DNA of 64,000 nt from Desulfobacteraceae bacterium (GTDB lineage Bacteria; Desulfobacterota; Desulfobacteria; Desulfobacterales; Desulfosarcinaceae): NCBI GenBank assembly GCA_024230435.1, contig JAAERL010000131.1:1-64000 (forward strand), written 5' to 3'. The number at the start of each line of letters is the position of its first letter. Position 1 is the first letter of the stretch. The notes below the pieces were generated by a model. It had not been told where the DNA came from. It made no database searches and saw only the letters and a list, made by a program, of their open reading frames with translations. Positions 1-64,000 of the stretch are shown here, piece after piece. The position numbers and the translations under genes were made by a program.

Positions 1-11
1 GTCTTTTTTCC

Positions 12-90
12 CGTCTTCTGCGTTATGCCAAAGCCCGAATACGTTAAGTATGCAAACTGATCAGCAAAACTTTGGCGCGCCTTGAATACG
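12..90 (-). repeat. Degenerate intergenic repeat, family A, copy 1
   Basis: Read on the minus strand, this begins CGTATTCAAGGCGCGC and ends AACGCAGAAGACG. The same two end words, with a similar inner GGCTTTG block, occur at 32961-33025 on the plus strand, and a more diverged copy lies at 19802-19880. No reading frame is open through it. It lies past the 3' end of the GspA-like gene. Confidence 0.5.
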
Positions 91-160
91 AAAAAAAATC
101 GAAGCTCAATCTGGTATATTCTTTTCCGCCAATCGCCTTAAACGATTTTTGTTAAAGAAT

Positions 161-222
161 ATAGCCCATAAGAATTGTGCTGACCTGAACAACGAAGGTC
201 AGACCCAATCCTTATGGGCTAT
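161..222. terminator. Long hairpin downstream of the GspA-like gene
   Basis: The arms ATAGCCCATAAG (161-172) and CTTATGGGCTAT (211-222) are perfectly complementary, and an inner TGACCT/AGGTCA pair extends the stem around a short loop. It lies just after the stop of the minus-strand gene at 241-1932, where a terminator is expected. Neither strand has a clear T run after the stem, so it may instead stabilise the mRNA 3' end. Confidence 0.45.
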
Positions 223-240
223 TTACAACTTCCAAGATTC

Positions 241-1932
241 CTAGTTGTTTTCCGAAATCTCAATTTCCACACGACGATTTGCCTGTCTTCCTCGAATGGT
301 GTCATTAGGGGCAATTGGATTTTTGGAACCAAAACCAAACGTCCTGATTCTAACTTCATCAACCCCTTTTCCAACAAGATAGGACTGGACAACATTGGCC
401 CTGTATTTGGAAACGCTATCATTATAGCTGGAAGCGCCACTTGAATCCGTATAACCTTTAATAAGAATTTGCTGATTGGGTTTTTTAATAAGATGCAGCG
501 CCAACTGATCAAGGACAAAGTAACTTTTGCTCTCAATTTCATTTGAGTTTACACTGAAATTAATAACAATTTTATCATTTAAGAGTGGCAAGGGGGCAAG
601 TGTGTTGTTTTCGGAGCCACCCAGCTTTCTTTTGATCTCAGCTATGCGTTTTCTTAATTGAGTTGCTGCATCGATTCCGGTTTGATTTGCATTTTCTTTC
701 CTTGAAGCAGCTCTTTTTATTACTGAAGAATCAGGAGTATCCGGATTTTTCACCCCATCATCCATTTCTGCCGTGCGCGCATTTTTCTGCTCCTGAATGG
801 ATGCATTAAGCTCTTTGAGATTCAGCCCCTCTTTACCTCCGGGAAAATCATCAGTCTTTGTCAGGGTTATAACCATATATGCAATCAAGCTTAATAAAAC
901 CGCTATTACCCCGGAATAAACTCTAATCCATGTTTTCGTTCTTTTTTCTTCAGCAAGCGCAGCTGCATCATAACCGCTTTGTTCACTTTCTTTTTTTAAA
1001 CTTCCGCCATCGTGAAATGTGCCGGCCGTTGATTTTTTAGGACTTGTCCTACCGCTTTGAACTTGCTTAATATTCTTATTATCATGGAAAGCGTTAATTC
1101 CGGACAAATTAATTTGTTTCGAGTATTTTGCCGGAATTCTTAATTCAGCCGCACATTCCTTGATAACCTTTTCATTAATTTGCTGAACCCCCCTGGCATA
1201 ACCAGTCAATAAAGAATGATCACAAATAATATTGATTAGCCGCGGAATACCACCGGAAAAAAGATAAATTTCCTGAACAGCGTCTTTGCCAAACAATTTT
1301 TTGGTTGTACCGGCCACCTTTAACCTATGGCCGATATAATCGCCGGTTTCATTTTGATTAAGTGGTTCAATGTGATACCTAACGGTAATTCGTTGTGCCA
1401 AGGCTCTGCTTTGCGGGGTCATCAAAATACTATTGAACTCTTGTTGCCCCACAAAAAAAATATCGATCAGTTTCCGGTCGTGCAGCTCAATATTTGAAAG
1501 TACCCGAATATCCTCCATCAGCCTGTGATTCAACCTCTGGCTCTCATCAATAATGAGCAACACCTGTTGTTGTTGCTCATAACTTTTGTGAAGAAAATTA
1601 CGCAGATGAATCAGGAAGGAGGCTTTGCTGTCGAAAGTTTTTTTCATTTTAAAACCATCAGCCAGCATATTGTAAAAATCCATGCTTTCCAAATCAGGAT
1701 CGGGAAGTGTGGCGACAATCGTATCGATATCCAACAAAGAAACAAGCCGATTGATCAATATGGTCTTTCCCGTTCCAACTTCACCGGTGAGCAATAAAAA
1801 TCCGCGATTGTCCAAAATGCCATACCGCAGCGTTGCCAAAGCCTCTTTATGTTTTTCCCCCAACCATAAAAATTTTGGATCCACTGTAATTTGAAATGGC
1901 TTAATCTTTAAATTATAATATTCTAGATACAT
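241..1932 (-). CDS. GspA/ExeA-like AAA+ ATPase with C-terminal OmpA peptidoglycan-binding domain
   Basis: This 563-residue protein starts with an ExeA-type AAA+ ATPase domain: Walker A GEVGTGKT at residues 50-57 and Walker B LLIIDE at 125-130. A charged linker and one transmembrane helix (about 338-357) follow. The periplasmic C-terminus (about 455-560) is an OmpA-like domain with the TDSSG and NRRVEI motifs. In Aeromonas, ExeA with ExeB uses ATP and peptidoglycan binding to help assemble the type II secretin. Known ExeA proteins bind the wall through a different domain (PG_binding_1), so the OmpA module is a replacement. No gspB is seen here. A purine-rich Shine-Dalgarno (GGAAGTGGAG) precedes the ATG. 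A role with the gsp cluster at 11-24 kb is inferred. Confidence 0.85.
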   Translation of the reverse strand: MYLEYYNLKIKPFQITVDPKFLWLGEKHKEALATLRYGILDNRGFLLLTGEVGTGKTILINRLVSLLDIDTIVATLPDPDLESMDFYNMLADGFKMKKTFDSKASFLIHLRNFLHKSYEQQQQVLLIIDESQRLNHRLMEDIRVLSNIELHDRKLIDIFFVGQQEFNSILMTPQSRALAQRITVRYHIEPLNQNETGDYIGHRLKVAGTTKKLFGKDAVQEIYLFSGGIPRLINIICDHSLLTGYARGVQQINEKVIKECAAELRIPAKYSKQINLSGINAFHDNKNIKQVQSGRTSPKKSTAGTFHDGGSLKKESEQSGYDAAALAEEKRTKTWIRVYSGVIAVLLSLIAYMVITLTKTDDFPGGKEGLNLKELNASIQEQKNARTAEMDDGVKNPDTPDSSVIKRAASRKENANQTGIDAATQLRKRIAEIKRKLGGSENNTLAPLPLLNDKIVINFSVNSNEIESKSYFVLDQLALHLIKKPNQQILIKGYTDSSGASSYNDSVSKYRANVVQSYLVGKGVDEVRIRTFGFGSKNPIAPNDTIRGRQANRRVEIEISENN

Positions 1933-2117
1933 ACTCCACTTCCGCTTCTATTGACTAATCAGTTCTTCTCGCCCCATCAACCATAACTATCTTAATTTAA
2001 AATGATAAACTCACATAAAAGTAGTAACTTGATTTCACTTTTTTGTCAATAACCACACGGTAGTATCGGCAAGCAATGCCGCCATCTTTAGCATATATTT
2101 CTACAAAATAGTAAAAA

Positions 2118-2870
2118 TCAGCCTAACCCCCGCCCCCTTTTAATTGACTCGTAAGCGGATTGAATTTCACGAAATTTTTCCTCAGCCAGCTTTCTAAACT
2201 CATCGGGCAATCCCTGGCTTTCAATTTTATCCGGATGATAAGAATGCACCAATTTACGATATTGTTTTTTTATTTTTTCATCGGAATCCTCTCGTTTGCA
2301 CCCTAATATCTCGTATGATCCTTCTTCAAATGAAACATATTGCGAACTATATCTATTGAATCGGGATTTATCCATATTGAAAATCCGGACAGCGCTCAAG
2401 ATAATCGTTTCTGCAACGACCGATCTGGCTCCATCGGCCGTACTCACCCGCTCAAAGATATCAATCATCATCTCAAGAATCTTCGGTTGATCCTGGAATT
2501 GATAATAAAACTGCATGGCAAAATCATTAAAACTAGCTGGAGAATTTAAAGCAGCGTTGAAAAGATTAAAAGCCACTTCCTTGCTATGCCCCGTTAATTT
2601 AAGGTCATTAACGGCAAATGAATCAATGGTGTCTAATTCGGCATCGCTGACTTTACCATCCACGGTGGCCAGCTTAGCCAGCATGGAAAAAGCCCCCACT
2701 AAAAAAACCACCTGAGTTTCCTCCATCATAGATAGCCTGACATGTTCTTGCTGCCCGGTCTCCTTATTGCTGTCAAAAACATGCCCGAAAACAGCTCCCG
2801 CAATTGCACCCAGAGGTCCACCCAATGCTAGTCCAATAGTTCCGCCAACGATTTTTCCAATAGTGCCCAT
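2118..2870 (-). CDS. TerB-like / J-domain co-chaperone (DjlA-like)
   Basis: The 250-residue protein has a Gly/Ala-rich hydrophobic N-terminus (residues 8-32) that may insert in or lie on the membrane. A TerB-like helical domain (about 50-165) follows, with the DGKVSDAELD acidic loop. The C-terminal J domain begins near residue 184 and carries the HPD tripeptide at 212-214 that stimulates Hsp70 ATPase. This order matches DjlA-type membrane co-chaperones of DnaK. A GGAG Shine-Dalgarno precedes the ATG. It shares its strand with the GspA-like gene downstream, but a 185-bp gap separates them, so co-transcription is uncertain. Confidence 0.82.
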   Translation of the reverse strand: MGTIGKIVGGTIGLALGGPLGAIAGAVFGHVFDSNKETGQQEHVRLSMMEETQVVFLVGAFSMLAKLATVDGKVSDAELDTIDSFAVNDLKLTGHSKEVAFNLFNAALNSPASFNDFAMQFYYQFQDQPKILEMMIDIFERVSTADGARSVVAETIILSAVRIFNMDKSRFNRYSSQYVSFEEGSYEILGCKREDSDEKIKKQYRKLVHSYHPDKIESQGLPDEFRKLAEEKFREIQSAYESIKRGRGLG

Positions 2871-3064
2871 CCGGCTTCTCCGTTTGGTGGATATTTTATC
2901 AGCCGTACCTCATCAGAAATTGTTATGCCATAGAGGAAAGCGGCGCAAATTGACATATACCAATATAGTTCGTTATCATAATTGCAGGGTGATTAAAATG
3001 CATATACCTTAAAAACCTTTTGGCTATTATATGTCATATCAACCACCGAATAATAATTTAAGTC

Positions 3065-3093
3065 TTGATTATCATTCAATACGGCGGTATTAT
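3065..3093 (+). promoter_or_regulatory. Sigma70 promoter for the repeat-bearing membrane protein genes
   Basis: TTGATT (3065-3070), 17 bases, then TATTAT (3088-3093): each hexamer is one or two mismatches from consensus at ideal spacing. Transcription would begin near 3100, about 64 bases before the ATG at 3164, which has a strong AGGAGG Shine-Dalgarno. Confidence 0.55.
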
Positions 3094-3163
3094 TCACAAA
3101 ATCTTCTCTGCTGTTTTAACCTTTTCACTATAACTGGCTAACGACATAGGAGGAAACATAGTT

Positions 3164-4081
3164 ATGTGGTCTGATCTGGAATCCTTAGTTATAGTCAATA
3201 ACTGCTTGCTAATTATTGCAATGATTAGCGCAACAGCTGCCGCTGCTGCCGTTTTATTACTCTGGATCAATGGTAACCGCATGATTTCTTTTTTGATCGG
3301 CCGGGAAAAACATGCCGGAAAACATAAGAAAATCGTCGAAAAAGCAGCTGAACAAATTCGCAAAGAGCTCTTAAAAACACAACAAGATCAAGATATTATA
3401 AATCAAAAAAGACGCCTTGCGGAAATGGATGCGGACACATTGAGAAAAGAGATGGAGCAAATCCGCCAACGGTACAAAAATGCTGAAGGAGCGCTAAAAG
3501 TAGGTATTGATAAACTTAAGGGTATAAAAATTACACAAACAAAGAACCGAAAACCAAAAACCGAGGCTGAACCTGAACTTGAGCTGTCCGAGGCTGAACC
3601 TGAACTTGAGCTGTCCGAGGCTGAACCTGAACTTGAGCTGTCCGAGGCTGAACCTGAACTTGACCTGTCCGAGGCTGAACCTGAACTTGACCTGTCCGAG
3701 GCTGAACCTGAGCTTGATACGCAACTTGGAATACACATTGATAAAAAGCAGAGCAAAATGCTCGCTAATCTGCTTGATTCAGGCCCAAAGGGAGAACTTG
3801 ATATCATAGCGATTTTAGACAACGCTGAGTCCAACGAAATCGCAATGGAGCTTAAACAACTTTTTGATAAATACGGATGGACAACACGAGGGATTATCCA
3901 AAGTGCTTTCAGCAAAACGCCAAAAGGAATCTCACTTGTAATTCACAGCAAACAGACAACGCCTTCATATGCAAAATTTGTCCAACGCTCACTTACAACC
4001 ATTGGTATTCCAGTATCACTACAAATTAATTCCAAATTTAAAGAATGGTCCATTTCACTGATTGTAGGGACAGTTCACTAA
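3164..4081 (+). CDS. Membrane-anchored coiled-coil protein with EAEPELELS repeats and a C-terminal alpha/beta domain
   Basis: I do not recognise the family. The 305 residues comprise one N-terminal transmembrane helix (about 15-38), a basic coiled coil (about 45-120), an acidic Pro/Glu-rich linker of six nine-residue repeats (EAEPELELS or EAEPELDLS, about 134-185), and a compact C-terminal region with alternating hydrophobic strands and the motifs LFDKYGWTT and SLIVG. The repeat probably acts as an extended spacer holding the C-terminal domain away from the membrane. The ATG has AGGAGG nine bases upstream. The next gene, 15 bases on, has the same plan of transmembrane helix, coiled coil and repeat, so the two are likely co-transcribed and may form a complex. 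Confidence 0.75.
   Translation: MWSDLESLVIVNNCLLIIAMISATAAAAAVLLLWINGNRMISFLIGREKHAGKHKKIVEKAAEQIRKELLKTQQDQDIINQKRRLAEMDADTLRKEMEQIRQRYKNAEGALKVGIDKLKGIKITQTKNRKPKTEAEPELELSEAEPELELSEAEPELELSEAEPELDLSEAEPELDLSEAEPELDTQLGIHIDKKQSKMLANLLDSGPKGELDIIAILDNAESNEIAMELKQLFDKYGWTTRGIIQSAFSKTPKGISLVIHSKQTTPSYAKFVQRSLTTIGIPVSLQINSKFKEWSISLIVGTVH
3563..3718 (+). repeat. 27-bp coding minisatellite, about 5.8 copies
   Basis: The 27-base unit starts GAGGCTGAACCTGAACTTGA and repeats at 3563, 3590, 3617, 3644, 3671 and, partly, 3698. The copies are almost identical; units 1-3 read GAG and units 4-5 GAC at one codon. The unit is a multiple of three, so copy-number change would keep the frame. Confidence 0.95.
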
Positions 4082-4096
4082 AAAACGAGGCGATAG

Positions 4097-4576
4097 ATGA
4101 CACGACCTATCCATTCAATAGAGCATATAAAGGCAACATATAAAAAATATCAGATGATAGCTTTGGTTTGCACATCAATCAGCATTATTGCTGTTTTGTT
4201 GTCAACATTATCGAATTGCCAACTCTCCCGGCTATACAATAAAAACATCCGCAGCGCCACATCAAGCAACAACCAATCCATTGCCAAACTCAACCGGGAT
4301 ATGAATTCCCTCCGGGAAAAACTATCTAAAATTACACAGCGTCTTGAAATAGAAAAATCTAATGTAGCTGCTTTAAAATCCAGATCGAATGAATTGGAAA
4401 AAAAACTGATAATAGAAAAGGCAAAAACCAAGCCGCAGCCCGGAGATATCCAGGAAATTGAACTGCAGCCCGGAGTTGTCCAGGAAACTGAACCGCAGCC
4501 CGGAGTTGTCCAGGAAACTGAACCGCAGCCCGGAGTTGTCCAGGAAACTGAACCGCAGCCCGAAGTTGTCCAGTAA
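4097..4576 (+). CDS. Small membrane-anchored coiled-coil protein with QPGVVQETEP repeats
   Basis: This 159-residue protein has no family I recognise. It has a basic N-terminus, one transmembrane helix (about 20-38), a coiled coil (about 55-105), and a C-terminal tail of four ten-residue repeats plus a partial fifth (QPGVVQETEP type) that runs to the stop. There is no folded domain after the repeat, unlike its upstream neighbour, so the gene may be truncated by an in-repeat stop, or the tail may be a free tether. GAGG precedes the ATG, and only 15 bases separate it from the previous gene. Confidence 0.68.
   Translation: MTRPIHSIEHIKATYKKYQMIALVCTSISIIAVLLSTLSNCQLSRLYNKNIRSATSSNNQSIAKLNRDMNSLREKLSKITQRLEIEKSNVAALKSRSNELEKKLIIEKAKTKPQPGDIQEIELQPGVVQETEPQPGVVQETEPQPGVVQETEPQPEVVQ
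4436..4573 (+). repeat. 30-bp coding minisatellite, 4.6 copies
   Basis: The 30-base unit starts CAGCCCGGAGTTGTCCAGGA. Copies begin at 4436 (diverged), 4466, 4496, 4526 and 4556 (partial, ended by the stop codon). The three middle copies are nearly or fully identical, which suggests recent expansion. The unit differs in sequence from the 27-bp repeat of the neighbouring gene. Confidence 0.95.
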
Positions 4577-5691
4577 ATTAAAATACAAACGGCGACTACA
4601 TCTCCCGGCTCCAACGATTCAAAGCCGAACAACTGCATGTCTGGCCTGCGATGTGCGTGATCAGTCAACTGTCTGCAAACAATCAACCGTTGGATACACC
4701 ACCTAACTGTTTAAACACAACTTTTGGTTATAGCTCAATAATAGTTTTTTATGTATTATGAATTTGAAAAGAAAATATAACTAATTCCTACATTTTTAAA
4801 CCGTCAGAATTAGAACGATTTCAGGTTGCCCCTGACAATTAAATATCAACCGCATACCTATTGTAAGATCTTTGTACATGTCTCTATGCTCGTATTGGAT
4901 TCTGGAATCTTATTATTTTAGGAATATTATCAGATTGAATTTATTATAAATATCATTTATGACAAAAAACCGGGTCTTGGTCAAAAACAATATTAAATCA
5001 ATTAGCTATCCTACATAATGAGTTAACAAGCCTCTGAAACACCACATGAACCTTGATTTATACCTTCCTGCATGATTTGAAACTTTCAAGCCCCGAACAT
5101 TACCAAGTGATAATACTACGGTCATCTTCCGGAAATGTTTTTATATTACTTTGTAATCAACGAAGCGGAGCTATCTAGTATCCTATCTATAAATGACCAA
5201 TTTTCCCGATATGTTAGCCGATATTCCGGTAAGTTTTCAATAAGTCCTGGCAGTGTAGGGCATATTTTGCGTTTCCTAATCCTAAGATCCTACTCCTAAG
5301 ATATTGATATTATTGATTCTGAATTTTAAAAAAATATTTACTGCCATGACTTATTGAGAACTTACATATTCCGCCGTATTTGGGTTTATTTCCAAAACGC
5401 GTCAGTGGGTACATACTCAAAGTTCTTTACCCATTGAGGCAACTGACGAAAACGGATTCAAAAGGCTATATAAATCAGGACAAGCAAAATTTGATAATTT
5501 GTATCTTGCACGACCCGTAAGTTGGGCTGAAAAATTTTATCCTTGCAGTATTAACCCTTGGACATATAAGTCAGATGCCTGTGGTAAAATTTTTCACGCA
5601 TCTCGATCTCAACCAAATTTTTCAATTTCGCCGATGGACACTGTTTAAAAACAATGCATAAATACATTTATCAAAAATCAGATTTACCAAT
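4577..5691. other. AT-rich stretch with no gene seen
   Basis: About 1.1 kb with no open frame that has a credible start, composition or family signal. Stop codons are dense in all frames. The only structure I can support is a copy of repeat family B at 5407-5520. Its left part directly follows the two repeat-bearing membrane protein genes and may hold their terminator, but no clear hairpin with a T run was found. Confidence 0.5.
5407..5520 (+). repeat. Degenerate intergenic repeat, family B, copy 1
   Basis: It begins GGGTACATAC, then a TTTACCC that can pair back with it, then GACGAAAACGGATTCAAA, ATATAAATCAGGACAAGCAA and CTTGCACGACCC. The copy at 47125-47237 follows the same order of words, and a shorter one is at 10911-10968. 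Confidence 0.5.
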
Positions 5692-5733
5692 AAAAAAAGG
5701 GTTCACAAAACAAAACTTTGCAAACCCTTTAAT
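5692..5733 (-). terminator. Rho-independent terminator of tRNA-Leu
   Basis: On the minus strand AAAGGGTT pairs with AACCCTTT, and a run of seven T follows. It lies just past the 3' end of the tRNA gene. Confidence 0.75.
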
Positions 5734-5739
5734 GCCATG

Positions 5740-5826
5740 TGGTGCCGAAGAGAGGACTCGAACCTCCACGAGGAAACCCCCACTAGACCCTGAACCTAGC
5801 GCGTCTACCAGTTCCGCCACTTCGGC
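5740..5826 (-). tRNA. tRNA-Leu (anticodon CAG)
   Basis: The 87-base minus-strand sequence folds as a class II tRNA. The acceptor stem is GCCGAAG/CTTCGGC, the D loop has GGCGGAACTGGTAGACGC, the anticodon loop is TTCAGGG (anticodon CAG), there is a long variable arm, and the T loop has GGTTCGAGTCC. The terminal CCA is encoded. It reads CUG codons. Confidence 0.96.
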
Positions 5827-5877
5827 AAGGTACTTACCTGCATGATTTTAAAGGTTGATTTCATGCAGAAGATGCAT

Positions 5878-5906
5878 TAAATATACTGGTTTGGTTTGAG
5901 TGTCAA
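5878..5906 (-). promoter_or_regulatory. Promoter of tRNA-Leu
   Basis: On the minus strand a perfect TTGACA (5901-5906) is followed after 17 bases by TATTTA (5878-5883), about 50 bases upstream of the mature tRNA 5' end. The -35 box lies beside the divergent ribF -10 box. Confidence 0.5.
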
Positions 5907-5909
5907 GAC

Positions 5910-5915
5910 TATAAT
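5910..5915 (+). promoter_or_regulatory. -10 box of ribF
   Basis: A perfect TATAAT. The matching -35 is weak (TGGTTT at 5887-5892). Transcription would start near 5922, which favours the ATG at 5937 over the TTG at 5922 as the ribF start. Confidence 0.4.
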
Positions 5916-5936
5916 TTAAGTTTGCGATCAAATTTA

Positions 5937-6878
5937 ATGAAAATAATCGAAAACATAAACGAAATTGAAAAACCCTATAATAACGCTGTTGTTACAATAG
6001 GTAACTTTGATGGCGTTCATATAGGCCATCAAGCTCTGCTGCATACTGTCATTGAAAAAGCAGATGCAATCAATGGAACTTCCATTGCAATGACCTTTAA
6101 CCCGCACCCTATTCGCGTACTTGCAAAAAACGGTCAGCCCCCCCTTATCACTTTACCAGAGCAAAAAGCCGAACTTATCGCCCGGGCCGGCATACAAGTG
6201 CTTATCATTGTCCCTTTTACAAAAGATTTCGCCACATTGGGGGCCCATGAATTTATAAAAAGCCTGCTGGTTGAAAAAATCGGGATGAAAGCAATTGTCG
6301 TTGGTAAAGATTATACCTTTGGACGTAACAAAGAGGGCGATCTTAACCTGCTTCGCGAAATATCTAACAAACTGAATTTCGATATTATCCTGGTTGACTG
6401 GATACAGGCCAGCAATGGCCTGAACCGCAGAATCAGCAGCACCAAGGTACGCGAACTGGTTATGAACGGAAAAATGGATGACGCAAAAAAAATACTGGGC
6501 CGCTACTACCAAATCCGCGGTACAGTTGCCGGCGGGCGCAATCGCGGTGGAAAATTGCTTGGATTCCCCACAGCGAATATTAATTTGCATGACGAACTTT
6601 GCCCTAAGCGAGGCATATACGCAGTTACCGTAGAGCATGGCGGCAAAAGCCATCTTGGGGTGGCCAATATTGGTTATAGCCCGACATTTGATGACCATAT
6701 TTTTACCGTAGAAGTACATATACTTGATTTTGATAAAAATATTTATGGCGATCGTATCCGGGTCAATTTCATTGAACGATTACGGGACGAGAAAAAGTTC
6801 AAAAGCATTGAAGCTTTGGCCGGACAAATTCGAAAAGATATTATCCACGCACGTAAAATTCTTGCCGGGGCGGCCTGA
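5937..6878 (+). CDS. ribF: Bifunctional riboflavin kinase / FAD synthetase
   Basis: RibF phosphorylates riboflavin to FMN and adenylates FMN to FAD in the cytoplasm. The N-terminal FAD synthetase domain has GNFDGVHIGH (residues 22-31, with the nucleotidyltransferase HxGH) and SSTKVRELV. The C-terminal kinase domain has GGKLLGFPTANI. The length (313 residues) is normal. A TTG at 5922 would add five residues but would coincide with the predicted transcription start. The next gene starts on the A of the stop codon (TGATG), so the two are translationally coupled. No FMN riboswitch is recognisable upstream. Confidence 0.95.
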   Translation: MKIIENINEIEKPYNNAVVTIGNFDGVHIGHQALLHTVIEKADAINGTSIAMTFNPHPIRVLAKNGQPPLITLPEQKAELIARAGIQVLIIVPFTKDFATLGAHEFIKSLLVEKIGMKAIVVGKDYTFGRNKEGDLNLLREISNKLNFDIILVDWIQASNGLNRRISSTKVRELVMNGKMDDAKKILGRYYQIRGTVAGGRNRGGKLLGFPTANINLHDELCPKRGIYAVTVEHGGKSHLGVANIGYSPTFDDHIFTVEVHILDFDKNIYGDRIRVNFIERLRDEKKFKSIEALAGQIRKDIIHARKILAGAA

Positions 6879-7963
6879 TGACAAGACGTAAACTTTTGAT
6901 ATCATTAGCTATCGGATGCGCCTTGTCATCTGTGGCCCTTTATTTTTCATTGCGAAACGTCCCTTTTAAAGAACTGGGACAATACCTGGGACAAATCAAT
7001 TATTGGTGGGCATTGCCAACTGCGGGCTTGATCACAGTCAGCTTTATTTTAAGGGTTGTCCGTTGGCAAATCATCCTTTCGCAAACCGGTAACGTCAGTT
7101 TTTGGCAGGCATTTCATCCATTGATGATCGGATTCATGATGAATTGCATCCTGCCAGGACGCGTTGGTGAATTTGCCAGGCCGCTGATCTTAAAAAAAGA
7201 CCACCAGATATCCGTCTTCACCGGCTTGGCAACCATTGCCGCCGAGAGGGCTTTTGACATTGTGATCCTTGTAATCCTGTTTGCAATTGTTTTTTCAAAA
7301 ATAGCTAAACATCCTGACTTGAAAGGCACATTCGGCGACTATCATTTATCGGCTCAGGACTTTCGGCTTGCCGCGTGGTTGACAATCCGCCTGAGTTTTT
7401 TGGCCATTGCCTTTATCATTATGCTTAGCATTGAAAAAACAAGACGGATAATAACCACCGTGATTTTAAAAATTGGCCGATTTAAAGTTTTTACTGGACT
7501 GAGAATTGTAAAATATACGGAAAAGACAGCCATTTTTTTCGTACAACTTATAGAAAAATTTTCATCTGGCCTCAGCCTTGTCTATCACCCCAAACAATTA
7601 CTGGCCTGCATGGCCCTGACCGCACTCATATGGGCAATATCCGCTTTTTCCTATATTGTATTTGCATACGGCTTTCCCGGTATTGATTTGGGGTTCTGGG
7701 ATATGGCGACAGTTATGGTCATCATTTGTATATTTATCGCTCTTCCTTCGGTACCGGGTTTTTGGGGATTATGGGAAGCAGGCGGTGTATTTGCATTATC
7801 TTTGTTCGGTATTCTGTCCAAAGAAGCATCCGCTTATACACTTACAAATCACGCCCTGCAATTATTACCGGTAATCATTATCGGGCTGGGGTCCGCATTG
7901 ATGACTGGAGTTAATTTCATACATTTGTTAGATAATAAAAAGCTGACCTCGGCAATACAATAG
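6878..7963 (+). CDS. Flippase-like integral membrane protein (UPF0104 / lysylphosphatidylglycerol synthase TM region family)
   Basis: The 361-residue protein has about eight transmembrane helices and the family motifs RVVRWQIIL near residue 61 and GRVGEFARPLIL near residue 91. The VPGFWGLWEAGG segment in the C-terminal third is also typical. Members resemble the membrane part of MprF, and some are linked to lipid or glycan translocation. There is no soluble aminoacyl-transfer domain, so lysyl-lipid synthesis is not expected. It overlaps ribF by one base and precedes def by nine, so ribF to fmt reads as one operon. The substrate is unknown. Confidence 0.82.
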   Translation: MTRRKLLISLAIGCALSSVALYFSLRNVPFKELGQYLGQINYWWALPTAGLITVSFILRVVRWQIILSQTGNVSFWQAFHPLMIGFMMNCILPGRVGEFARPLILKKDHQISVFTGLATIAAERAFDIVILVILFAIVFSKIAKHPDLKGTFGDYHLSAQDFRLAAWLTIRLSFLAIAFIIMLSIEKTRRIITTVILKIGRFKVFTGLRIVKYTEKTAIFFVQLIEKFSSGLSLVYHPKQLLACMALTALIWAISAFSYIVFAYGFPGIDLGFWDMATVMVIICIFIALPSVPGFWGLWEAGGVFALSLFGILSKEASAYTLTNHALQLLPVIIIGLGSALMTGVNFIHLLDNKKLTSAIQ

Positions 7964-7972
7964 GAGCTATCA

Positions 7973-8488
7973 GTGGGTTTGCTGAACATTGTTACATTTC
8001 CGGATAAATTCCTGAACCGGACGACTCAACAGATTGACAATATCGATGACCAGGTACAACAACTTATTGAAAACATGGCCAAAACCATGTACAACGCCCC
8101 TGGCCTCGGATTGGCCGCAATTCAAGTCGGTGTCGATCAGAGCCTGCTGGTTTATGACGTTTCACCCAAAGATGAAGACCGCAAGTTGCAGGTTTTAATC
8201 AATCCTAAAATTATATCCGCCGAAGGCGAAGTGCTCTCTGAAAGTGAAGGCTGTCTGAGCGTTCCCGATTACAGGGCGGATGTAAAACGCGCTGAACGAA
8301 TTCTGGTTGAAGCCACGGACCGTGAAGGCAATCCTTTGCGGTTTGAAGCCAACGGTTTTACGGCAATTGTGTTACAGCACGAAATCGATCACCTGAACGG
8401 AACGTTATTCATTGATCATATTAGCGCCTTGAAACGCCAGATGTATGCAAGGCACATAAAAAAACAATTAAAAAAGCAGTCAACGTGA
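7973..8488 (+). CDS. def: Peptide deformylase
   Basis: Def removes the formyl group from the N-terminal methionine of new proteins, using a metal held by one Cys and two His. All three family motifs are present: GLGLAAIQ, EGCLSVP (metal Cys) and QHEIDH (metal His and catalytic Glu). Length 171 residues. Translation starts at GTG after an AGGAG Shine-Dalgarno. It overlaps fmt by four bases (GTGA), the classic def-fmt pairing. Confidence 0.97.
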   Translation: MGLLNIVTFPDKFLNRTTQQIDNIDDQVQQLIENMAKTMYNAPGLGLAAIQVGVDQSLLVYDVSPKDEDRKLQVLINPKIISAEGEVLSESEGCLSVPDYRADVKRAERILVEATDREGNPLRFEANGFTAIVLQHEIDHLNGTLFIDHISALKRQMYARHIKKQLKKQST

Positions 8489-9426
8489 AAAAAAAACCCT
8501 CTGTCATTTTTATGGGCACACCGGATTTCGCCGTACCTACGTTGAACGCCTTGCATCAATCCGCCTTTTCGGTCCGCCTGGTAATCACCCAGCCGGACCG
8601 CCCAAAAGGCCGGGGACGCAAATTGGCGCCGCCGCCGGTAAAACTGGCGGCACAGGAAATGGGATATGAAATTTATCAACCCGAAAAAATCCGTGATTTA
8701 AAATGCGTAGAATACCTTTCCTCGCTCCGGCCGGATTTTTTGGTGGTGGTTGCCTTTGGGCAAATCCTGCCCAAATCCGTATTGTCAATTCCTAAAATAG
8801 GTCCTGTCAATGTCCATGCTTCACTTTTACCCAAATACAGGGGCCCTGCCCCCATTCAATGGACAATCCTGCGTGGTGAAGCCCAAACAGGCATCACCAC
8901 GATGTTAATGGACCATGGCGTGGATACCGGCGATATCCTCCTGACTTCCAAAATTCCCATAACATTAGAAGATACAGCGTCCAGCCTGCATGACACATTA
9001 TCGCTAAACGGAGCACAGCTTTTGATGGAAACCCTTTGCAGGTTATGGGAAGGCTCCCTTTTTCCCCGCGCCCAGAAGCATGATGAAGCGACATATGCGC
9101 CGATGCTGAAAAAATCCGATGGGCGATTGGACTGGCAAAAACCCGCATCGCAACTTGACGCTCAAATCAGGGCCATGACACCTTGGCCGGGAACCTTTTG
9201 TTATCTGGAAAACAATCGCTATCGAATCTTAAAAGCCCGCCGAATTGAACATGAGCATCATGCTCGTCCCGGTTCGGTTTTACCCGGATTTGTCGATGAA
9301 CTTCGTATTGCCGCAGGCAAAGACGCTCTTTCAATACTAAAGATACAACCACCTTCCGGCAAACGGCTGATCATTAGTGATTTTCTGCGCGGCCATCCTA
9401 TGAAAAATGGTATGATGTTTTCATAA
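8485..9426 (+). CDS. fmt: Methionyl-tRNA formyltransferase
   Basis: Fmt formylates Met-tRNA(fMet) with 10-formyltetrahydrofolate. The N-terminal formyltransferase domain opens with IFMGTPDFAVPTL and contains the catalytic HASLLPKYRGPAPIQW stretch; the C-terminal domain binds tRNA. The 313-residue length is typical. The start is GTG, overlapping the def stop by four bases, so the formylation and deformylation enzymes are coupled. rsmB follows after 81 bases, as in many bacteria. Confidence 0.97.
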   Translation: MKKKPSVIFMGTPDFAVPTLNALHQSAFSVRLVITQPDRPKGRGRKLAPPPVKLAAQEMGYEIYQPEKIRDLKCVEYLSSLRPDFLVVVAFGQILPKSVLSIPKIGPVNVHASLLPKYRGPAPIQWTILRGEAQTGITTMLMDHGVDTGDILLTSKIPITLEDTASSLHDTLSLNGAQLLMETLCRLWEGSLFPRAQKHDEATYAPMLKKSDGRLDWQKPASQLDAQIRAMTPWPGTFCYLENNRYRILKARRIEHEHHARPGSVLPGFVDELRIAAGKDALSILKIQPPSGKRLIISDFLRGHPMKNGMMFS

Positions 9427-9507
9427 GAAACTTTCAAGGCCCTAATGGCTTATTATAAAATATCTTGCGGCAGCTTTTAATAAACACTTTAACCACATTG
9501 ATAATAC

Positions 9508-10863
9508 ATGCAAAACGCCCGTCAAATTGCCTTTAAAATACTCTACCGTCTTGAAAACACAAGGCAAACCCTGGATCACTGGCTGGACCGCGCTGCGCCG
9601 GATATAAATTTATTAAGTCAGCCGGACAAGGCGTTAACACACGCGCTGGTATACGGTGTCTTACGCTGGCAGCTGCGCCTGGACTGGATTATTGATCAAT
9701 TAAAAAACAAGCCTGGGCAAAAAATTGATCCCCCTGTCCGTCTTATTTTAAGAATGGGACTGTTTCAGCTCATTTTTCTGGACCGCATCCCTGACAGGGC
9801 CGCCGTACATACCAGCGTTGAACTGGCAAAAAAGGCCGGTTGCTTTAAATCGGCCGGATTTGTAAACGGCGTATTGCGAAACGCGATAAGAAAACAAAAC
9901 GATCTTGTTTTTCCTGCAATGGAAAAGGACACGGTCCAGGCTCTTGCAATTGATCAGTCTTTGCCGCAATGGCTGGTTTCCCGCTGGCTGGATCGCTTCG
10001 GGCTTGATCAAGCCCATGCTTTGTGCAGATCAGTAAATGCCATACCGCAAATCACCATTCGAACAAACACATTGAAAACGGATCGCCGGAGTTTGCTCGA
10101 TGACATCGAAAACTTTGCAACCGCAGCCTGCCCCACGGATTACTCACCGGAAGGCATACGTTTTTCATCCTGCCTGAAACCAATTCAAACCTGGCCGGCA
10201 TTTAAAAACGGGCACTTTCAGGTACAAGATGAGGCCGCTCAAATAATAGGACATTTTTTAGCTCCAAAGCCGGGCAATTACGTTTGGGACGCTTGTGCGG
10301 GCCTTGGCACTAAAACCGCCCATATGGCTCAATTAATGAAAAATGAGGGAACAATTCTGGCCACAGACATTATCCCGAAAAAACTCTCCCGCCATAAAGC
10401 CGAGATGAAACGATTGGGAGTTAAAATCATTGAAGCGTGCTGTCTTGATCTGAGCCAGCCCGAAATAAAAATTGATTTGCCTGCATTCGACACTATACTT
10501 GTGGATGCACCCTGCTCGGGGGCCGGCGTACTCCAAAAAAATCCCGATGGCAAATGGCGTATAAACCCCTCTATTTTGAAACAAAACGCAAAACGGCAAT
10601 ATCAATTGCTAAAACAGGCATCCACTCACCTAAAAAAAAACGGGCGTATCGTTTATACGGTTTGCAGCATGGAACCGGAAGAAACTACTCAAGTAACAGA
10701 GGACTTTTTGCAAAGAAACCCCGATTTTGCTATACATATTTCAAAATTACCGGCTGTTGCGCACAGCCAACGGATTTTAAACATAAGCGGTAATCTGAAC
10801 ACATTACCGCACTGGCACGGAATTGATGGTTTTTTTGCCGTTGCATTCAAAAAAAGCGTTTAG
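9508..10863 (+). CDS. rsmB: 16S rRNA (cytosine-967-C5)-methyltransferase
   Basis: RsmB (Sun/Fmu) methylates C967 of 16S rRNA with S-adenosylmethionine. The 451 residues comprise an N-terminal NusB-like RNA-binding domain (about 1-130) and a Rossmann methyltransferase with the SAM loop DACAGLGTKTAHM, the Cys motif DAPCSGAG and the catalytic TVCSMEPEE. The def-fmt-rsmB order is widely conserved. The stop codon is the first base triplet of a short 15-bp tandem repeat. Confidence 0.95.
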   Translation: MQNARQIAFKILYRLENTRQTLDHWLDRAAPDINLLSQPDKALTHALVYGVLRWQLRLDWIIDQLKNKPGQKIDPPVRLILRMGLFQLIFLDRIPDRAAVHTSVELAKKAGCFKSAGFVNGVLRNAIRKQNDLVFPAMEKDTVQALAIDQSLPQWLVSRWLDRFGLDQAHALCRSVNAIPQITIRTNTLKTDRRSLLDDIENFATAACPTDYSPEGIRFSSCLKPIQTWPAFKNGHFQVQDEAAQIIGHFLAPKPGNYVWDACAGLGTKTAHMAQLMKNEGTILATDIIPKKLSRHKAEMKRLGVKIIEACCLDLSQPEIKIDLPAFDTILVDAPCSGAGVLQKNPDGKWRINPSILKQNAKRQYQLLKQASTHLKKNGRIVYTVCSMEPEETTQVTEDFLQRNPDFAIHISKLPAVAHSQRILNISGNLNTLPHWHGIDGFFAVAFKKSV

Positions 10864-10901
10864 AGTCTTGATCGTTAGAGTCTTGATCGTTAGAATCTTG
10901 A
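10861..10901 (+). repeat. 15-bp tandem repeat at the rsmB stop
   Basis: TAGAGTCTTGATCGT occurs twice in tandem (10861-10875, 10876-10890), with a partial third copy TAGAATCTTGA. The first TAG is the rsmB stop codon, so each further copy adds an in-phase stop. Confidence 0.8.
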
Positions 10902-10910
10902 AAAACGGAC

Positions 10911-10968
10911 AAAAACGAGTTCAAAGACAAGCAAGGGAAGACTGATTTGCAGTTTCCAAGGCTCTTAA
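10911..10968 (+). repeat. Degenerate intergenic repeat, family B, partial copy 2
   Basis: AAAACGAGTTCAAA, GACAAGCAA and TTTCCAAGGCTCTTAA follow the same order as AAAACGGATTCAAA, GACAAGCAA and CTTCCAAGCCCCTAA at 47165-47237. The left hairpin of the family is missing here. Confidence 0.35.
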
Positions 10969-11037
10969 GCCGATCCGAATTACGGGTAATACAAATCACG
11001 ATGATTGATTGCTCTGCCGAGACACTGGAAGATAACT

Positions 11038-12267
11038 ATGCCTGTTTATGACTATACCGCGTTGGATAGTAAGGGAAAAACGATATCCGGAATCATTGAT
11101 GCTGACGGCGCAAGCGCCGCACGCCAAAAAATCCGGTCCCAGGGAAATTTTCCTGTCAGCGTCAAAGAAGTCAAAGATCAAAAATCCAAAGACAAGGAAA
11201 GCAGTTCTTTCTCATTGTCTCAGTTGTTTACCCGTGTCAAAACTACAGACCTGACCGTTATGACCCGCCAGCTGGCAACACTGATAGGAGCAGGTTTTCC
11301 ATTAGTATCAGCCATGGAAAGCCTCACCTTGCAAATTGCCAATCCCACATTCCAAAAAATTATCGCAAAAGTCAAAGGTGATGTGGTTGAAGGTGCTAAC
11401 TTCGCCAGCGCCCTTGAAAAGCACCCCAACGTTTTTTCAGATATCTATATTAATATGGTCCGGGCGGGAGAATCCTCCGGAACATTGGAAATCGTTCTCG
11501 AACGTCTGGCAGACATTACCGAAAAACAAGAAGCCCTTAAAAACCGGGTAATTACCGCTATGATCTATCCATTGATCATTATGCTTATGGGCGCCTTGAT
11601 CATGAGCTTCCTATTTATTTATGTTATCCCCAACATTACCTCCATATTTGAAGACATGAAGCAGGATTTACCTTTGCCCACAGAAATCCTGATCAACCTA
11701 AGCGAGATTTTTAAAGCCCATTGGTGGGTTTTTATTGTCCTAATCGTCGGGTTGCTGCTTGGTTTAAGGCATCTGCGAAATACCCCAAGGGGACGCCTTT
11801 GGATGGACAAAAAAGCGCTCAACCTGCCCCTTAGCGGACCGGTTACCCAAAAACTTGCAGCAGCACGCTTTGCAAGAACATTGGGATCCTTATTGGATAA
11901 TGGTGTGAGTATGCTTCCGGCTATGTCAATTGTAAAAAACATTGTCGGAAATGTGCATATCGCCCAAATCGTGGAAAAAGCCAATGAGGAGGTTTCAAAA
12001 GGCAAGGGATTGGGAAAATCGCTTTCAGCAAGCAATGCTCTACCGGCCATAGCCATTCAAATGATACAGGTTGGCGAACAAAGCGGGAACCTGGAGCAAA
12101 TGCTGAATAAAGTCGCAGACGTATTCGAAAAAGAGGTTGAAACAACCGTAATGCGTCTTACGGCGATGTTAGAGCCTGTAATGGTTGTCATTATGGCTGT
12201 AATGGTTGTCTTTATCATTCTTTCAATCTGTCTTCCGATATTTGAAATGAACACACTTGTTCAGTGA
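11038..12267 (+). CDS. gspF: Type II secretion inner-membrane platform protein GspF
   Basis: GspF forms the inner-membrane platform on which the GspE ATPase drives pseudopilus growth. The 409 residues have the paired GspF domains, the N-terminal PVYDYTALDSKGK opening and three transmembrane segments (near residues 175-200, 225-245 and 380-405). The ATG at 11038 follows GGAAG and matches family starts; an upstream TTG at 11005 is less likely. It is the first gene of the gsp cluster. Confidence 0.95.
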   Translation: MPVYDYTALDSKGKTISGIIDADGASAARQKIRSQGNFPVSVKEVKDQKSKDKESSSFSLSQLFTRVKTTDLTVMTRQLATLIGAGFPLVSAMESLTLQIANPTFQKIIAKVKGDVVEGANFASALEKHPNVFSDIYINMVRAGESSGTLEIVLERLADITEKQEALKNRVITAMIYPLIIMLMGALIMSFLFIYVIPNITSIFEDMKQDLPLPTEILINLSEIFKAHWWVFIVLIVGLLLGLRHLRNTPRGRLWMDKKALNLPLSGPVTQKLAAARFARTLGSLLDNGVSMLPAMSIVKNIVGNVHIAQIVEKANEEVSKGKGLGKSLSASNALPAIAIQMIQVGEQSGNLEQMLNKVADVFEKEVETTVMRLTAMLEPVMVVIMAVMVVFIILSICLPIFEMNTLVQ

Positions 12268-12396
12268 TCATTTTATCAAACTCAGCTCATATCCGGCTTG
12301 AAAGTTTTGATAATCAGTATTATTTAGGGATTAAAATAAGCATAACCTTGCACTAAAGGGACATTATATGGGAAATGCTTAAATTACGGAGGATTA

Positions 12397-12873
12397 ATGA
12401 AAAAAAAGCATCAATCAAAGAAAAAAAACAATCAAGCAAAGAAAAAAAACAATCAAGGCTTTACCTTAATAGAACTGTTAGTGGTCATGCTGATCTTAGG
12501 TCTGCTGGCCGGTCTCGTAGGTCCAAGAATATTCGGTCATGTAGATGATGCTAAAGTAAAAAACGCCAAAGTGCAAATTAAGCAACTGGGCACGTCGCTG
12601 AAAATGTACAAACTGGATATGGGAAGATACCCCACGACTGATCAAGGACTCAATGCGCTGGTAACTTCTCCGGAATCAGACGACTCGAGCAGATGGCGAA
12701 AGGGCGGCTACCTGGAGAGCTCCACAGTGCCCAAAGATCCATGGCATCACGATTACATCTATTTAAGCCCCGGCGCCCATGGCGATTTTGATATCACATC
12801 CTATGGCGACGATGGAGCCGCAGGCGGCAGCGATAACGCCAAGGATATAAATAGCTGGGAACTTAACCAATAA
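12397..12873 (+). CDS. gspG: Major pseudopilin GspG
   Basis: GspG polymerises into the periplasmic pseudopilus of the type II system. The prepilin motif is G|FTLIELLVVM, with Glu at +5, cut after residue 21. The C-terminal region has the GRYPTTDQGLNALV motif and DPWHHDYIYLSPG, the calcium-site region of the family. The leader before the cut is unusually long and basic, with KKKNNQ duplicated. GGAGG lies just upstream of the ATG. Confidence 0.97.
   Translation: MKKKHQSKKKNNQAKKKNNQGFTLIELLVVMLILGLLAGLVGPRIFGHVDDAKVKNAKVQIKQLGTSLKMYKLDMGRYPTTDQGLNALVTSPESDDSSRWRKGGYLESSTVPKDPWHHDYIYLSPGAHGDFDITSYGDDGAAGGSDNAKDINSWELNQ
12417..12458 (+). repeat. 21-bp tandem duplication in the GspG leader peptide
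   Basis: AAAGAAAAAAAACAATCAAGC (12417-12437) repeats at 12438-12458 with one change. It doubles the KKKNNQ segment just before the prepilin cleavage site. Confidence 0.85.
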
Positions 12874-12946
12874 TGACACTGGTCCAGCCTATTTTTTTTG
12901 CCATAGGGCTCAAAACAGCGGCAACACAAAATAGGAATCCGAGCAC

Positions 12947-13459
12947 ATGAATCCTGGCCGAAATCTTTTATCATCCAAAGCTTTCACACTGCTTGAACTG
13001 ATGGTTGTGATGTTGCTCATCAGCATCATTTTGGCGGTTAGCATACCGAAATTTGACAGCGGGATCGGCCAGGATCCTGTAAAAAGAGTTACGCGCAGAC
13101 TCATCAACACGGCTAGGGCTCTGCGCTCAGAGGCCGTCCAAAAACAAAAAATGCAGACTCTGGTCATCGATTTTACCAACAACCGCATGTGGATGATCAA
13201 TGAAAACATGGATGAAGATGCAAAAAGCCAGGCAACCGAAAAAGCCTTCAAGCTTCCGTCATCTATCAGAATTGCCAATGTCGTTTATCCTGACCAGGAT
13301 CGTGAATTGTCAGATACGGCCCAAATTAATTATTACCCGGCCGGACACTCGGACAGGGCGATCATTCTCATGGAAAAAGATGGTGTGGAGCGGTTTTCCT
13401 ATCTTATCGAACCCTTGCTGCCAAAAGTCAAATTTTTCGAAGAATGGTTATCTTTTTGA
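12947..13459 (+). CDS. gspH: Minor pseudopilin GspH
   Basis: The 170-residue protein has the prepilin motif FTLLELMVVMLL with Glu at +5, preceded by Ala rather than the usual Gly at -1. The globular part after the helix resembles GspH in length and position in the operon. It probably sits near the pseudopilus tip region with I, J and K. Its last 16 bases overlap gspI. Confidence 0.88.
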   Translation: MNPGRNLLSSKAFTLLELMVVMLLISIILAVSIPKFDSGIGQDPVKRVTRRLINTARALRSEAVQKQKMQTLVIDFTNNRMWMINENMDEDAKSQATEKAFKLPSSIRIANVVYPDQDRELSDTAQINYYPAGHSDRAIILMEKDGVERFSYLIEPLLPKVKFFEEWLSF

Positions 13460-13875
13460 AAATACAGTTAAAAAAAGAAATCTCTCCCGAAAGCCGTAAC
13501 ACCGGCCCGGGCTTCACCCTTCTGGAAGTCATGGTGGCGCTGGCTGTTCTGACCATCAGCCTGACCAGTATTTATAAAATGCACAGCCAGACCCTGATGA
13601 TGAGCGAAAAGGCCAGATTCTATAACCTGGCCCCCGTTCTGGCTGAAAGTAAATTGTCAGAGATTCAACGGCAAGGAATAGATGAAAGTACTGACAATTC
13701 AGGTGATTTTGGCCAGAATTACCCTTATTACACCTGGACGGTAAAAATGGAGCAAGTCACTTCCGAATTATTGGAAATGCAACAGCACCATTTAATGCGG
13801 ATAGAAATCACAGTTTCCAAGAATAACGAACATACTTATAACCTGAGAACGTATCGCTTTTATGTGGAAGAATAG
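13444..13875 (+). CDS. gspI: Minor pseudopilin GspI
   Basis: The 143-residue protein has the prepilin motif PG|FTLLEVMVALAVL after a basic leader of about 22 residues, and the short GspI-type domain with MEIQ-like LAESKLSEIQ. GspI, J and K form the tip complex that starts the pseudopilus. It overlaps gspH by 16 bases and gspJ by 14, so translation is coupled. Confidence 0.92.
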   Translation: MVIFLKIQLKKEISPESRNTGPGFTLLEVMVALAVLTISLTSIYKMHSQTLMMSEKARFYNLAPVLAESKLSEIQRQGIDESTDNSGDFGQNYPYYTWTVKMEQVTSELLEMQQHHLMRIEITVSKNNEHTYNLRTYRFYVEE

Positions 13876-14587
13876 AACTCATAGCAGGGTCTTGAAAGCT
13901 GAAAATTACGCCAGAAGCGGTTTCACGTTGCTTGAAATTTTGGTCGCCGTTTCTATTTTCGGTATCGTTACCGCAATGGTGTTCAGTTCATTTCATACTG
14001 TTTTTTCCGGCGCCAATGAAATTAGTTTTCAAAGCGATCTCATGGAAATGGGAAACACATGCATCAACCGTTTGAAAACCGATTTGGAATCATTGCATAT
14101 TTCTCTTGATCCCCGTTATAAACAGCCCGATATAGATGATGATCCGGAAATATACCGGTTTGTTGGAACCAACGAGACCATGGGCGGCAACACCTTTGCA
14201 AAACTGCGGTTTACCGCTCTTTCCCACCTGAAACAATACAATGAAGACCGCGCCGGGATTGTTGAAATTACCTATTATGGCGAACAAAATGAGGACGATG
14301 ACGGCTTTGCCCTCAAGCGAAAGGATAAACACTACCCCTATCCGGATGATTTTGAAGAAGATTACCTTGATCCCATCATCTGTGAAAAGGTAAGATACTT
14401 TAAAATCATCTATTATGATCACGAAGACGCTCAGTTTGACCTATGGGATTCTGAATCACGGGATAACAGCTACAGCACCCCAAAATCCGTTGTAATTGAA
14501 CTTAGTCTTGGAACTGAGGAACAACATTTTGAATTTAAAACCGAAATAATTTTAAGAATGTTCCGGTATGAAGAATCGGACACGTGA
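13862..14587 (+). CDS. gspJ: Minor pseudopilin GspJ
   Basis: The 241-residue protein has the prepilin motif SG|FTLLEILVAVSIFG after a leader of about 20 residues, and a larger globular domain as expected for GspJ. It contacts GspI and GspK in the tip complex. The ATG lies inside the end of gspI; gspK starts four bases after its stop. Confidence 0.92.
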   Translation: MWKNRTHSRVLKAENYARSGFTLLEILVAVSIFGIVTAMVFSSFHTVFSGANEISFQSDLMEMGNTCINRLKTDLESLHISLDPRYKQPDIDDDPEIYRFVGTNETMGGNTFAKLRFTALSHLKQYNEDRAGIVEITYYGEQNEDDDGFALKRKDKHYPYPDDFEEDYLDPIICEKVRYFKIIYYDHEDAQFDLWDSESRDNSYSTPKSVVIELSLGTEEQHFEFKTEIILRMFRYEESDT

Positions 14588-14590
14588 TGA

Positions 14591-15811
14591 ATGTTAAACA
14601 GAATGCAAACCGAATCTAAAAACAGGGCGCTTTACTGCGTTTCAGGCCTGGTAAAAGCGGCAAAAATCCTCGGGAATAAAAGGGGCATGGCCGTCATTAT
14701 GGCCTTGTCTATTGTGTTGCTGCTCATCACCACTGTTTTAGGGTTGCATTTCAATGAACGCACAGCCTTGCTCAACGCCGCGGCCATGCGAAATAGGACG
14801 TCACTGAAACAAATGGCCATATCCGGCATCCACTTAGCCATGGCCGTGCTGATCAAAGACAAGCTGACCACTGAAAACGACTCCGTCCAGGAGGACTGGG
14901 CCGATAAAGAGACCATGGCTACCTTTGCCTCGGCAATCCCCTTTAAAAACGGCACCTTGGAAGTCACAATCACGGATGAAATGAGCAAAATCCAAATTAA
15001 CGCACTGATAAATTATGGTAAAGGTGGAAATACGCCTGATGAAGACCAATATAAGATTTGGATGAAACTGGCCCAATCCCTGACAACTGCCATTGAAGCC
15101 GGTGAAGAGGAGGATATCATTGCAATCGGCGACTTTGATGACGATATTGAACCCCAAGAGCTCGTCAACAATATCCTGGACTGGCTCGATATCGATACTG
15201 AAGGCAGCCGCAGCGCTGGCTCCGGGGGTGATGGCGCTGAAAATGACTACTACGAGTCCCTTGATCCGCCTTATAAGTGTAAAAACGGGCCCTTCGATCA
15301 TTTATCCGAAATCAGTTTAGTCAAGGGAATCACGCCGGAATTGTTTGCCGGCCTTGGCGGCGCCGGCGGACTATCGGATTATATTACGGTTTATGGTGCG
15401 ATGCCTACCAGCTACGGAGTCCAAGACGATGACCCAAGCCTGGGCGGCGGACTCGGTTTTTTGTACCCGGGCAATGTTAACATCAATACGATTGAACTGC
15501 CTGTTCTCAAAGCCTTACTGGAAACAGAACACGCTATATACGCTCAAAACCTCATCGACTACCGTACCGCCAACACCAACGGACAATATAACAATATTCT
15601 GACGGGCGAGAATTGGTATCAAAATGTTCCCGGGCTCTCGGATACAAAGCTCAGCTCCCAGCCGATTACCTACGCCAGCAATTTTTTCAAAATCGTATCC
15701 AAGGCCAAGTCAGATGATATGATCATTGAATCTACAGCAATAATTCAACGCGACAAACAATCTGAAAAAACACCCTGGAAATGTAAAATCTTGAATTGGG
15801 AGACGCAATGA
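14591..15811 (+). CDS. gspK: Minor pseudopilin GspK
   Basis: GspK caps the pseudopilus. In this 406-residue protein the prepilin region reads RG|MAVIMALSIVLLLIT and lacks Glu at +5, which is normal for GspK. The large alpha-helical domain contains NVNINTIELPVLKAL and other helix-hairpin-helix-like stretches of the GspK/SAM-like family. A basic leader of about 34 residues precedes the cleavage site. Confidence 0.93.
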   Translation: MLNRMQTESKNRALYCVSGLVKAAKILGNKRGMAVIMALSIVLLLITTVLGLHFNERTALLNAAAMRNRTSLKQMAISGIHLAMAVLIKDKLTTENDSVQEDWADKETMATFASAIPFKNGTLEVTITDEMSKIQINALINYGKGGNTPDEDQYKIWMKLAQSLTTAIEAGEEEDIIAIGDFDDDIEPQELVNNILDWLDIDTEGSRSAGSGGDGAENDYYESLDPPYKCKNGPFDHLSEISLVKGITPELFAGLGGAGGLSDYITVYGAMPTSYGVQDDDPSLGGGLGFLYPGNVNINTIELPVLKALLETEHAIYAQNLIDYRTANTNGQYNNILTGENWYQNVPGLSDTKLSSQPITYASNFFKIVSKAKSDDMIIESTAIIQRDKQSEKTPWKCKILNWETQ

Positions 15812-15947
15812 CATATATGAACTTGGTAGGTGCATTTCATATATCATAATTAACCATGCCTCAGTGTATTCTTCAGCACAGAGGTATAACACGTTACTGG
15901 ATTTCAGCAACAAACTGAATACCACAACGGCATAGAAAATATGAGTT

Positions 15948-17396
15948 ATGAGTCGTCAAATTCTGGCAATAGATATTCGCAATGACAGTGCTGCGGCCGT
16001 TCTTTTAAGTACCGGTTTAAAAAACAGCCTCATTGAGGATTGCATGTTTATTTCCCTGCACAATGATAAAACTGATGCAAAATCCATTGATCAGATTATA
16101 TCGGATGTCACGGAAAAAATACCTGCCGGCGGCGCCAGCGTTTTGGTCGCCCTGCCGGCTCACCAGGCACTATACCGGTTTGTCAGCCTTCCTTTCGATG
16201 ACGATAAAAAAATCAGCCAGGCATTGCCGTTTGAACTGGAGCCGCTGCTTCCCATTGCTGTTGAAAAACTAAAAATTGATTATTATAAGCAAGTTTTGGA
16301 AGATAAAACCGATTTGCTTACAGTGGCCATTGATAAAGAGATCCTGGAAAACTACCAAGACGGTCTTGAACAAAACGGATTACAGGCCCAGTTGATAGTT
16401 CCGGGGGCTTTTCCCCTCGTTTTGACCTTCCTGGCCCATACACCGCATTTACCGGACCATGCGCTTATCCTCGATATGGACGATGACAGAGCAACCTTGT
16501 TTGTGCTCAAAGAAGGCCGTTTGATCGCGGTACGCATCCTGGCAGGCGGCATCAGAAGCGAATCCACCGCCGAATCAATGGCTTTACGCATTCGCCAAAC
16601 TATAATGGCCGTTACAGATACAAGATCGATGGAATTCAAACCCGCAGGCATCTTTTTATGCGGTCCCGGCTTAAGGCGCCGGAACAATGTCAACACCCTG
16701 GTGAGCGTTCTTGAAATTCCAGCCCAACCCATTGACTTGAGGACTTATCTTCCAAGGGTGGAATCTTCGGCCCAGGTGCAAAGCTGGAACCCACCGGCAA
16801 TGGACAACGCATTGGCTTTAGCCTTGCTGGAAACCGAAGCCGAACCATGCCCTAGCTTTTTGCGAACCAGCTCACTGCTGAAAAACTATTGGAATCTTTA
16901 TAAACCCTTTGTCCGTATTCCAGTTGTATTATTGGCATTACTGATCAGCTTAGGCCTTTGCGGCATCATTTTAGATAATTATCTTTTGCAAAAAAAAATA
17001 GACAGCATTGACGCGCAAATGGTGGAAATTTTCAAATCAACCTTTCCAGGAAAAAGACTGATCACCGGCAATGCTATCGATCAAATGAAAAGCGAAATTA
17101 AATCTATTAAATCAGGAAGTATCGATCCGACTCAAAGTATACCTGCCGTTAGCTGTGTGGATATACTTCTGGAAATAAGTAAACTTATCCCCAAGGATAA
17201 AAAAGTGGAACTGCTCCAAATGTCCGTTGGTGGGGATAATCTGACGATTTCCGGTACAACTCCCGAATATCAAACCGTTGATGATATGAAGGTGCAGCTT
17301 GAAAAAGCCGATTATTTCAAAAAAGTGACCATCGCCTCTGCTAATACGAGTAAGTCCGGCAACGCTGTACGTTTCAAATTGAAAATAGATATATGA
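15948..17396 (+). CDS. gspL: Type II secretion protein GspL (PilM-like cytoplasmic domain)
   Basis: GspL links the GspE ATPase to the inner-membrane assembly. The 482 residues comprise an actin-like/PilM-like cytoplasmic domain that opens ILAIDIRNDSAAAVLL, one transmembrane helix (about residues 325-345), and a periplasmic ferredoxin-like domain. A 136-base gap after gspK has no recognisable promoter. It overlaps gspM by four bases. Confidence 0.88.
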   Translation: MSRQILAIDIRNDSAAAVLLSTGLKNSLIEDCMFISLHNDKTDAKSIDQIISDVTEKIPAGGASVLVALPAHQALYRFVSLPFDDDKKISQALPFELEPLLPIAVEKLKIDYYKQVLEDKTDLLTVAIDKEILENYQDGLEQNGLQAQLIVPGAFPLVLTFLAHTPHLPDHALILDMDDDRATLFVLKEGRLIAVRILAGGIRSESTAESMALRIRQTIMAVTDTRSMEFKPAGIFLCGPGLRRRNNVNTLVSVLEIPAQPIDLRTYLPRVESSAQVQSWNPPAMDNALALALLETEAEPCPSFLRTSSLLKNYWNLYKPFVRIPVVLLALLISLGLCGIILDNYLLQKKIDSIDAQMVEIFKSTFPGKRLITGNAIDQMKSEIKSIKSGSIDPTQSIPAVSCVDILLEISKLIPKDKKVELLQMSVGGDNLTISGTTPEYQTVDDMKVQLEKADYFKKVTIASANTSKSGNAVRFKLKIDI

Positions 17397-17977
17397 AAAA
17401 ACTACCTATTAAATTGCCGCTTAAATTGCCGCAAATCAAGATTCCGCCGTTTTTTAACCAACTGCAGAAACGCGATAGACTCGCTATTATCTGCGCTGCT
17501 ACGGCGATAGGTGTTTTTATTATCGCCAAGCTGATGATTTTTCCAATTTTCGGTAATCTGAACAGCAAGCACAGCCTGATTAAATCTAAAAGGCAACAGC
17601 TTGTGCAAATGTATTCCCTGAAAGCCGAAGCCGGGGCCCTTTCCAAAAGCAGCAGCAACATCAAGCAAGAGCTTAAAAATCGCCCCAAGGGCTTTACCCT
17701 GTTTTCTTTTTTGGACGACCTTGCGGGAAAAACAGGTATAAAATCAAACATTGTCTCCATGAAACCATCCAACACCCAACTGAAAAACAGCTCCTATGTC
17801 TTGTCAATGGTGGAGATAAAAGTGCAATCCGTGACGATGGAGCAATTGGTCAATTTTTTGCACGGAGTGGAAAATTCACGTGAGCGAATGTGGGTCAGAA
17901 GTATGACTATTACCAAAAGAACCAAGAACCAAGGGTTGATTAGTTCAATCTTAAAGGTAGAGACCTATCAGTTATAA
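17393..17977 (+). CDS. gspM: Type II secretion protein GspM
   Basis: The 194-residue bitopic protein has a basic cytoplasmic N-terminus rich in KLPLKLP, one transmembrane helix (about 25-45), a short coiled coil and a periplasmic ferredoxin-like domain. It pairs with GspL, whose stop it overlaps by ATGA. Identification rests on topology and operon position more than on sequence motifs. Confidence 0.82.
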   Translation: MKKLPIKLPLKLPQIKIPPFFNQLQKRDRLAIICAATAIGVFIIAKLMIFPIFGNLNSKHSLIKSKRQQLVQMYSLKAEAGALSKSSSNIKQELKNRPKGFTLFSFLDDLAGKTGIKSNIVSMKPSNTQLKNSSYVLSMVEIKVQSVTMEQLVNFLHGVENSRERMWVRSMTITKRTKNQGLISSILKVETYQL

Positions 17978-17980
17978 ACT

Positions 17981-18850
17981 ATGAAGATCACTGGAAAAAT
18001 ATTTCTATACATTACTTGGACCATAGCAGCGCTCCTTATTTTCCTGTATCTGCGTTTTCCATCTGACCTGGTAAAGGATATCGTCATTGGTAAATTTTCC
18101 CAAACCCAGTCCGGTCTGGCCATTAAAACCCAAAAAATACAGCCAGCCATACCATTTGGGCTGAGCTTTAAACCTCTTGATCTTTACTACGAAGATTTCA
18201 AGATGTTATCAACACCCCGCTTTAAAGTGTCATCCGGACTGCTGTCACTTGTCAGCGAACAAAAAAACATTGATTTCAGCGCCCCGATCAGCTCTGGTGG
18301 TCTGATCGGCCGGGTGGAATTGAGCACCGGCTCCAAGCGGCCTCATTCAAAATTAACCTTGAGTATCAACAATGTGCCCATGGAAGAATTGGCCGTATTC
18401 AATCAATGGCCGGCATATTTACCCGGAGGGGAAATCAACGCGCACATCAACTATGACAGCAAAAAAGGAAGCGGTGGAACAACATATGTAAAATTAGATA
18501 GCAGTAATGCAAAAATCAGTTTTAATCCGCCCATCATGGGCCTTAAACAACTTGATTTCTCACAGCTTGAAGCGGAGATGACCATTACGCCGCGAATCCT
18601 GCAAATCAGAAGAGGCGAAGCCGGTGGCGCTCAAATCGATGCCCGAATCAGTGGCTCCATCATCTTTCAAGAACCTATAGAAGAGAGCCGAGTGACCTTG
18701 TCCTGCACAATAAAACCCCAGCCCACTTTTCTGGATCTACATAAAAACGACGTGATTGGCAGTTTTTTGGCCTCCGAAAGCGCCAAGAAAAGAGGTATCG
18801 TAGTGCGAATTACAGGAACACTTGCCAATCCTAAATATGTGACGCGGTAA
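17981..18850 (+). CDS. gspN: Type II secretion protein GspN
   Basis: The 289-residue protein has one N-terminal transmembrane helix and a periplasmic beta-rich region typical of the GspN/AsmA-like family found in delta-proteobacterial and some other type II clusters. It contains GGLIGRVELSTGS and a LPGGEINAHINY segment. Its role in secretion is poorly defined. It lies three bases after gspM and five before gspC. Confidence 0.8.
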   Translation: MKITGKIFLYITWTIAALLIFLYLRFPSDLVKDIVIGKFSQTQSGLAIKTQKIQPAIPFGLSFKPLDLYYEDFKMLSTPRFKVSSGLLSLVSEQKNIDFSAPISSGGLIGRVELSTGSKRPHSKLTLSINNVPMEELAVFNQWPAYLPGGEINAHINYDSKKGSGGTTYVKLDSSNAKISFNPPIMGLKQLDFSQLEAEMTITPRILQIRRGEAGGAQIDARISGSIIFQEPIEESRVTLSCTIKPQPTFLDLHKNDVIGSFLASESAKKRGIVVRITGTLANPKYVTR

Positions 18851-18854
18851 AATT

Positions 18855-19760
18855 ATGAGTATTCATCGAATCGTCTTAATAGTAAATTTGATGCTGCTGA
18901 CCGGCAGTGCATATTCAGCAGTAGGTCTGACCTATCGAATCATTGAGGCATCGATTGGTCAATCTGCCGTGCAACAACCGGCGCAAGCCGAAAAAACGGC
19001 CGTTTCACAGAAAAAACGCCCTAAAAGATTGACCATCAGCCACTATAGACCCATTGTAGAGCGGAATTTGTTCAAAACAAAGAAGGGTAATGCAAAACCA
19101 GTTCTACCAGACCCTGAGGAACTTGAAGAAACAAAACTTGATTTAAAATTATGGGGAACCGTATCCGGCCTGAAAAAAAGAACCTACGCCGTTATTGCGG
19201 ACAACAAAAACCGCAAACAGAATCTTTACCGCGAAGGCGAGAGCATCCAAAACGCAAAAATAAAATCCATCCTTCGTGAAAAAGTTATATTAAGTGTAAA
19301 CGGTAAGGATGAAATCCTTGCCATGGAAAAACTCGATAACGGAAAAGGCCAGTCCGGCAATGACCGATCGTCACAAAGCCAGAGCTCCAGATACAGGTCA
19401 GGCAGGGACTCTGGGCGCCGAGACCGCCCATTGACCAGAACCCAACGGGTTTCCTTGCGCCGCAGTATGATTGACAATGCCATGCAGGATGTATCCTCGC
19501 TTATGACGCAAATCACCATAAAACCCCATTCCGAGAACGGCCAAACAGCGGGCCTGGCCCTGGAAAACATCAAGCCCAACTCCATTTTCCGCCGCATGGG
19601 CTTACGCAATGGCGATATTCTCAAAGGCATTGACGGGCAGCAAATCGAATCTGTGGATGATGCCCTGAAATTATATCAAAGTTTGAAAGAGGCCTCCAAC
19701 GCAAACGTACAAATCGAGCGAAGGGGCCAGGAACGCACAATTAATTACAACATAAGATAG
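18855..19760 (+). CDS. gspC: Type II secretion protein GspC with C-terminal PDZ domain
   Basis: GspC connects the inner-membrane platform to the secretin and helps recruit substrates. The 301 residues have an N-terminal transmembrane helix, the homology region (HYRPIVERNLFKTK to about residue 155), a basic Ser/Arg/Gln linker, and a C-terminal PDZ domain (about 215-300) with FRRMGLRNGDILKGIDGQ. In this cluster gspC follows gspN and directly precedes gspD, unlike the enterobacterial C-D-E-F order. Confidence 0.9.
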   Translation: MSIHRIVLIVNLMLLTGSAYSAVGLTYRIIEASIGQSAVQQPAQAEKTAVSQKKRPKRLTISHYRPIVERNLFKTKKGNAKPVLPDPEELEETKLDLKLWGTVSGLKKRTYAVIADNKNRKQNLYREGESIQNAKIKSILREKVILSVNGKDEILAMEKLDNGKGQSGNDRSSQSQSSRYRSGRDSGRRDRPLTRTQRVSLRRSMIDNAMQDVSSLMTQITIKPHSENGQTAGLALENIKPNSIFRRMGLRNGDILKGIDGQQIESVDDALKLYQSLKEASNANVQIERRGQERTINYNIR

Positions 19761-19801
19761 GGGGGGTCGTGAAAGATGCAAATCACCCAATCTTGCATTG
19801 T

Positions 19802-19880
19802 TTTGAATCCTTTTCGTTGGCTGCCCAAAAAGCGCAGACACAATTGTATACAGTCTTTGCCGCGCCTTGGAAACGAATCC
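19802..19880 (-). repeat. Degenerate intergenic repeat, family A, copy 3
   Basis: Read on the minus strand it begins GGATTCGTTTCCAAGGCGCGGCAAAG in pieces and contains TCTGCGCTTTTTGGGC. The words match CGTATTCAAGGCGCG-CAAAG of the copies at 12-90 and 32961-33025, with more divergence. It fills much of the 225-base gap between gspC and gspD. Confidence 0.35.
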
Positions 19881-19985
19881 AATTTCGATGCTCTATCGGA
19901 TTATTAGCAGCTTTCGTGACAATAATTATAAAATTTTTCGGTTGACGGTACTAAGTACTAAAAATACTAAAAGGACGAAATAAAA

Positions 19986-22514
19986 GTGAATCGATTTAAC
20001 CCAAATGACACCATTGGAAACAACATGGCGCCATTTAAGAACCGAAAGGATTCACAATATTTTCGGAGATTGAGACGAAGACCCATGCTGAACGCTACTC
20101 GCTACCATATGATTATTGCAGGAATCCTAACTTGGATTATTTTTTCAACCCTTGCTGTGCAACCTGTTATTGCCACAGAAAAAAAATCTAGTCTAACTGG
20201 AAATATGTCACCGGAGCAGTTGGTTTCGATTGATTTTAACAACGTTGATATAGCTGTTTTTATAAAATTTATCAGCGATTTGACTCAAAAGAACTTTGTA
20301 ATCGATGATCGTGTGAAAGGCAAAGTATCGATCATTTCACCCGGGAAAATCACGGTTTCAGAAGCTTACGCGGTATTTGAGTCGGTGTTGGAAGTTCATG
20401 GGTACGCGGCCATACCATCAGGGGAAATCATAAAAATCGTCACCTCGCCCGATGCCAGGAGCAAAAGTATCAAAACTCGCCTCAAACGCGAAACCGGCGC
20501 CGACATAGATTCCATTGTCACTCAAATCATCCCCTTGCGATTTGCAAATCCTGATGATATCAAACGATTATTTACCCCGCTGGTTTCCAAAAACAGTGTC
20601 ATTCTTTCTTATGCGCCAACCAACACCTTGATCATTACGGACGTACAATCGAACATAAACCGGCTGCTTCACATCCTTAAAACCATCGATGTTATTGGTG
20701 TCGGGCAACAAATCAATATTATTCCGGTGGAATACGCAGACGCATCCAACCTCGTCAACTTACTCAAATCCATTTTTACATCTTCTTCAACACGTAAAGG
20801 CCGTACCAGCAGCAAAATAACATTCGTGGCGGATGAACGCACCAATGTCATCATTGTTCTGGCAAGCGAAGCCGAAGCCGAAAATATCAGAAAACTGGTG
20901 ACCAGCCTGGACAAGGAAACCCCCAAAGGGCAAGGAAAAATTCATGTTTATTACCTCAAGCACGCTTCGGCTGAAGATCTGGCCAAAGTGCTACAGGCAA
21001 TTCCAGCAAAATCGAGCAGCAGCAAGAAAAAAGGCGGCAAGGAAACAGCTCCAGTTGTTTCCGGCGATGTGCGCATCACACCGGATATAGCCACAAACAG
21101 CCTGGTGATCATGGGCGAACAGCAAGATTATTTCACGTTGGAAAAAATTATCAAAAAAATCGACATCCCGCGGGCCATGGTATACATCGAAGCTCTGATC
21201 ATGGAGGTAAACATCGAAAAAGATTTCAAATTGGGCACGCAATGGGCCGTCGGCAGCGAAACGTCTTTCGATGGCAAGGATATGCTCTACGGCGGCGGTT
21301 GGGGCGGAAGCACGCTCGACACCGATGAAGGCTTTTCTAATATAACGGGTGCTTCTAACCTCCTGCCCGGCGGCATGTCTATGGGGATTTTTGGCGAATT
21401 TCTTGAAATTTCGGGCGTTGCATTCCCATCCATTGGGGCAATCGTCCAGGCCTACAAAAAAGATAGTGATATCAGCATCCTGTCAACACCTCAGATTCTT
21501 ACCACCGACAACCAGGAAGCAACAATATATGTAGGTAGCAATATCCCTTTCCAAACCCAGGCGGGCATAACCTCGTCATCCGACACATCCTACAATACTT
21601 ATGAATACAGGGATGTGGGTAAAACCCTTGTCATAACCCCGACGATCAGCCAGGATCGCATGGTCAAACTTAATATTGCCCTGGAAGTCCAGGAGATCGA
21701 TGACGTAACAAACAACCGGCCGACGACACTTAAACGGACAATCGAAACCACCGCCATTGTCAAAGACAAAAACACCATCGTACTGGGCGGCCTTATTGAT
21801 AGTAAAGACGAAATAGCCGACTACAAGGTGCCGTGTCTGGGCGACATTCCCGGATTGGGATGGCTGTTCCGGTCCATGGACAAAGGAAATAAAAAAACAA
21901 ATCTTTACATCTTTCTCACGCCCAGGGTGATTCAACAACCTAGTGAGGCCAGCTTGGTGTCCAAGACAAAACGTGAACAAATTGAGAGGTTGCGGGAACA
22001 AAAAATCAAGCTCTACGAAAAGAAAAAAAGAAAATCTGAAAAAGTTTATGAACCTGCCCCCACAAAATCGTCTTTAAAATTGGAAGATGAAAATATTGAT
22101 GAGGATAAGGATGTTAGTAACGTGTCCGGTGAACCACTTGAAAACGAAGTATCCGAATCCGAACCGGCCGGCACTTCGCTCTCCGAAGCCCAAGGCGGAC
22201 TGCAACATCAAAATCTTGAAAATCAGGATGCTGCGGCCGATACCTTGGAACCCGATCCCATATTCTCTGCTTCGGGATCAGACGATGAAGGTTTCACGAT
22301 CCAAGTAGGATCTTTTCGAAGCTCCTCGATCGCAGACGATACGTTACAAAAGATTACTCAATTAGGCTTTACCGCGTATACGATCCGGGATGAGGGGAAC
22401 AACGGCATATGGTACCGCTTGCGCGTTGGATATTATAGAGACAGCAAAGAGGCCCACACTACATTAACAAAATTGCGCAAGCATGATTTCGACCCAATTT
22501 TAATTAAACTATAA
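19986..22514 (+). CDS. gspD: Type II secretin GspD with C-terminal SPOR domain
   Basis: GspD forms the outer-membrane channel. The 842 residues have a signal segment (hydrophobic about 44-62), the N0-N3 ring-building domains (about 70-400), and the secretin core with NIPFQTQAGITSS, VGKTLVITPTIS and the final IFLTPRVI. After a charged linker, residues about 765-842 form a SPOR domain (FTIQVGSFRSSS and WYRLRVGYYRD), a fold that binds peptidoglycan strands lacking stem peptides. SPOR is not a usual secretin part. The start is GTG with AAGGA upstream; the ATG at 20085 would give a shorter, more ordinary signal peptide and is a real alternative. Confidence 0.93.
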   Translation: MNRFNPNDTIGNNMAPFKNRKDSQYFRRLRRRPMLNATRYHMIIAGILTWIIFSTLAVQPVIATEKKSSLTGNMSPEQLVSIDFNNVDIAVFIKFISDLTQKNFVIDDRVKGKVSIISPGKITVSEAYAVFESVLEVHGYAAIPSGEIIKIVTSPDARSKSIKTRLKRETGADIDSIVTQIIPLRFANPDDIKRLFTPLVSKNSVILSYAPTNTLIITDVQSNINRLLHILKTIDVIGVGQQINIIPVEYADASNLVNLLKSIFTSSSTRKGRTSSKITFVADERTNVIIVLASEAEAENIRKLVTSLDKETPKGQGKIHVYYLKHASAEDLAKVLQAIPAKSSSSKKKGGKETAPVVSGDVRITPDIATNSLVIMGEQQDYFTLEKIIKKIDIPRAMVYIEALIMEVNIEKDFKLGTQWAVGSETSFDGKDMLYGGGWGGSTLDTDEGFSNITGASNLLPGGMSMGIFGEFLEISGVAFPSIGAIVQAYKKDSDISILSTPQILTTDNQEATIYVGSNIPFQTQAGITSSSDTSYNTYEYRDVGKTLVITPTISQDRMVKLNIALEVQEIDDVTNNRPTTLKRTIETTAIVKDKNTIVLGGLIDSKDEIADYKVPCLGDIPGLGWLFRSMDKGNKKTNLYIFLTPRVIQQPSEASLVSKTKREQIERLREQKIKLYEKKKRKSEKVYEPAPTKSSLKLEDENIDEDKDVSNVSGEPLENEVSESEPAGTSLSEAQGGLQHQNLENQDAAADTLEPDPIFSASGSDDEGFTIQVGSFRSSSIADDTLQKITQLGFTAYTIRDEGNNGIWYRLRVGYYRDSKEAHTTLTKLRKHDFDPILIKL

Positions 22515-22518
22515 TGCT

Positions 22519-24249
22519 ATGGAACTAAGCCATATTTTAAAAAAACGATTCGGCGTCACGGACGAAGCCATTGCACAAGCGCAGCATATTCTGCATGAAA
22601 AAGGCGGCCGTTTGGGCGATATCCTCATTGAACGCAAGGCCCTGACAGAAACGCAACTGCTTGAAGCCATCAGCATGCAATATGAAATTCCCTTTTGGCC
22701 CGAGCTTCCCATGGAAACCATAGGAAACAGTTTTTCTAAAAGAATATCCATTCAGTACCTGAAACGTTACAATATGGTACCGTTGGCTGTCGCCAATCCG
22801 GCAAGGGGCCCTTCGGAAAACGAAAATAACGGTTCTTCTTCAGAGCCGGTTTATGTCATTGCCGTCAATGATCCCAGTAATCTAAACGAAGTGGATGACC
22901 TTGCGCAATTGCTTGAAATAGACGATCACAAGCTTGTTTTGTCCTCCAAAAAATCCATCATGGCCGCCATCAACCTTGCTTTCGACCTGGCCAAGGATTC
23001 GGCCGAACAATTGGTTCAGGATATGGAAGAAGACGAAACCGATATCATCAGTGAAATAGAAGAATCCGCCGATCTTCTTGAAGACACGAGCGATGCGCCC
23101 ATTATCAAGCTGGTGAATCATATTTTATCTCAATCGATCAAGGCGCGCGCCAGTGACATCCATATTGAACCCTACCAGGACAGTTTTAAGGTACGATACC
23201 GGATAGATGGCATTTTATACGACCTGCTTTCGCCTCCAAAATGGATTCAACCCGCTCTGACTTCGCGTATCAAGGTTATGGCCAAGCTTAATATTGCTGA
23301 AAAACGCCTCCCCCAGGACGGCCGTTTTGAAGTAAAAATCGGTGATCAAAAAATCGATGTCCGTGTCTCAACCTTACCCATCACTTTCGGGGAAAGGGTT
23401 GTAATGCGCTTGCTCAGCAAAAGCGGTTCCATCCTTGAGATGAAAGAGCTCGGCATTCCGAGAAAAAAACATAGACAAGTTGACCAGCTTGTCCGGGCGC
23501 CCAACGGTATCATATTAGTGACAGGTCCCACAGGAAGCGGTAAAACAACGACATTATATTCAATTCTATCGTCAATTAACACGCCCGATATCAATATCAT
23601 CACGATCGAAGACCCGGTTGAATACCAATTGAGGGGAATCGGCCAGATACAGGTAAATCCGAAAATTGAGCTGACATTTGCACGGGGATTAAGGTCCATT
23701 GTCCGCCAAGACCCCGATGTTATTCTCGTAGGTGAAATCCGGGATAAAGAAACAGCCGAAATCGCAGTACAGTCCGCTCTCACCGGCCACTTGGTCTTCT
23801 CAACGCTGCATACCAACGATTCGGCAAGCGCCATAACGCGAATGGTCGACATCGGTGTCGAGCCCTTTCTAATTTCCTCTTCTGTTCTGGCGGTTATAGC
23901 GCAGCGTTTGGTCCGCGTTTTATGTGAGCACTGCAAAGAAGGCTACAAGCCGGACATGACAGTTCAGGCGCTGGGAATTCGGCCCGACCGGGTATCAAAA
24001 TATACCTTCTATCGCGCTAAAGGCTGTGATCAATGCAACAATACAGGCTATCGCGGACGTATCGGCATCTACGAAATTCTGATAATGAACAGCAAGCTCA
24101 AAGCCATGATACAGCATACGTTTGATGCTTTTCAAATTAAACAGGAAGCATTGAAAAGCGGTTTGGTCACCTTGCGAAGAGATGGTATCGAAAAAGTTCT
24201 CAATGGCATAACCACCATTGAAGAAGTTGTTCGGGTTACGCAAAAATAA
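22519..24249 (+). CDS. gspE: Type II secretion ATPase GspE
   Basis: GspE is the cytoplasmic ATPase that powers pseudopilus assembly. The 576 residues start with an MshEN/N1E region that binds GspL, then the ATPase core with Walker A GPTGSGKTTTLYS, the Asp box ITIEDPVEYQ, Walker B VILVGEIRDKET and the His box HLVFSTLHTND. A four-Cys zinc element (CEHC ... CDQC) sits in the C-terminal third, as in GspE. It begins four bases after the gspD stop, which ends the gsp cluster. No prepilin peptidase (gspO) gene is in the window. Confidence 0.97.
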   Translation: MELSHILKKRFGVTDEAIAQAQHILHEKGGRLGDILIERKALTETQLLEAISMQYEIPFWPELPMETIGNSFSKRISIQYLKRYNMVPLAVANPARGPSENENNGSSSEPVYVIAVNDPSNLNEVDDLAQLLEIDDHKLVLSSKKSIMAAINLAFDLAKDSAEQLVQDMEEDETDIISEIEESADLLEDTSDAPIIKLVNHILSQSIKARASDIHIEPYQDSFKVRYRIDGILYDLLSPPKWIQPALTSRIKVMAKLNIAEKRLPQDGRFEVKIGDQKIDVRVSTLPITFGERVVMRLLSKSGSILEMKELGIPRKKHRQVDQLVRAPNGIILVTGPTGSGKTTTLYSILSSINTPDINIITIEDPVEYQLRGIGQIQVNPKIELTFARGLRSIVRQDPDVILVGEIRDKETAEIAVQSALTGHLVFSTLHTNDSASAITRMVDIGVEPFLISSSVLAVIAQRLVRVLCEHCKEGYKPDMTVQALGIRPDRVSKYTFYRAKGCDQCNNTGYRGRIGIYEILIMNSKLKAMIQHTFDAFQIKQEALKSGLVTLRRDGIEKVLNGITTIEEVVRVTQK

Positions 24250-24282
24250 AGGTTTATAAGAGGGTATCCATTAGGGCGTCAT

Positions 24283-24672
24283 ATGACCAATCAATTTACA
24301 CGAATATGCATAGGCTTGTTCATCTTATTTACTATTGGCTTTATCGATAATGATGCACGGGCGCAATCACCGGTTGAAAAACAAAAAGCAGACAACACGC
24401 ACAGCAATAAAATTCAAGGCCCTCTTGATTTTTATCAAAAGATCATCTCTGCCGCGGATGGGGATCGTTGCCCCATGTACCCGAGTTGTTCAAGCTATGC
24501 CAAAGCGGCTGTTGAAAAACATGGGATTTTAAAGGGCTGGATTCTTGCCTGTGACCGGCTTATGCGCTGTGGGCATGATGAAGCACGTCATGCCAGGCCA
24601 ATAAAGATAAAAGGGGTACCCCATATTTTCGACCCACTTGAAGCCAATACCTTTTGGTGGGAAAATCAATAA
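24283..24672 (+). CDS. YidD-family protein with an N-terminal signal or anchor segment
   Basis: YidD proteins are small factors thought to help YidC-dependent membrane insertion. The 129 residues comprise a hydrophobic N-terminal segment (about 8-24) ending in an Ala-rich site, and a YidD domain with CPMYPSCSSYAKAAV and HGILKGWILACDRLMRC. Standard YidD is about 70-85 residues, cytoplasmic, and sits between rnpA and yidC; this copy is longer, carries a signal or anchor, and follows a type II operon, so it is probably a paralogue with a different job. Confidence 0.8.
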   Translation: MTNQFTRICIGLFILFTIGFIDNDARAQSPVEKQKADNTHSNKIQGPLDFYQKIISAADGDRCPMYPSCSSYAKAAVEKHGILKGWILACDRLMRCGHDEARHARPIKIKGVPHIFDPLEANTFWWENQ

Positions 24673-24717
24673 AATGCCATTGTTCTTTTTAAACGGAATT
24701 AAAAACAATGGCATTTT
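24671..24717 (+). promoter_or_regulatory. Perfect 14-bp inverted repeat over the start codon of the TPR gene
   Basis: AAAATGCCATTGTT (24671-24684) and AACAATGGCATTTT (24704-24717) are perfect complements around a 19-base loop, followed by GCTTTTTGCG. It lies at the stop of the YidD-like gene and its left arm contains the ATG of the next gene. It could act as a weak terminator, or hide the start codon and so control translation. Confidence 0.6.
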
Positions 24718-25612
24718 GCTTTTTGCGCTCTTTTTTACAGCAGCTGCGCCCCTGTGTGCATGGGGCTTAACCATAGAGCCGGGCAAACAGATACAATACG
24801 CAGACAAGTTATTCAATGATGGTCAATTCCAGCGAGCAGCCGAAGAATACCAGAAATTTACATTTTTCTTTCCCAAGTCTTCCCAAAAACGCGCAATTGC
24901 ATTAAAAGCAGGCAAAGCGTTTTTCAGGGCGGGTGATATCAACAACGCCCTGAGGCAATTTAAAGCGTTGACCAATGGTGCAAAGTTAGACGATATTGCT
25001 GTGAGCAGCTACTTTATGCTGACACAATGCTACCTGAAAACCGGAATGCCCAATCAGGCCATTGTCCCAATGCATAACCTGATCACGTTAACAAAAAGCC
25101 GGGAGATAAAAGATAAAGCTTATTTTCAATTAGGATGGATTCATATTGAGCAAACCGATTGGACCCAAGCCAAGCTTGCTTTTGATAAAATATCCCCTTA
25201 TAGTACGTTACCTGTTGCCCGATTGCAGAAAGCACTTTCTGAAAGCGCCGGCCTTGCCCTAAAAAGTCCCGCCCTGGCGGGAGCTTTGTCCATTGTTCCA
25301 GGCGCGGGGCAACTTTATTGTGAACGTTATAAAGATGCCCTGGTGGCATTTATTCTGAACACAGGACTTATCTGGGCGGCGGTGGATGCTTTTGAAGATG
25401 AACATTACGCGCTGGGAGGGCTTTTATCCATAACAGCATCCGGTTTTTACGCAGGCAATATATACAGCGCCACCTCCAGCGCCCATAAATACAATCAAAA
25501 ACAAAAGAACACTTTTATTGATCGACTCAAGCATAACCTCTCGTTTCGGCTTTTGCCGGCGCAGGGCTTTGAGACAAAAGGCTATATGATACAGGTTGCC
25601 TTGCGCTTTTAA
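24674..25612 (+). CDS. TPR-repeat protein with C-terminal membrane segments
   Basis: The 312-residue protein has a signal segment, four or so tetratricopeptide-like helix pairs (about residues 35-185; for example FNDGQFQRAAEEYQKF), and a hydrophobic C-terminal part with SIVPGAGQLYCERYKDA and two Gly/Ala-rich membrane segments, like the DUF5683-type family. It probably sits in the envelope and binds a partner through the TPR part; the function is unknown. The ATG at 24674 is inside a strong hairpin; a TTG at 24638 inside the previous gene is the alternative. Confidence 0.72.
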   Translation: MPLFFLNGIKNNGILLFALFFTAAAPLCAWGLTIEPGKQIQYADKLFNDGQFQRAAEEYQKFTFFFPKSSQKRAIALKAGKAFFRAGDINNALRQFKALTNGAKLDDIAVSSYFMLTQCYLKTGMPNQAIVPMHNLITLTKSREIKDKAYFQLGWIHIEQTDWTQAKLAFDKISPYSTLPVARLQKALSESAGLALKSPALAGALSIVPGAGQLYCERYKDALVAFILNTGLIWAAVDAFEDEHYALGGLLSITASGFYAGNIYSATSSAHKYNQKQKNTFIDRLKHNLSFRLLPAQGFETKGYMIQVALRF

Positions 25613-25621
25613 GAAGAAGTG

Positions 25622-26587
25622 ATGCTCAAGCGTATTTTAAAAATTATATTTTTGTTAATTATTTTCATGTCAACAGCAGGTATCAGCACTTACCTGACAA
25701 TTCACCTTCTGATTCGCAGCAAAGATACGGTTGTTGTACCTGATCTGCAAAACAAGCAAATCGTATATGCCCTTGAGTTGCTGACCGAGATGGGACTGAA
25801 CACCAAAGTCAAGGGGTCGGAATACAGCGCCAGCGTCCCGAAGCATTATATTATTTACCAGGATCCGCCGTCAGGATCTGAAATAAAAAAAGGCCGGGAT
25901 GTTCGTCTTGTCCTTTCAAAAGGCGCAAGATCTGTCATCATTCCCAATCTTGTAGGCATGGGTGCGCCCCAGGCGCGTATTCTTCTTGAAGAAAATGGTC
26001 TCGTGCCCGGAAAAATCAGTTATATCTCAAATGGAAATTATTTCCGTGATGAAATTATGTCACACTATCCGCCATCAGGAAAAAGCGTTTTCAGGCAAAG
26101 CGCAATCGACCTGTTAATAAGTCTGGGCGCGGCGCCAATGTGGATTGAAATGCTGGATTTAATCGAATTGAATTTAAACCAGGCGATCACCAAGCTGGAA
26201 AGCAATAATCTGGCATTGGGAAATATCAGGTTCGCAGAGGATTTAACAGCGACTATGGATACTGTGACGGCCCACACACCAAGCGCAGGCTACCCTGTAC
26301 TGCCGGGTTCGGAAATAGAATTGACCGTAAACCGCAGGGCCTCAAGTCAAGCAGCCAAACGCCGGGCAAAAAATCAACTGTTCCGGTATCGTCTGGCGGC
26401 CGGTTTTTTAAACCATTCTGTCCGTATTCAATTTAAACACAAAGAGTATACTCTTGACCTTTATCATGCCTTTTTAAAACCCAATAAGGAAATTTGGATA
26501 GCAATACCTAACCAGGAGCCATCAACTATTTTTCTATACCTTGATGATGAACTGTTTAGCACAAAACATTTTGGAGCACTGGAGTAA
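25622..26587 (+). CDS. Stand-alone PASTA-domain membrane protein
   Basis: The 321 residues have one N-terminal transmembrane helix (about 5-28) followed by three PASTA-like repeats (about 40-98, 105-168 and 175-235), for example VVVPDLQNKQIVYALELL and VIIPNLVGMGAPQARILL. A basic C-terminal domain follows. PASTA repeats bind peptidoglycan fragments or sense wall state in Ser/Thr kinases and PBPs, but there is no kinase or transpeptidase domain here. A GTG one codon upstream (25619) could also start it. It precedes rpe by nine bases. Confidence 0.82.
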   Translation: MLKRILKIIFLLIIFMSTAGISTYLTIHLLIRSKDTVVVPDLQNKQIVYALELLTEMGLNTKVKGSEYSASVPKHYIIYQDPPSGSEIKKGRDVRLVLSKGARSVIIPNLVGMGAPQARILLEENGLVPGKISYISNGNYFRDEIMSHYPPSGKSVFRQSAIDLLISLGAAPMWIEMLDLIELNLNQAITKLESNNLALGNIRFAEDLTATMDTVTAHTPSAGYPVLPGSEIELTVNRRASSQAAKRRAKNQLFRYRLAAGFLNHSVRIQFKHKEYTLDLYHAFLKPNKEIWIAIPNQEPSTIFLYLDDELFSTKHFGALE

Positions 26588-26596
26588 AAAAAAAAA

Positions 26597-27256
26597 ATGA
26601 CTTTGATAGCACCCTCAATATTATCTGCTGACTTTACCTGCCTGGGACAAGAAATTCGCGCTGCCGAACAGGCAGGAGCTGATTGGATTCATTTGGATGT
26701 CATGGACGGCCACTTTGTACCGAACATCACGATGGGCCCCCTGGTTGTTCAAGCAGTACGCCGCTGCACTACGCTGCCTGTCGATGTCCATCTGATGATC
26801 AGCAATCCGGATGCGTACATTACCGATTTCGCCAATGCAGGAGCCGATTATATCTCCGTGCAGGTAGAAGCCTGCATTCATTTGCACCGCAGCATTCAAT
26901 TAATTAAAAGCCAGGGAAAGAAAGCCGGGGCTGTTTTAAACCCTGCAACGCCTCTGTCGTCAATCCAATGGGTTCTTCAAGACCTTGATTTTGTACTAAT
27001 CATGAGTGTAAACCCCGGATTTGGAGGCCAAAAATTTATACACAGCGCATTGGATAAAATACGGCAGGTAAAAGACATGATCCGCAGCAAGGGGCTCAAC
27101 ACCCTGATCCAGGTGGACGGAGGCGTCAATGCAGACACGGTAGGAGCCGTTACCGAATCCGGAGCAGATGTTTGCGTTGCAGGATCAGCAGTTTTTAACA
27201 CCGATGATTATGCCGAAGCTATTCGTACATTAAAAACCAATAGCAGGGGTAACTAA
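26597..27256 (+). CDS. rpe: Ribulose-phosphate 3-epimerase
   Basis: Rpe interconverts ribulose 5-phosphate and xylulose 5-phosphate in the pentose phosphate pathway. The TIM barrel of 219 residues shows APSILSADF, the metal site HLDVMDGHFVPN, VDVHLMI, MSVNPGFGGQ and VDGGVN with a C-terminal AGSAVF phosphate site. All metal and catalytic residues of the family are in place. aroQ follows after one base. Confidence 0.97.
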   Translation: MTLIAPSILSADFTCLGQEIRAAEQAGADWIHLDVMDGHFVPNITMGPLVVQAVRRCTTLPVDVHLMISNPDAYITDFANAGADYISVQVEACIHLHRSIQLIKSQGKKAGAVLNPATPLSSIQWVLQDLDFVLIMSVNPGFGGQKFIHSALDKIRQVKDMIRSKGLNTLIQVDGGVNADTVGAVTESGADVCVAGSAVFNTDDYAEAIRTLKTNSRGN

Positions 27257-27257
27257 C

Positions 27258-27722
27258 TTGAATAACGAAAAAAAAATGCACAACGTATTGGTAATTCACG
27301 GCCCCAGCCTGAACATGCTGGGGCTTCGTGAGCCAAACATATACGGAAACACACGCCTTGACGATATCAATACCGAGCTGAAAAAGTTAGGTAAAACGAT
27401 TGGAATCTGCGTTGAGACATTCCAATCAAACAGTGAAAGCGCCATTATAGGCGCTCTTCAAAAAAATCTTGAAAAAATATCAGGACTGCTTATCAATGCA
27501 GCAGCCTTTACCCACACAAGCATTGCCATACGGGACGCTCTTTTGCTGCATACCGTTCCGATTATTGAGGTTCACCTGTCCAATATTTACAAACGGGAAA
27601 GCTTTCGCCACAAATCATTGATTGCGGATATCGCCACCGGGCAGCTTTCGGGATTTGGCGTCAACAGCTACTATCTCGGCCTCAGGGCCATGGCTGACAT
27701 CCTAAACACCCCGGATTCGTAA
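27258..27722 (+). CDS. aroQ: Type II 3-dehydroquinate dehydratase
   Basis: AroQ turns 3-dehydroquinate into 3-dehydroshikimate in the aromatic amino acid pathway. The 154 residues carry the family motifs HGPSLNMLGLREPNIYG, QSNSE and NAAAFTHTSIAIRDAL, and EVHLSNIY with the active-site His. Translation probably starts at TTG, seven bases after AGGGG; an ATG at 27276 is the alternative and would remove six residues. Confidence 0.96.
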   Translation: MNNEKKMHNVLVIHGPSLNMLGLREPNIYGNTRLDDINTELKKLGKTIGICVETFQSNSESAIIGALQKNLEKISGLLINAAAFTHTSIAIRDALLLHTVPIIEVHLSNIYKRESFRHKSLIADIATGQLSGFGVNSYYLGLRAMADILNTPDS

Positions 27723-27729
27723 GCGAATA

Positions 27730-27978
27730 TCACTCATCATCTAAATATTTATTGACATTTTGTGCTTCAACGCCGCGTTTGCCCTCCACAAGCTCAAATA
27801 TGACCTTTTCACCGGGATTCAATGTCTTGAATCCCTCCATTCGAATCGCAGAATGATGAACAAACAACGTTTGCCCGTCAATTGTCCGGATAAATCCATA
27901 CCCATTTTCGTCATCAAAGGACAATACTACACCCGTAGACATAGAGTTTTTATTTTTTTTCTCCATTTGTAATTTCAA
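27730..27978 (-). CDS. Cold-shock domain protein
   Basis: A CspA-type OB fold that binds single-stranded nucleic acid. RNP1-like GYGFIR and RNP2-like LFVHHSAI are present; the end is more acidic than in CspA. The start is uncertain: the TTG at 27978 has AAGGA ten bases upstream, and ATGs at 27966 and 27942 would remove 4 or 12 residues. Classical Csp proteins begin near the third option (MSTGVVLSF), so the basic Lys/Asn N-terminus may not be translated. Confidence 0.85.
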   Translation of the reverse strand: MKLQMEKKNKNSMSTGVVLSFDDENGYGFIRTIDGQTLFVHHSAIRMEGFKTLNPGEKVIFELVEGKRGVEAQNVNKYLDDE

Positions 27979-28081
27979 CTTTCAAAATTCCTTATTAAGG
28001 CCTAAAACACAAAACATGCCTGATATTATCCATTATATTTCCCTGTTTAGGGACTTGGATAATCGTATTTCCGGTCCCACT

Positions 28082-29719
28082 TCAGCAAGCTTGCTCCTTT
28101 TTCCAGTACGGATTGATCAAATCCTCAAAAATCGTCATCGCCGCGGCGGCGCCCTGCCCCGTAGCTATTACAATTTGTTTATAGCCGCCTTCCACATCGC
28201 CTGCTGAATAAATCCCGGCAATATTGGTTCTGTGATAACCGTCATGGCGGATATATCCTTCTGGGTTTAATTCCAGACCGGTTTTTTTGGCCAGCTCGAC
28301 AGCGGGAATATACCCGATTGCGACAAACACGCCATCGACAGCCATCTCGGAAGATTCTCCGGTTCGATTATTTTTCAAAATAACGGCCTGTACCCGCTCT
28401 TTTCCCTTTATTTCATGCACTTGAGTATTCCAAAGCACCTCTATGCCATTTTCGTTCAACTGATTTGCCAGCACATCCTGGGCTCGCAATTTATCCCTTC
28501 TGTGTACCAGGGTGACGTCAACCCCAATATGCCGCAAATGCAGCGCCTCGGTAACGGCTGAATTCCCGCCGCCAACAATAATGACCTTTTTTGCCTTGAA
28601 AAGCGGACCGTCACAGGTTGAGCAGTAACTGACCCCTCTGCCGGACAACCGTTTTTCACCGGAAACTCCCAAATGCCTGTGGGTTGCACCAGTGGCCAGT
28701 AAAACGGTTTTTGTGTGAAATTTACGGCGTGTTGTCTGCAATTCAAAGGTCTCACCGGGCTTAATTTCCAGTACCTCTTCACCCTGATAAATCTGAACAT
28801 GCTCCAAGGTATGCTGAACCATGATATCAACCAGGGTCTTACCGCCTACTTGCATAAATCCCGGATAATTTTCCACAACCGGTGTTAACGCCACTTGTCC
28901 GCCCAAGGCATCCCTTTCAATAAGTGCGGTTTTCAATCCGCTTCTCACCGTATAAATTCCTGCCGAAAGACCCGCCGGACCGCCTCCCACGATCACAACA
29001 TCAGTCTTAACTAATTTATCGGTACTTTCCGGAATAAATAAAGTTTGAACATCCAGTTTGTGCATAGAAAACATGAACACTTCCTCTTGCTGGGCGCCCT
29101 GGCCTATCAGGGTTTCGTTGGCATATGCCTGGGGTACGCTATGGGCATTATATTTTTCCGCTAAATCAGGACGGCATTGGATATCAATGATCTCCAAAAA
29201 AACAATCTCAGGCCGCTCAATGGCCGCTTTTAATCCATTGACCACCTGCTGGGGACAATAGGGGCAAGTGGGACTAACGAAAATCTTGACATTCCTTGCG
29301 GCATCGATTCGTTCTAGAACCGAACGTGATTGATCACTGACGTTGCTTTTTCCCAAGCCGATTAAAATCATGGCTTCTAAAAAAGACCGCCCCTCTTCGC
29401 CTATAGGAGCTCCAACCCACCGAATATTGTAACGGTCAGGGTCAATTAAAAGAGTAGGTGAACTATCAACCTTCCATTTTTTTGCCAATTCGTGATCCAA
29501 CGTGTATTCTTTAACGGTAATCTTTGACGTCAAGTTCCTGAAAACCCGAATCACTTGCCGGGTAGCCTCAACATAAACATCATCGCCTTTTCCTTTTTCA
29601 GAAAACAAGTACAAAGGAATCTCATTAGAAAACTGAGCAAAAGTTTGTCTCAATTGGCGCAAAAAGTCCTCTTGTGTATTTTCAGCCGCATCTTCGGCAG
29701 GATTTTGTCCCAAAGTCAT
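28082..29719 (-). CDS. Glutaredoxin-like (PDO-type) domain fused to thioredoxin reductase
   Basis: The 545 residues comprise two thioredoxin-fold units (about 15-235), only the second with an active CPYC (SPTCPYCPQQV), then a full thioredoxin reductase: FAD site VIVGGGPAGLSAGIY, redox pair CSTC, NADPH site VIIVGGGNSAVTEAL and C-terminal YSAGDVEGG. The architecture is like AhpF, but the N-terminal part resembles protein disulfide oxidoreductases. It should move electrons from NADPH through the flavin and CSTC to CPYC, and then to a partner. No ahpC lies next to it, so the target is unknown. AAGGAG precedes the ATG. Confidence 0.9.
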   Translation of the reverse strand: MTLGQNPAEDAAENTQEDFLRQLRQTFAQFSNEIPLYLFSEKGKGDDVYVEATRQVIRVFRNLTSKITVKEYTLDHELAKKWKVDSSPTLLIDPDRYNIRWVGAPIGEEGRSFLEAMILIGLGKSNVSDQSRSVLERIDAARNVKIFVSPTCPYCPQQVVNGLKAAIERPEIVFLEIIDIQCRPDLAEKYNAHSVPQAYANETLIGQGAQQEEVFMFSMHKLDVQTLFIPESTDKLVKTDVVIVGGGPAGLSAGIYTVRSGLKTALIERDALGGQVALTPVVENYPGFMQVGGKTLVDIMVQHTLEHVQIYQGEEVLEIKPGETFELQTTRRKFHTKTVLLATGATHRHLGVSGEKRLSGRGVSYCSTCDGPLFKAKKVIIVGGGNSAVTEALHLRHIGVDVTLVHRRDKLRAQDVLANQLNENGIEVLWNTQVHEIKGKERVQAVILKNNRTGESSEMAVDGVFVAIGYIPAVELAKKTGLELNPEGYIRHDGYHRTNIAGIYSAGDVEGGYKQIVIATGQGAAAAMTIFEDLINPYWKKEQAC

Positions 29720-29773
29720 CGGTATACTCCTTTTTTATTATTTTGTTTATTTTTTCATGGACCTGGGCTAATC

Positions 29774-29801
29774 CTCAAACTCAAACTCAAACTCAAACTC
29801 A
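29774..29801. repeat. Hexanucleotide tandem repeat (CTCAAA)n
   Basis: Four perfect CTCAAA units (29774-29797) then CTCAGA-like sequence. It lies about 55-80 bases upstream of the reductase start, at promoter distance, so copy-number change could alter spacing. No promoter boxes could be fixed with confidence. Confidence 0.8.
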
Positions 29802-29835
29802 GACACATAAATTAACATGAGATTGAAGTAATCAC

Positions 29836-29955
29836 TTGTCAATAGTTACAAAAGATCTTAGGAAAAATGGATTTCAAACCAATAAAGGAGTGCTGATCTC
29901 TAAAAGCACCCCTGAGCAAGTAATCGAAGTCATTGGTGACCTGTTAAAGGAATAA
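29836..29955 (+). pseudogene. Possible C-terminal gene remnant
   Basis: A 39-codon frame (TTG start possible, TAA at 29953) reads like a real protein end: ...KNGFQTNKGVLISKSTPE followed by QVIEVIGDLLKE. There is no Shine-Dalgarno, and in-frame stops lie just upstream at 29824. It ends four bases from the stop of the convergent regulator gene. I cannot name the family; it could also be a chance frame. Confidence 0.3.
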
Positions 29956-29958
29956 CTT

Positions 29959-31500
29959 TTACTGATCAACGCTTTTTTTACGCCCGAAAGGTATGCCCAA
30001 ACGTCTCATCCTGTGCCGTAACGTGCTTGGATTTATACCCAATAGCTCTGCGGCGCCTTGATCCCCATGCACCTTTCCGCTGGTATGATTTAAAACTTTG
30101 CGAATATGATCCGCCACCACCGAATCCAGTTTCACCGGATTATCAAAAGAAAACACATCACTCTGATTACTACCAGCCAAACCATTTTGTTCCAATTCAT
30201 CAAACTCAAGTAATCCACTGCCGCCAAGGATAAGAGCTCTTTCTACCGCATTTTCAAGCTCACGGACATTTCCGGGCCAGTCATACGATACTAGCCGCTC
30301 GATGACACCGGGAGCCAAATTGGGAACTGTTCCCAGCTTCATCTCTCGCGCCTTTTTATGTATAAAATGGTGCACCAAAGCCGGAATATCATCCCTGCGC
30401 TGTCTTAGCGGCGGTATTGTAATCGGGAACACCTTGAGCCTGAAGTATAAATCCTGGCGAAAACGCCCTTGGGCCAAAAGTTCTTCCAAATTTCGATGGG
30501 TGGCCGCAATAACCCTGATATCCAGTTTGATGGAGTTCGTACCACCGACTCTTTCGATTTCTTTTTCCTGCAAAACACGCAGCAGCCGGACTTGGGCTTC
30601 CGGGGAAAGTTCACCGATTTCGTCTAAAAAGATCGTCCCGCCATGGGAACGCTCGAATCGCCCCCGCTTTGAGGAAACAGCGCCGGTAAACGCTCCTTTT
30701 TCGTGACCAAAAAGCTCACTATCCATCAAAGTTTCCGGTATCGCACCGCAGTTTACACGAATTAACGGCCCTTTACGGCGGCTTGAAAAGTTGTGAATTG
30801 CCCCTGCGATCAATTCCTTACCCACCCCCGTCTCGCCTAAAACTAACACAGGGCTGTCCAGCCCTGCCACCTGCCGTACCATTTGCATTACCGCCCGCAG
30901 CCCGGTTTCACTGCCAATAACCTCTTCTCCTGTCAGGCGGCGCAATTCATTCTGAAAATACCGGCTTTCATCTGCCAGCATATCCTTTAAGCTGGTAAGT
31001 TCACGGTAACGCATGCTGTTTGCAAGGGCGATTGCAAACGGCTGGTTCAACACATTCATCAAACGCACATCCTTTTGCGTAAACGCTTTGCTTGGATCGT
31101 TGGCGACAATAAGGGTTCCAAGAAAATTACGCTCTACCACAAGATCCATGATGATACCTGCCGAATCCAAAATATTGAGTTTCCGTGCAATTTCGCGTGT
31201 GCCCTCATATTCACCCATGGTTTCGACATGCCATATCCGCGTGGAACGCCGTTGAGCTAAAGCGCGCCGCACTCTTGAAGGCAGCGCGTTCTTTATGGAC
31301 ACTCGCCGTCCGGCTTTAAGATCTGCATAAGCAACCGTTTCCACCATACCCAGACCAGGATCATAAAGATGTAAAGACAAATGATAAGCGGGGATAATGT
31401 TCTTAAGGTAAAGCAAACATTGCCATAATGCTTTTTCGACATCCAGACTGCCGCAAATCCTGAGAGTAGCCTCACGGAAAAAATCATTTTCATCAATCAT
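29959..31500 (-). CDS. Sigma54-dependent transcriptional activator with N-terminal GAF domain
   Basis: The 513 residues comprise a GAF sensor domain (about 15-165), a short linker, a sigma54 AAA+ core with Walker A GETGVGKE, the sigma54-contacting GAFTGA loop in ELFGHEKGAFTGA, Walker B GGTIFLDEIGEL and the Arg finger region, and a C-terminal Fis-type helix-turn-helix (QGAAELLGINPSTLRHRMRR). It resembles FhlA and NorR in plan. There is no receiver domain, so a ligand bound by the GAF domain probably controls it. It is divergent from an acyl-CoA dehydrogenase gene that has a matching sigma54 promoter, its likely target. Confidence 0.95.
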   Translation of the reverse strand: MIDENDFFREATLRICGSLDVEKALWQCLLYLKNIIPAYHLSLHLYDPGLGMVETVAYADLKAGRRVSIKNALPSRVRRALAQRRSTRIWHVETMGEYEGTREIARKLNILDSAGIIMDLVVERNFLGTLIVANDPSKAFTQKDVRLMNVLNQPFAIALANSMRYRELTSLKDMLADESRYFQNELRRLTGEEVIGSETGLRAVMQMVRQVAGLDSPVLVLGETGVGKELIAGAIHNFSSRRKGPLIRVNCGAIPETLMDSELFGHEKGAFTGAVSSKRGRFERSHGGTIFLDEIGELSPEAQVRLLRVLQEKEIERVGGTNSIKLDIRVIAATHRNLEELLAQGRFRQDLYFRLKVFPITIPPLRQRRDDIPALVHHFIHKKAREMKLGTVPNLAPGVIERLVSYDWPGNVRELENAVERALILGGSGLLEFDELEQNGLAGSNQSDVFSFDNPVKLDSVVADHIRKVLNHTSGKVHGDQGAAELLGINPSTLRHRMRRLGIPFGRKKSVDQ

Positions 31501-31525
31501 ACATAACCACCTTTACCTCCTTTTT

Positions 31526-31589
31526 TATCATATTTGACACTTATAACCTTTATATGTCATATTTGCCATTATTTTTGTTATATATGACA
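31526..31589. promoter_or_regulatory. Three copies of a 14-bp palindromic activator site
   Basis: TATCATATTTGACA (31526-31539), TGTCATATTTGCCA (31555-31568) and TGTTATATATGACA (31576-31589) fit the palindrome TGTCAWATWTGACA with one to three mismatches each. Starts are 29 and 21 bases apart, the latter two helical turns. They lie 75-140 bases upstream of the sigma54 promoter, the usual enhancer distance, so they are the likely binding sites of the divergent activator and may also control its own gene. Confidence 0.65.
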
Positions 31590-31663
31590 TTAATTTGGTA
31601 TCTTTTTTTCACTTTAGCCTATAACTACTTTATATTACGTTGTTTTTCAAAAATATAAAAGCC

Positions 31664-31677
31664 GGCATAATTTTTGC
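31664..31677 (+). promoter_or_regulatory. Sigma54 promoter of the acyl-CoA dehydrogenase gene
   Basis: CCGGCATAATTTTTGCT has the invariant GG (31664-31665) and GC (31676-31677) exactly ten bases apart, with TTGC at the -12 element. Transcription should start near 31689. The divergent gene encodes an activator of this sigma factor, which strengthens the call. Confidence 0.72.
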
Positions 31678-31725
31678 TCATAAAAATGGATATTTAATTA
31701 ACCTATATCCTTCCGGGAGACTACA

Positions 31726-32880
31726 ATGACGATCCAACTTAATGATGAACAGCGTATGATCCAAACGATGATCCGGGAATTTGCACGAAAAAAAGTTTCG
31801 GTTGAAGCGGCAGAGCGTGACCGCAACAAAATTTTCCCTAAAGATATCCTTAAACAAATGGCTAAGCTGGATCTTATGGGAATGATGATTCCCCCGGAAT
31901 ATGGCGGCGGCGGGACAGATACAATTAGCTACGTCCTTGCCTTGTCAGAAATTGCGGCCGCCTGCGCTTCTACCGCCGTTGTAATGTCCGTGCAAAACTC
32001 AATTGTCTGTGAAAGCTTATATCACTTCGCCAACGAAGAACAAAAAGAAAGATACCTTGTGCCTTTGGCAAGGGGCAAAGTAATTGGAGCCTTTGCACTT
32101 ACGGAACCTGATGCCGGTTCTGATCCGGTGAGCCAGAAAATGACAGCAGTCCGTGAAGGTGATGAGTATATTCTTAACGGCACAAAGCGTTTCATAACAT
32201 CTGGTAAAAACGCCAAAACTGTTATCGTAACAGCTAAAACCACACCCGAAAAAAAACATAAAGGCATCTCTGCTTTTATCGTTACCAAAAAGAATCCAGG
32301 ACTGAAAGTCGGCCATCAAGAAGAGAAAATGGGATTGCGCGCCTCGGATACAACCGATTTAATTTTCGAAAACTGCCGCGTACCAGCAAGCGATCGGCTC
32401 GGTGAAGAGGGTGAAGGTTTTAAGCTTGCCATGAAGGGGCTGGATTGCGGCAGAATTGGTATTGCCGCCCAAAGTATCGGTGTCGCCCAGGCCGCTTTGC
32501 AGGCTTGTATCCGCTATACGAAGCAGCGGCAACAATTCGGCCAAAGCATTTCAAAATTTCAAGGTCTGCGTTGGATGGCCGCTGAAATGGCAACTGAATT
32601 GGAAGCTGCAAAGCAAATCACACTTTCAGCAGCAGCGATGAAAGATCGTGGTGAAGATTATACTGCACAAGCATCAATGGCAAAACTTTTTGCTTCGGAA
32701 ATGGTCAATCGAGTCACCGCAAAAGCGATTCAGCTTCACGGCGGCTATGGGTTTACCACGGATTACCCGGTTGAACGGTATTATAGGGATGCGCGTGTAT
32801 TTACGATTTATGAAGGAACTTCTGAAATACAAAAAATCGTTATTTCAAATCAGATTTTTAAAGACAGGCGCAAGCCATAA
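31726..32880 (+). CDS. Acyl-CoA dehydrogenase
   Basis: A FAD flavoenzyme that introduces the alpha-beta double bond in acyl-CoA. The 384 residues have the N-terminal helical domain, the FAD/acyl signature FALTEPDAGSDP, the second signature LHGGYGFTTDYPVERYYRDAR, and YEGTSEIQ with the catalytic Glu in the position used by short- and medium-chain enzymes. Butyryl-CoA or another short or branched substrate is likely, but the sequence alone does not settle it. GGGAG precedes the ATG. No etfAB genes are next to it. Confidence 0.94.
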   Translation: MTIQLNDEQRMIQTMIREFARKKVSVEAAERDRNKIFPKDILKQMAKLDLMGMMIPPEYGGGGTDTISYVLALSEIAAACASTAVVMSVQNSIVCESLYHFANEEQKERYLVPLARGKVIGAFALTEPDAGSDPVSQKMTAVREGDEYILNGTKRFITSGKNAKTVIVTAKTTPEKKHKGISAFIVTKKNPGLKVGHQEEKMGLRASDTTDLIFENCRVPASDRLGEEGEGFKLAMKGLDCGRIGIAAQSIGVAQAALQACIRYTKQRQQFGQSISKFQGLRWMAAEMATELEAAKQITLSAAAMKDRGEDYTAQASMAKLFASEMVNRVTAKAIQLHGGYGFTTDYPVERYYRDARVFTIYEGTSEIQKIVISNQIFKDRRKP

Positions 32881-32906
32881 TCCTATGGTATATTCGCATC
32901 TTTCAA

Positions 32907-33078
32907 GAGCCTAAGGGTCGCGGAAAAAATGTTTTGTCCAATTGGCGTAGGATAGGGGCTCGTATTCAAGGCGCGCAAAGCCGTGCATATCAAGATATTC
33001 GCGGCTTTGCGCAACACAGAAGACGCGCCAATAGACAAGTCAGTTGGGATAAAACATTTTTTCCGTGGCCCTAAGCTC
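32907..33078. mobile_element. 172-bp palindromic MITE-like element
   Basis: The ends are long imperfect inverted repeats: GAGCCTAAGGGTCGCGGAAA plus AAATGTTTTGTCC on the left, and, reverse-complemented from the right end, GAGCTTAGGGCCACGGAAAA plus AATGTTTTATCC. The middle holds a second palindrome, CGCAAAGCC...GGCTTTGCG (about 32974-33010), and the family A repeat core. No coding frame is present. It sits between two convergent genes. Confidence 0.6.
32961..33025 (+). repeat. Degenerate intergenic repeat, family A, copy 2 (core)
   Basis: It begins CGTATTCAAGGCGCGCAAAG and ends CACAGAAGACG, as in the copy at 12-90. It forms the centre of the 172-bp palindromic element. Confidence 0.5.
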
Positions 33079-33089
33079 CACAGCCGGGT

Positions 33090-33131
33090 ACGGGTAGACC
33101 GGGACACGGGTAACCACCCCAGTCTACCCGT
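33090..33131. terminator. Hairpin between convergent genes
   Basis: ACGGGTAGAC (33090-33099) and GTCTACCCGT (33122-33131) pair perfectly. It lies at the 3' end of ispD and downstream of the acyl-CoA dehydrogenase gene. There is no T run on either side, so termination efficiency is uncertain. Confidence 0.4.
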
Positions 33132-33134
33132 CTG

Positions 33135-33830
33135 CTAAGCTCCTTCAAACCGTTGATCAAGAAAAATATTTGCTAAAAGCAGATCCTTGGCTGTAGTAAT
33201 TTTTATATTTTCTTTTACTCCGGGTATGGTCTTTACCAAAATTCCCATTTGTTCTACCATACTGGCATCATCGGTTGTCTGCCAGTTGTTTTTTAAAGCC
33301 GACTGATAGGCGTCCTTTATTAAATTGATGTCAAAGGCCTGGGGTGTCTGGGCCATTTTCAGCGTTTCGCGTTCAACCGTACATTCAATGATGCCTTCTT
33401 TGTTTATCTTTTTAGGGGTATCGATTGTTTCAACCACGGGAATGCATGCGCGCCATTTTTTTGCACCCGCGATGCAAGCTTTAATCAACTCAACGGGCGC
33501 CAGCGGGCGCACGCCGTCATGAATCAGAACAATGCCCTTTTCAGTTTTTATGGAGGCCAATCCGTTAGATACGGATTCCTGGCGGCTGGCTCCACCTGCA
33601 ACAAGATTAGTTTTTATTTTCAGATCTGCCGCCGGAAGTATTTTTTTACGGCAGTATTCAATTTCTTTTTGGGAAACGACCAGAATTATGCCGTCTATTT
33701 CCTGACAGGCGTCAAACGCGCGAAGCGTATGTATGATAATCGGATGGTTGCCAAGTTTCAGGAACTGCTTTGCCGTTGCAGTGCCCATCCGAAGCCCTTG
33801 GCCGGCAGCTACAATGACAGCGTATATCAT
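33135..33830 (-). CDS. ispD: 2-C-methyl-D-erythritol 4-phosphate cytidylyltransferase
   Basis: IspD makes CDP-methylerythritol from CTP in the non-mevalonate isoprenoid pathway. The 231 residues show the nucleotide loop AAGQGLRMG, the nearby KQF, and HDGVRPL. The ATG overlaps the stop of the HPr-domain gene by four bases (ATGA). ispF, often fused or adjacent, is not here. Confidence 0.95.
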   Translation of the reverse strand: MIYAVIVAAGQGLRMGTATAKQFLKLGNHPIIIHTLRAFDACQEIDGIILVVSQKEIEYCRKKILPAADLKIKTNLVAGGASRQESVSNGLASIKTEKGIVLIHDGVRPLAPVELIKACIAGAKKWRACIPVVETIDTPKKINKEGIIECTVERETLKMAQTPQAFDINLIKDAYQSALKNNWQTTDDASMVEQMGILVKTIPGVKENIKITTAKDLLLANIFLDQRFEGA

Positions 33831-35149
33831 CTCAGGTATTTAAGTTCCATGGGTAAAGGAATTCCTTTTCCCATGGTATCCTCGCCGTAATTTACACCGG
33901 CAAGTATTTCAATATCTTTCAAGGAGCGCAGATCCCCTTCAAACACGACTTCTGAAATATTTTCTTTTTGAATTTTGCCTCCCGCCCACTGAATATCCAG
34001 CACACTGCTGGCGTCAAAGCGATCTTTGCCCACCACCAATTCGACAGATCCGCCGTAATGCTGAACAATTTTAGCTACAAGCAAACTCGGACGGCTGTGA
34101 AATCCTAATTTTACAGGAATTCCGACCTTGATTTGCCCTCTTTCGACATTTTCGTCCAATATTTGGCGTGCGACAGTTTTGCCGGCGCTCAGATAATGGC
34201 AAGCATAAAAAAGACCATAATTAATTGTATGTTTAAGAAGCGTTTTGGGATCTACCAGTTCTGATAAACGGTCCTGAACTTTCTTGTAATAGTCCTTATA
34301 TCCGGCCTCATAAAGATGGCGCTCGTAAAAATGCAGTAACCGGCCCATCATCTGAAGCAAATGAAAAACAACTGAAAAATAGCTCCTCAATTGTTTCAGC
34401 TTTCGATCTCCAAACCGGAATCCGCCATGGATGACATAGGTATCGAAAGATGACTGCAAGTTATGAACAAGCATTTCGAACCTGCGAATTTCCACTTCGT
34501 TGACCATAGAAGGCACCAACTGGCGAATTTCTTCAATCTTATAAGGATTAAAAAACCGCCATGGATCGAAGGTATTGGAAATACTGAGAAGCTCGCTGGC
34601 AATTTTTACAATATGCTTCTTTTGAAGATCTTTTGCTTCATCATCAATATCATAAGGAAGCATTTCGCTAGTAGTAATACCCGGAAAGTCTTCCGTCTCG
34701 AAGGTTGCATCAGGGACCTGAATTTTTAACCGGCGTGCTTCTTCGACAATCACAGGAGCCAGCAGCATAAGGGTTTGGTTAAAAAAATCCGCCGTGGTTT
34801 GGCCAGCCGCCCTGAATCCCTCTGCTTCGGGAAGATCATAAAAAATAAACCTGTTAGCAATATGTTTTTGAGAATAAGCGCCCAGGCTGATATGCCTGAC
34901 TGCGGAAGCCAATTCGCGATACAGATACCAGTCCTTATTGTTTTTAGCGCCGTGATAATCGAGAAAATCTTCCAGAACCTGTGAAGTACTGATCAATTTT
35001 GAATACAGTTTTTTGGTAAAAACTTCAGGCAAAAGCTTCTGCGATGACAAATAAGTGCAACATTTCAGATAATCTTGTGATAGAAGCCGCACTTTTCCGG
35101 AAAAGGATATTTCACAAGAAATATTTTCTATATTATCAGAGGATTCCAT
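33827..35149 (-). CDS. HPr-domain protein with a large N-terminal domain of unknown function
   Basis: The C-terminal 95 or so residues form an HPr-type domain. GFHSRPS (349-355) places His-351 at the phosphorylated position (GxHARP in classical HPr), and DASSVLDI corresponds to the Ser-46 region. The N-terminal 335 residues are mostly helical, with no motif I recognise. Classical HPr is about 85 residues, so this is a fusion, not a sugar-PTS carrier in the usual form. No enzyme I or PTS gene is near. It is coupled to ispD by a 4-base overlap and lies ten bases after smsB. Confidence 0.78.
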   Translation of the reverse strand: MESSDNIENISCEISFSGKVRLLSQDYLKCCTYLSSQKLLPEVFTKKLYSKLISTSQVLEDFLDYHGAKNNKDWYLYRELASAVRHISLGAYSQKHIANRFIFYDLPEAEGFRAAGQTTADFFNQTLMLLAPVIVEEARRLKIQVPDATFETEDFPGITTSEMLPYDIDDEAKDLQKKHIVKIASELLSISNTFDPWRFFNPYKIEEIRQLVPSMVNEVEIRRFEMLVHNLQSSFDTYVIHGGFRFGDRKLKQLRSYFSVVFHLLQMMGRLLHFYERHLYEAGYKDYYKKVQDRLSELVDPKTLLKHTINYGLFYACHYLSAGKTVARQILDENVERGQIKVGIPVKLGFHSRPSLLVAKIVQHYGGSVELVVGKDRFDASSVLDIQWAGGKIQKENISEVVFEGDLRSLKDIEILAGVNYGEDTMGKGIPLPMELKYLR

Positions 35150-35159
35150 TTTTACCTGT

Positions 35160-36308
35160 CTACATCATATCTTCTTGAGTTTCACTGATAATTTTATCAA
35201 TTTGCTTTTTCAAGCTTTTGGGCAAACCTTCAATATCAACATTGAGAAAACCACGCACAATGGTTGAGACAGCTTCATCTTCATCAAGCCCCCTGGCCAT
35301 AAGGTATTCAATTTCACGTTGTTCAATTTTACCCACTGCTGCTTCATGCGACATTTCAACTCCCGGTTGATATCCTCGCAACTCCGGGATGGCTTGCATC
35401 AGCCCATCTTTTAATATCAACCCCTTACACTCCAAATGGGCTTTGATTCCGGCAACTTTTCCAACCAGTTCACCCCGGGCGATAATTGTTCCGCCCGCAG
35501 ATAAGGCACGCGATATGATTTCAGCGCGTGTTCCCGGCGCATCCAGAATAACGCGTGAACCAACATCCAAATGAGACCCCGGACCTGCGGCAATTATGCT
35601 GTTAAAGCGGGCAACTGCTCCTTGTCCGGCAAGCTGTGTCGTTGGATACATTTGTAATGAACCTACTGGCTTAAGACAAATATAGTTGGACACGAAGACG
35701 CCGCCAGCTTCTACGTGTATATGGGTACGCGGGCGAACATTTATCTTTTCACCCCAGTCGTGAATCATTGTAAAATGAAGTTTAGCGCCTTTTTTTACAT
35801 AAATTTCAGATACGCCAACATGCATCCCTGATAGCAGGTGGCGGGATGTGGCGCAACCGGTAATAACTTGAAGATGCGACCCCTCTTCGGCAATTACAAC
35901 GTTGTGAACATTTTGTGAAAAATTATTTTTGGCGATGTAAAGGCAAGCCTGAACAGGCTGTTCGATATGAGCGCCCTCAGCCGCATGGATAAAATAACCT
36001 TCATGCGGCTTTTCTTTGGCCCTGGTTGTAAATTCATCGGATTCCGGACGTATGTTCCGCCACAGGTAGCTATCAAGCCATTGATGAGATTCCAACGCTT
36101 TGGTAATAGGGAGCACCTCTACGCCAGGCTGTTTTGCATGCGAATGAATAACGGAAAGATCCTTTTGAATGAAAGTGCCCGCCCGGAATTGCTCATTTGT
36201 ATCAACGCCAACATTTAGAAAATCTTCGGTTTCCTGAGCATCTATTTTCCCGAGATTTTCCTCATAGGCATGCTTTTGAGTCTCATTCAAATACTGGTCA
36301 AATTTCAT
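35160..36308 (-). CDS. Fe-S cluster assembly scaffold SmsB (SufB/SufD family)
   Basis: This is the scaffold partner of the SufC-type ATPase. The 382-residue beta-helix protein has the family end motifs: HLECKGLIL with the conserved Cys and SHEAAVGKI with the conserved His, both needed for cluster building in SufB. Only one SufB/D-type gene is present and no sufS, sufU or sufE, which matches the two-gene SMS (SmsCB) systems described in archaea and some anaerobic bacteria. An ATG at 36356 is possible, but the ATG at 36308 follows GAAGG and starts with the expected MKFDQYL. Confidence 0.88.
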   Translation of the reverse strand: MKFDQYLNETQKHAYEENLGKIDAQETEDFLNVGVDTNEQFRAGTFIQKDLSVIHSHAKQPGVEVLPITKALESHQWLDSYLWRNIRPESDEFTTRAKEKPHEGYFIHAAEGAHIEQPVQACLYIAKNNFSQNVHNVVIAEEGSHLQVITGCATSRHLLSGMHVGVSEIYVKKGAKLHFTMIHDWGEKINVRPRTHIHVEAGGVFVSNYICLKPVGSLQMYPTTQLAGQGAVARFNSIIAAGPGSHLDVGSRVILDAPGTRAEIISRALSAGGTIIARGELVGKVAGIKAHLECKGLILKDGLMQAIPELRGYQPGVEMSHEAAVGKIEQREIEYLMARGLDEDEAVSTIVRGFLNVDIEGLPKSLKKQIDKIISETQEDMM

Positions 36309-36325
36309 TGTGCCTTCTTTTTTTT

Positions 36326-37099
36326 CTACTGTATGTCCATTGCGCATCGAACACACTCCTCGTATCCATATTCACCAATCCACTTAAGAATTTCACGAGC
36401 GTTTCGCGAACAACATAAATGACCGTTATAAAGAACTTGTCCACGATCTGCGGTAATATAATCCAAAATATGCCCGGTGTGGGTAATAACAAGCGCAGAT
36501 TTATTCATGTCACTTTCAACCAGCTTGTGAGATTTACCTTTGGCATATTTTACACCGCGATGCAAAAGCATGTTGATGGTTTCCCCAATCAACACCATAT
36601 TTTCCAAATCGACCCCGGATTCAGGCTCGTCCAATAATACAAGACCAGGGTCTTGAGCCATCAACTGCAGTAACTCGCTACGTTTTATTTCACCCCCGGA
36701 GAAATTATGATTGACATCCCTGTCAAGAAATTCGCTAAAATTCAATTCTTTGGCCATCAATTCGATATCTATGCCGCGATTACGCTTTTGGGCACAAATA
36801 TCAACAATATTTCTCGTTTTTAATCCATTAATCGTTGGCGGCCGTTGAAAGGAGACTCCGATTCCCAGTTGGGCGCGTTCATGGATGGGTTTATAAGTGA
36901 TATCTTCACCATTATAAACAATTTTTCCGTGTGTCACCTCATATCCTGAAAATCCCATAATTGTCATCATCAATGTGGTTTTTCCAGAACCATTAGGACC
37001 AAAAAGGATATGGGTTTCCCCATTGGGAATTTCCATATTGACACTATTGAGTATCGTGCGCCCGCCGACTTCAACCCTGAGTTCTTCGACGACTAACAT
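36326..37099 (-). CDS. Fe-S cluster assembly ATPase SmsC (SufC family)
   Basis: An ABC-type ATPase that drives SmsB. The 257 residues show Walker A FGPNGSGKTTLMM, signature NFSGGEIKRSELLQ, Walker B LVLLDEPESGVD and the switch His in VITHTGHIL. The C-terminus ends with several Cys (CCSRNA and CVRCAMD), more than in E. coli SufC. It lies 17 bases upstream of smsB on the same strand. Confidence 0.92.
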   Translation of the reverse strand: MLVVEELRVEVGGRTILNSVNMEIPNGETHILFGPNGSGKTTLMMTIMGFSGYEVTHGKIVYNGEDITYKPIHERAQLGIGVSFQRPPTINGLKTRNIVDICAQKRNRGIDIELMAKELNFSEFLDRDVNHNFSGGEIKRSELLQLMAQDPGLVLLDEPESGVDLENMVLIGETINMLLHRGVKYAKGKSHKLVESDMNKSALVITHTGHILDYITADRGQVLYNGHLCCSRNAREILKWIGEYGYEECVRCAMDIQ

Positions 37100-37176
37100 A
37101 TATCCACCTCTAAAAAAATAATATCTTTAGGGATTTTAAATTTACAAATCCCCCTTATCACCGTCCGCTGTTAAAA

Positions 37177-37563
<387 letters not shown>

Positions 37564-37609
37564 TTTTTCATCTCTTTATCTTTAGACGATTAGCGGAAAA
37601 AAACATACC

Positions 37610-37645
37610 ATCTTAAAACATACCATCTTAACAGATACCATCTTA
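37610..37645 (-). repeat. Three tandem TAAGATGGTAT units upstream of rnpB
   Basis: On the minus strand TAAGAT begins three units spaced exactly 15 bases apart (37640-37645, 37625-37630, 37610-37615), each followed by GGTAT. The first is the -10 box of the predicted rnpB promoter, so the repeat multiplies -10-like sequences. Confidence 0.75.
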
Positions 37646-37668
37646 CGCTTTGTTTTTTTCGAGTTCAA
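37640..37668 (-). promoter_or_regulatory. Promoter of rnpB
   Basis: On the minus strand TTGAAC (37663-37668), 17 bases, TAAGAT (37640-37645). Transcription from here would begin about 70 bases before the mature 5' end, so processing or use of one of the downstream TAAGAT copies is possible. Confidence 0.5.
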
Positions 37669-37782
37669 GGCATTCCAAAGTTTGCATACTTGACATATTC
37701 GCACCTTTGGCACAACTTAATCAGATAAAAAAAAGGCAAGCAAGGCGTTATATTTTTTGACAAAAATCGCCTTATTATGAAA

Positions 37783-38517
37783 TCAATCCTCTTCCTCAAT
37801 TAGTTTTCCCGGATAGATAATTCGTTGACAATACGGGCAATGGCGCAAACTATCCATTTTAAGTAAATCATTAACCATCTGCGGTGGGATATTCATACGG
37901 CAAACCTGGCAAACGCCATCGGAAATGGCTGCCATTGCGATGCCTTTGCCTTGACGTTTGACCTTTTCAAATAATTTTTGCAGCTTTGGGTCAAACTTTG
38001 TCCAAATGGAATCCCGTTCTTGCTTGAATTGTTCAAAAACCTGTTGCTGCGACTGTTCTCTTTTCCGTATATTTGCCTGTTGTTCTTCAATTTCGGATTT
38101 TATCTGCGCAAACCCCGCAGACAGTGAAGCCACCTCGGCTTCCATCGTTTCTATTATTTCCAGGGCCTGCAGCATGCCATCTTCAATTTGGGAACGTTTG
38201 GCTTTTAAGTCATCTATTTCTTTGAGCAGAGACTGATATTCCTTGTTCGTTTTTACCGAACGAAGCTTGCCCTCATTCTTGATTACCCTGTCGTCAATTT
38301 CTTTGACTTCGGCTTCACTATCCCGGTATAGCTTTTTTGTTCCATTTAATTCGGTCTTCTTTTGACCTGCGGTTTCACCGAATACATCGGCCTTTTTTCC
38401 CAATTCATTTATTTCAGCTTCAACTCCCGATAGGTCGGCGTCTATCCTTGACATCGCATTTTCGGTTTTTTGAAGGGCTGCCATAATATATAGTTGTTCT
38501 ACGATATTCTTATCCAT
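37783..38517 (-). CDS. Coiled-coil protein with C-terminal C4 zinc ribbon
   Basis: The 244 residues are a long antiparallel coiled coil (about 10-180) followed by a zinc ribbon with CQVCRMNIPP and CPYCQRIIY (about 200-235). This is the zf-RING_7/CdsZ-type family found next to NIF3-like genes in many bacteria. Chlamydial CT398 is a structural member. The molecular role is not settled; links to RNA or flagellar/secretion proteins have been proposed. The NIF3-like gene lies 39 bases upstream on the same strand. Confidence 0.85.
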   Translation of the reverse strand: MDKNIVEQLYIMAALQKTENAMSRIDADLSGVEAEINELGKKADVFGETAGQKKTELNGTKKLYRDSEAEVKEIDDRVIKNEGKLRSVKTNKEYQSLLKEIDDLKAKRSQIEDGMLQALEIIETMEAEVASLSAGFAQIKSEIEEQQANIRKREQSQQQVFEQFKQERDSIWTKFDPKLQKLFEKVKRQGKGIAMAAISDGVCQVCRMNIPPQMVNDLLKMDSLRHCPYCQRIIYPGKLIEEED

Positions 38518-38556
38518 TTAATTACCCGCCCTTAGGATATTGGAAGTTTCAAGTCC

Positions 38557-39411
38557 TCATTTAAAAATAAATGGGTCCTTTTCGATATGGCAAGGCTCTA
38601 TGGCAACCTGCCATTCAGCGGCTTTTACAGCTTGCCGCAACCTTTGAGTCAGCACATCAACGATAATGTGCTCGGATGCAAAATGCCCTATATCTATTAA
38701 GGCTTTTCCGGCCTCTTCAACAATTCTGGCATCGTGATAACGTAAGTCCCCACTGATGTAAACCTGCGCTGTGCTATCTAAAAAATCGTTTAACAAACCA
38801 CTGCCTGATCCTGAACAAACGGCGACACGATGAACAGACATTTCAGGATTACCCGTAAACCTGAGTACCTTGAGGTTAAAAACGGTTTTCATCTTTTCGA
38901 CGAGTTTAGATAATCTGATAGCAGATCTCAATTCGCCCACGCGGCCGAGACCGTAATTTTCACTATCACCGATTAGATCTTCGTCCATGGGACCATGATA
39001 TGGAGCCAAAGAGGTGGTATTTTGCAGACCTATTTTCTCGGCAAGAATGTCGTTGATTCCCGCCTGCACACTATCCAGATTGGTGTGGGCCGCATATATG
39101 GCTGTCTGGGAAGTAATTGCAGCATCAATGATTTTCCCAATTCCGGTTTCCAGGTCCAGCCTTTGCAAAGGACGCAGAATCAATGGATGATGTGTAATTA
39201 CCAAATCAGCGCTCTGTTTAATGGCTTTGCCTATAACTTGGGCTTGCGGGTCAAGTGCTATCAGAATTTTTTTTACCGCTTGTCCGGGTTTACCGACCTG
39301 CAGTCCACTGTTATCCCATTCTTCAGCCAGGTACGGCGGCGCCATATGTTCCATGATATCTATGATATCAGCCAGCAGCGGGATATTACCTTCATATTGC
39401 GCCATCATCAT
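38557..39411 (-). CDS. NIF3-like dinuclear metal protein
   Basis: Members form hexameric toroids with a two-metal site. The 284 residues have EEWDNSGLQVG, VITHHPLI with paired His, AAHTNLDS, and the C-terminal DIGHFASE with the last His/Glu ligands. It may have hydrolase activity on an unknown substrate; older annotations as GTP cyclohydrolase are doubtful. It is the short form without the inserted PII-like domain. Three Met codons in a row (39411, 39408, 39405) leave the exact start open. Confidence 0.9.
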   Translation of the reverse strand: MMMAQYEGNIPLLADIIDIMEHMAPPYLAEEWDNSGLQVGKPGQAVKKILIALDPQAQVIGKAIKQSADLVITHHPLILRPLQRLDLETGIGKIIDAAITSQTAIYAAHTNLDSVQAGINDILAEKIGLQNTTSLAPYHGPMDEDLIGDSENYGLGRVGELRSAIRLSKLVEKMKTVFNLKVLRFTGNPEMSVHRVAVCSGSGSGLLNDFLDSTAQVYISGDLRYHDARIVEEAGKALIDIGHFASEHIIVDVLTQRLRQAVKAAEWQVAIEPCHIEKDPFIFK

Positions 39412-39504
39412 ACCTTCCGTAAGGATTCAAAAGTAATCCAGAGACGGCCTTTATCAGGGCATTTAAAGATACAAACCGCCTGCGGTACTTACTTGCTGTT
39501 TGAA

Positions 39505-39541
39505 CAAAAAAGGCGCGGCCGGTAAAACCAGCCTCGCCTTG
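39505..39541 (-). terminator. Terminator downstream of the CAU tRNA
   Basis: On the minus strand AAGGCGAGGCTGG pairs with CCGGCCGCGCCTT around TTTTA, with one A/G mismatch, and TTTTTT follows. Confidence 0.7.
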
Positions 39542-39665
39542 CAAGCAGTTAGCGATTTTTAAAATCGCTTTGTATGTTGATACACTTCCAACAGGTCTTT
39601 CCAAAATATTATCTCATTTCCAAATATAACCTGTTTGCTGACCTGCCGGTAAAGGACGAAATAAG

Positions 39666-39738
39666 TGGGCCCACCTGGGATCGAACCAGGGACCTACCGG
39701 TTATGAGCCGGTGGCTCTGCCAACTGAGCTATGGGCCC
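39666..39738 (-). tRNA. tRNA with CAT anticodon (elongator Met or Ile2)
   Basis: 73 bases folding as a class I tRNA: acceptor GGGCCCA/TGGGCCC, D arm AGCTCAGTTGGCAGAGC, anticodon loop CTCATAA, T arm GGTTCGATCC. CCA is not encoded. It is not initiator tRNA, since the acceptor's first pair is matched and the anticodon stem lacks three G-C pairs of the initiator type. Whether the C34 is changed to lysidine (Ile) cannot be read from sequence alone. Confidence 0.93.
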
Positions 39739-39756
39739 GCTAACAACAGAAACCTT

Positions 39757-39785
39757 TCTCTACCTTTAAGTTACTTGTTTGTCAA
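39757..39785 (-). promoter_or_regulatory. Promoter of the CAU tRNA
   Basis: On the minus strand a perfect TTGACA (39780-39785) and, after 17 bases, TAGAGA (39757-39762), about 19 bases before the tRNA 5' end. Confidence 0.5.
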
Positions 39786-39821
39786 TTCTTTCTGAGGCCC
39801 AAAGGCTATTTTTTTTAATTT

Positions 39822-41702
39822 CTAAATATCGATAAAACTTTTAAGCTTCCTGCTCCTTGTTGGATGCCTGAGTTTGCGCAGAGCCTTTGCTTCAATTTGC
39901 CGAATTCGCTCACGGGTAACTGTAAAATCCTGGCCCACCTCTTCGAGCGTATGATCAGCTTTTTCACCGATGCCAAAGCGCATGCGCAACACTTTTTCCT
40001 CACGGGGCGTTAAAGTGGCTAAGACCTTTCTTGTCTGTTCAGCCAAATTGAGGCTTACGGCGGCATCCGATGGCAACATAAATTTCTTGTCCTCGATAAA
40101 ATCGCCCAAGTGACTATCTTCTTCTTCTCCGATTGGTGTTTCCAGGGAAATGGGCTCACGTGCAATCTTGAGCACCTTGCGCACCTTGTCCAGCGGAATT
40201 TCCATCTTTTCGGCGATTTCTTCCGGGCGGGGCTCCCGGCCAAGCTCCTGAACCAGGTACCGCGAGGTTCGTATTAGCTTATTGATAGTCTCAATCATGT
40301 GCACAGGAATACGAATCGTCCGAGCCTGATCCGCTATCGCCCGGGTAATGGCTTGACGTATCCACCAAGTGGCGTATGTGCTGAACTTATAACCCCGCCG
40401 GTACTCAAATTTATCCACGGCTTTCATCAAACCGATATTACCTTCCTGAATGAGATCTAAAAACTGCAGCCCCCGGTTGGTATATTTTTTGGCAATACTT
40501 ACCACTAATCTGAGGTTGGCTTTAATAAGTTCGCTTTTTGCCATCTTGGCCCGCAGCCTGCCCTCATCCACATTGGATAATATCCGTTTCAATATCCGGC
40601 TATTGGCTTTGATGGAGCTTTCTTTTTGATCGATATTGTCGGCAATACTATAAATAAGAGAATATAGCGTCTCCAGATCCTTTTCAGTCATATCGGATTT
40701 CTGGTCTGCCATTTCTAAAAAAGCAGGTTTTTCGACAAGATTTTTCCTGAAAGAAGCCACCGGAACGCTCATAGATTCGGCACAACCGGTAATGACCCGG
40801 TTCATCGTATCAAACCAGCTAATTTGATTGCGAATTTCTTCTTCGATTTGATCTATGACACCACCTTCAAGGCGCCATTCCTTTAGCATATCAAAAATTT
40901 TCTGGTTACGCCGGGCGATACATCTCCTGATTCGCCGCTGTTCGTCCGATTTAAGCTTATCCCCATTGAAAAGTTTGTCCCGGAATTCCATATTTTCACC
41001 ATGAACTTGCCTTATGTCGCTCATAGTTTTCATGAACGTATCGATCTGGTCAAGTTCATCCTGGTAGGTATCCCCCTCATCGATATCGCGCAGCACATGT
41101 TTGGGGCGCATCATATGATTTTCAATGCATTTGCCCAATTCGAGCAAATATTCCACACCAATGGTGGTTTCCAGCAAGGCTTTGAGCACATCCTGCTCGC
41201 CGGCCTCGATTTTTTTGGCGATTTCGACCTCTCCTTCGCGGCTTAAAAGAGTAACCAGCCCCATTTCACGCAAGTACATTTTAACGGGATCTGTGACTGA
41301 CCCATAATCGGGCACTGCTTCAGCGCCCTCCTTGGCAGTTCCTCCAGGCGCCTTTGCAGCCGGTTTGACCATTTTATGATTTTCATGATCAACAATATCG
41401 ATACCCAAATCATCAAACATGATAAGTGTTTCATCAATGTTTTCAGCGGTAAGCATCTCATCCGGAAGTGCCGCATTTATTTCGTCATAGGTAAGGAAGC
41501 CTTGTTTTTTTCCTTGAGTTATCAAGTCTTTCATGGCTTTCTCATCGACAGCTTTCTGGTTTTTGTCATTGGACGCGGTGTTTTTTTTATTCACTTGTTT
41601 TTTATTCACTTGCGATTGAGCCATGACAGTTGAATCTTCATTTTTTTTTAAATCTTTTACGGCATCCATTTTATTGGTTCCGGAATTTTTCATTTTCGCC
41701 AT
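39822..41702 (-). CDS. rpoD: Primary sigma factor RpoD (sigma70)
   Basis: The 626-residue housekeeping sigma factor shows region 1.1 (about 50-115), region 1.2 with [11 protein letters not shown], a non-conserved insert, region 2 with [21 protein letters not shown] in pieces and the -10 reading [10 protein letters not shown], region 3, and region 4 with the -35 helix [18 protein letters not shown]. The N-terminus is a Lys/Gln/Asn-rich extension of about 45 residues. AGGAGG lies nine bases before the ATG. It follows dnaG by 20 bases as in the macromolecular synthesis operon, but rpsU is not upstream. Confidence 0.98.
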
Positions 41703-41722
41703 TGGAATTAGCCTCCTGCGAC

Positions 41723-43510
41723 CTACGAGTATATCAGTCCTTTTCCGGCTTGTTTCTGTTTCAAGCGCAGCAGTTCACCTAACAATTCAATATTATTATC
41801 TTTTTCAGCAGCTTCAATTTTACGCTGCAAATCCGATCCAATCTTGCGCAGCTGCCTTTGTTCAATCTGCGACAGAATCCGCTCACAACCATCACGATCC
41901 CAATGCTCTTGTGTCATGGATAGTCGGGTCATTAGACTGCGATGATCAGAATCATTCGTCATTGATATCAGATCGGCCACTTTATCATTTTCCTTAGAAA
42001 ATCGCTCCAAAATTATTCCGGCAACGGCTTTGAGCTTTTGATCTTCAAAAAGATCCAAAATATTGCGCTCGCAAATAACAGAAATCATAACCGGATATTT
42101 TAGCATCATCGCGACAATTTGATGCTCCAAACGATTGTAATCAATTATCATTGGCGGGTCATGCCGCCTGATTATTTTCGATGAGGCCTGATTCCCAGTT
42201 TGCGTACAAGCCTGGCGAACCTTTTCCATAACAGCGGATTGGTCAACTCCCAAACGCTCGGCAATTTCCTGAATATGCAGTGTTCTTGAAACCTTATCCT
42301 CAACAGCGGCCAAAGATCCCTGTAGAGCGGAAATAATCTTTATTTTTCCCTCCACGGAAAGCCCGTGCTCGGCTATGGCTGCATCCATCAAAAACGGGAT
42401 CATCCCACGTGCTCTTTCAGAAACTTCTTTAAAGGAATCGGCGCCATACTCTCTTAAGTAAAGATCCGGATCATAACCTTCAGGCAGAACAAGAATTCGG
42501 GCATCAACGAAGCCTTGCTCAAATACGCTTATACTCCGCATCGCCGCCTTGATTCCGGCCTGGTCTGAATCAAAAACCAGTATGACCTGACCATTTTGTC
42601 CAATTAGACCTTTTAGTGATTGGGCATGCTCTTTTGTCAGAGCAGTCCCCATGGATGCCACCGTGTTTTCAATTCCATATAAGTGCATCGCCAAAACATC
42701 AAAATATCCCTCAACCACAAATATTTTTTCCGTCAAACGCGCCTTTCGCCTAACTTTATCAACGCCATACAACGACCTGCGCTTATTGAAAACGGCTGTT
42801 TCCGGTGAGTTTAGATATTTCGGCATCCCTTCATCTAATACACGTCCTGCATACCCAATAATTTTCCGGCTCGTGTTAAAAATCGGAAAAATAATACGGT
42901 CCCTGAATCTATCGTAATATCCATTTCGTTCTTTTCGCGGAATGACGAGACCAGCCTTTGCAAGAAACTTATCTGCACAAGGCTTATCTCTGAAATATCT
43001 GAGCAGTCCGTCCCAAACGCCGGGGGCGTAACCGAGCATATGAGCATCAATTATATCTTTGTTCATACCCCGGTTATTGAGATATTCCATTGCGCGTCTT
43101 CCGACTTGGGGATCAAATAATTGTTTTCTAAAAAACCCAAGAGCGGCTTCATTTGTCCGGTATAGTTTGTCCCTTTCAGACAGCGCCTTTTTATGCGAAG
43201 CTGTCAGCCGCTCTTGCGGAACCTCAATTCCATATTTATTCGCGATATTGCGAACAGCTTCAGGGAAAGAAAGCCCTTCCTGTTTCATCAGGAAACTGAA
43301 AACATTGCCGCCTGTGTGACAACCAAAACAATAGAAAATCTGTTTTTCCGGACTTACTGAAAAAGATGGTGTTTTTTCAGCATGAAAAGGGCAAAGTCCT
43401 ACGTAATCTCTGCCGGTTTTTTTTAAAACAACTGAGTCTCCAATGAGGTCAACAATATTTGCAGCCTCCTGAATTCGTCTTATGGTATCTTCGGGAATTG
43501 TTTTAGCCAA
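41723..43510 (-). CDS. dnaG: DNA primase
   Basis: DnaG makes RNA primers at the replication fork. The 595 residues begin with the CHC2 zinc finger (CPFH ... CFGC), then the TOPRIM catalytic core with [13 protein letters not shown] and LVFDSDQAG, and a C-terminal DnaB-binding helical domain. All catalytic acidic residues seem present. It is transcribed with rpoD from the promoter at 43564-43593. Confidence 0.97.
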
Positions 43511-43563
43511 CGGCAGCGCCTCGTCTAATTGAATGTATTTCCCTGAGTGCGCATATAGCAGAA

Positions 43564-43593
43564 ATTATACAAAATAGATACTCTTCCCACCAA
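43564..43593 (-). promoter_or_regulatory. Promoter of dnaG-rpoD
   Basis: On the minus strand TTGGTG (43588-43593), 18 bases, then a perfect TATAAT (43564-43569), about 54 bases before the dnaG ATG. The -35 box touches the T run of the upstream terminator. Confidence 0.55.
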
Positions 43594-43625
43594 AAAATAC
43601 TCACTTTTTCAAAATTTCTGAGTAT
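43592..43625 (-). terminator. Terminator of the lipoprotein gene
   Basis: On the minus strand ATACTCA pairs with TGAGTAT and is followed by TTTTT. It lies 20 bases past the lipoprotein stop. Confidence 0.6.
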
Positions 43626-43645
43626 AACTACGCCAAATCAATTTG

Positions 43646-44335
43646 TCAATCATACTTTTTCAATAAATCATCCATCATTTGATTCATGGCATCGGCTGCC
43701 ATCTGCTTAGCTGTAACCCATCGGCCTTTACGGCGCAGAAAGGTACTCAACTGAAACACATTTTTATTCAACGATTGCTGTTTTTCTTTGTAATGCGCCT
43801 GCCAAACGAGCCGCCCTGTTTCCACATTCACAAGGTTCAACTCAAAGGATATACGGGCCGGAGTTTCCACGCCATAATCCCGCCCTACCCGCTCGCGGTA
43901 GTCATACAGGATTCCAGCCATTACAACATCCGCCCCGGCTTTGCCGGCTGCCTTTTGCATACGGGAAACGGCCTCGCCAAGCTCTTTTTCAAATAAACCG
44001 GGCGCAAATTCTTTCTCAGCCGTTATTGTAACGCTCTTGTCCATAAATCCCCGCCTTAACGCCTTGGTCAACTCCACATTCATAGTCCCCAGAACGTTAT
44101 GTTCAACAAATCCGGTCACTACCGAATTTCCAGACAAAGGATTACGAACCTCAACATTTTCCCCTCTTACCTTAAACGCATCAATAAATGGTAAAACCAA
44201 AACATGCTTAAAAGACAGCGTGGGCTGTTTTTGTTTTTTGCCTATCACTGAATGCGAACACCCGGGCAATAAGGCCACAAAGATTAAAAAAAAGATAACA
44301 CACGATTTTTTTCGTAAAATATTTTTTTTAAACAT
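43646..44335 (-). CDS. Predicted outer-membrane lipoprotein
   Basis: The 229 residues start with a basic signal peptide and a lipobox LLPGC (Cys about residue 26). The mature part has HVLVLPFIDAFKV, an early strand of a TolB-N/LpoB/CsgG-like fold, and AGADVVMAGILYDYRERVG, which matches the same group of factors. Its partner is unknown. It lies between hisB and dnaG on the same strand, with a terminator after it. Confidence 0.72.
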   Translation of the reverse strand: MFKKNILRKKSCVIFFLIFVALLPGCSHSVIGKKQKQPTLSFKHVLVLPFIDAFKVRGENVEVRNPLSGNSVVTGFVEHNVLGTMNVELTKALRRGFMDKSVTITAEKEFAPGLFEKELGEAVSRMQKAAGKAGADVVMAGILYDYRERVGRDYGVETPARISFELNLVNVETGRLVWQAHYKEKQQSLNKNVFQLSTFLRRKGRWVTAKQMAADAMNQMMDDLLKKYD

Positions 44336-44377
44336 AATAATTACAATCGGAGGTAAGTTTTTATTAATACCCGAATA

Positions 44378-44965
44378 TTATAGACAGCCTTTTGAAGATG
44401 GCGCCCCATGTACACGGGGATCGAGTGCTGCGGCTTGCCTTAACGCGCGGCCAAAAGCTTTGAAAACGCCTTCAATCATGTGATGCCAGTTTTCACCGTA
44501 GGCAATTGTAATATGGATATTCATACCTGCCTTGTTAGCAACAGCCCGAAAAAACTCTTTCGCCAAAGATTCATCGAAGCTGTTTTGCCGCGGCATGTCC
44601 GGTGGAGTCTGGAAAACCAAAAAGGGCCTATTGGAAAGATCCAGTGTAACGGTTGCAAGAGAATCATCCATTGGAACGGAGAATGACCCATACCTATGGA
44701 TTCCCTTGCGCTGGCCAAGAGCTTGCGATAAGCATGTCCCCAAAACCAGCCCCACATCCTCCACTGTATGGTGGTGGTCAACCCCTATATCACCTATCGC
44801 GGATACGGTCAAATCCAGCAGGCCATGAACAGATAAAAGCGTTAGCATGTGATCAAAAAAACCAATGCCGGTATCTGCTTCTGATTGCCCTTTGCCATCT
44901 AAATTTACACTAATTCGGATCTGCGTCTCTTTTGTTTTTCTTTCAACCTCCGCGGTTCGCTGCAT
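44378..44965 (-). CDS. hisB: Imidazoleglycerol-phosphate dehydratase
   Basis: The seventh enzyme of histidine synthesis, a Mn-dependent dehydratase. The 195 residues carry the duplicated metal motifs: GFFDHML with DHHHTVEDVG, and EFFRAVA with HHMIEGVFKAFGRAL. It is the monofunctional form without a phosphatase domain. No other his gene is adjacent, so the pathway is dispersed. Confidence 0.96.
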   Translation of the reverse strand: MQRTAEVERKTKETQIRISVNLDGKGQSEADTGIGFFDHMLTLLSVHGLLDLTVSAIGDIGVDHHHTVEDVGLVLGTCLSQALGQRKGIHRYGSFSVPMDDSLATVTLDLSNRPFLVFQTPPDMPRQNSFDESLAKEFFRAVANKAGMNIHITIAYGENWHHMIEGVFKAFGRALRQAAALDPRVHGAPSSKGCL

Positions 44966-45352
44966 ATGGCAGTCCTTTCAAGATAATCTTGCGAGCATTC
45001 CCGGAATTTATAAAAAGCGAATTTCCGGACCTTATAGTCTGACACTTTATCTCATAAAATGACTGAAAAACGCCACCCGAAAAAGGCTTTCGCAAAATAG
45101 CGGGGATAAATAAATCCTTGCGCACGAGCCCTACCCCAATTTGCAATATAATGCAAGCGGCCAACATGCCCAAATTCCTACTATTCTGATCCGGTTTGGC
45201 GCCATCTGTCAATGAAAAGGGTTGATTCAATTTCAAAGCGCCAGTATGAACGCACTATCAACAGAAACCGGATTTAATGGAAATGGCGCACGATGTTTGT
45301 GCCCGCAGGATTTTAATACAACGTATAACATTGAAATATTAGGAGAAAAATT
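44966..45352. other. Intergenic region between hisB and the YcaO gene
   Basis: These two genes are divergent, so both promoters should lie here. I see no coding frame of credible composition. No promoter pair was convincing enough to place. The strong AGGAG at 45341-45345 serves the YcaO gene. Confidence 0.5.
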
Positions 45353-47110
45353 TTGCGCAAACCAAGCTCTTTTACCCTTGATGATGCAATAAAACGGCAT
45401 AGCCACGACCAGGATAAAATTATAAAGCCCCAGGAAACCGTGAACCGGTTTAGAAAAAAAATGCAAAATAGCGGATTAACGCTTCTAAAAGATATTTCTA
45501 GAATTGATAATGGCCGTTTGGGCATCCCCGTATATTTCAGTGTTTGCGACACTGATGCCTATAATGCTATTGGAAATTTCAAACAAATGGGCAAGGGGGC
45601 CACCCCGGAGCAGGCCCAGGCAAGCGCTGTTATGGAACTTGGTGAACGATTCAGCTTGTTTAGTTTTTTAAAAAATCCCGATAATTTCATAAAATCCACA
45701 GCGCAGAATCTGGACAATTTAGACAATCTAAAAAAGTCTCGAATCGATTTCAAACACATTGCCCGTTCGGTTGACGAAACAAGTAATGATTTAGAGGTAT
45801 TGGAAAAACTTTTCGGCCAACTGCCCCTTACCTGGACCTGGGCGCATAATCTGACCAGTGGTGAAACGGTCATGATTCCGTTCAACTGGTTTTTCACAAT
45901 AAATGAGTTTAATGGTTCTTCGGCGGGAAATTGCAATGAAGAGGCCATTTGTCAGGGGATCTGCGAAGTTATTGAAAGACATACATCGGCCATAGTCAGC
46001 AAAGGCATTATAAAACCGCCAAACATTGACATCAACAGCATTAGCGACCCGGTAGCAAGGCAGCTCATCGAAAAATATCAATCAGCAGGCATTGAGCTTT
46101 GTTTGTCGGATTTCACGGCTGATATGGGAGTGCCCACCATTGGCGCCCTGGCCTGGGATCCCGCCACCTTTCCGGAAAAAAGTGAAATTGTCTGGACCGC
46201 CGGTACAATGCCCGATGCAACAAAAGCTCTGTGCCGCGCCCTTACCGAGGTAGCTCAACTGGCGGGAGACTTCAACAGTGGCGGCAATTATGTCGCAAGC
46301 GGACTGCCCAAGCTACACTCCTTGAAAGAAGCTCATGACATCATTTATCCCGGCAAACGCGTTGATTTAGGGAATCTGCCGGATTTAAGCCATCAAAATA
46401 TAAAGACAGAGGTTGAAAATTGCATTCAAGCTCTTGCCAAAAGAAACATGGATGTCTTTTTATTGGATATCCGTCATCCTTTATTGGATATTCCGGCATT
46501 TTATACCATCATCCCCGGAACGCAATTCAGAGAAAGGGCTCAAAATGCGAATGTTGGTATGATATGCGGTAAAATCATTTCCGAATCCCTGCCCGCCAGC
46601 CATGCCCTGACCAAGCTTTACGAATTCGACAGGCTATTGCCGGATCGTTATTATTTTAAATTTTACATGGGTCAACTGCAATTAAATACAGGCTGCTGCA
46701 CTGAAGCGATACAAAATTTCCACCAGGCCCTTGAGCTTGATCCTGCTCCGGAAGATCATGCCAGCATCTATACTTACCTGGGCATGGCGCTTAAAGAAAC
46801 ACAGCAATATAAAGAAGCTATAAAAGCCCTGTCAAAAGCGGATCAAATTGATACACAAAGAACCGATACACTCAATTTAATGGGATTTTGCCATTTCAAA
46901 TTGAAAAATCATGCTCAAGCCTTGGAATGTTTCCAAAAAGTAGTCACATTAGACCCTAGCTCGGCCATTGATTATGCGAATATCGCCGTTAACTACAGAG
47001 CCATGGGGCAAAAAAACAAAGCGGCCGAATTTTACCAGCTCGCTTTGGCTCTGGACCCCGGGATCGACTTTGCAAGAAACCATTTGATTGAAATGGGAAT
47101 TGAAGAATAA
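45353..47110 (+). CDS. YcaO-domain protein with C-terminal TPR repeats
   Basis: YcaO enzymes use ATP to activate peptide amide bonds, giving azolines, thioamides or amidines. The ATP-site motifs are present: KGATPEQAQASAVMELGER and AGNCNEEAICQGICEVIERH, and LTEVAQLAGD in the second half. After about residue 410 come three to four TPR units (for example KLYEFDRLLPDRYYFKFYM onward). Translation starts at TTG, seven bases after AGGAG. E. coli YcaO has the same length and a TPR-like end. No TfuA, cyclodehydratase partner, precursor peptide or RimO gene is adjacent, so the substrate cannot be named. Confidence 0.88.
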   Translation: MRKPSSFTLDDAIKRHSHDQDKIIKPQETVNRFRKKMQNSGLTLLKDISRIDNGRLGIPVYFSVCDTDAYNAIGNFKQMGKGATPEQAQASAVMELGERFSLFSFLKNPDNFIKSTAQNLDNLDNLKKSRIDFKHIARSVDETSNDLEVLEKLFGQLPLTWTWAHNLTSGETVMIPFNWFFTINEFNGSSAGNCNEEAICQGICEVIERHTSAIVSKGIIKPPNIDINSISDPVARQLIEKYQSAGIELCLSDFTADMGVPTIGALAWDPATFPEKSEIVWTAGTMPDATKALCRALTEVAQLAGDFNSGGNYVASGLPKLHSLKEAHDIIYPGKRVDLGNLPDLSHQNIKTEVENCIQALAKRNMDVFLLDIRHPLLDIPAFYTIIPGTQFRERAQNANVGMICGKIISESLPASHALTKLYEFDRLLPDRYYFKFYMGQLQLNTGCCTEAIQNFHQALELDPAPEDHASIYTYLGMALKETQQYKEAIKALSKADQIDTQRTDTLNLMGFCHFKLKNHAQALECFQKVVTLDPSSAIDYANIAVNYRAMGQKNKAAEFYQLALALDPGIDFARNHLIEMGIEE

Positions 47111-47124
47111 TTTTATAAAGTTAC

Positions 47125-47237
47125 GGGTACATACGAATTGTCTGTACCCTTCGGCGCAACAGGCGAAAACGGATTCAAAGGGCCATATATATCAAGACAA
47201 GCAACAGTGGTATTTTGCACAGCTTCCAAGCCCCTAA
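47125..47237 (+). repeat. Degenerate intergenic repeat, family B, copy 3
   Basis: GGGTACATACGAATTGTCTG begins it and TACCC closes a small hairpin. The words AGGCGAAAACGGATTCAAAG, ATATATCAAGACAAGCAA and GCTTCCAAGCCCCTAA follow. It fits the copies at 5407-5520 and 10911-10968. It lies between the convergent ycaO-like and parA-like genes. Confidence 0.5.
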
Positions 47238-47329
47238 AAAACACGTTGCGCCCATCTTGCAATAGCCGTTGCGGACAGCCATACGCCATTTTCAGCATAA
47301 GGGCAAATTTACTGCTTTCCAAACAGGGT

Positions 47330-48109
47330 CTAAAACAGTTTATCTATCAACTCATCCGCCAAATTATTATAATCGATCGCTCCAAAGCTGCCGCGGCGAA
47401 AAAAAACAACCGGCACACCTTCAGCGGCGCTTTCGGCAATCGTTGTATTGGCCCTGACGGTAGTATTGAAAACGATATCGCGATAACGCGGATCTTTATT
47501 CAACTGGTCCAATATGCGACGGCTTACACGAGTTCGTGAATCACAAAATGTCGGCAGGATCCCTAATATTTCAATGTCCGGATTAATTTCGGCCTGAACC
47601 GAATCGATGGTATCAAACAACTCTTCCATGGCGCCAAATGCATAGGGATGGGTTTGGCATGGCGCCAAAATATATTTGGCGTAGGAAAATACATTGACCG
47701 TTAACAAAGACAGGCTGGCAGGGGTGTCCAGCAAGATAAAATCGTAGGTATTCGTCAGTGCTCCCAAAGCATTTTTCAAAAGATTCTCACGGCCGGGCAC
47801 ATCTGCCATTTCAATTTCTGCACCGGCTAGGTCCGGAGTTGAAGGAATGATATCCAGGTCCTGCCAGGCAGAGTTGACAATAACCTCTTGCAAATCCATA
47901 CCATTCGGATTTTCAACAAGATCATATACTGTTAATTTCTGCTGCTTTGGGTTAATGCCCAATCCTTTGGTGGCATCTGCCTGCGGGTCCATATCAACGA
48001 TAAGGACTTTTTTATTGTTGCGCGTCAGAGCAGCCGCTAAATTAATGACTGTAACGGTTTTTCCTACGCCTCCTTTTTCATTTACTACAGCAATTTTACA
48101 CGCCTGCAC
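47330..48109 (-). CDS. ParA/Soj-family ATPase
   Basis: The 259 residues have the deviant Walker A KGGVGKT in AVVNEKGGVGKTVTVIN, the switch LIVDMDPQADATKG, and FILLDTPASLSLL. Start is GTG after GGGGGG. ParA-type ATPases place DNA, plasmids or protein clusters. There is no parB gene and no parS-like palindrome nearby; the neighbour 15 bases upstream is a dynamin-like GTPase, so the pair may act in positioning a membrane or cell-pole structure rather than DNA. Confidence 0.9.
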   Translation of the reverse strand: MQACKIAVVNEKGGVGKTVTVINLAAALTRNNKKVLIVDMDPQADATKGLGINPKQQKLTVYDLVENPNGMDLQEVIVNSAWQDLDIIPSTPDLAGAEIEMADVPGRENLLKNALGALTNTYDFILLDTPASLSLLTVNVFSYAKYILAPCQTHPYAFGAMEELFDTIDSVQAEINPDIEILGILPTFCDSRTRVSRRILDQLNKDPRYRDIVFNTTVRANTTIAESAAEGVPVVFFRRGSFGAIDYNNLADELIDKLF

Positions 48110-48124
48110 AAATCCCCCCTTTTT

Positions 48125-50383
48125 TTAAAACTCATCACTATCATAATTGAGCCGGTCCATCTCATGGCGAAAAGTTTTGATCCCCGACCTTACAGATTCA
48201 ATGCCATTTGCGATGCCTGCCAGGGCCGCATCCATTTTCTCTTTATCATTTTTGTGCTTACCGGCAGATACATCCGCTTGCTCCAGTCCTGCCAGATAAC
48301 CCTGGAAACGCTCCGTCAGCGTCTCATATAATTGCCTGCTGGCTGAATCCGCCAACCGTATCATATACTGGAACTTGATATTTTCCCTGTAATCCGTAAA
48401 ATGCTCCACCATTGATCGTTCGGTTTCTTTTTTCATGCGCCGCACACCACTTGAAAGTGCTTTTAATTGTTCACCGCTCATTTCATCAACCGATTTTTTA
48501 AAAATCTTGCGAACCGCGCGTATTAATGCAAAAGCTCCAAAATGAAGAACCGCATCCGTTTTGATGTACGCCGAATAACGCATTGTGGCGGATGCCGATG
48601 GCATTGAAAGCCCCACAACATTTTTAATGGCTTCCAGATCCAAATCAATATCAAAGGACCACTTTTTTGAAACAATCGGCAAACCGATCTGAGATAATGC
48701 ATCTTCCATCTGCGTCAATGCATTGTGCGCCATAGTTTCATAAGGCTCAACGGCTTGTTTCAGGCATTGCTTTAAATATGCCTCCTGCTTTATTGCAAAG
48801 GCTATGATTTCAGGATTTACAGACTCGGTCATAAAGGCGTCCAGCCTCTGTTTGAACGATTGAAAAGCAAGATAAAGCGCCTGATTAAAACCACTGCTCT
48901 GAAGAGCGGTTTCGCAATTGCTTATATCGGCTTCATAACTATAAATGAATCTAATAATTTTTTTCAATACGGGGCCATTGTACAGATCAAAAAAGTTGTC
49001 TATGTTCCTGCGCAACTCCTGTTTAATTTTTTGAAGGGCTCCGTCTAAAGTGCTGTTGAGCATGGACTGGACCTGCTGGATATGTTCTTGATGTTTTTTT
49101 ACCAAATCCGCCAGCTCACGGGCTTGACCCGCATTTCTTTGCATAAGGCCGCGATTCAATGAGACCCATTGATTCAATGCGGATGACAGGACATCCAATC
49201 GTTCAAGCTGATTTTGCAACAACAGTGATGACCTGTCGACATTCAATTTTGTATGGAATGTTTTCTCCAGCCGCAGCGTTTCATTATTGGAATATTCAAT
49301 CAAGTCATCGCAATCGCGCCACTGATGCAATCTTTTCAGATCCTTTGACCCCAGCTTGTCCTCCTGGGCCAAAAACAAATTAAAAAGAGCAGAAAAAGTA
49401 AAAAGCTCCGTATCGGGTAAAATCAAGGCAAGTTCTTCACGGACACGCTGCACCAGTTCGTTTAGAGCGCAAAGATCATCATGTTCATTCAAATCGCTGT
49501 TGCAAACAAAGATCATGTTTGCAGCGATGCCCATCTTTTTAATCATATTCAGAAACTGAATATCAGCCTGACGAAGCCCTGTACGGCTGCTGATAACGTA
49601 AACAATAAGATGAGCTTTGAGCAGGTAATCCTGGATCATTGCCATGTGAAGCGGATTTGGAGAATCACTTCCTTGGCAATCGGCGATTTCAACATTACCG
49701 GTTAAATTGTCACATGGAATCTCAAGCTCAATATCCTTTAAGTAAACCGCCTGGGCATCGTTTCCCGCAAATCCCCGATGATCGCCAAACTGTCCGGCCT
49801 CATAAACCTGTATTGCGCTGTCTGCTCCAACAATCGCATTGATCTTGTCATAGCCTTTCAAATATGAGCTCAACAAAACGCTTTTGGCATTGAGCTGCCC
49901 CTGGGATATACGAAGGCCGCTGTCAAGCGATTCCAATGCACGAGACAAGTCCGAACGATCCTGTTTGCGGCGGATATCCAGATTCTCATTTTCAGATTGC
50001 CATTGTTCAGGGGGAAATAACACTAACGCCTGTTCAATCTCGGCATTGATCTCATCCCATGATTTGAGAAACAAACGTGCGCGAAGGTTATCGCCGTGAC
50101 GGATTCTTGTGACAATGGATGTTACCACGCCAGCGCCGCGCTTAAGGTAATCCTGACCAAGCAAAGAATTGACCAGTGTACTTTTCCCCGACTTGATAGC
50201 TCCCACAACAGCTACGCGCACGACATGGTCCATAAGCTGCTGTTCAATATTTTCACAGGTTTGGCGCCACTGTAAAAAAAACGGGGACAAATCGTCAAGG
50301 CAAGACTCGCTTTGCCCGAGCAATCCCATCACCTTTTGATTTAACTCAAGTAGTTTATTTGCTAATTCCTGATAGCGATCCAT
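48125..50383 (-). CDS. Bacterial dynamin-family GTPase
   Basis: The 752 residues start with a short helical region, then a GTPase domain: G1 VVGAIKSGKST (about 59-69), G2 Thr in GVVTSIVTRI, G3 DCQG, and a weak G4 in FVCNSDL. Long helical stalk regions follow, and a region near 600-640 (MPSASATMRYS ... ALIRAVRKIF) is the best candidate for membrane contact. Bacterial dynamin-like proteins bend or repair membranes, and often act in pairs. Here only one is present, co-directional with a ParA-type gene. Confidence 0.85.
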   Translation of the reverse strand: MDRYQELANKLLELNQKVMGLLGQSESCLDDLSPFFLQWRQTCENIEQQLMDHVVRVAVVGAIKSGKSTLVNSLLGQDYLKRGAGVVTSIVTRIRHGDNLRARLFLKSWDEINAEIEQALVLFPPEQWQSENENLDIRRKQDRSDLSRALESLDSGLRISQGQLNAKSVLLSSYLKGYDKINAIVGADSAIQVYEAGQFGDHRGFAGNDAQAVYLKDIELEIPCDNLTGNVEIADCQGSDSPNPLHMAMIQDYLLKAHLIVYVISSRTGLRQADIQFLNMIKKMGIAANMIFVCNSDLNEHDDLCALNELVQRVREELALILPDTELFTFSALFNLFLAQEDKLGSKDLKRLHQWRDCDDLIEYSNNETLRLEKTFHTKLNVDRSSLLLQNQLERLDVLSSALNQWVSLNRGLMQRNAGQARELADLVKKHQEHIQQVQSMLNSTLDGALQKIKQELRRNIDNFFDLYNGPVLKKIIRFIYSYEADISNCETALQSSGFNQALYLAFQSFKQRLDAFMTESVNPEIIAFAIKQEAYLKQCLKQAVEPYETMAHNALTQMEDALSQIGLPIVSKKWSFDIDLDLEAIKNVVGLSMPSASATMRYSAYIKTDAVLHFGAFALIRAVRKIFKKSVDEMSGEQLKALSSGVRRMKKETERSMVEHFTDYRENIKFQYMIRLADSASRQLYETLTERFQGYLAGLEQADVSAGKHKNDKEKMDAALAGIANGIESVRSGIKTFRHEMDRLNYDSDEF

Positions 50384-50606
50384 AATTATCTCTTTGCTTC
50401 GTTAAAAATGTCACAATTTGTAAGAGGGTACGATATATCAATGCAATGTCATAATTGTCAAAACATTCCCCCGTTCTTAAGGTCCCGCATGTATTGCTAA
50501 AATATAATGACTTGTAAATTTTGGTGTTTTATGATAGGTACTTATCAATTTTGTGCTCTTGATGAGCGCAGCAGTATTATTTCTAAAAAAAGGGGAAATT
50601 TATTCA

Positions 50607-50759
50607 ATGTCCGACAAACATCCCGAGTGCCCACTATACAACCCTTTAAATTGCAAGGAATATTACAATCCAAAGCTTTGTGCATTTGTGCGAAAAGACA
50701 AAGCGTGTTTAAAGAAGAAAAAACCCAAGCAAAGTAAGAATAATAAAGAAAAAGCATGA
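50607..50759 (+). CDS. Small Cys-rich basic protein
   Basis: A 50-residue frame starting ATG with AGGGG upstream. It has four Cys (ECPLYNPLNCKEY, KLCAFVRKDKACLKK) and then a run of Lys. The even spacing of Cys suggests a small metal- or disulfide-bound fold; the Lys tail may touch nucleic acid. A terminator lies 41 bases after the stop, which supports a real monocistronic gene. I cannot name a family. Confidence 0.6.
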   Translation: MSDKHPECPLYNPLNCKEYYNPKLCAFVRKDKACLKKKKPKQSKNNKEKA

Positions 50760-50800
50760 TGACATTCCCCCGGATGGCAAAAAAACTTTCATGTTTTAAT

Positions 50801-50836
50801 AGCAGGAGAGCAAAAACTGCATCCTGCTTTTCTTTT
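50801..50836 (+). terminator. Terminator of the small Cys-rich protein gene
   Basis: AGCAGGA (50801-50807) pairs with TCCTGCT (50822-50828), followed by TTTCTTTTG. Confidence 0.65.
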
Positions 50837-50949
50837 GTTCAGTTATTTTGGTTAATCTATCCGCTTCAAAAGGTGTTTGGCGTGATTCAAAAATAACATT
50901 TGAAATTTTTAATAGTTTTGCCTTTCTTTCACGCAGCCCCTGGCAGACT

Positions 50950-51522
50950 TCAAGCATTTCCCGCCAAATTTGAAAGTAATTCCGGCTCAATGCCCAATCG
51001 TTTAATGGCCGTCTCCCATCGTTCATCGATAGGCGTTTGAAAAATAATATCATGACTGCAAAGGCTTGTGAGCCAAGCATTTTGACGAATTTCCCATTCT
51101 AACTGCCCTGGTCCCCAACCAGCACAGCCCAAACAGATAATAAAATGTTGAGGCCCTTTTCCTAAAGCTATGGCTTCAAGAATCTCCCGCGAATTGCTCA
51201 AGGCCAAATCCTCGCCGATGACAAAACTTTCATGCCAATGAAGAGGAGAACCATGGAGAATAAATATCTCATTGTGGTGCACAGGCCCGCCGATAAAAAT
51301 CGGTATCCGTTTAGCATCGCAGCTGATTTTTATTCCAAGCTCTTCAAATATAATTCCACCGTTCAATTCATCATCAACCTGATTGACAACGATACCTACC
51401 GCACCTTCAACCGTATGCTCAGAAATACAGGTAACTGAACGTCTAAAATTCGGATCAGCCAACAAGGGCATAGCCATCAAAAAATGCCCTCTTAAAAACT
51501 CTGTTGTTTGTTCGCTCATCAT
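50950..51522 (-). CDS. AlgH/YqgE family protein (UPF0301)
   Basis: The 190 residues match this family in length and motifs: LRGHFLMAMPLLADPNFRRSV, GAVGIVVNQ, the GGPV loop, and GWGPGQLEWEI. The function is not settled; AlgH was first linked to alginate control in Pseudomonas. It stands alone, with the small Cys-rich gene converging on it. Confidence 0.93.
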   Translation of the reverse strand: MMSEQTTEFLRGHFLMAMPLLADPNFRRSVTCISEHTVEGAVGIVVNQVDDELNGGIIFEELGIKISCDAKRIPIFIGGPVHHNEIFILHGSPLHWHESFVIGEDLALSNSREILEAIALGKGPQHFIICLGCAGWGPGQLEWEIRQNAWLTSLCSHDIIFQTPIDERWETAIKRLGIEPELLSNLAGNA

Positions 51523-52980
51523 TTCCCCGCTTCGTTTAAAAATCTTAAATTGAACAATTCGCTTTCAGCCGCATTAAAAAATTAAAAACAAAAAATTCCA
51601 AAAAATGTTTATTTCCCATGCTTTTTCTGCATGGATAAGCGTTTTTCACCTGATAAGGATTCTCGTTATCGTGTTTTTGTGCTTAGCTTCCATCGGCGAA
51701 ATAGGAAAATTTGTTCGACATCAAGGCGTACGAAAAATTTTACCACAGACACATAGTTGATATTCCAAGAATAAAATTTTCGCACGCAACGAAGATATCG
51801 TCAAATTGCCCATTTATCAATGGACAAAACTTAAGGCATGTAAACAACTTTACCACATCTTATGAACTACCGGCCACCATGTTTCACATGGAGACGGTTT
51901 CGTGCTTCACTGAAGGCGGCAAGTACGCCATCTCCACACTCCGGACGGTTCTAAGCCCGGCCTTGATTAAGGCAAGTAATAAAATATTAAGGGCTGCGTT
52001 ATAATCCCGATTGGCTACAAACCCGCAATGAGAACAGTTTTCAAAAGAGCTGTAAAAAAAACTCTGAATAGTCACCATCATCGCAGGTCGGCCATTACCT
52101 TGATTTATAATCAAAATTGAAAACCAAATCAATGATGGTTTGAAGGCACGATAAAATAATTGGCCCTGCGTTGCAATGATCGGGAATAAATGATCGGGGA
52201 CAATTGACGCTCCAATCGCCGCCAACACTGCAAAAACAGCATGCTAAACACGGAATAACAATTTGTTATTTTAGGATAATTTATAATTTTGAGCCAACGA
52301 GCCATACCTGTATCAACAGGCAGTGTTCGAAAAAAAGATTGGCCGTATTTTACAAGCGATTAACCGGCACATAAAAAAAACGGCCAGAGAGTACGCAGCA
52401 AAAAGGCAGGCCATACCTATAAAGCCGGCTGGTTTAAACCCGGTAAAAAATAAGGATTTAGTAAAAAATCCTGGCCCACAGGACCAAGCTTTCGGCTCGC
52501 TGCCCCCAGAGGGGGATTAACCGCAAGCTGTGCAATTCTAACGGTTTATATGGCAGAGCCTGTTGACTTTGACCTATCCCAAAGGACCAGGTTTTCAAAT
52601 TTTTAATAAAATGGACAAGATTACGCCGGATTCGCATTTCGTCTGCAAGGCTCGTCAGCAGATTACATGTTTTATGTATACGGCCTGTTGCCTAAGGCGA
52701 ATGAATTGGGTCAAAAGGCAAGCGATAGTGTACACTTTATCCAACTTACATCCCAACAAGAAGTACTCCAAGATCTAAGAACTTGTTTGGGAATTATTAT
52801 CATTATTGAAGTTTGCAGATGATTTTAATTTGACGTTTTGTCAACTTTTCCATTACAAGGAACTTCAATAGCACTGGCGAGCGGCAACACACCGTGCTTA
52901 TTGAATTTATTCAAGTCTTGCAGCTTAAAAACCGGATAAACTCCGATAGCAAATCAGTCAAAGCGCTAATATAAGCATGA
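51523..52980. other. Decayed intergenic region
   Basis: About 1.5 kb without an intact gene. Only the TnpB remnant at 51884-52042 is recognisable. A basic 65-codon frame at 52323-52520 has no Shine-Dalgarno and no family signal. The stretch looks like an old insertion site between two core gene blocks. Confidence 0.5.
51884..52042 (-). pseudogene. TnpB (IS200/IS605 OrfB) C-terminal remnant
   Basis: The frame reads CSHCGFVANRDYNAALNILL then ALIKAGLRT and PPSVKHETVSM. This is the zinc-ribbon and RuvC-III end of TnpB (CxxCG...RDxNAAxNI), including the catalytic Asp. The catalytic Glu region, RuvC-I and the N-terminal half are gone; upstream sequence in the same frame is unrelated. It is not functional. 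Confidence 0.75.
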
Positions 52981-53047
52981 ACTTTTCGGCTTTGCCGCCG
53001 GAGAACTTAACGTGAATTAGAGCCAAAAACATATTTAAAAAAAAATC

Positions 53048-53070
53048 TTGACAGTTGCCGAACGAACTGT
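53048..53070 (+). promoter_or_regulatory. Probable -35 box and inverted repeat upstream of the ilv leader
   Basis: A perfect TTGACA (53048-53053) stands 65 bases before the leader peptide. The -10 at 17 bases spacing is weak (TAGTGA, 53071-53076). ACAGTT (53051-53056) and AACTGT (53065-53070) form an inverted repeat across the spacer that could be an operator. Confidence 0.4.
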
Positions 53071-53117
53071 TAGTGATTTTTAAAACTAAATTTATATTAA
53101 CGGACCCTAATTATATA

Positions 53118-53201
53118 ATGAATTCCATTATCAACCTCCTTAGCATTATTCTTATTCTCGTTGTCGGCATCATTGCCAGCACTGGGTCAAAGGGGCGATA
53201 A
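53118..53201 (+). CDS. Ile/Leu/Val-rich leader peptide of the ilv operon
   Basis: A 27-residue frame, [20 protein letters not shown] then STGSKGR, ending TAA. Thirteen residues are Ile, Leu or Val, including a stretch IILILVV. It ends 95 bases before the ilvD ATG and just before a terminator. Ribosome stalling at these codons when branched-chain amino acids run low would free the RNA segment that overlaps the stop codon. It has the plan of IlvL of enteric bacteria without clear sequence similarity. The Shine-Dalgarno is weak. Confidence 0.85.
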
Positions 53202-53274
53202 TGGATTAAGAAAAGTTCCCGAAAAAACAACAAAAACCGTTATCAGCCCCAACGCTGGTAACGGTTTTTTTTTT
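53125..53274 (+). promoter_or_regulatory. Transcription attenuator of the ilv operon (segments 1-4)
   Basis: Four segments compete. Segment 1 is CCATTATC (53125-53132), inside the leader peptide. Segment 2 is GATAATGG (53197-53204), over its stop codon. Segment 3 is CCGTTATC (53237-53244). Segment 4 is GGTAACGG (53257-53264). 1:2 pairs perfectly. 2:3 pairs with one G-U and extends with GGGGC/GCCCC around one bulged A (antiterminator). 3:4 is the terminator. A ribosome stalled in the Ile/Leu/Val run covers segment 1 and leaves 2:3 to form. A ribosome at the stop covers segment 2, and the terminator forms. Confidence 0.85.
53236..53274 (+). terminator. Attenuator terminator of the ilv operon
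   Basis: ACCGTTATCAGC (53236-53247) pairs with GCTGGTAACGGT (53254-53265) over 12 bp with one G-U, loop CCCAAC, followed by a run of ten T. It lies 22 bases before ilvD. Confidence 0.93.
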
Positions 53275-53295
53275 GGGCTTTTCCAAGGAGATCGA

Positions 53296-54966
53296 ATGCA
53301 GAGCAATCGAGTAAAAAAAGGCATAGAGCGCGCCCCCCACCGGGCATTATTAAAGGCTTGCGGGCTTACCGGAGAAGAATTAAACCGGCCACTTATCGGC
53401 ATAGCCAATTCGGCAAACACGATTATACCTGGCCATATGCATCTGAACACGATAGCCGAGGCTGTAAAGGCGGGTGTTTACATGGCTGGCGGAACCCCGG
53501 TGGAATTCGGAGTTATCGGTGTTTGCGATGGCATTGCCATGAATCATGAAGGCATGAAGTATTCCTTGGCAAGCCGTGAATTGATTGCCGATTCTGTTGA
53601 GGTCATGGCCAAGGCGCACAGTCTGGATGCCCTCGTACTTGTCCCCAATTGTGATAAAATTGTTCCCGGAATGCTCATGGCCGCTGCCAGATTAGATCTT
53701 CCGGCAATTTTCATCAGCGGCGGTCCAATGCTCGCCGGGCGCCACCCCAACCAGCCTGATGGCAGAAAAATTGATCTGATTACAGTTTTTGAATCAGTCG
53801 GCGCAGTCAAATCCGGTCATATGGATCAGGACCAATTAGAGGCCATTGAAGATGCCGCATGTCCAACTTGCGGTTCCTGCGCAGGTATGTTTACCGCAAA
53901 TTCGATGAACTGCCTGACCGAAGCCATAGGCATGGGGCTGCCAGGCAACGGAACAATTCCGGCGGTTATGTCCGGACGCATCCGATTAGCTAAACAAGCC
54001 GGCATCCAAATCATGTCCCTTCTGTCTAAAGGCATCACTGCCAGAAAGATAATGACCGATCAGGCGTTTTCCAACGCGCTGGCCGTTGATATGGCTCTGG
54101 GTTGCTCCACCAACACAGTCTTGCACTTGGCGGCAATCGCCAGAGAAGCCGATATTTATTTTGATTTAAACATGATTAATCAAATTTCATCTACAACCCC
54201 TCACCTATGCTCATTAAGCCCCGGCGGCCGTTACCACATTGAGGACCTTGATTACGCCGGTGGAATCCAAGCAGTTGTGAAAAGTTTGAGCGAGGCTGAC
54301 CTGATCAACCTGAATTGCATGACAGCCACCGGGGCTGTTGTGGGGGAAAACCTGAAACACGCCCGGATAATTAATAAAGATATTATTCGCCCCATTGAAA
54401 AACCTTATCACCGGCAGGGAGGTTTGGCTGTTCTGTTTGGCAATCTTGCCCCTGACGGATGCGTTGTCAAGCAAAGCGCTGTTCTCGATGAGATGTTATC
54501 GCATACGGGACCTGCCCGGGTTTTTGACAGCGAAGAACAAGCAACGCACGCTATTCTAAACAAACGCATCAAAAGCGGCGATATTGTGGTGATAAGGTAT
54601 GAAGGACCCAAGGGAGGGCCTGGGATGCGGGAAATGTTAACTCCAACTTCTGCAATAGCGGGAATGCAACTGGACGGGCACGTTGCTTTGCTGACGGACG
54701 GCCGTTTTTCAGGAGGCACACGGGGAGCGGCAATCGGTCATATTTCACCGGAAGCGGCTCAGGGCGGCCCCCTTGCCCTGGTCCGGGAAGGGGACAGTAT
54801 CAGCATCGATATTGCCGGCAAAACCATCCATTTGCACGTCGGCGAAGAAGAACTGGTTCAACGCAAAAAAAACTGGCGGCGCCCTGAACTAAAAATAAAA
54901 ACCGGATATATCGCACGTTATGCCGGCGCAGTAAGTTCAGCAGATAAAGGCGCGGTGGTAGATTAG
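53296..54966 (+). CDS. ilvD: Dihydroxy-acid dehydratase
   Basis: IlvD dehydrates the dihydroxy acids that lead to valine and isoleucine, using an Fe-S cluster. The 556 residues have the cluster Cys in [12 protein letters not shown] and [16 protein letters not shown], and the C-terminal [11 protein letters not shown]. The ATG at 53296 follows AAGGAG; longer frames beginning upstream run through the leader terminator and are not translated. It is the first gene of ilvD-B-N-C-cimA-leuA. Confidence 0.97.
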
Positions 54967-55021
54967 CGCGGTGATGAATAAAATATTTTTTCAATAACCA
55001 TAAAATGACAGGTGAAAGATC

Positions 55022-56710
55022 ATGCAAAGAAGAACAGGCGCACAAATTCTCTTTGACATTATGAAAGACGAAGGCATAGACACAATCTTTGGTTTTCCCG
55101 GAGGCGCTGTCATTGATATCTATGATGAACTTATTAAAAGCGATATTCGCCATATCCTGGTGCGCCATGAACAGGGCGCTGTCCATATGGCTGACGGATA
55201 CGCTAGGGCAACGGGAAAAGTCGGCGTTTGTCTGGTCACTTCCGGCCCCGGCGCCACAAACACCGTTACCGGTATTGCTACCGCCCATTGCGACTCTATT
55301 CCCCTGGTGATTATCACCGGTCAGGTATCTTCCCACCTGATCGGAAATGATGCTTTTCAAGAGGTTGACATCGTAGGTATTACACGCCCCTGCACAAAAC
55401 ATAATTATCTGGTTAATAGTATTGATGAGCTGCCCAGGATAATTAAAGAAGCCTTTCACATTGCCCGCAGCGGCAGGCCCGGACCGGTATTGATCGATAT
55501 TCCCAAAAATATCCAGATTGCAAAAACCGAATATGAACCCATGGGCAATATCAAAATAAAATCCTATGCTCCCAATTACTATCCAAACGGCAGACAGGTG
55601 CAAAAAGCCGCCGAGCTGCTGAAACAAGCCCGGCGCCCGGTCATTTTCTGTGGAGGCGGCGTTATCTTATCCGATGCACATGAAGAATTGACTCAACTGG
55701 CGCGGAACTTGAACATACCCGTGGCGGCCTCGCTGATGGGATTAGGCGGCTTTCCCGGTTCAGATCCTCTTTGGCTCGGCATGTTGGGAATGCATGGCAC
55801 TTACAGGGCGAATATGGCCATTTCAAATTGCGATGTCATGATCGCTGCCGGAGTCCGGTTTGACGACAGGGTTACCGGGAAAACGGAGTGCTTTGCTTCC
55901 CAGGCAAAAATTATTCATATCGACATTGATCCGACGTCCATCCGAAAAAACGTACCGGTAGCCGTGCCTATTGTGGGTGATTGCAAAATAAGCCTGCAGG
56001 ACCTGAATTGTAAGATCCGTGAACACTGTATTGCCAAGCATAACAACAAACATGAGCAATGGATCAAGCAAATCGAAAAATGGAAAAACGAACATAAACT
56101 GGCTTTTCACCAGGAACAAACCATAAAGCCTCAATATGTTGTGGAAAAACTTTATGAGTTAACTAAGGGCCAGGCCATTATCACAACAGAGGTAGGCCAA
56201 AACCAGATGTGGGCTGCTCAATTCTATCACTATGATTACCCGCACCATTTTATCTCCTCCGGAGGCTTGGGAACCATGGGGTTTGGTTTGCCGGCCGCTA
56301 TCGGCGCTCAAATCGCTTTTCCTGATAAACTGGTTATCGATATCGCAGGAGACGGCAGTATTCAAATGAATATTCAGGAATTGGCAACCGCCATTCAATA
56401 CAACCTGCCTGTTAAAGTCGTTATTTTAAACAATCGTTTCTTAGGAATGGTTCGCCAATGGCAGCAACTGTTTTATAACAAAAAATACGCATGCACCTGC
56501 ATGGACCATACACCCGACTTTGTCAAAATAGCACACGCATACGGAGCGACAGGTTTACGCGCCGAGTACCCGGAACAAGTAGAACACGTGTTATCCAAAG
56601 GACTGGAAACGCCGGGAGCCGTGGTCATGGATTTTACGGTTGAACCCGAAGAGTGCGTTTATCCGATGGTTCCCGCCGGAGCGCCGATTACTGAAATGCT
56701 TCTGGTTTAA
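55022..56710 (+). CDS. ilvB: Acetolactate synthase large subunit
   Basis: The thiamine-diphosphate enzyme makes acetolactate or acetohydroxybutyrate. The 562 residues show the catalytic Glu region VRHEQGAVHMADGYARATGK, SGPGATN, the FAD-binding middle domain, and the ThDP/Mg motif GDGSIQMNIQEL with a following NNRFLGMVRQW. The small subunit gene follows after 74 bases, so this is the feedback-regulated biosynthetic enzyme, not the catabolic type. Confidence 0.97.
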   Translation: MQRRTGAQILFDIMKDEGIDTIFGFPGGAVIDIYDELIKSDIRHILVRHEQGAVHMADGYARATGKVGVCLVTSGPGATNTVTGIATAHCDSIPLVIITGQVSSHLIGNDAFQEVDIVGITRPCTKHNYLVNSIDELPRIIKEAFHIARSGRPGPVLIDIPKNIQIAKTEYEPMGNIKIKSYAPNYYPNGRQVQKAAELLKQARRPVIFCGGGVILSDAHEELTQLARNLNIPVAASLMGLGGFPGSDPLWLGMLGMHGTYRANMAISNCDVMIAAGVRFDDRVTGKTECFASQAKIIHIDIDPTSIRKNVPVAVPIVGDCKISLQDLNCKIREHCIAKHNNKHEQWIKQIEKWKNEHKLAFHQEQTIKPQYVVEKLYELTKGQAIITTEVGQNQMWAAQFYHYDYPHHFISSGGLGTMGFGLPAAIGAQIAFPDKLVIDIAGDGSIQMNIQELATAIQYNLPVKVVILNNRFLGMVRQWQQLFYNKKYACTCMDHTPDFVKIAHAYGATGLRAEYPEQVEHVLSKGLETPGAVVMDFTVEPEECVYPMVPAGAPITEMLLV

Positions 56711-56784
56711 AACCCGGCATTGCCCCGCGAATTTAATGCAAAGCGGTAAAATGAAGATCTTTTTTTAAAAATGGAAGGATCACA

Positions 56785-57282
56785 ATGAAAGCAGAAAAAC
56801 ACACTTTGACCATGCTTGTAGACAATGAACCCGGAGTTTTATCCCGTGTTGCAGGTTTGTTCAGTGGCCGCGGCTTTAACATAGACAGCCTGTGCGTAGC
56901 GGAAACCATGGACCCCAAGGTTTCAAGGATCACCGTTGTTACCCAGGCTAATGAGATCTTGCTTGAACAGATTGAAAAACAATTACGCAAGTTGATCAAT
57001 GTTATCAAACTACGCGACATGACCGGCGATAGAGCGATTCGCAGGGAACTTTGTCTTATTTGCGTAAATGCCCAATCATCTGAAAACAGAGATGAAATTA
57101 ACCGATTGGTTAATTTTTTCCGGGCCAGCGTAATCGATGTCGGACCTGAATACTACATTATCGAAACGGTGGGAAGCCAGGAGAAAATATCAGCCTTTAT
57201 CAGCTTGTTAAAACCTCTCGGCATAAAAAAAATCGCACGCACCGGCGCCATTGCGCTTTATCGCGAACAGGGCAAGGGGTAA
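56785..57282 (+). CDS. ilvN: Acetolactate synthase regulatory (small) subunit
   Basis: The 165 residues hold an N-terminal ACT domain, LTMLVDNEPGVLSRVAGLFS with GRGFNIDSL, and the C-terminal ALS_ss domain. The ACT domain binds valine and passes feedback inhibition to IlvB. It is the ilvH/ilvN long form of about 160 residues. Confidence 0.96.
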   Translation: MKAEKHTLTMLVDNEPGVLSRVAGLFSGRGFNIDSLCVAETMDPKVSRITVVTQANEILLEQIEKQLRKLINVIKLRDMTGDRAIRRELCLICVNAQSSENRDEINRLVNFFRASVIDVGPEYYIIETVGSQEKISAFISLLKPLGIKKIARTGAIALYREQGKG

Positions 57283-57380
57283 AAAACCTTTCATGCCATA
57301 AATGCGGTTAAACAACAGTCATATAAAAAAAGTAATTCATCGTATTTTACGACTACAATATATAATAAAAGGAGATTACT

Positions 57381-58439
57381 ATGGCTCAGATCGATTTTGG
57401 CGGTGTTGTTGAAGAAGTTATCACGTCAGATGAATTTACATTGGAAAAGGCGCGCGAGGTACTTTCCGATGAAATTGTGGCCGTATTGGGATACGGCGTT
57501 CAGGGGCCGGGCCAAGCCCTTAACATGCGAGACAACGGCATCAATGTCATTGTCGGACAGCGTGAAGGTGGAAAATCCTGGCAGCGGGCAATCGATGACG
57601 GTTTCGAACCGGGCAAGACTTTATTTGCCCTCGAAGAAGCCGCCCGCAAGGCCACGATCATACAATTTTTGCTATCCGATGCAGGGCAAGTGGATGCCTG
57701 GCCGAAAATCAAACCATACCTTGAACCAGGCAACGCCCTTTATTTTTCACACGGCTTCGGTGTTGTCTACCGTGACCAGACGGGCATTATCCCGCCTGAT
57801 GATGTAGATGTTTTTTTGGTGGCGCCAAAAGGCTCCGGCGCCACCGTAAGAACGAATTTCCTTGAAGGAAGCGGTATCAATTCCAGTTTTGCAATCTTTC
57901 AGGATTATTCCGGCCGGGCCAAACAGCGCACCATAGCGATTGGCATCGCCATCGGGTCAGGCTACTTGTTTCCAACTACTTTTGAAAATGAGGTCTATAG
58001 CGATCTTACCGGTGAACGCGGTGTTCTAATGGGATGTCTGGCCGGTGTCATGGAGGCCCAATACACGTTATTACGCAAGCATGGTCATAGCCCCAGTGAA
58101 GCGTTCAATGAAACAGTGGAAGAGCTTACCCAGAGCCTTATTCGGCTTGTAGCCCAGAACGGAATGGACTGGATGTTCGCCAATTGCAGCACAACGGCTC
58201 AACGCGGCGCCCTCGATTGGGCTCCCAAGTTCCGCGATGCCGTAAAACCCGTCTTTGACGATCTATACGAAAGCGTTCTTTCGGGGGCTGAAACTCGCCG
58301 CACGATAGATGCAAACAGCGCACCCGACTACCGTGAAAAGCTTAACAAAGAACTTTCACAAATCGGCGATTCGGAGATGTGGCTCGCAGGACGGGCAGTC
58401 AGAAGCCTGCGCCCTGAAAACAGAACAAAAAAGCGATAG
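57381..58439 (+). CDS. ilvC: Ketol-acid reductoisomerase
   Basis: IlvC isomerises and reduces acetolactate with NAD(P)H and Mg. The N-terminal Rossmann domain has VAVLGYGVQGPGQALNMRDNG in pieces. The C-terminal helical domain carries the Mg ligands near EVYSDLTGERGVLMG and EAFNETVEELTQ. The 352 residues fit the short class I type, although VAPKGSGATVR and the GxGxxGxG context GYGVQGPGQ are nearer the variant found in Bacteroidetes and some delta-proteobacteria than E. coli. AAGGAG precedes the ATG. Confidence 0.95.
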   Translation: MAQIDFGGVVEEVITSDEFTLEKAREVLSDEIVAVLGYGVQGPGQALNMRDNGINVIVGQREGGKSWQRAIDDGFEPGKTLFALEEAARKATIIQFLLSDAGQVDAWPKIKPYLEPGNALYFSHGFGVVYRDQTGIIPPDDVDVFLVAPKGSGATVRTNFLEGSGINSSFAIFQDYSGRAKQRTIAIGIAIGSGYLFPTTFENEVYSDLTGERGVLMGCLAGVMEAQYTLLRKHGHSPSEAFNETVEELTQSLIRLVAQNGMDWMFANCSTTAQRGALDWAPKFRDAVKPVFDDLYESVLSGAETRRTIDANSAPDYREKLNKELSQIGDSEMWLAGRAVRSLRPENRTKKR

Positions 58440-58452
58440 GGCGTTGTAAGAT

Positions 58453-58506
58453 GGCGTTTTTTGTAACTACTTGACCGGTTCAACGGAGTTGGAAAAAACG
58501 CCTTTT
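58453..58506 (+). terminator. Terminator-like hairpin between ilvC and cimA
   Basis: GGCGTTTTTT (58453-58462) pairs perfectly with AAAAAACGCC (58493-58502) around a 30-base loop, then TTTTACTACTTTTT. It may end part of the transcripts after ilvC, lowering cimA and leuA expression. Confidence 0.55.
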
Positions 58507-58575
58507 ACTACTTTTTAACGAAATTATCCAAAAAAAGTGCCTGCGGATAAAACGGCACTAGAAAGCCTGAAAATA

Positions 58576-60177
58576 ATGCAACCCGTCCTTATATATGACA
58601 CGACTTTACGTGATGGCACCCAGGGAGAAAACATAAATTTTTCCGCCGATGAGAAAATACGCATTGCAAAAAAATTGGATGAACTGGGAATTCATTATAT
58701 TGAGGGGGGCTGGCCCGGAGCGAATATCCGCGATCGGAGATTTTATGAACTGGCTCAGAAAGAAGTATTTTCATCTGCTCGTATAACAGCTTTCGGATCA
58801 ACCCGAAAACCAAATACCAAAGCATCTGAGGACCCTAATCTCAAAGCTCTAATTTCCTGCAAGGCGCCCGCAGTTGCTATAGTGGGAAAATCGTGGCCGC
58901 TGCATATCGAACAAATTATGGCCAACACCCTTGATGAAAACCTGGCCATGATCAGCGATAGCATCAAGCTGTTCAAAAAGCTTGATCGGGAAGTAATTTA
59001 CGATGCGGAACACTTTTTCGATGCATACCAGGACAATCAGGATTATGCGATCAAGACCTTGCTGGCAGCCATAGAAAGCGGAGCAGATGCCGTTGTATTG
59101 TGCGATACCAACGGAGGATCTTTGCCCTCTGATATTCAAGCCGCAGTTGCAAGAGTGCATGATCTTTTTCACAAACAGGCAATATCTGTAACATTGGGCA
59201 TTCATACCCATAATGACAGTGGTATGGCTGTTGCGGGCTCCATTGCTGCGATGCAAGCAGGGGTCACCATGGTCCAGGGCACTATTAACGGGTATGGCGA
59301 AAGATGCGGTAATGCCGATTTGACCAGTCTTATTCCCATTATCAGCATTAAAATGAACCGCGATTGTATTCCACGCGATAATCTGCCCCATTTGAGCGCC
59401 TTGTCCCGTTTTGTCAGCGAAACGGCAAATATGATTCCACTCAACTCGCGGCCTTTTGTAGGTAAAAGCGCCTTTGCCCATAAAGGCGGCTTGCATGTCA
59501 ATGCCATCATGAAACAGCCCCGGGCATACGAGCATATCGAACCGTCAAAAGTCGGCAACCGGCGCCGGGTTTTGGTTTCGGACATGTCGGGTAAAAGCAA
59601 TGTGGCCTTCAAAGCAAAGGAATTGGGTGTCAAATTAGATTCCGCAGGAAAGGACTCTACTGCAATTGTTAGCGAAATCAAAAATATGGAAGATAAAGGG
59701 TATCAATTTGATGTGGCGGATGGTTCACTTAAAATCTTACTGCAAAAATTCACTGAACAATTCACTGCCCACTTCGAGCTTGAATCCTTTCGGGTAACTA
59801 TTGAAAAAGACAGGGATCAGCCTTGCTCGGCCCACGCCACCATAAAAATAGCTGTTGACGGCAACCATGAAATTACAGCCGCTGAAGGCAACGGCCCGGT
59901 AAGTGCGCTGGATAATGCCCTGAGAAAAGCCCTTGGTAAATTTTATCCGGATCTGGATTCCATGCGTCTGGTGGACTTTAAAGTCCGCGTTATCGACGGC
60001 AGGGATGGCACGGCGGCTCGGGTACGAGTTCTACTCGAATCCAGAGATCAAACCGACATCTGGACCACCATCGGCGTATCCGAAGATGTTATCGAAGCGA
60101 GCTGGCATGCTTTAGCAGACAGCTTCCAATTCAAACTGGCCAAGGTTAAAGATCAGCAAAAAATCATATCGCCTTAG
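58576..60177 (+). CDS. cimA: Citramalate synthase
   Basis: CimA joins pyruvate and acetyl-CoA to citramalate, the first step of threonine-independent isoleucine synthesis. The 533 residues have the HMG-CoA lyase-type barrel with YDTTLRDGTQGENINFS, the family-specific EGGWPGANIRDRRFY, and HTHNDSGMAVAGS with metal His residues. A C-terminal LeuA-dimer regulatory domain follows (about 395-525). The ATG at 58576 is preferred; a GTG at 58537 would add 13 residues. No ilvA is in the window, which fits this route. Confidence 0.93.
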   Translation: MQPVLIYDTTLRDGTQGENINFSADEKIRIAKKLDELGIHYIEGGWPGANIRDRRFYELAQKEVFSSARITAFGSTRKPNTKASEDPNLKALISCKAPAVAIVGKSWPLHIEQIMANTLDENLAMISDSIKLFKKLDREVIYDAEHFFDAYQDNQDYAIKTLLAAIESGADAVVLCDTNGGSLPSDIQAAVARVHDLFHKQAISVTLGIHTHNDSGMAVAGSIAAMQAGVTMVQGTINGYGERCGNADLTSLIPIISIKMNRDCIPRDNLPHLSALSRFVSETANMIPLNSRPFVGKSAFAHKGGLHVNAIMKQPRAYEHIEPSKVGNRRRVLVSDMSGKSNVAFKAKELGVKLDSAGKDSTAIVSEIKNMEDKGYQFDVADGSLKILLQKFTEQFTAHFELESFRVTIEKDRDQPCSAHATIKIAVDGNHEITAAEGNGPVSALDNALRKALGKFYPDLDSMRLVDFKVRVIDGRDGTAARVRVLLESRDQTDIWTTIGVSEDVIEASWHALADSFQFKLAKVKDQQKIISP

Positions 60178-60225
60178 CACGAAAGCCTTACGTTATATAA
60201 ACAAAACGGCATAACAGGAAAAAAA

Positions 60226-60330
60226 ATGGAAAAAGGAACTATTCACGCCGCAGGATCTTCGCCACTGGTAAAAATCCTGCGGCCCATGCTTGGACGGATT
60301 CCTATCAATACGCTCTTTACTTTATATTAA
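60226..60330 (+). CDS. Possible short leader peptide upstream of leuA
   Basis: A 34-codon frame with AGGAA six bases before its ATG, ending TAA at 60328-60330, 33 bases before leuA. It contains five Leu codons, none in a run. Inside it, GCCGCAGGAT (60247-60256) and ATCCTGCGGC (60274-60283) form a perfect 10-bp hairpin. It might affect leuA expression, but no terminator with a T run follows, so attenuation is not supported. Confidence 0.3.
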   Translation: MEKGTIHAAGSSPLVKILRPMLGRIPINTLFTLY

Positions 60331-60363
60331 TAAAAAATAACCTGAGTATAAGGAGAAGTCATC

Positions 60364-61905
60364 ATGGAATCCGAAAAAATAATATTTTTTGACACTACGC
60401 TACGCGATGGAGAACAATCACCAGGCGCCAGCATGAACAAGGCTGAAAAACTCAGATTGGCTGTTCAGCTAGAAAAACTGGGAGTGGACGTGCTTGAAGC
60501 GGGCTTCCCGGCAGCTTCCCAAGGAGATTTTGAAGCTGTCCAACAGATTGCCAACCGTCTGAAAAACACTGAGGTTGCCGCCCTGGCCCGGGCGAATAAA
60601 AACGACATCAACCGCGCCTGGGATGCGATCAAACATGCGGTCAAACCACGCATTCACACGTTCATCGCCACTTCTGACATCCACATGAAATATAAGTTGA
60701 ATATGAGCCGCGATGAGGTCTTGTCCGCTACAATCGAAGCCGTGAGGCATGCCAAATCCTTAACGCAAAGTGTGGAATTTTCTGCCGAAGACGGCTCCCG
60801 CAGCGAGTGGGACTTTCTTTGCAAAGTATTTGAAACCGCCATTGCCGCAGGCGCCACCACGGTAAATCTTCCCGATACCGTGGGATACGCAATACCCGGC
60901 GAATTCGCCGAAATGGTACGGTATGTGATCAAACACACGCCCAATATCAACCAGGCCATTTTAAGCGTTCATTGCCACAACGATTTGGGGCTGGCGACAG
61001 CCAATACCATTGCGGCAATTCATGCAGGGGCCCGCCAGGCTGAAGTCACCATCAACGGTATTGGTGAACGCGCAGGAAACACATCGTTAGAAGAAGTTGT
61101 CATGACTGTGCATACCCGCAGTAATTATCTGCCATATACTTGCCAGGTCAAAACTGAACACCTCTACCCCACCAGCCGGCTGGTCAGTATGATTACCGGA
61201 ATCATGGTGCAGCCCAACAAGGCCATAGTGGGCGCAAACGCCTTTGCCCATGAAGCCGGTATCCACCAGGATGGTATGCTGAAAAATCCCATGACGTATG
61301 AAATTATGCGCCCGGAAACCATTGGCCTTGCAAAAAATCAACTGGTACTGGGAAAGCATTCCGGAAGACACGCTTTGCGTGAGCATCTTAAAAAGATAGG
61401 CTATGATCTTTCGAGCGAAGAACTCAATGTTGTGTTTGAAAAATTCAAAAATCTAGCCGACAAGAAAAAACATGTTATGGATGAAGACCTGGAAGCCATT
61501 GTAACCGAGGGTGTATTACGTACGACAGACATATTCGAACTGGATTATCTGCATGTCAGTGCCGGCACCACGGTCATGCCCATGGCCAGCGTACAGTTGA
61601 CAATCAACAAACGTCCGGTAAAAGGCGCTGACTACGGTAACGGTCCCATCGACGCATGTTTTAACGCCATTTCCAAACTAACCAATACAGAATCCGAATT
61701 GCTGCGGTTTTCCATCAGCGCTCTGACCGGCGGAACCGATGCCCAGGGAGAAGTAACGGTGCGCCTCAAGGAAAACGGCTTGATCGCATTAGGCCGGGGG
61801 TCCGACCCTGACATTATCACGGCCAGTGCACGGGCTTTCATAAACGGCTTGAACAGGCTGGAATACCTAAAAGCCAACCCGGTGGAAACGCCTCAGGAAA
61901 TTTAA
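60364..61905 (+). CDS. leuA: 2-isopropylmalate synthase
   Basis: LeuA condenses acetyl-CoA with 2-oxoisovalerate, the first leucine step. The 513 residues have IFFDTTLRDGEQSPGASM, metal motif SVHCHNDLGLATANT, and the C-terminal LeuA dimer domain that binds leucine for feedback. The length and motifs distinguish it from the citramalate synthase just upstream, which is a diverged relative. AAGGAG precedes the ATG. leuB, leuC and leuD are not in the window. Confidence 0.96.
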   Translation: MESEKIIFFDTTLRDGEQSPGASMNKAEKLRLAVQLEKLGVDVLEAGFPAASQGDFEAVQQIANRLKNTEVAALARANKNDINRAWDAIKHAVKPRIHTFIATSDIHMKYKLNMSRDEVLSATIEAVRHAKSLTQSVEFSAEDGSRSEWDFLCKVFETAIAAGATTVNLPDTVGYAIPGEFAEMVRYVIKHTPNINQAILSVHCHNDLGLATANTIAAIHAGARQAEVTINGIGERAGNTSLEEVVMTVHTRSNYLPYTCQVKTEHLYPTSRLVSMITGIMVQPNKAIVGANAFAHEAGIHQDGMLKNPMTYEIMRPETIGLAKNQLVLGKHSGRHALREHLKKIGYDLSSEELNVVFEKFKNLADKKKHVMDEDLEAIVTEGVLRTTDIFELDYLHVSAGTTVMPMASVQLTINKRPVKGADYGNGPIDACFNAISKLTNTESELLRFSISALTGGTDAQGEVTVRLKENGLIALGRGSDPDIITASARAFINGLNRLEYLKANPVETPQEI

Positions 61906-61937
61906 CATTTGCTTATTTCCACATGCCTTTTTAAAAG

Positions 61938-62003
61938 AGCCCGGCGATTGACTTAGAGCCTGTTTGAGAATTATTAAACCGGCTTAACTGAATCGGCCGG
62001 GCT
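61938..62003. terminator. Stem between leuA and the chalcone-isomerase-fold gene
   Basis: AGCCCGGC (61938-61945) pairs with GCCGGGCT (61996-62003) around a 50-base loop, in the gap between convergent genes. There is no T run, so the call is weak. Confidence 0.3.
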
Positions 62004-62042
62004 TTACCCTGATATTGCAACATTGGTCTTGTGAATGTGAAT

Positions 62043-62630
62043 TTAATTTCCCAGCAATGCTTTGCGGATCTTTTTATCAGCTTTTTGCCCTACATTGTAA
62101 TTGTAGTACATTTTGACAAATTCCGGATTATTGATCGTTCCCTTGATCTGCCCCTGGTACTCAAGGGTTATACCTTTGCCTGGAATATAGGTGGATGAAG
62201 AAATAAGCCCGGGGGCCATGTCCTTATTCAGCCATGACGCATACAATTCGATATCTGCTTTGTTACGTTCAAACATTTCCGAAGAATTACAGTCTTTCAT
62301 AAGATCTATGAAGCCATTTTTCAATTTCTTTGCCGTTGCCTTGCTGGTTAAATAGTGGGTCTCTAAATACTTCACCTGTTCCGAGATAATGACTTCGTTA
62401 CTATCTTTGGATGGTTTTTCCAGGTAAAGACCGGCAACATAAACCTTCACAAACCCGAGAGCCTTTCTAAGTGCGACACCGTTAAGTTTGACAGATTTAC
62501 CGGCTACCGTTTTTTGTGCTGGAAGCCGGACACCGGCGAGCTCAACATCTTGAGCCGCCCATGGTGTTGCAACGATCAGTGATGAACTGACAAAAAAAAT
62601 AAAAAAAACAACCAAAACCAAATCCTTCAT
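62043..62630 (-). CDS. Secreted chalcone-isomerase-fold protein
   Basis: The 195 residues start with a signal peptide (MKDLVLVVFFIFFVSS, cut probably after ATPWAAQ), then a single domain with LAGVRLPAQKTVAGKSVKLNG, a fold shared by bacterial CHI-like proteins of unknown function and fatty-acid-binding relatives. The plant-enzyme catalytic residues cannot be confirmed. The ATG at 62630 follows AGGAGAG and gives the signal peptide; an earlier start inside pyrD (62702) is unlikely. It overlaps nothing but directly follows pyrD on the same strand. Confidence 0.82.
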   Translation of the reverse strand: MKDLVLVVFFIFFVSSSLIVATPWAAQDVELAGVRLPAQKTVAGKSVKLNGVALRKALGFVKVYVAGLYLEKPSKDSNEVIISEQVKYLETHYLTSKATAKKLKNGFIDLMKDCNSSEMFERNKADIELYASWLNKDMAPGLISSSTYIPGKGITLEYQGQIKGTINNPEFVKMYYNYNVGQKADKKIRKALLGN

Positions 62631-62686
62631 CTTCTCTCCTTTTCCGGTTCTGCGTTTTTTTATTAACCCCGAGACCGGGCGAACAA

Positions 62687-63604
62687 TCAGACCTGCAAAC
62701 AACCAATCAAACTGCGCACGCTCGTCAGTGACTGTTGTGCCAGATACGCCTCGATACCTTCAATTATCTCTATCGCAGCTAAAGGATTTACAAAATTTGC
62801 AGTCCCTACCTGAACAGCCGAAGCGCCTGCGATAATAAATTCGAGTGCATCGCCGGCAGTCATAATACCGCCGACGCCTATAATGGGGATATTGATCGCC
62901 TGAGCCGTCTGCCAGACCATTCTTACTGCCACCGGTTTTATGGCCGGGCCGGAAAGCCCACCGGTAATGTTGGCCAGTTTTGGCCTCCTCGTATGGATAT
63001 CCACAGCCATTGCCGTAATGGTATTGATTAAAGAAACAGCATCGGCGCCGCTGTCTTGAACACTTTTCGCAATGCATGTTATATCTGTAACATTTGGCGA
63101 AAGTTTAACAATCAAGGGGCCCTGGTAGTTTTTACGAACAGCTTCGGTAACCTTTCCAGCCGTTGAAGCATTAGCGCCAAAAGCGATCCCTCCTTCTTTC
63201 ACATTTGGACAGGAAATGTTTACTTCAATTGCGCTGATCCCTTCAATGTCATTTAATCGAGCGGCAAGCTCGGCATAGGCCTCGATACCGGTACCATAAA
63301 TATTGGCCAGAACCGGCGTTTTCAGATTTTTCAAAAAAGGCAGTTTATCACTGATAAAAGCATCCAGACCTGCATTTTCCAATCCAATGGCATTGAGCAT
63401 ACCACAGCTTGTTTCCACGATCCGGGGGGGAGCATTACCCTTGGAAGGCATCAGGGAAAGTCCCTTGACAATAATACCACCTAACCGGTTCAAATCGAAA
63501 ATCGTTTCAAATTCTTTAGCATAACCAAAAGTGCCTGATGCTGTAAGCACAGGATTTTTTAACTCAAGTCCGCCAATATTTACGGATAAGTCACATGTGG
63601 TCAT
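62687..63604 (-). CDS. pyrD: Dihydroorotate dehydrogenase B, catalytic subunit
   Basis: This enzyme oxidises dihydroorotate in pyrimidine synthesis. The 305-residue barrel has TASGTFGYAKEF, NISCPNVKEGG with the catalytic Cys typical of class 1 enzymes, KLSPNVTDI, and the phosphate site GVGGIMTAGDALEFI. Class 1B partners PyrK (Fe-S/FAD) to use NAD; pyrK is not next to it downstream, and no other subunit is in the window. The classical quinone-linked class 2 has Ser at that site, so it is excluded. Confidence 0.94.
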   Translation of the reverse strand: MTTCDLSVNIGGLELKNPVLTASGTFGYAKEFETIFDLNRLGGIIVKGLSLMPSKGNAPPRIVETSCGMLNAIGLENAGLDAFISDKLPFLKNLKTPVLANIYGTGIEAYAELAARLNDIEGISAIEVNISCPNVKEGGIAFGANASTAGKVTEAVRKNYQGPLIVKLSPNVTDITCIAKSVQDSGADAVSLINTITAMAVDIHTRRPKLANITGGLSGPAIKPVAVRMVWQTAQAINIPIIGVGGIMTAGDALEFIIAGASAVQVGTANFVNPLAAIEIIEGIEAYLAQQSLTSVRSLIGCLQV

Positions 63605-63831
63605 AAGCGTTTTTATTATCCTCTCATTATTAAAATTGTAATTCGAAAACCTTATACTACAGGCCGGTACTAATGATCAATCGAGCACGGACAACAATCG
63701 GGCCCGGACAACAGGCGGCAAATAGTTTTTAAATTCGCAACGATATAGATATTAGGAGACATCCGTGCGTAATCATGCTATTTTGGGCTCTATAATTTTA
63801 GGCGCATCCGTTTCCGCAAAGGAGATATTTC
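63605..63831. other. Intergenic region between pyrD and the nfeD-like gene
   Basis: The two genes are divergent. A short direct repeat, CGGACAACA, occurs near 63689 and 63702. No promoter pair is convincing. Confidence 0.4.
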
Positions 63832-64000
63832 ATGGAATTCAGACCAGCATATTGGCACTGGTTAGTAATAGGGATCATTTTGATGCTGGCGGAAATTTTT
63901 CTACCCAGTTTTACCATTTTCTGGTTTGGCTTGTCCGCAATAGCGCTGGGCGTTATTTTGATGTTATTTGCCGAAATCACATTGAATTGGCAGCTTTTTA
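63832..64000 (+). CDS. NfeD-like membrane protein (5' part only)
   Basis: The frame runs off the window after 56 codons. The N-terminus has WHWLVIGIILMLAEIFLP and IFWFGLSAIALGVIL, two closely spaced hydrophobic helices with the EIF/FWFG pattern of NfeD/YbbK-type proteins, which usually precede a stomatin-like protease-associated gene. AAGGAG lies six bases before the ATG. The rest, including the OB domain, is outside. Confidence 0.7.
   Translation, partial: MEFRPAYWHWLVIGIILMLAEIFLPSFTIFWFGLSAIALGVILMLFAEITLNWQLF

Follow-up and report, generated by a model that had tools for sequence, protein, structure and literature searches.

A very probable isoleucine, leucine and valine attenuator ahead of ilvD-B-N-C-cimA-leuA, with a core conserved across the Desulfobacterales

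How does a desulfobacterial cell match transcription of its isoleucine, leucine and valine genes to the supply of the three amino acids? The question is raised by a short region in front of ilvD in a Desulfobacteraceae bacterium (GenBank assembly GCA_024230435.1), within a window of 64,000 nucleotides, the whole stretch analysed here (contig JAAERL010000131.1, positions 1 to 64,000). An initial annotation, made from the letters of the DNA, had read 53118-53274 as a four-segment attenuator of the trp/ilv type. Folding, compensatory changes in relatives, the leader frame and the identity of the operon all support that reading, and with high confidence we regard the region as a ribosome-mediated attenuator of transcription, which reads the supply of isoleucine, leucine and valine jointly via charged tRNA. 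The features of the region and of the genes behind it are as follows.

53048-53076, + strand: likely promoter by consensus match, with TTGACA at 53048-53053, a spacer of 17 nt and the extended -10 element TGTTAGTGA at 53068-53076
53118-53201, + strand: leader peptide ORF of 27 codons, 13 of them for Ile, Leu or Val, with a frame kept in relatives
53125-53136, + strand: segment 1, with CCATTATC at 53125-53132, carrying the in-frame Ile-Ile codons ATT ATC
53157-53186, + strand: hairpin between segments 1 and 2, conserved and covarying
53192-53204, + strand: segment 2, with GATAATGG at 53197-53204, partner of segment 1 or segment 3
53237-53250, + strand: segment 3, with CCGTTATC at 53237-53244, partner of segment 2 (antiterminator) or segment 4 (terminator)
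53254-53264, + strand: segment 4, with GGTAACGG at 53257-53264, the 3' strand of the terminator
53232-53274, + strand: intrinsic terminator, stem 53232-53269, ten T at 53265-53274
53296-54966, + strand: ilvD, dihydroxy-acid dehydratase (TIGR00110, 782.6 bits)
55022-56710, + strand: ilvB, acetolactate synthase large subunit (TIGR00118, 851 bits)
56785-57282, + strand: ilvN, acetolactate synthase small subunit (TIGR00119, 198.8 bits)
57381-58439, + strand: ilvC, ketol-acid reductoisomerase (TIGR00465, 310 bits)
58537-60177, + strand: cimA, citramalate synthase (TIGR00977, 685.9 bits, cut-off 450)
60364-61905, + strand: leuA, 2-isopropylmalate synthase (TIGR00973, 717.9 bits)

The NCBIfam models, from which gene identities were taken, confirmed all six genes in the order originally named, including the citramalate synthase. 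The ilvD gene starts at the ATG at 53296, preceded by AAGGA; the raw list of ORFs places its start falsely at 53161, within the leader. The gaps among the six genes measure 55-186 nt, and no second leader-like hairpin with a T-run was found between them on the + strand; both observations fit a single operon without proving it. Upstream of the attenuator, on the opposite strand, a short ORF (51884-52228, - strand) weakly matches the Cas12f1-like TNB domain (PF07282) and is probably the remnant of a TnpB-type gene.

All four segments were found where the initial annotation had put them, and the region folds far more stably than its shuffled versions (-57.7 versus -33.4 kcal/mol, z -6.1). The antiterminator pairs 53192-53204 (GGGGC-GATAATGG) with 53237-53250 (CCGTTATC-A-GCCCC); this upheld the pairing claimed at the outset but extended its length from 8 pairs to 13 pairs with one bulged A. 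Similarly, the ten T of the terminator were confirmed, whereas its stem, previously given as 12 bp, comprises 14-16 pairs and takes in five of the ten T. One position ranks the three helices: the T of GATAATGG pairs as A-U in 1:2 and as a retained G-U wobble in 2:3, and 3:4 has G-C there.

Judged from the promoter-like elements, the transcription start would be close to 53083, with the leader ATG about 35 nt further on. A TTGACA hexamer matching at five or more of six positions lies upstream of 109 of 109 leaders, against 47.5 expected from shuffles, and TGnTA about 20 nt after the start of TTGACA is enriched across the leaders. An alternative promoter, TTTATA-17-TATAAT (53091-53119), was rejected, as its start would fall inside the leader and the conserved TTGACA lies upstream instead; its TATAAT (53114-53119), which runs into the leader ATG, is probably a spurious match.

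Translation of 53118-53201 gives the 27-codon leader with the 13 Ile/Leu/Val codons that had been claimed, namely seven Ile, four Leu and two Val, and no ORF this rich in the three residues arose in 1,000 dinucleotide shuffles of 53000-53295. These codons span leader codons 4-19, codon 19 being the last, and the TAA stop (53199-53201) lies within GATAATGG, in agreement with the reported overlap of segment 2 and the stop codon. The leaders aligned from relatives were chosen partly by their Ile/Leu/Val richness, which is therefore no independent evidence, whereas frame and stop position are less affected by this choice. In every one of the 110 leaders, ATTATC of segment 1 lies in the reading frame of the peptide, and in 107 the stop codon is located inside segment 2 or no more than 2 nt beyond its end. 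Taken modulo 3, the spacing from segment 1 to segment 2 keeps the frame (87/22/1), its two main classes being two ways to have the stop codon inside segment 2 or directly behind it; from segment 2 to segment 3 the spacing does not keep it (42/35/33). The leaders have weak Shine-Dalgarno sequences, most of them matching at 3-4 of 6 positions.

Covariation was measured on the 110 Desulfobacterales leaders against 500 shuffles and against slid versions. Taken together, helix 1:2, the middle hairpin and helix 3:4 contain 204 two-sided changes versus 90 in shuffles, and their score of 0.221 (0.153 in shuffles, at most 0.08 in slid versions) was reached in 0 of 500 shuffles, a count that is not a probability because shuffles, unlike slid versions, do not preserve relatedness. 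With the same reading of shuffle counts, helix 1:2 alone outscores all 500 shuffles and, by a wide margin, the slid versions; so does the middle hairpin alone, with 71% of cells paired and 76 two-sided changes versus 39 shuffled. Helix 3:4 is paired in 96.5% of cells over the 110 sequences. The competing helix 2:3 is paired in 92%, with 25 two-sided changes versus 6.4 and 0 of 500 shuffles reaching its score. RNAalifold recovered only part of 3:4 from the full alignment, and the named structures were counted instead. Thus, 1:2, 2:3 and 3:4 all show compensatory changes above both the shuffled and the slid controls.

The position of the ribosome decides, in folding, which of these helices can form. 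The model lets the ribosome cover about 30 nt and ends the transcript just before segment 4. With the leader of the window covered at different positions, any A-site position from codon 1 to codon 21 allows 2:3, and none from codon 22 to codon 28 does, a sharp switch after codon 21. Over the 110 leaders, Ile/Leu/Val codons are permissive for 2:3 by 1526 to 101 (94%), compared with 933 to 569 (62%) for other codons. Placed at the stop codon, the ribosome abolishes 2:3 in 110 of 110. When no ribosome is present and segment 4 has yet to be made, the model ranks 2:3 higher than 1:2 in 86 of 110, although the 1:2 pairs covary. In the full-length transcript at equilibrium, 3:4 is preferred for every ribosome position; the switch must therefore be kinetic.

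From this arrangement we infer how termination, stalling and the response to each amino acid would be coupled. RNA synthesis would begin near the predicted start and a ribosome would translate the leader. Should the cell run short of charged tRNA for Ile, Leu or Val, the ribosome would stall at one of codons 4-19, leaving segment 2 free to pair with segment 3 before segment 4 exists; no terminator would form, and ilvD-B-N-C-cimA-leuA would be transcribed together. Were all three amino acids plentiful, the ribosome would reach the stop codon and cover segment 2, segments 3 and 4 would pair, and the polymerase would be expected to stop in the T-run.

The closest named relative by IlvD is Desulfatitalea alkaliphila, and on this basis the genome was assigned to the Desulfobacterales. 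Among 194 genomes of the order, ilvD was located in 179, of which 129 had their upstream DNA read. Strong attenuator matches adjoin ilvD in 111 of the 129 (104 in alignment A1 plus seven found by the model); of the remaining 18, 11 have a strong match elsewhere, two hold weak remnants (L138 and L164) and five, which are 67-84% complete, have none. The 25 loci away from ilvD, in 24 genomes, comprise 16 before ilvB, seven before cimA and two too close to a contig end for the next gene to be read, and the attenuator thus goes with whichever gene heads the operon, not with ilvD as such. The head gene varies within the order, yet, where readable, it always belongs to the Ile/Leu/Val pathway. The sequences of the four segments, initially taken to be peculiar to this attenuator, turned out to be common to the whole order; their consensus over the alignment is CCATTATCAACC for segment 1, GGGTTGATAATGG for segment 2, CCGTTATCAGCCC for segment 3 and GCTGATAACGG for segment 4.

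The leader frame is retained together with the operon in relatives. In two genomes of the order (L138 and L164), the switch is damaged and ilvD is present, pointing to occasional loss: in L138 the leader is truncated and the terminator kept, and the L164 copy is interrupted by inserted DNA bearing a long inverted repeat, which parts the leader from the terminator and removes segment 2. At another locus (L120), the stretch separating ilvD from an intact attenuator holds CTGAACCCTGAACCT-type repeats and an inverted repeat. One genome (G018) carries two copies, L331 and L320, one before ilvB and one before cimA.

With a covariance model (R1) built from the alignment, we searched 297 genomes of the phylum. 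Outside the order, its 20 best loci comprise 15 upstream of cimA, two upstream of leuA, one upstream of a gene for a shikimate kinase-like protein, and two (L236 and L241) that look spurious. The shikimate kinase-linked locus (L234, minus strand, some 160 nt ahead of the gene), with leader MFTYQSVQDYYFFYYTWRGTGLPMD and a strong terminator, is likely an aromatic amino-acid attenuator. The cimA leaders of some families contain almost only Ile (e.g., MITIIIRPIIIIEGIILVSKT and MKKDIRAIIIINIIISFCIGGRGAV), and those of others Ile, Leu and Val; near Ile-only leaders with a similar terminator core stand before cimA in other classes (L247, L248, L249, L254, L259, L221 and L238), as candidates for an attenuator of cimA that responds to isoleucine alone. 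Most of the 60 genomes approached via cimA were without such a leader before this gene. Ile/Leu/Val-rich ORFs also occur upstream of ilvD in records of Caldithrix, CSSED10-310, Calditrichia, Neomarinimicrobiota and Bacteroidetes; a terminator accompanies one of them (L106), and the scan found no simple terminator at the other five (L099, L101, L103, L105 and L108). Tentatively, and with confidence somewhat below even, we suggest that one inherited core moved among ilvD, ilvB, cimA and leuA across the phylum and was retuned via its leader codons, to near Ile-only before cimA; the terminator sequence would be fixed by the Ile-Ile codons (ATT ATC) of segment 1, which segments 2, 3 and 4 mirror. 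The shared core could reflect either common descent or convergence forced by the Ile codons in segment 1.

Could the same region serve another purpose? With its ILILVVGII stretch the leader resembles a short transmembrane helix, and relatives throughout the order have conserved it, as would be expected of a small hydrophobic membrane peptide with a function of its own, next to a terminator that merely limits read-through into ilvD. Its conservation, however, tracks RNA pairing and the position of the stop codon in segment 2, and its amino-acid content follows the controlled gene, as in the almost Ile-only cimA leader MKKDIRAIIIINIIISFCIGGRGAV of L249; since the varying head gene within the order always comes from the pathway as well, we consider a membrane peptide very unlikely. 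T-boxes likewise use terminators and antiterminators as their output, and the core sequences are strongly conserved, which is what a T-box, a riboswitch (a leader that binds tRNA or a ligand) or a protein-controlled terminator with an incidental ORF would predict. Yet a search of this region against the leader, T-box and riboswitch families of Rfam 15 gave no match at the gathering score and nothing credible at a permissive threshold, the reading frame is maintained from segment 1 to segment 2 but not beyond, and codons plus alternative pairs explain nearly all conserved bases, making control of this kind highly improbable. That an ordinary terminator lies by chance behind an Ile/Leu/Val-rich ORF is a reading to which we give almost no credence: terminator-like sites over the whole operon are no commoner than in shuffles, which would suit it, but the shuffles never yielded such an ORF and the whole arrangement recurs, with compensatory changes, in more than 110 genomes.

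If the region is a ribosome-mediated attenuator, textbook leader-peptide attenuation is likely the standard control of Ile/Leu/Val synthesis in Desulfobacterales. The covariance model can annotate such leaders and correct gene starts, as for ilvD (53161 to 53296). Near Ile-only leaders before cimA are a testable indication that the citramalate synthase encoded behind them works for isoleucine synthesis, and natural variation in head gene, amino-acid mix and broken copies makes the rules of the switch testable.

Leader-peptide attenuators responding to Ile, Leu and Val govern the enterobacterial ilvGMEDA, ilvBN and leuABCD operons. The Desulfobacterales attenuator resembles them in its clustered control codons, alternative antiterminator and terminator hairpins, a stop codon whose ribosome covers segment 2 and a multi-amino-acid leader ahead of structural genes. 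It differs in heading ilvD-B-N-C-cimA-leuA, where the isoleucine precursor comes from citramalate, in matching no Rfam family and in core sequences kept across an order. No report of attenuators in delta-proteobacteria or with citramalate synthase was found in the open-access literature; the 2004 FEMS survey of proteobacteria (Vitreschak et al.), outside that scope, could contain one, and the Desulfobacterales attenuator is apparently undescribed so far. The initial annotation placed such attenuation chiefly in gamma-proteobacteria, but Ile/Leu/Val leaders have also been described elsewhere, e.g., in Actinobacteria (PMC1262725, PMC10272879). There, ilvB leader-peptide candidates with a terminator were reported, their mode being called unclear (PMC1262725), and the paper on the Corynebacterium ilvB-II uORF motif, surveying additional motifs, argues that leader-peptide attenuation is common for ilvB genes (PMC10272879). 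These leaders share with ours a short Ile/Leu/Val ORF and a terminator before an ilv operon, with attenuation by leader translation proposed (PMC1262725, PMC10272879); they are usually 15-17 codons long (PMC10272879), versus 24-33 after Met here, and have another head gene and other RNA sequences. The ilvB-OMG motif of various phyla likewise has a uORF upstream of ilvB rich in branched-chain codons; compared by description, its leaders are also rich in Thr (PMC10272879), which makes up 2% of residues in the Desulfobacterales leaders. The ilv-leu operon of Staphylococcus aureus is reported to use peptide-based attenuation in the same pathway too (PMC5794164), with a leucine-rich attenuator peptide and in a different phylum. 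Set against these systems, the mechanism proposed here is of the known trp/ilv type, of which the Desulfobacterales attenuator is an order-conserved member.
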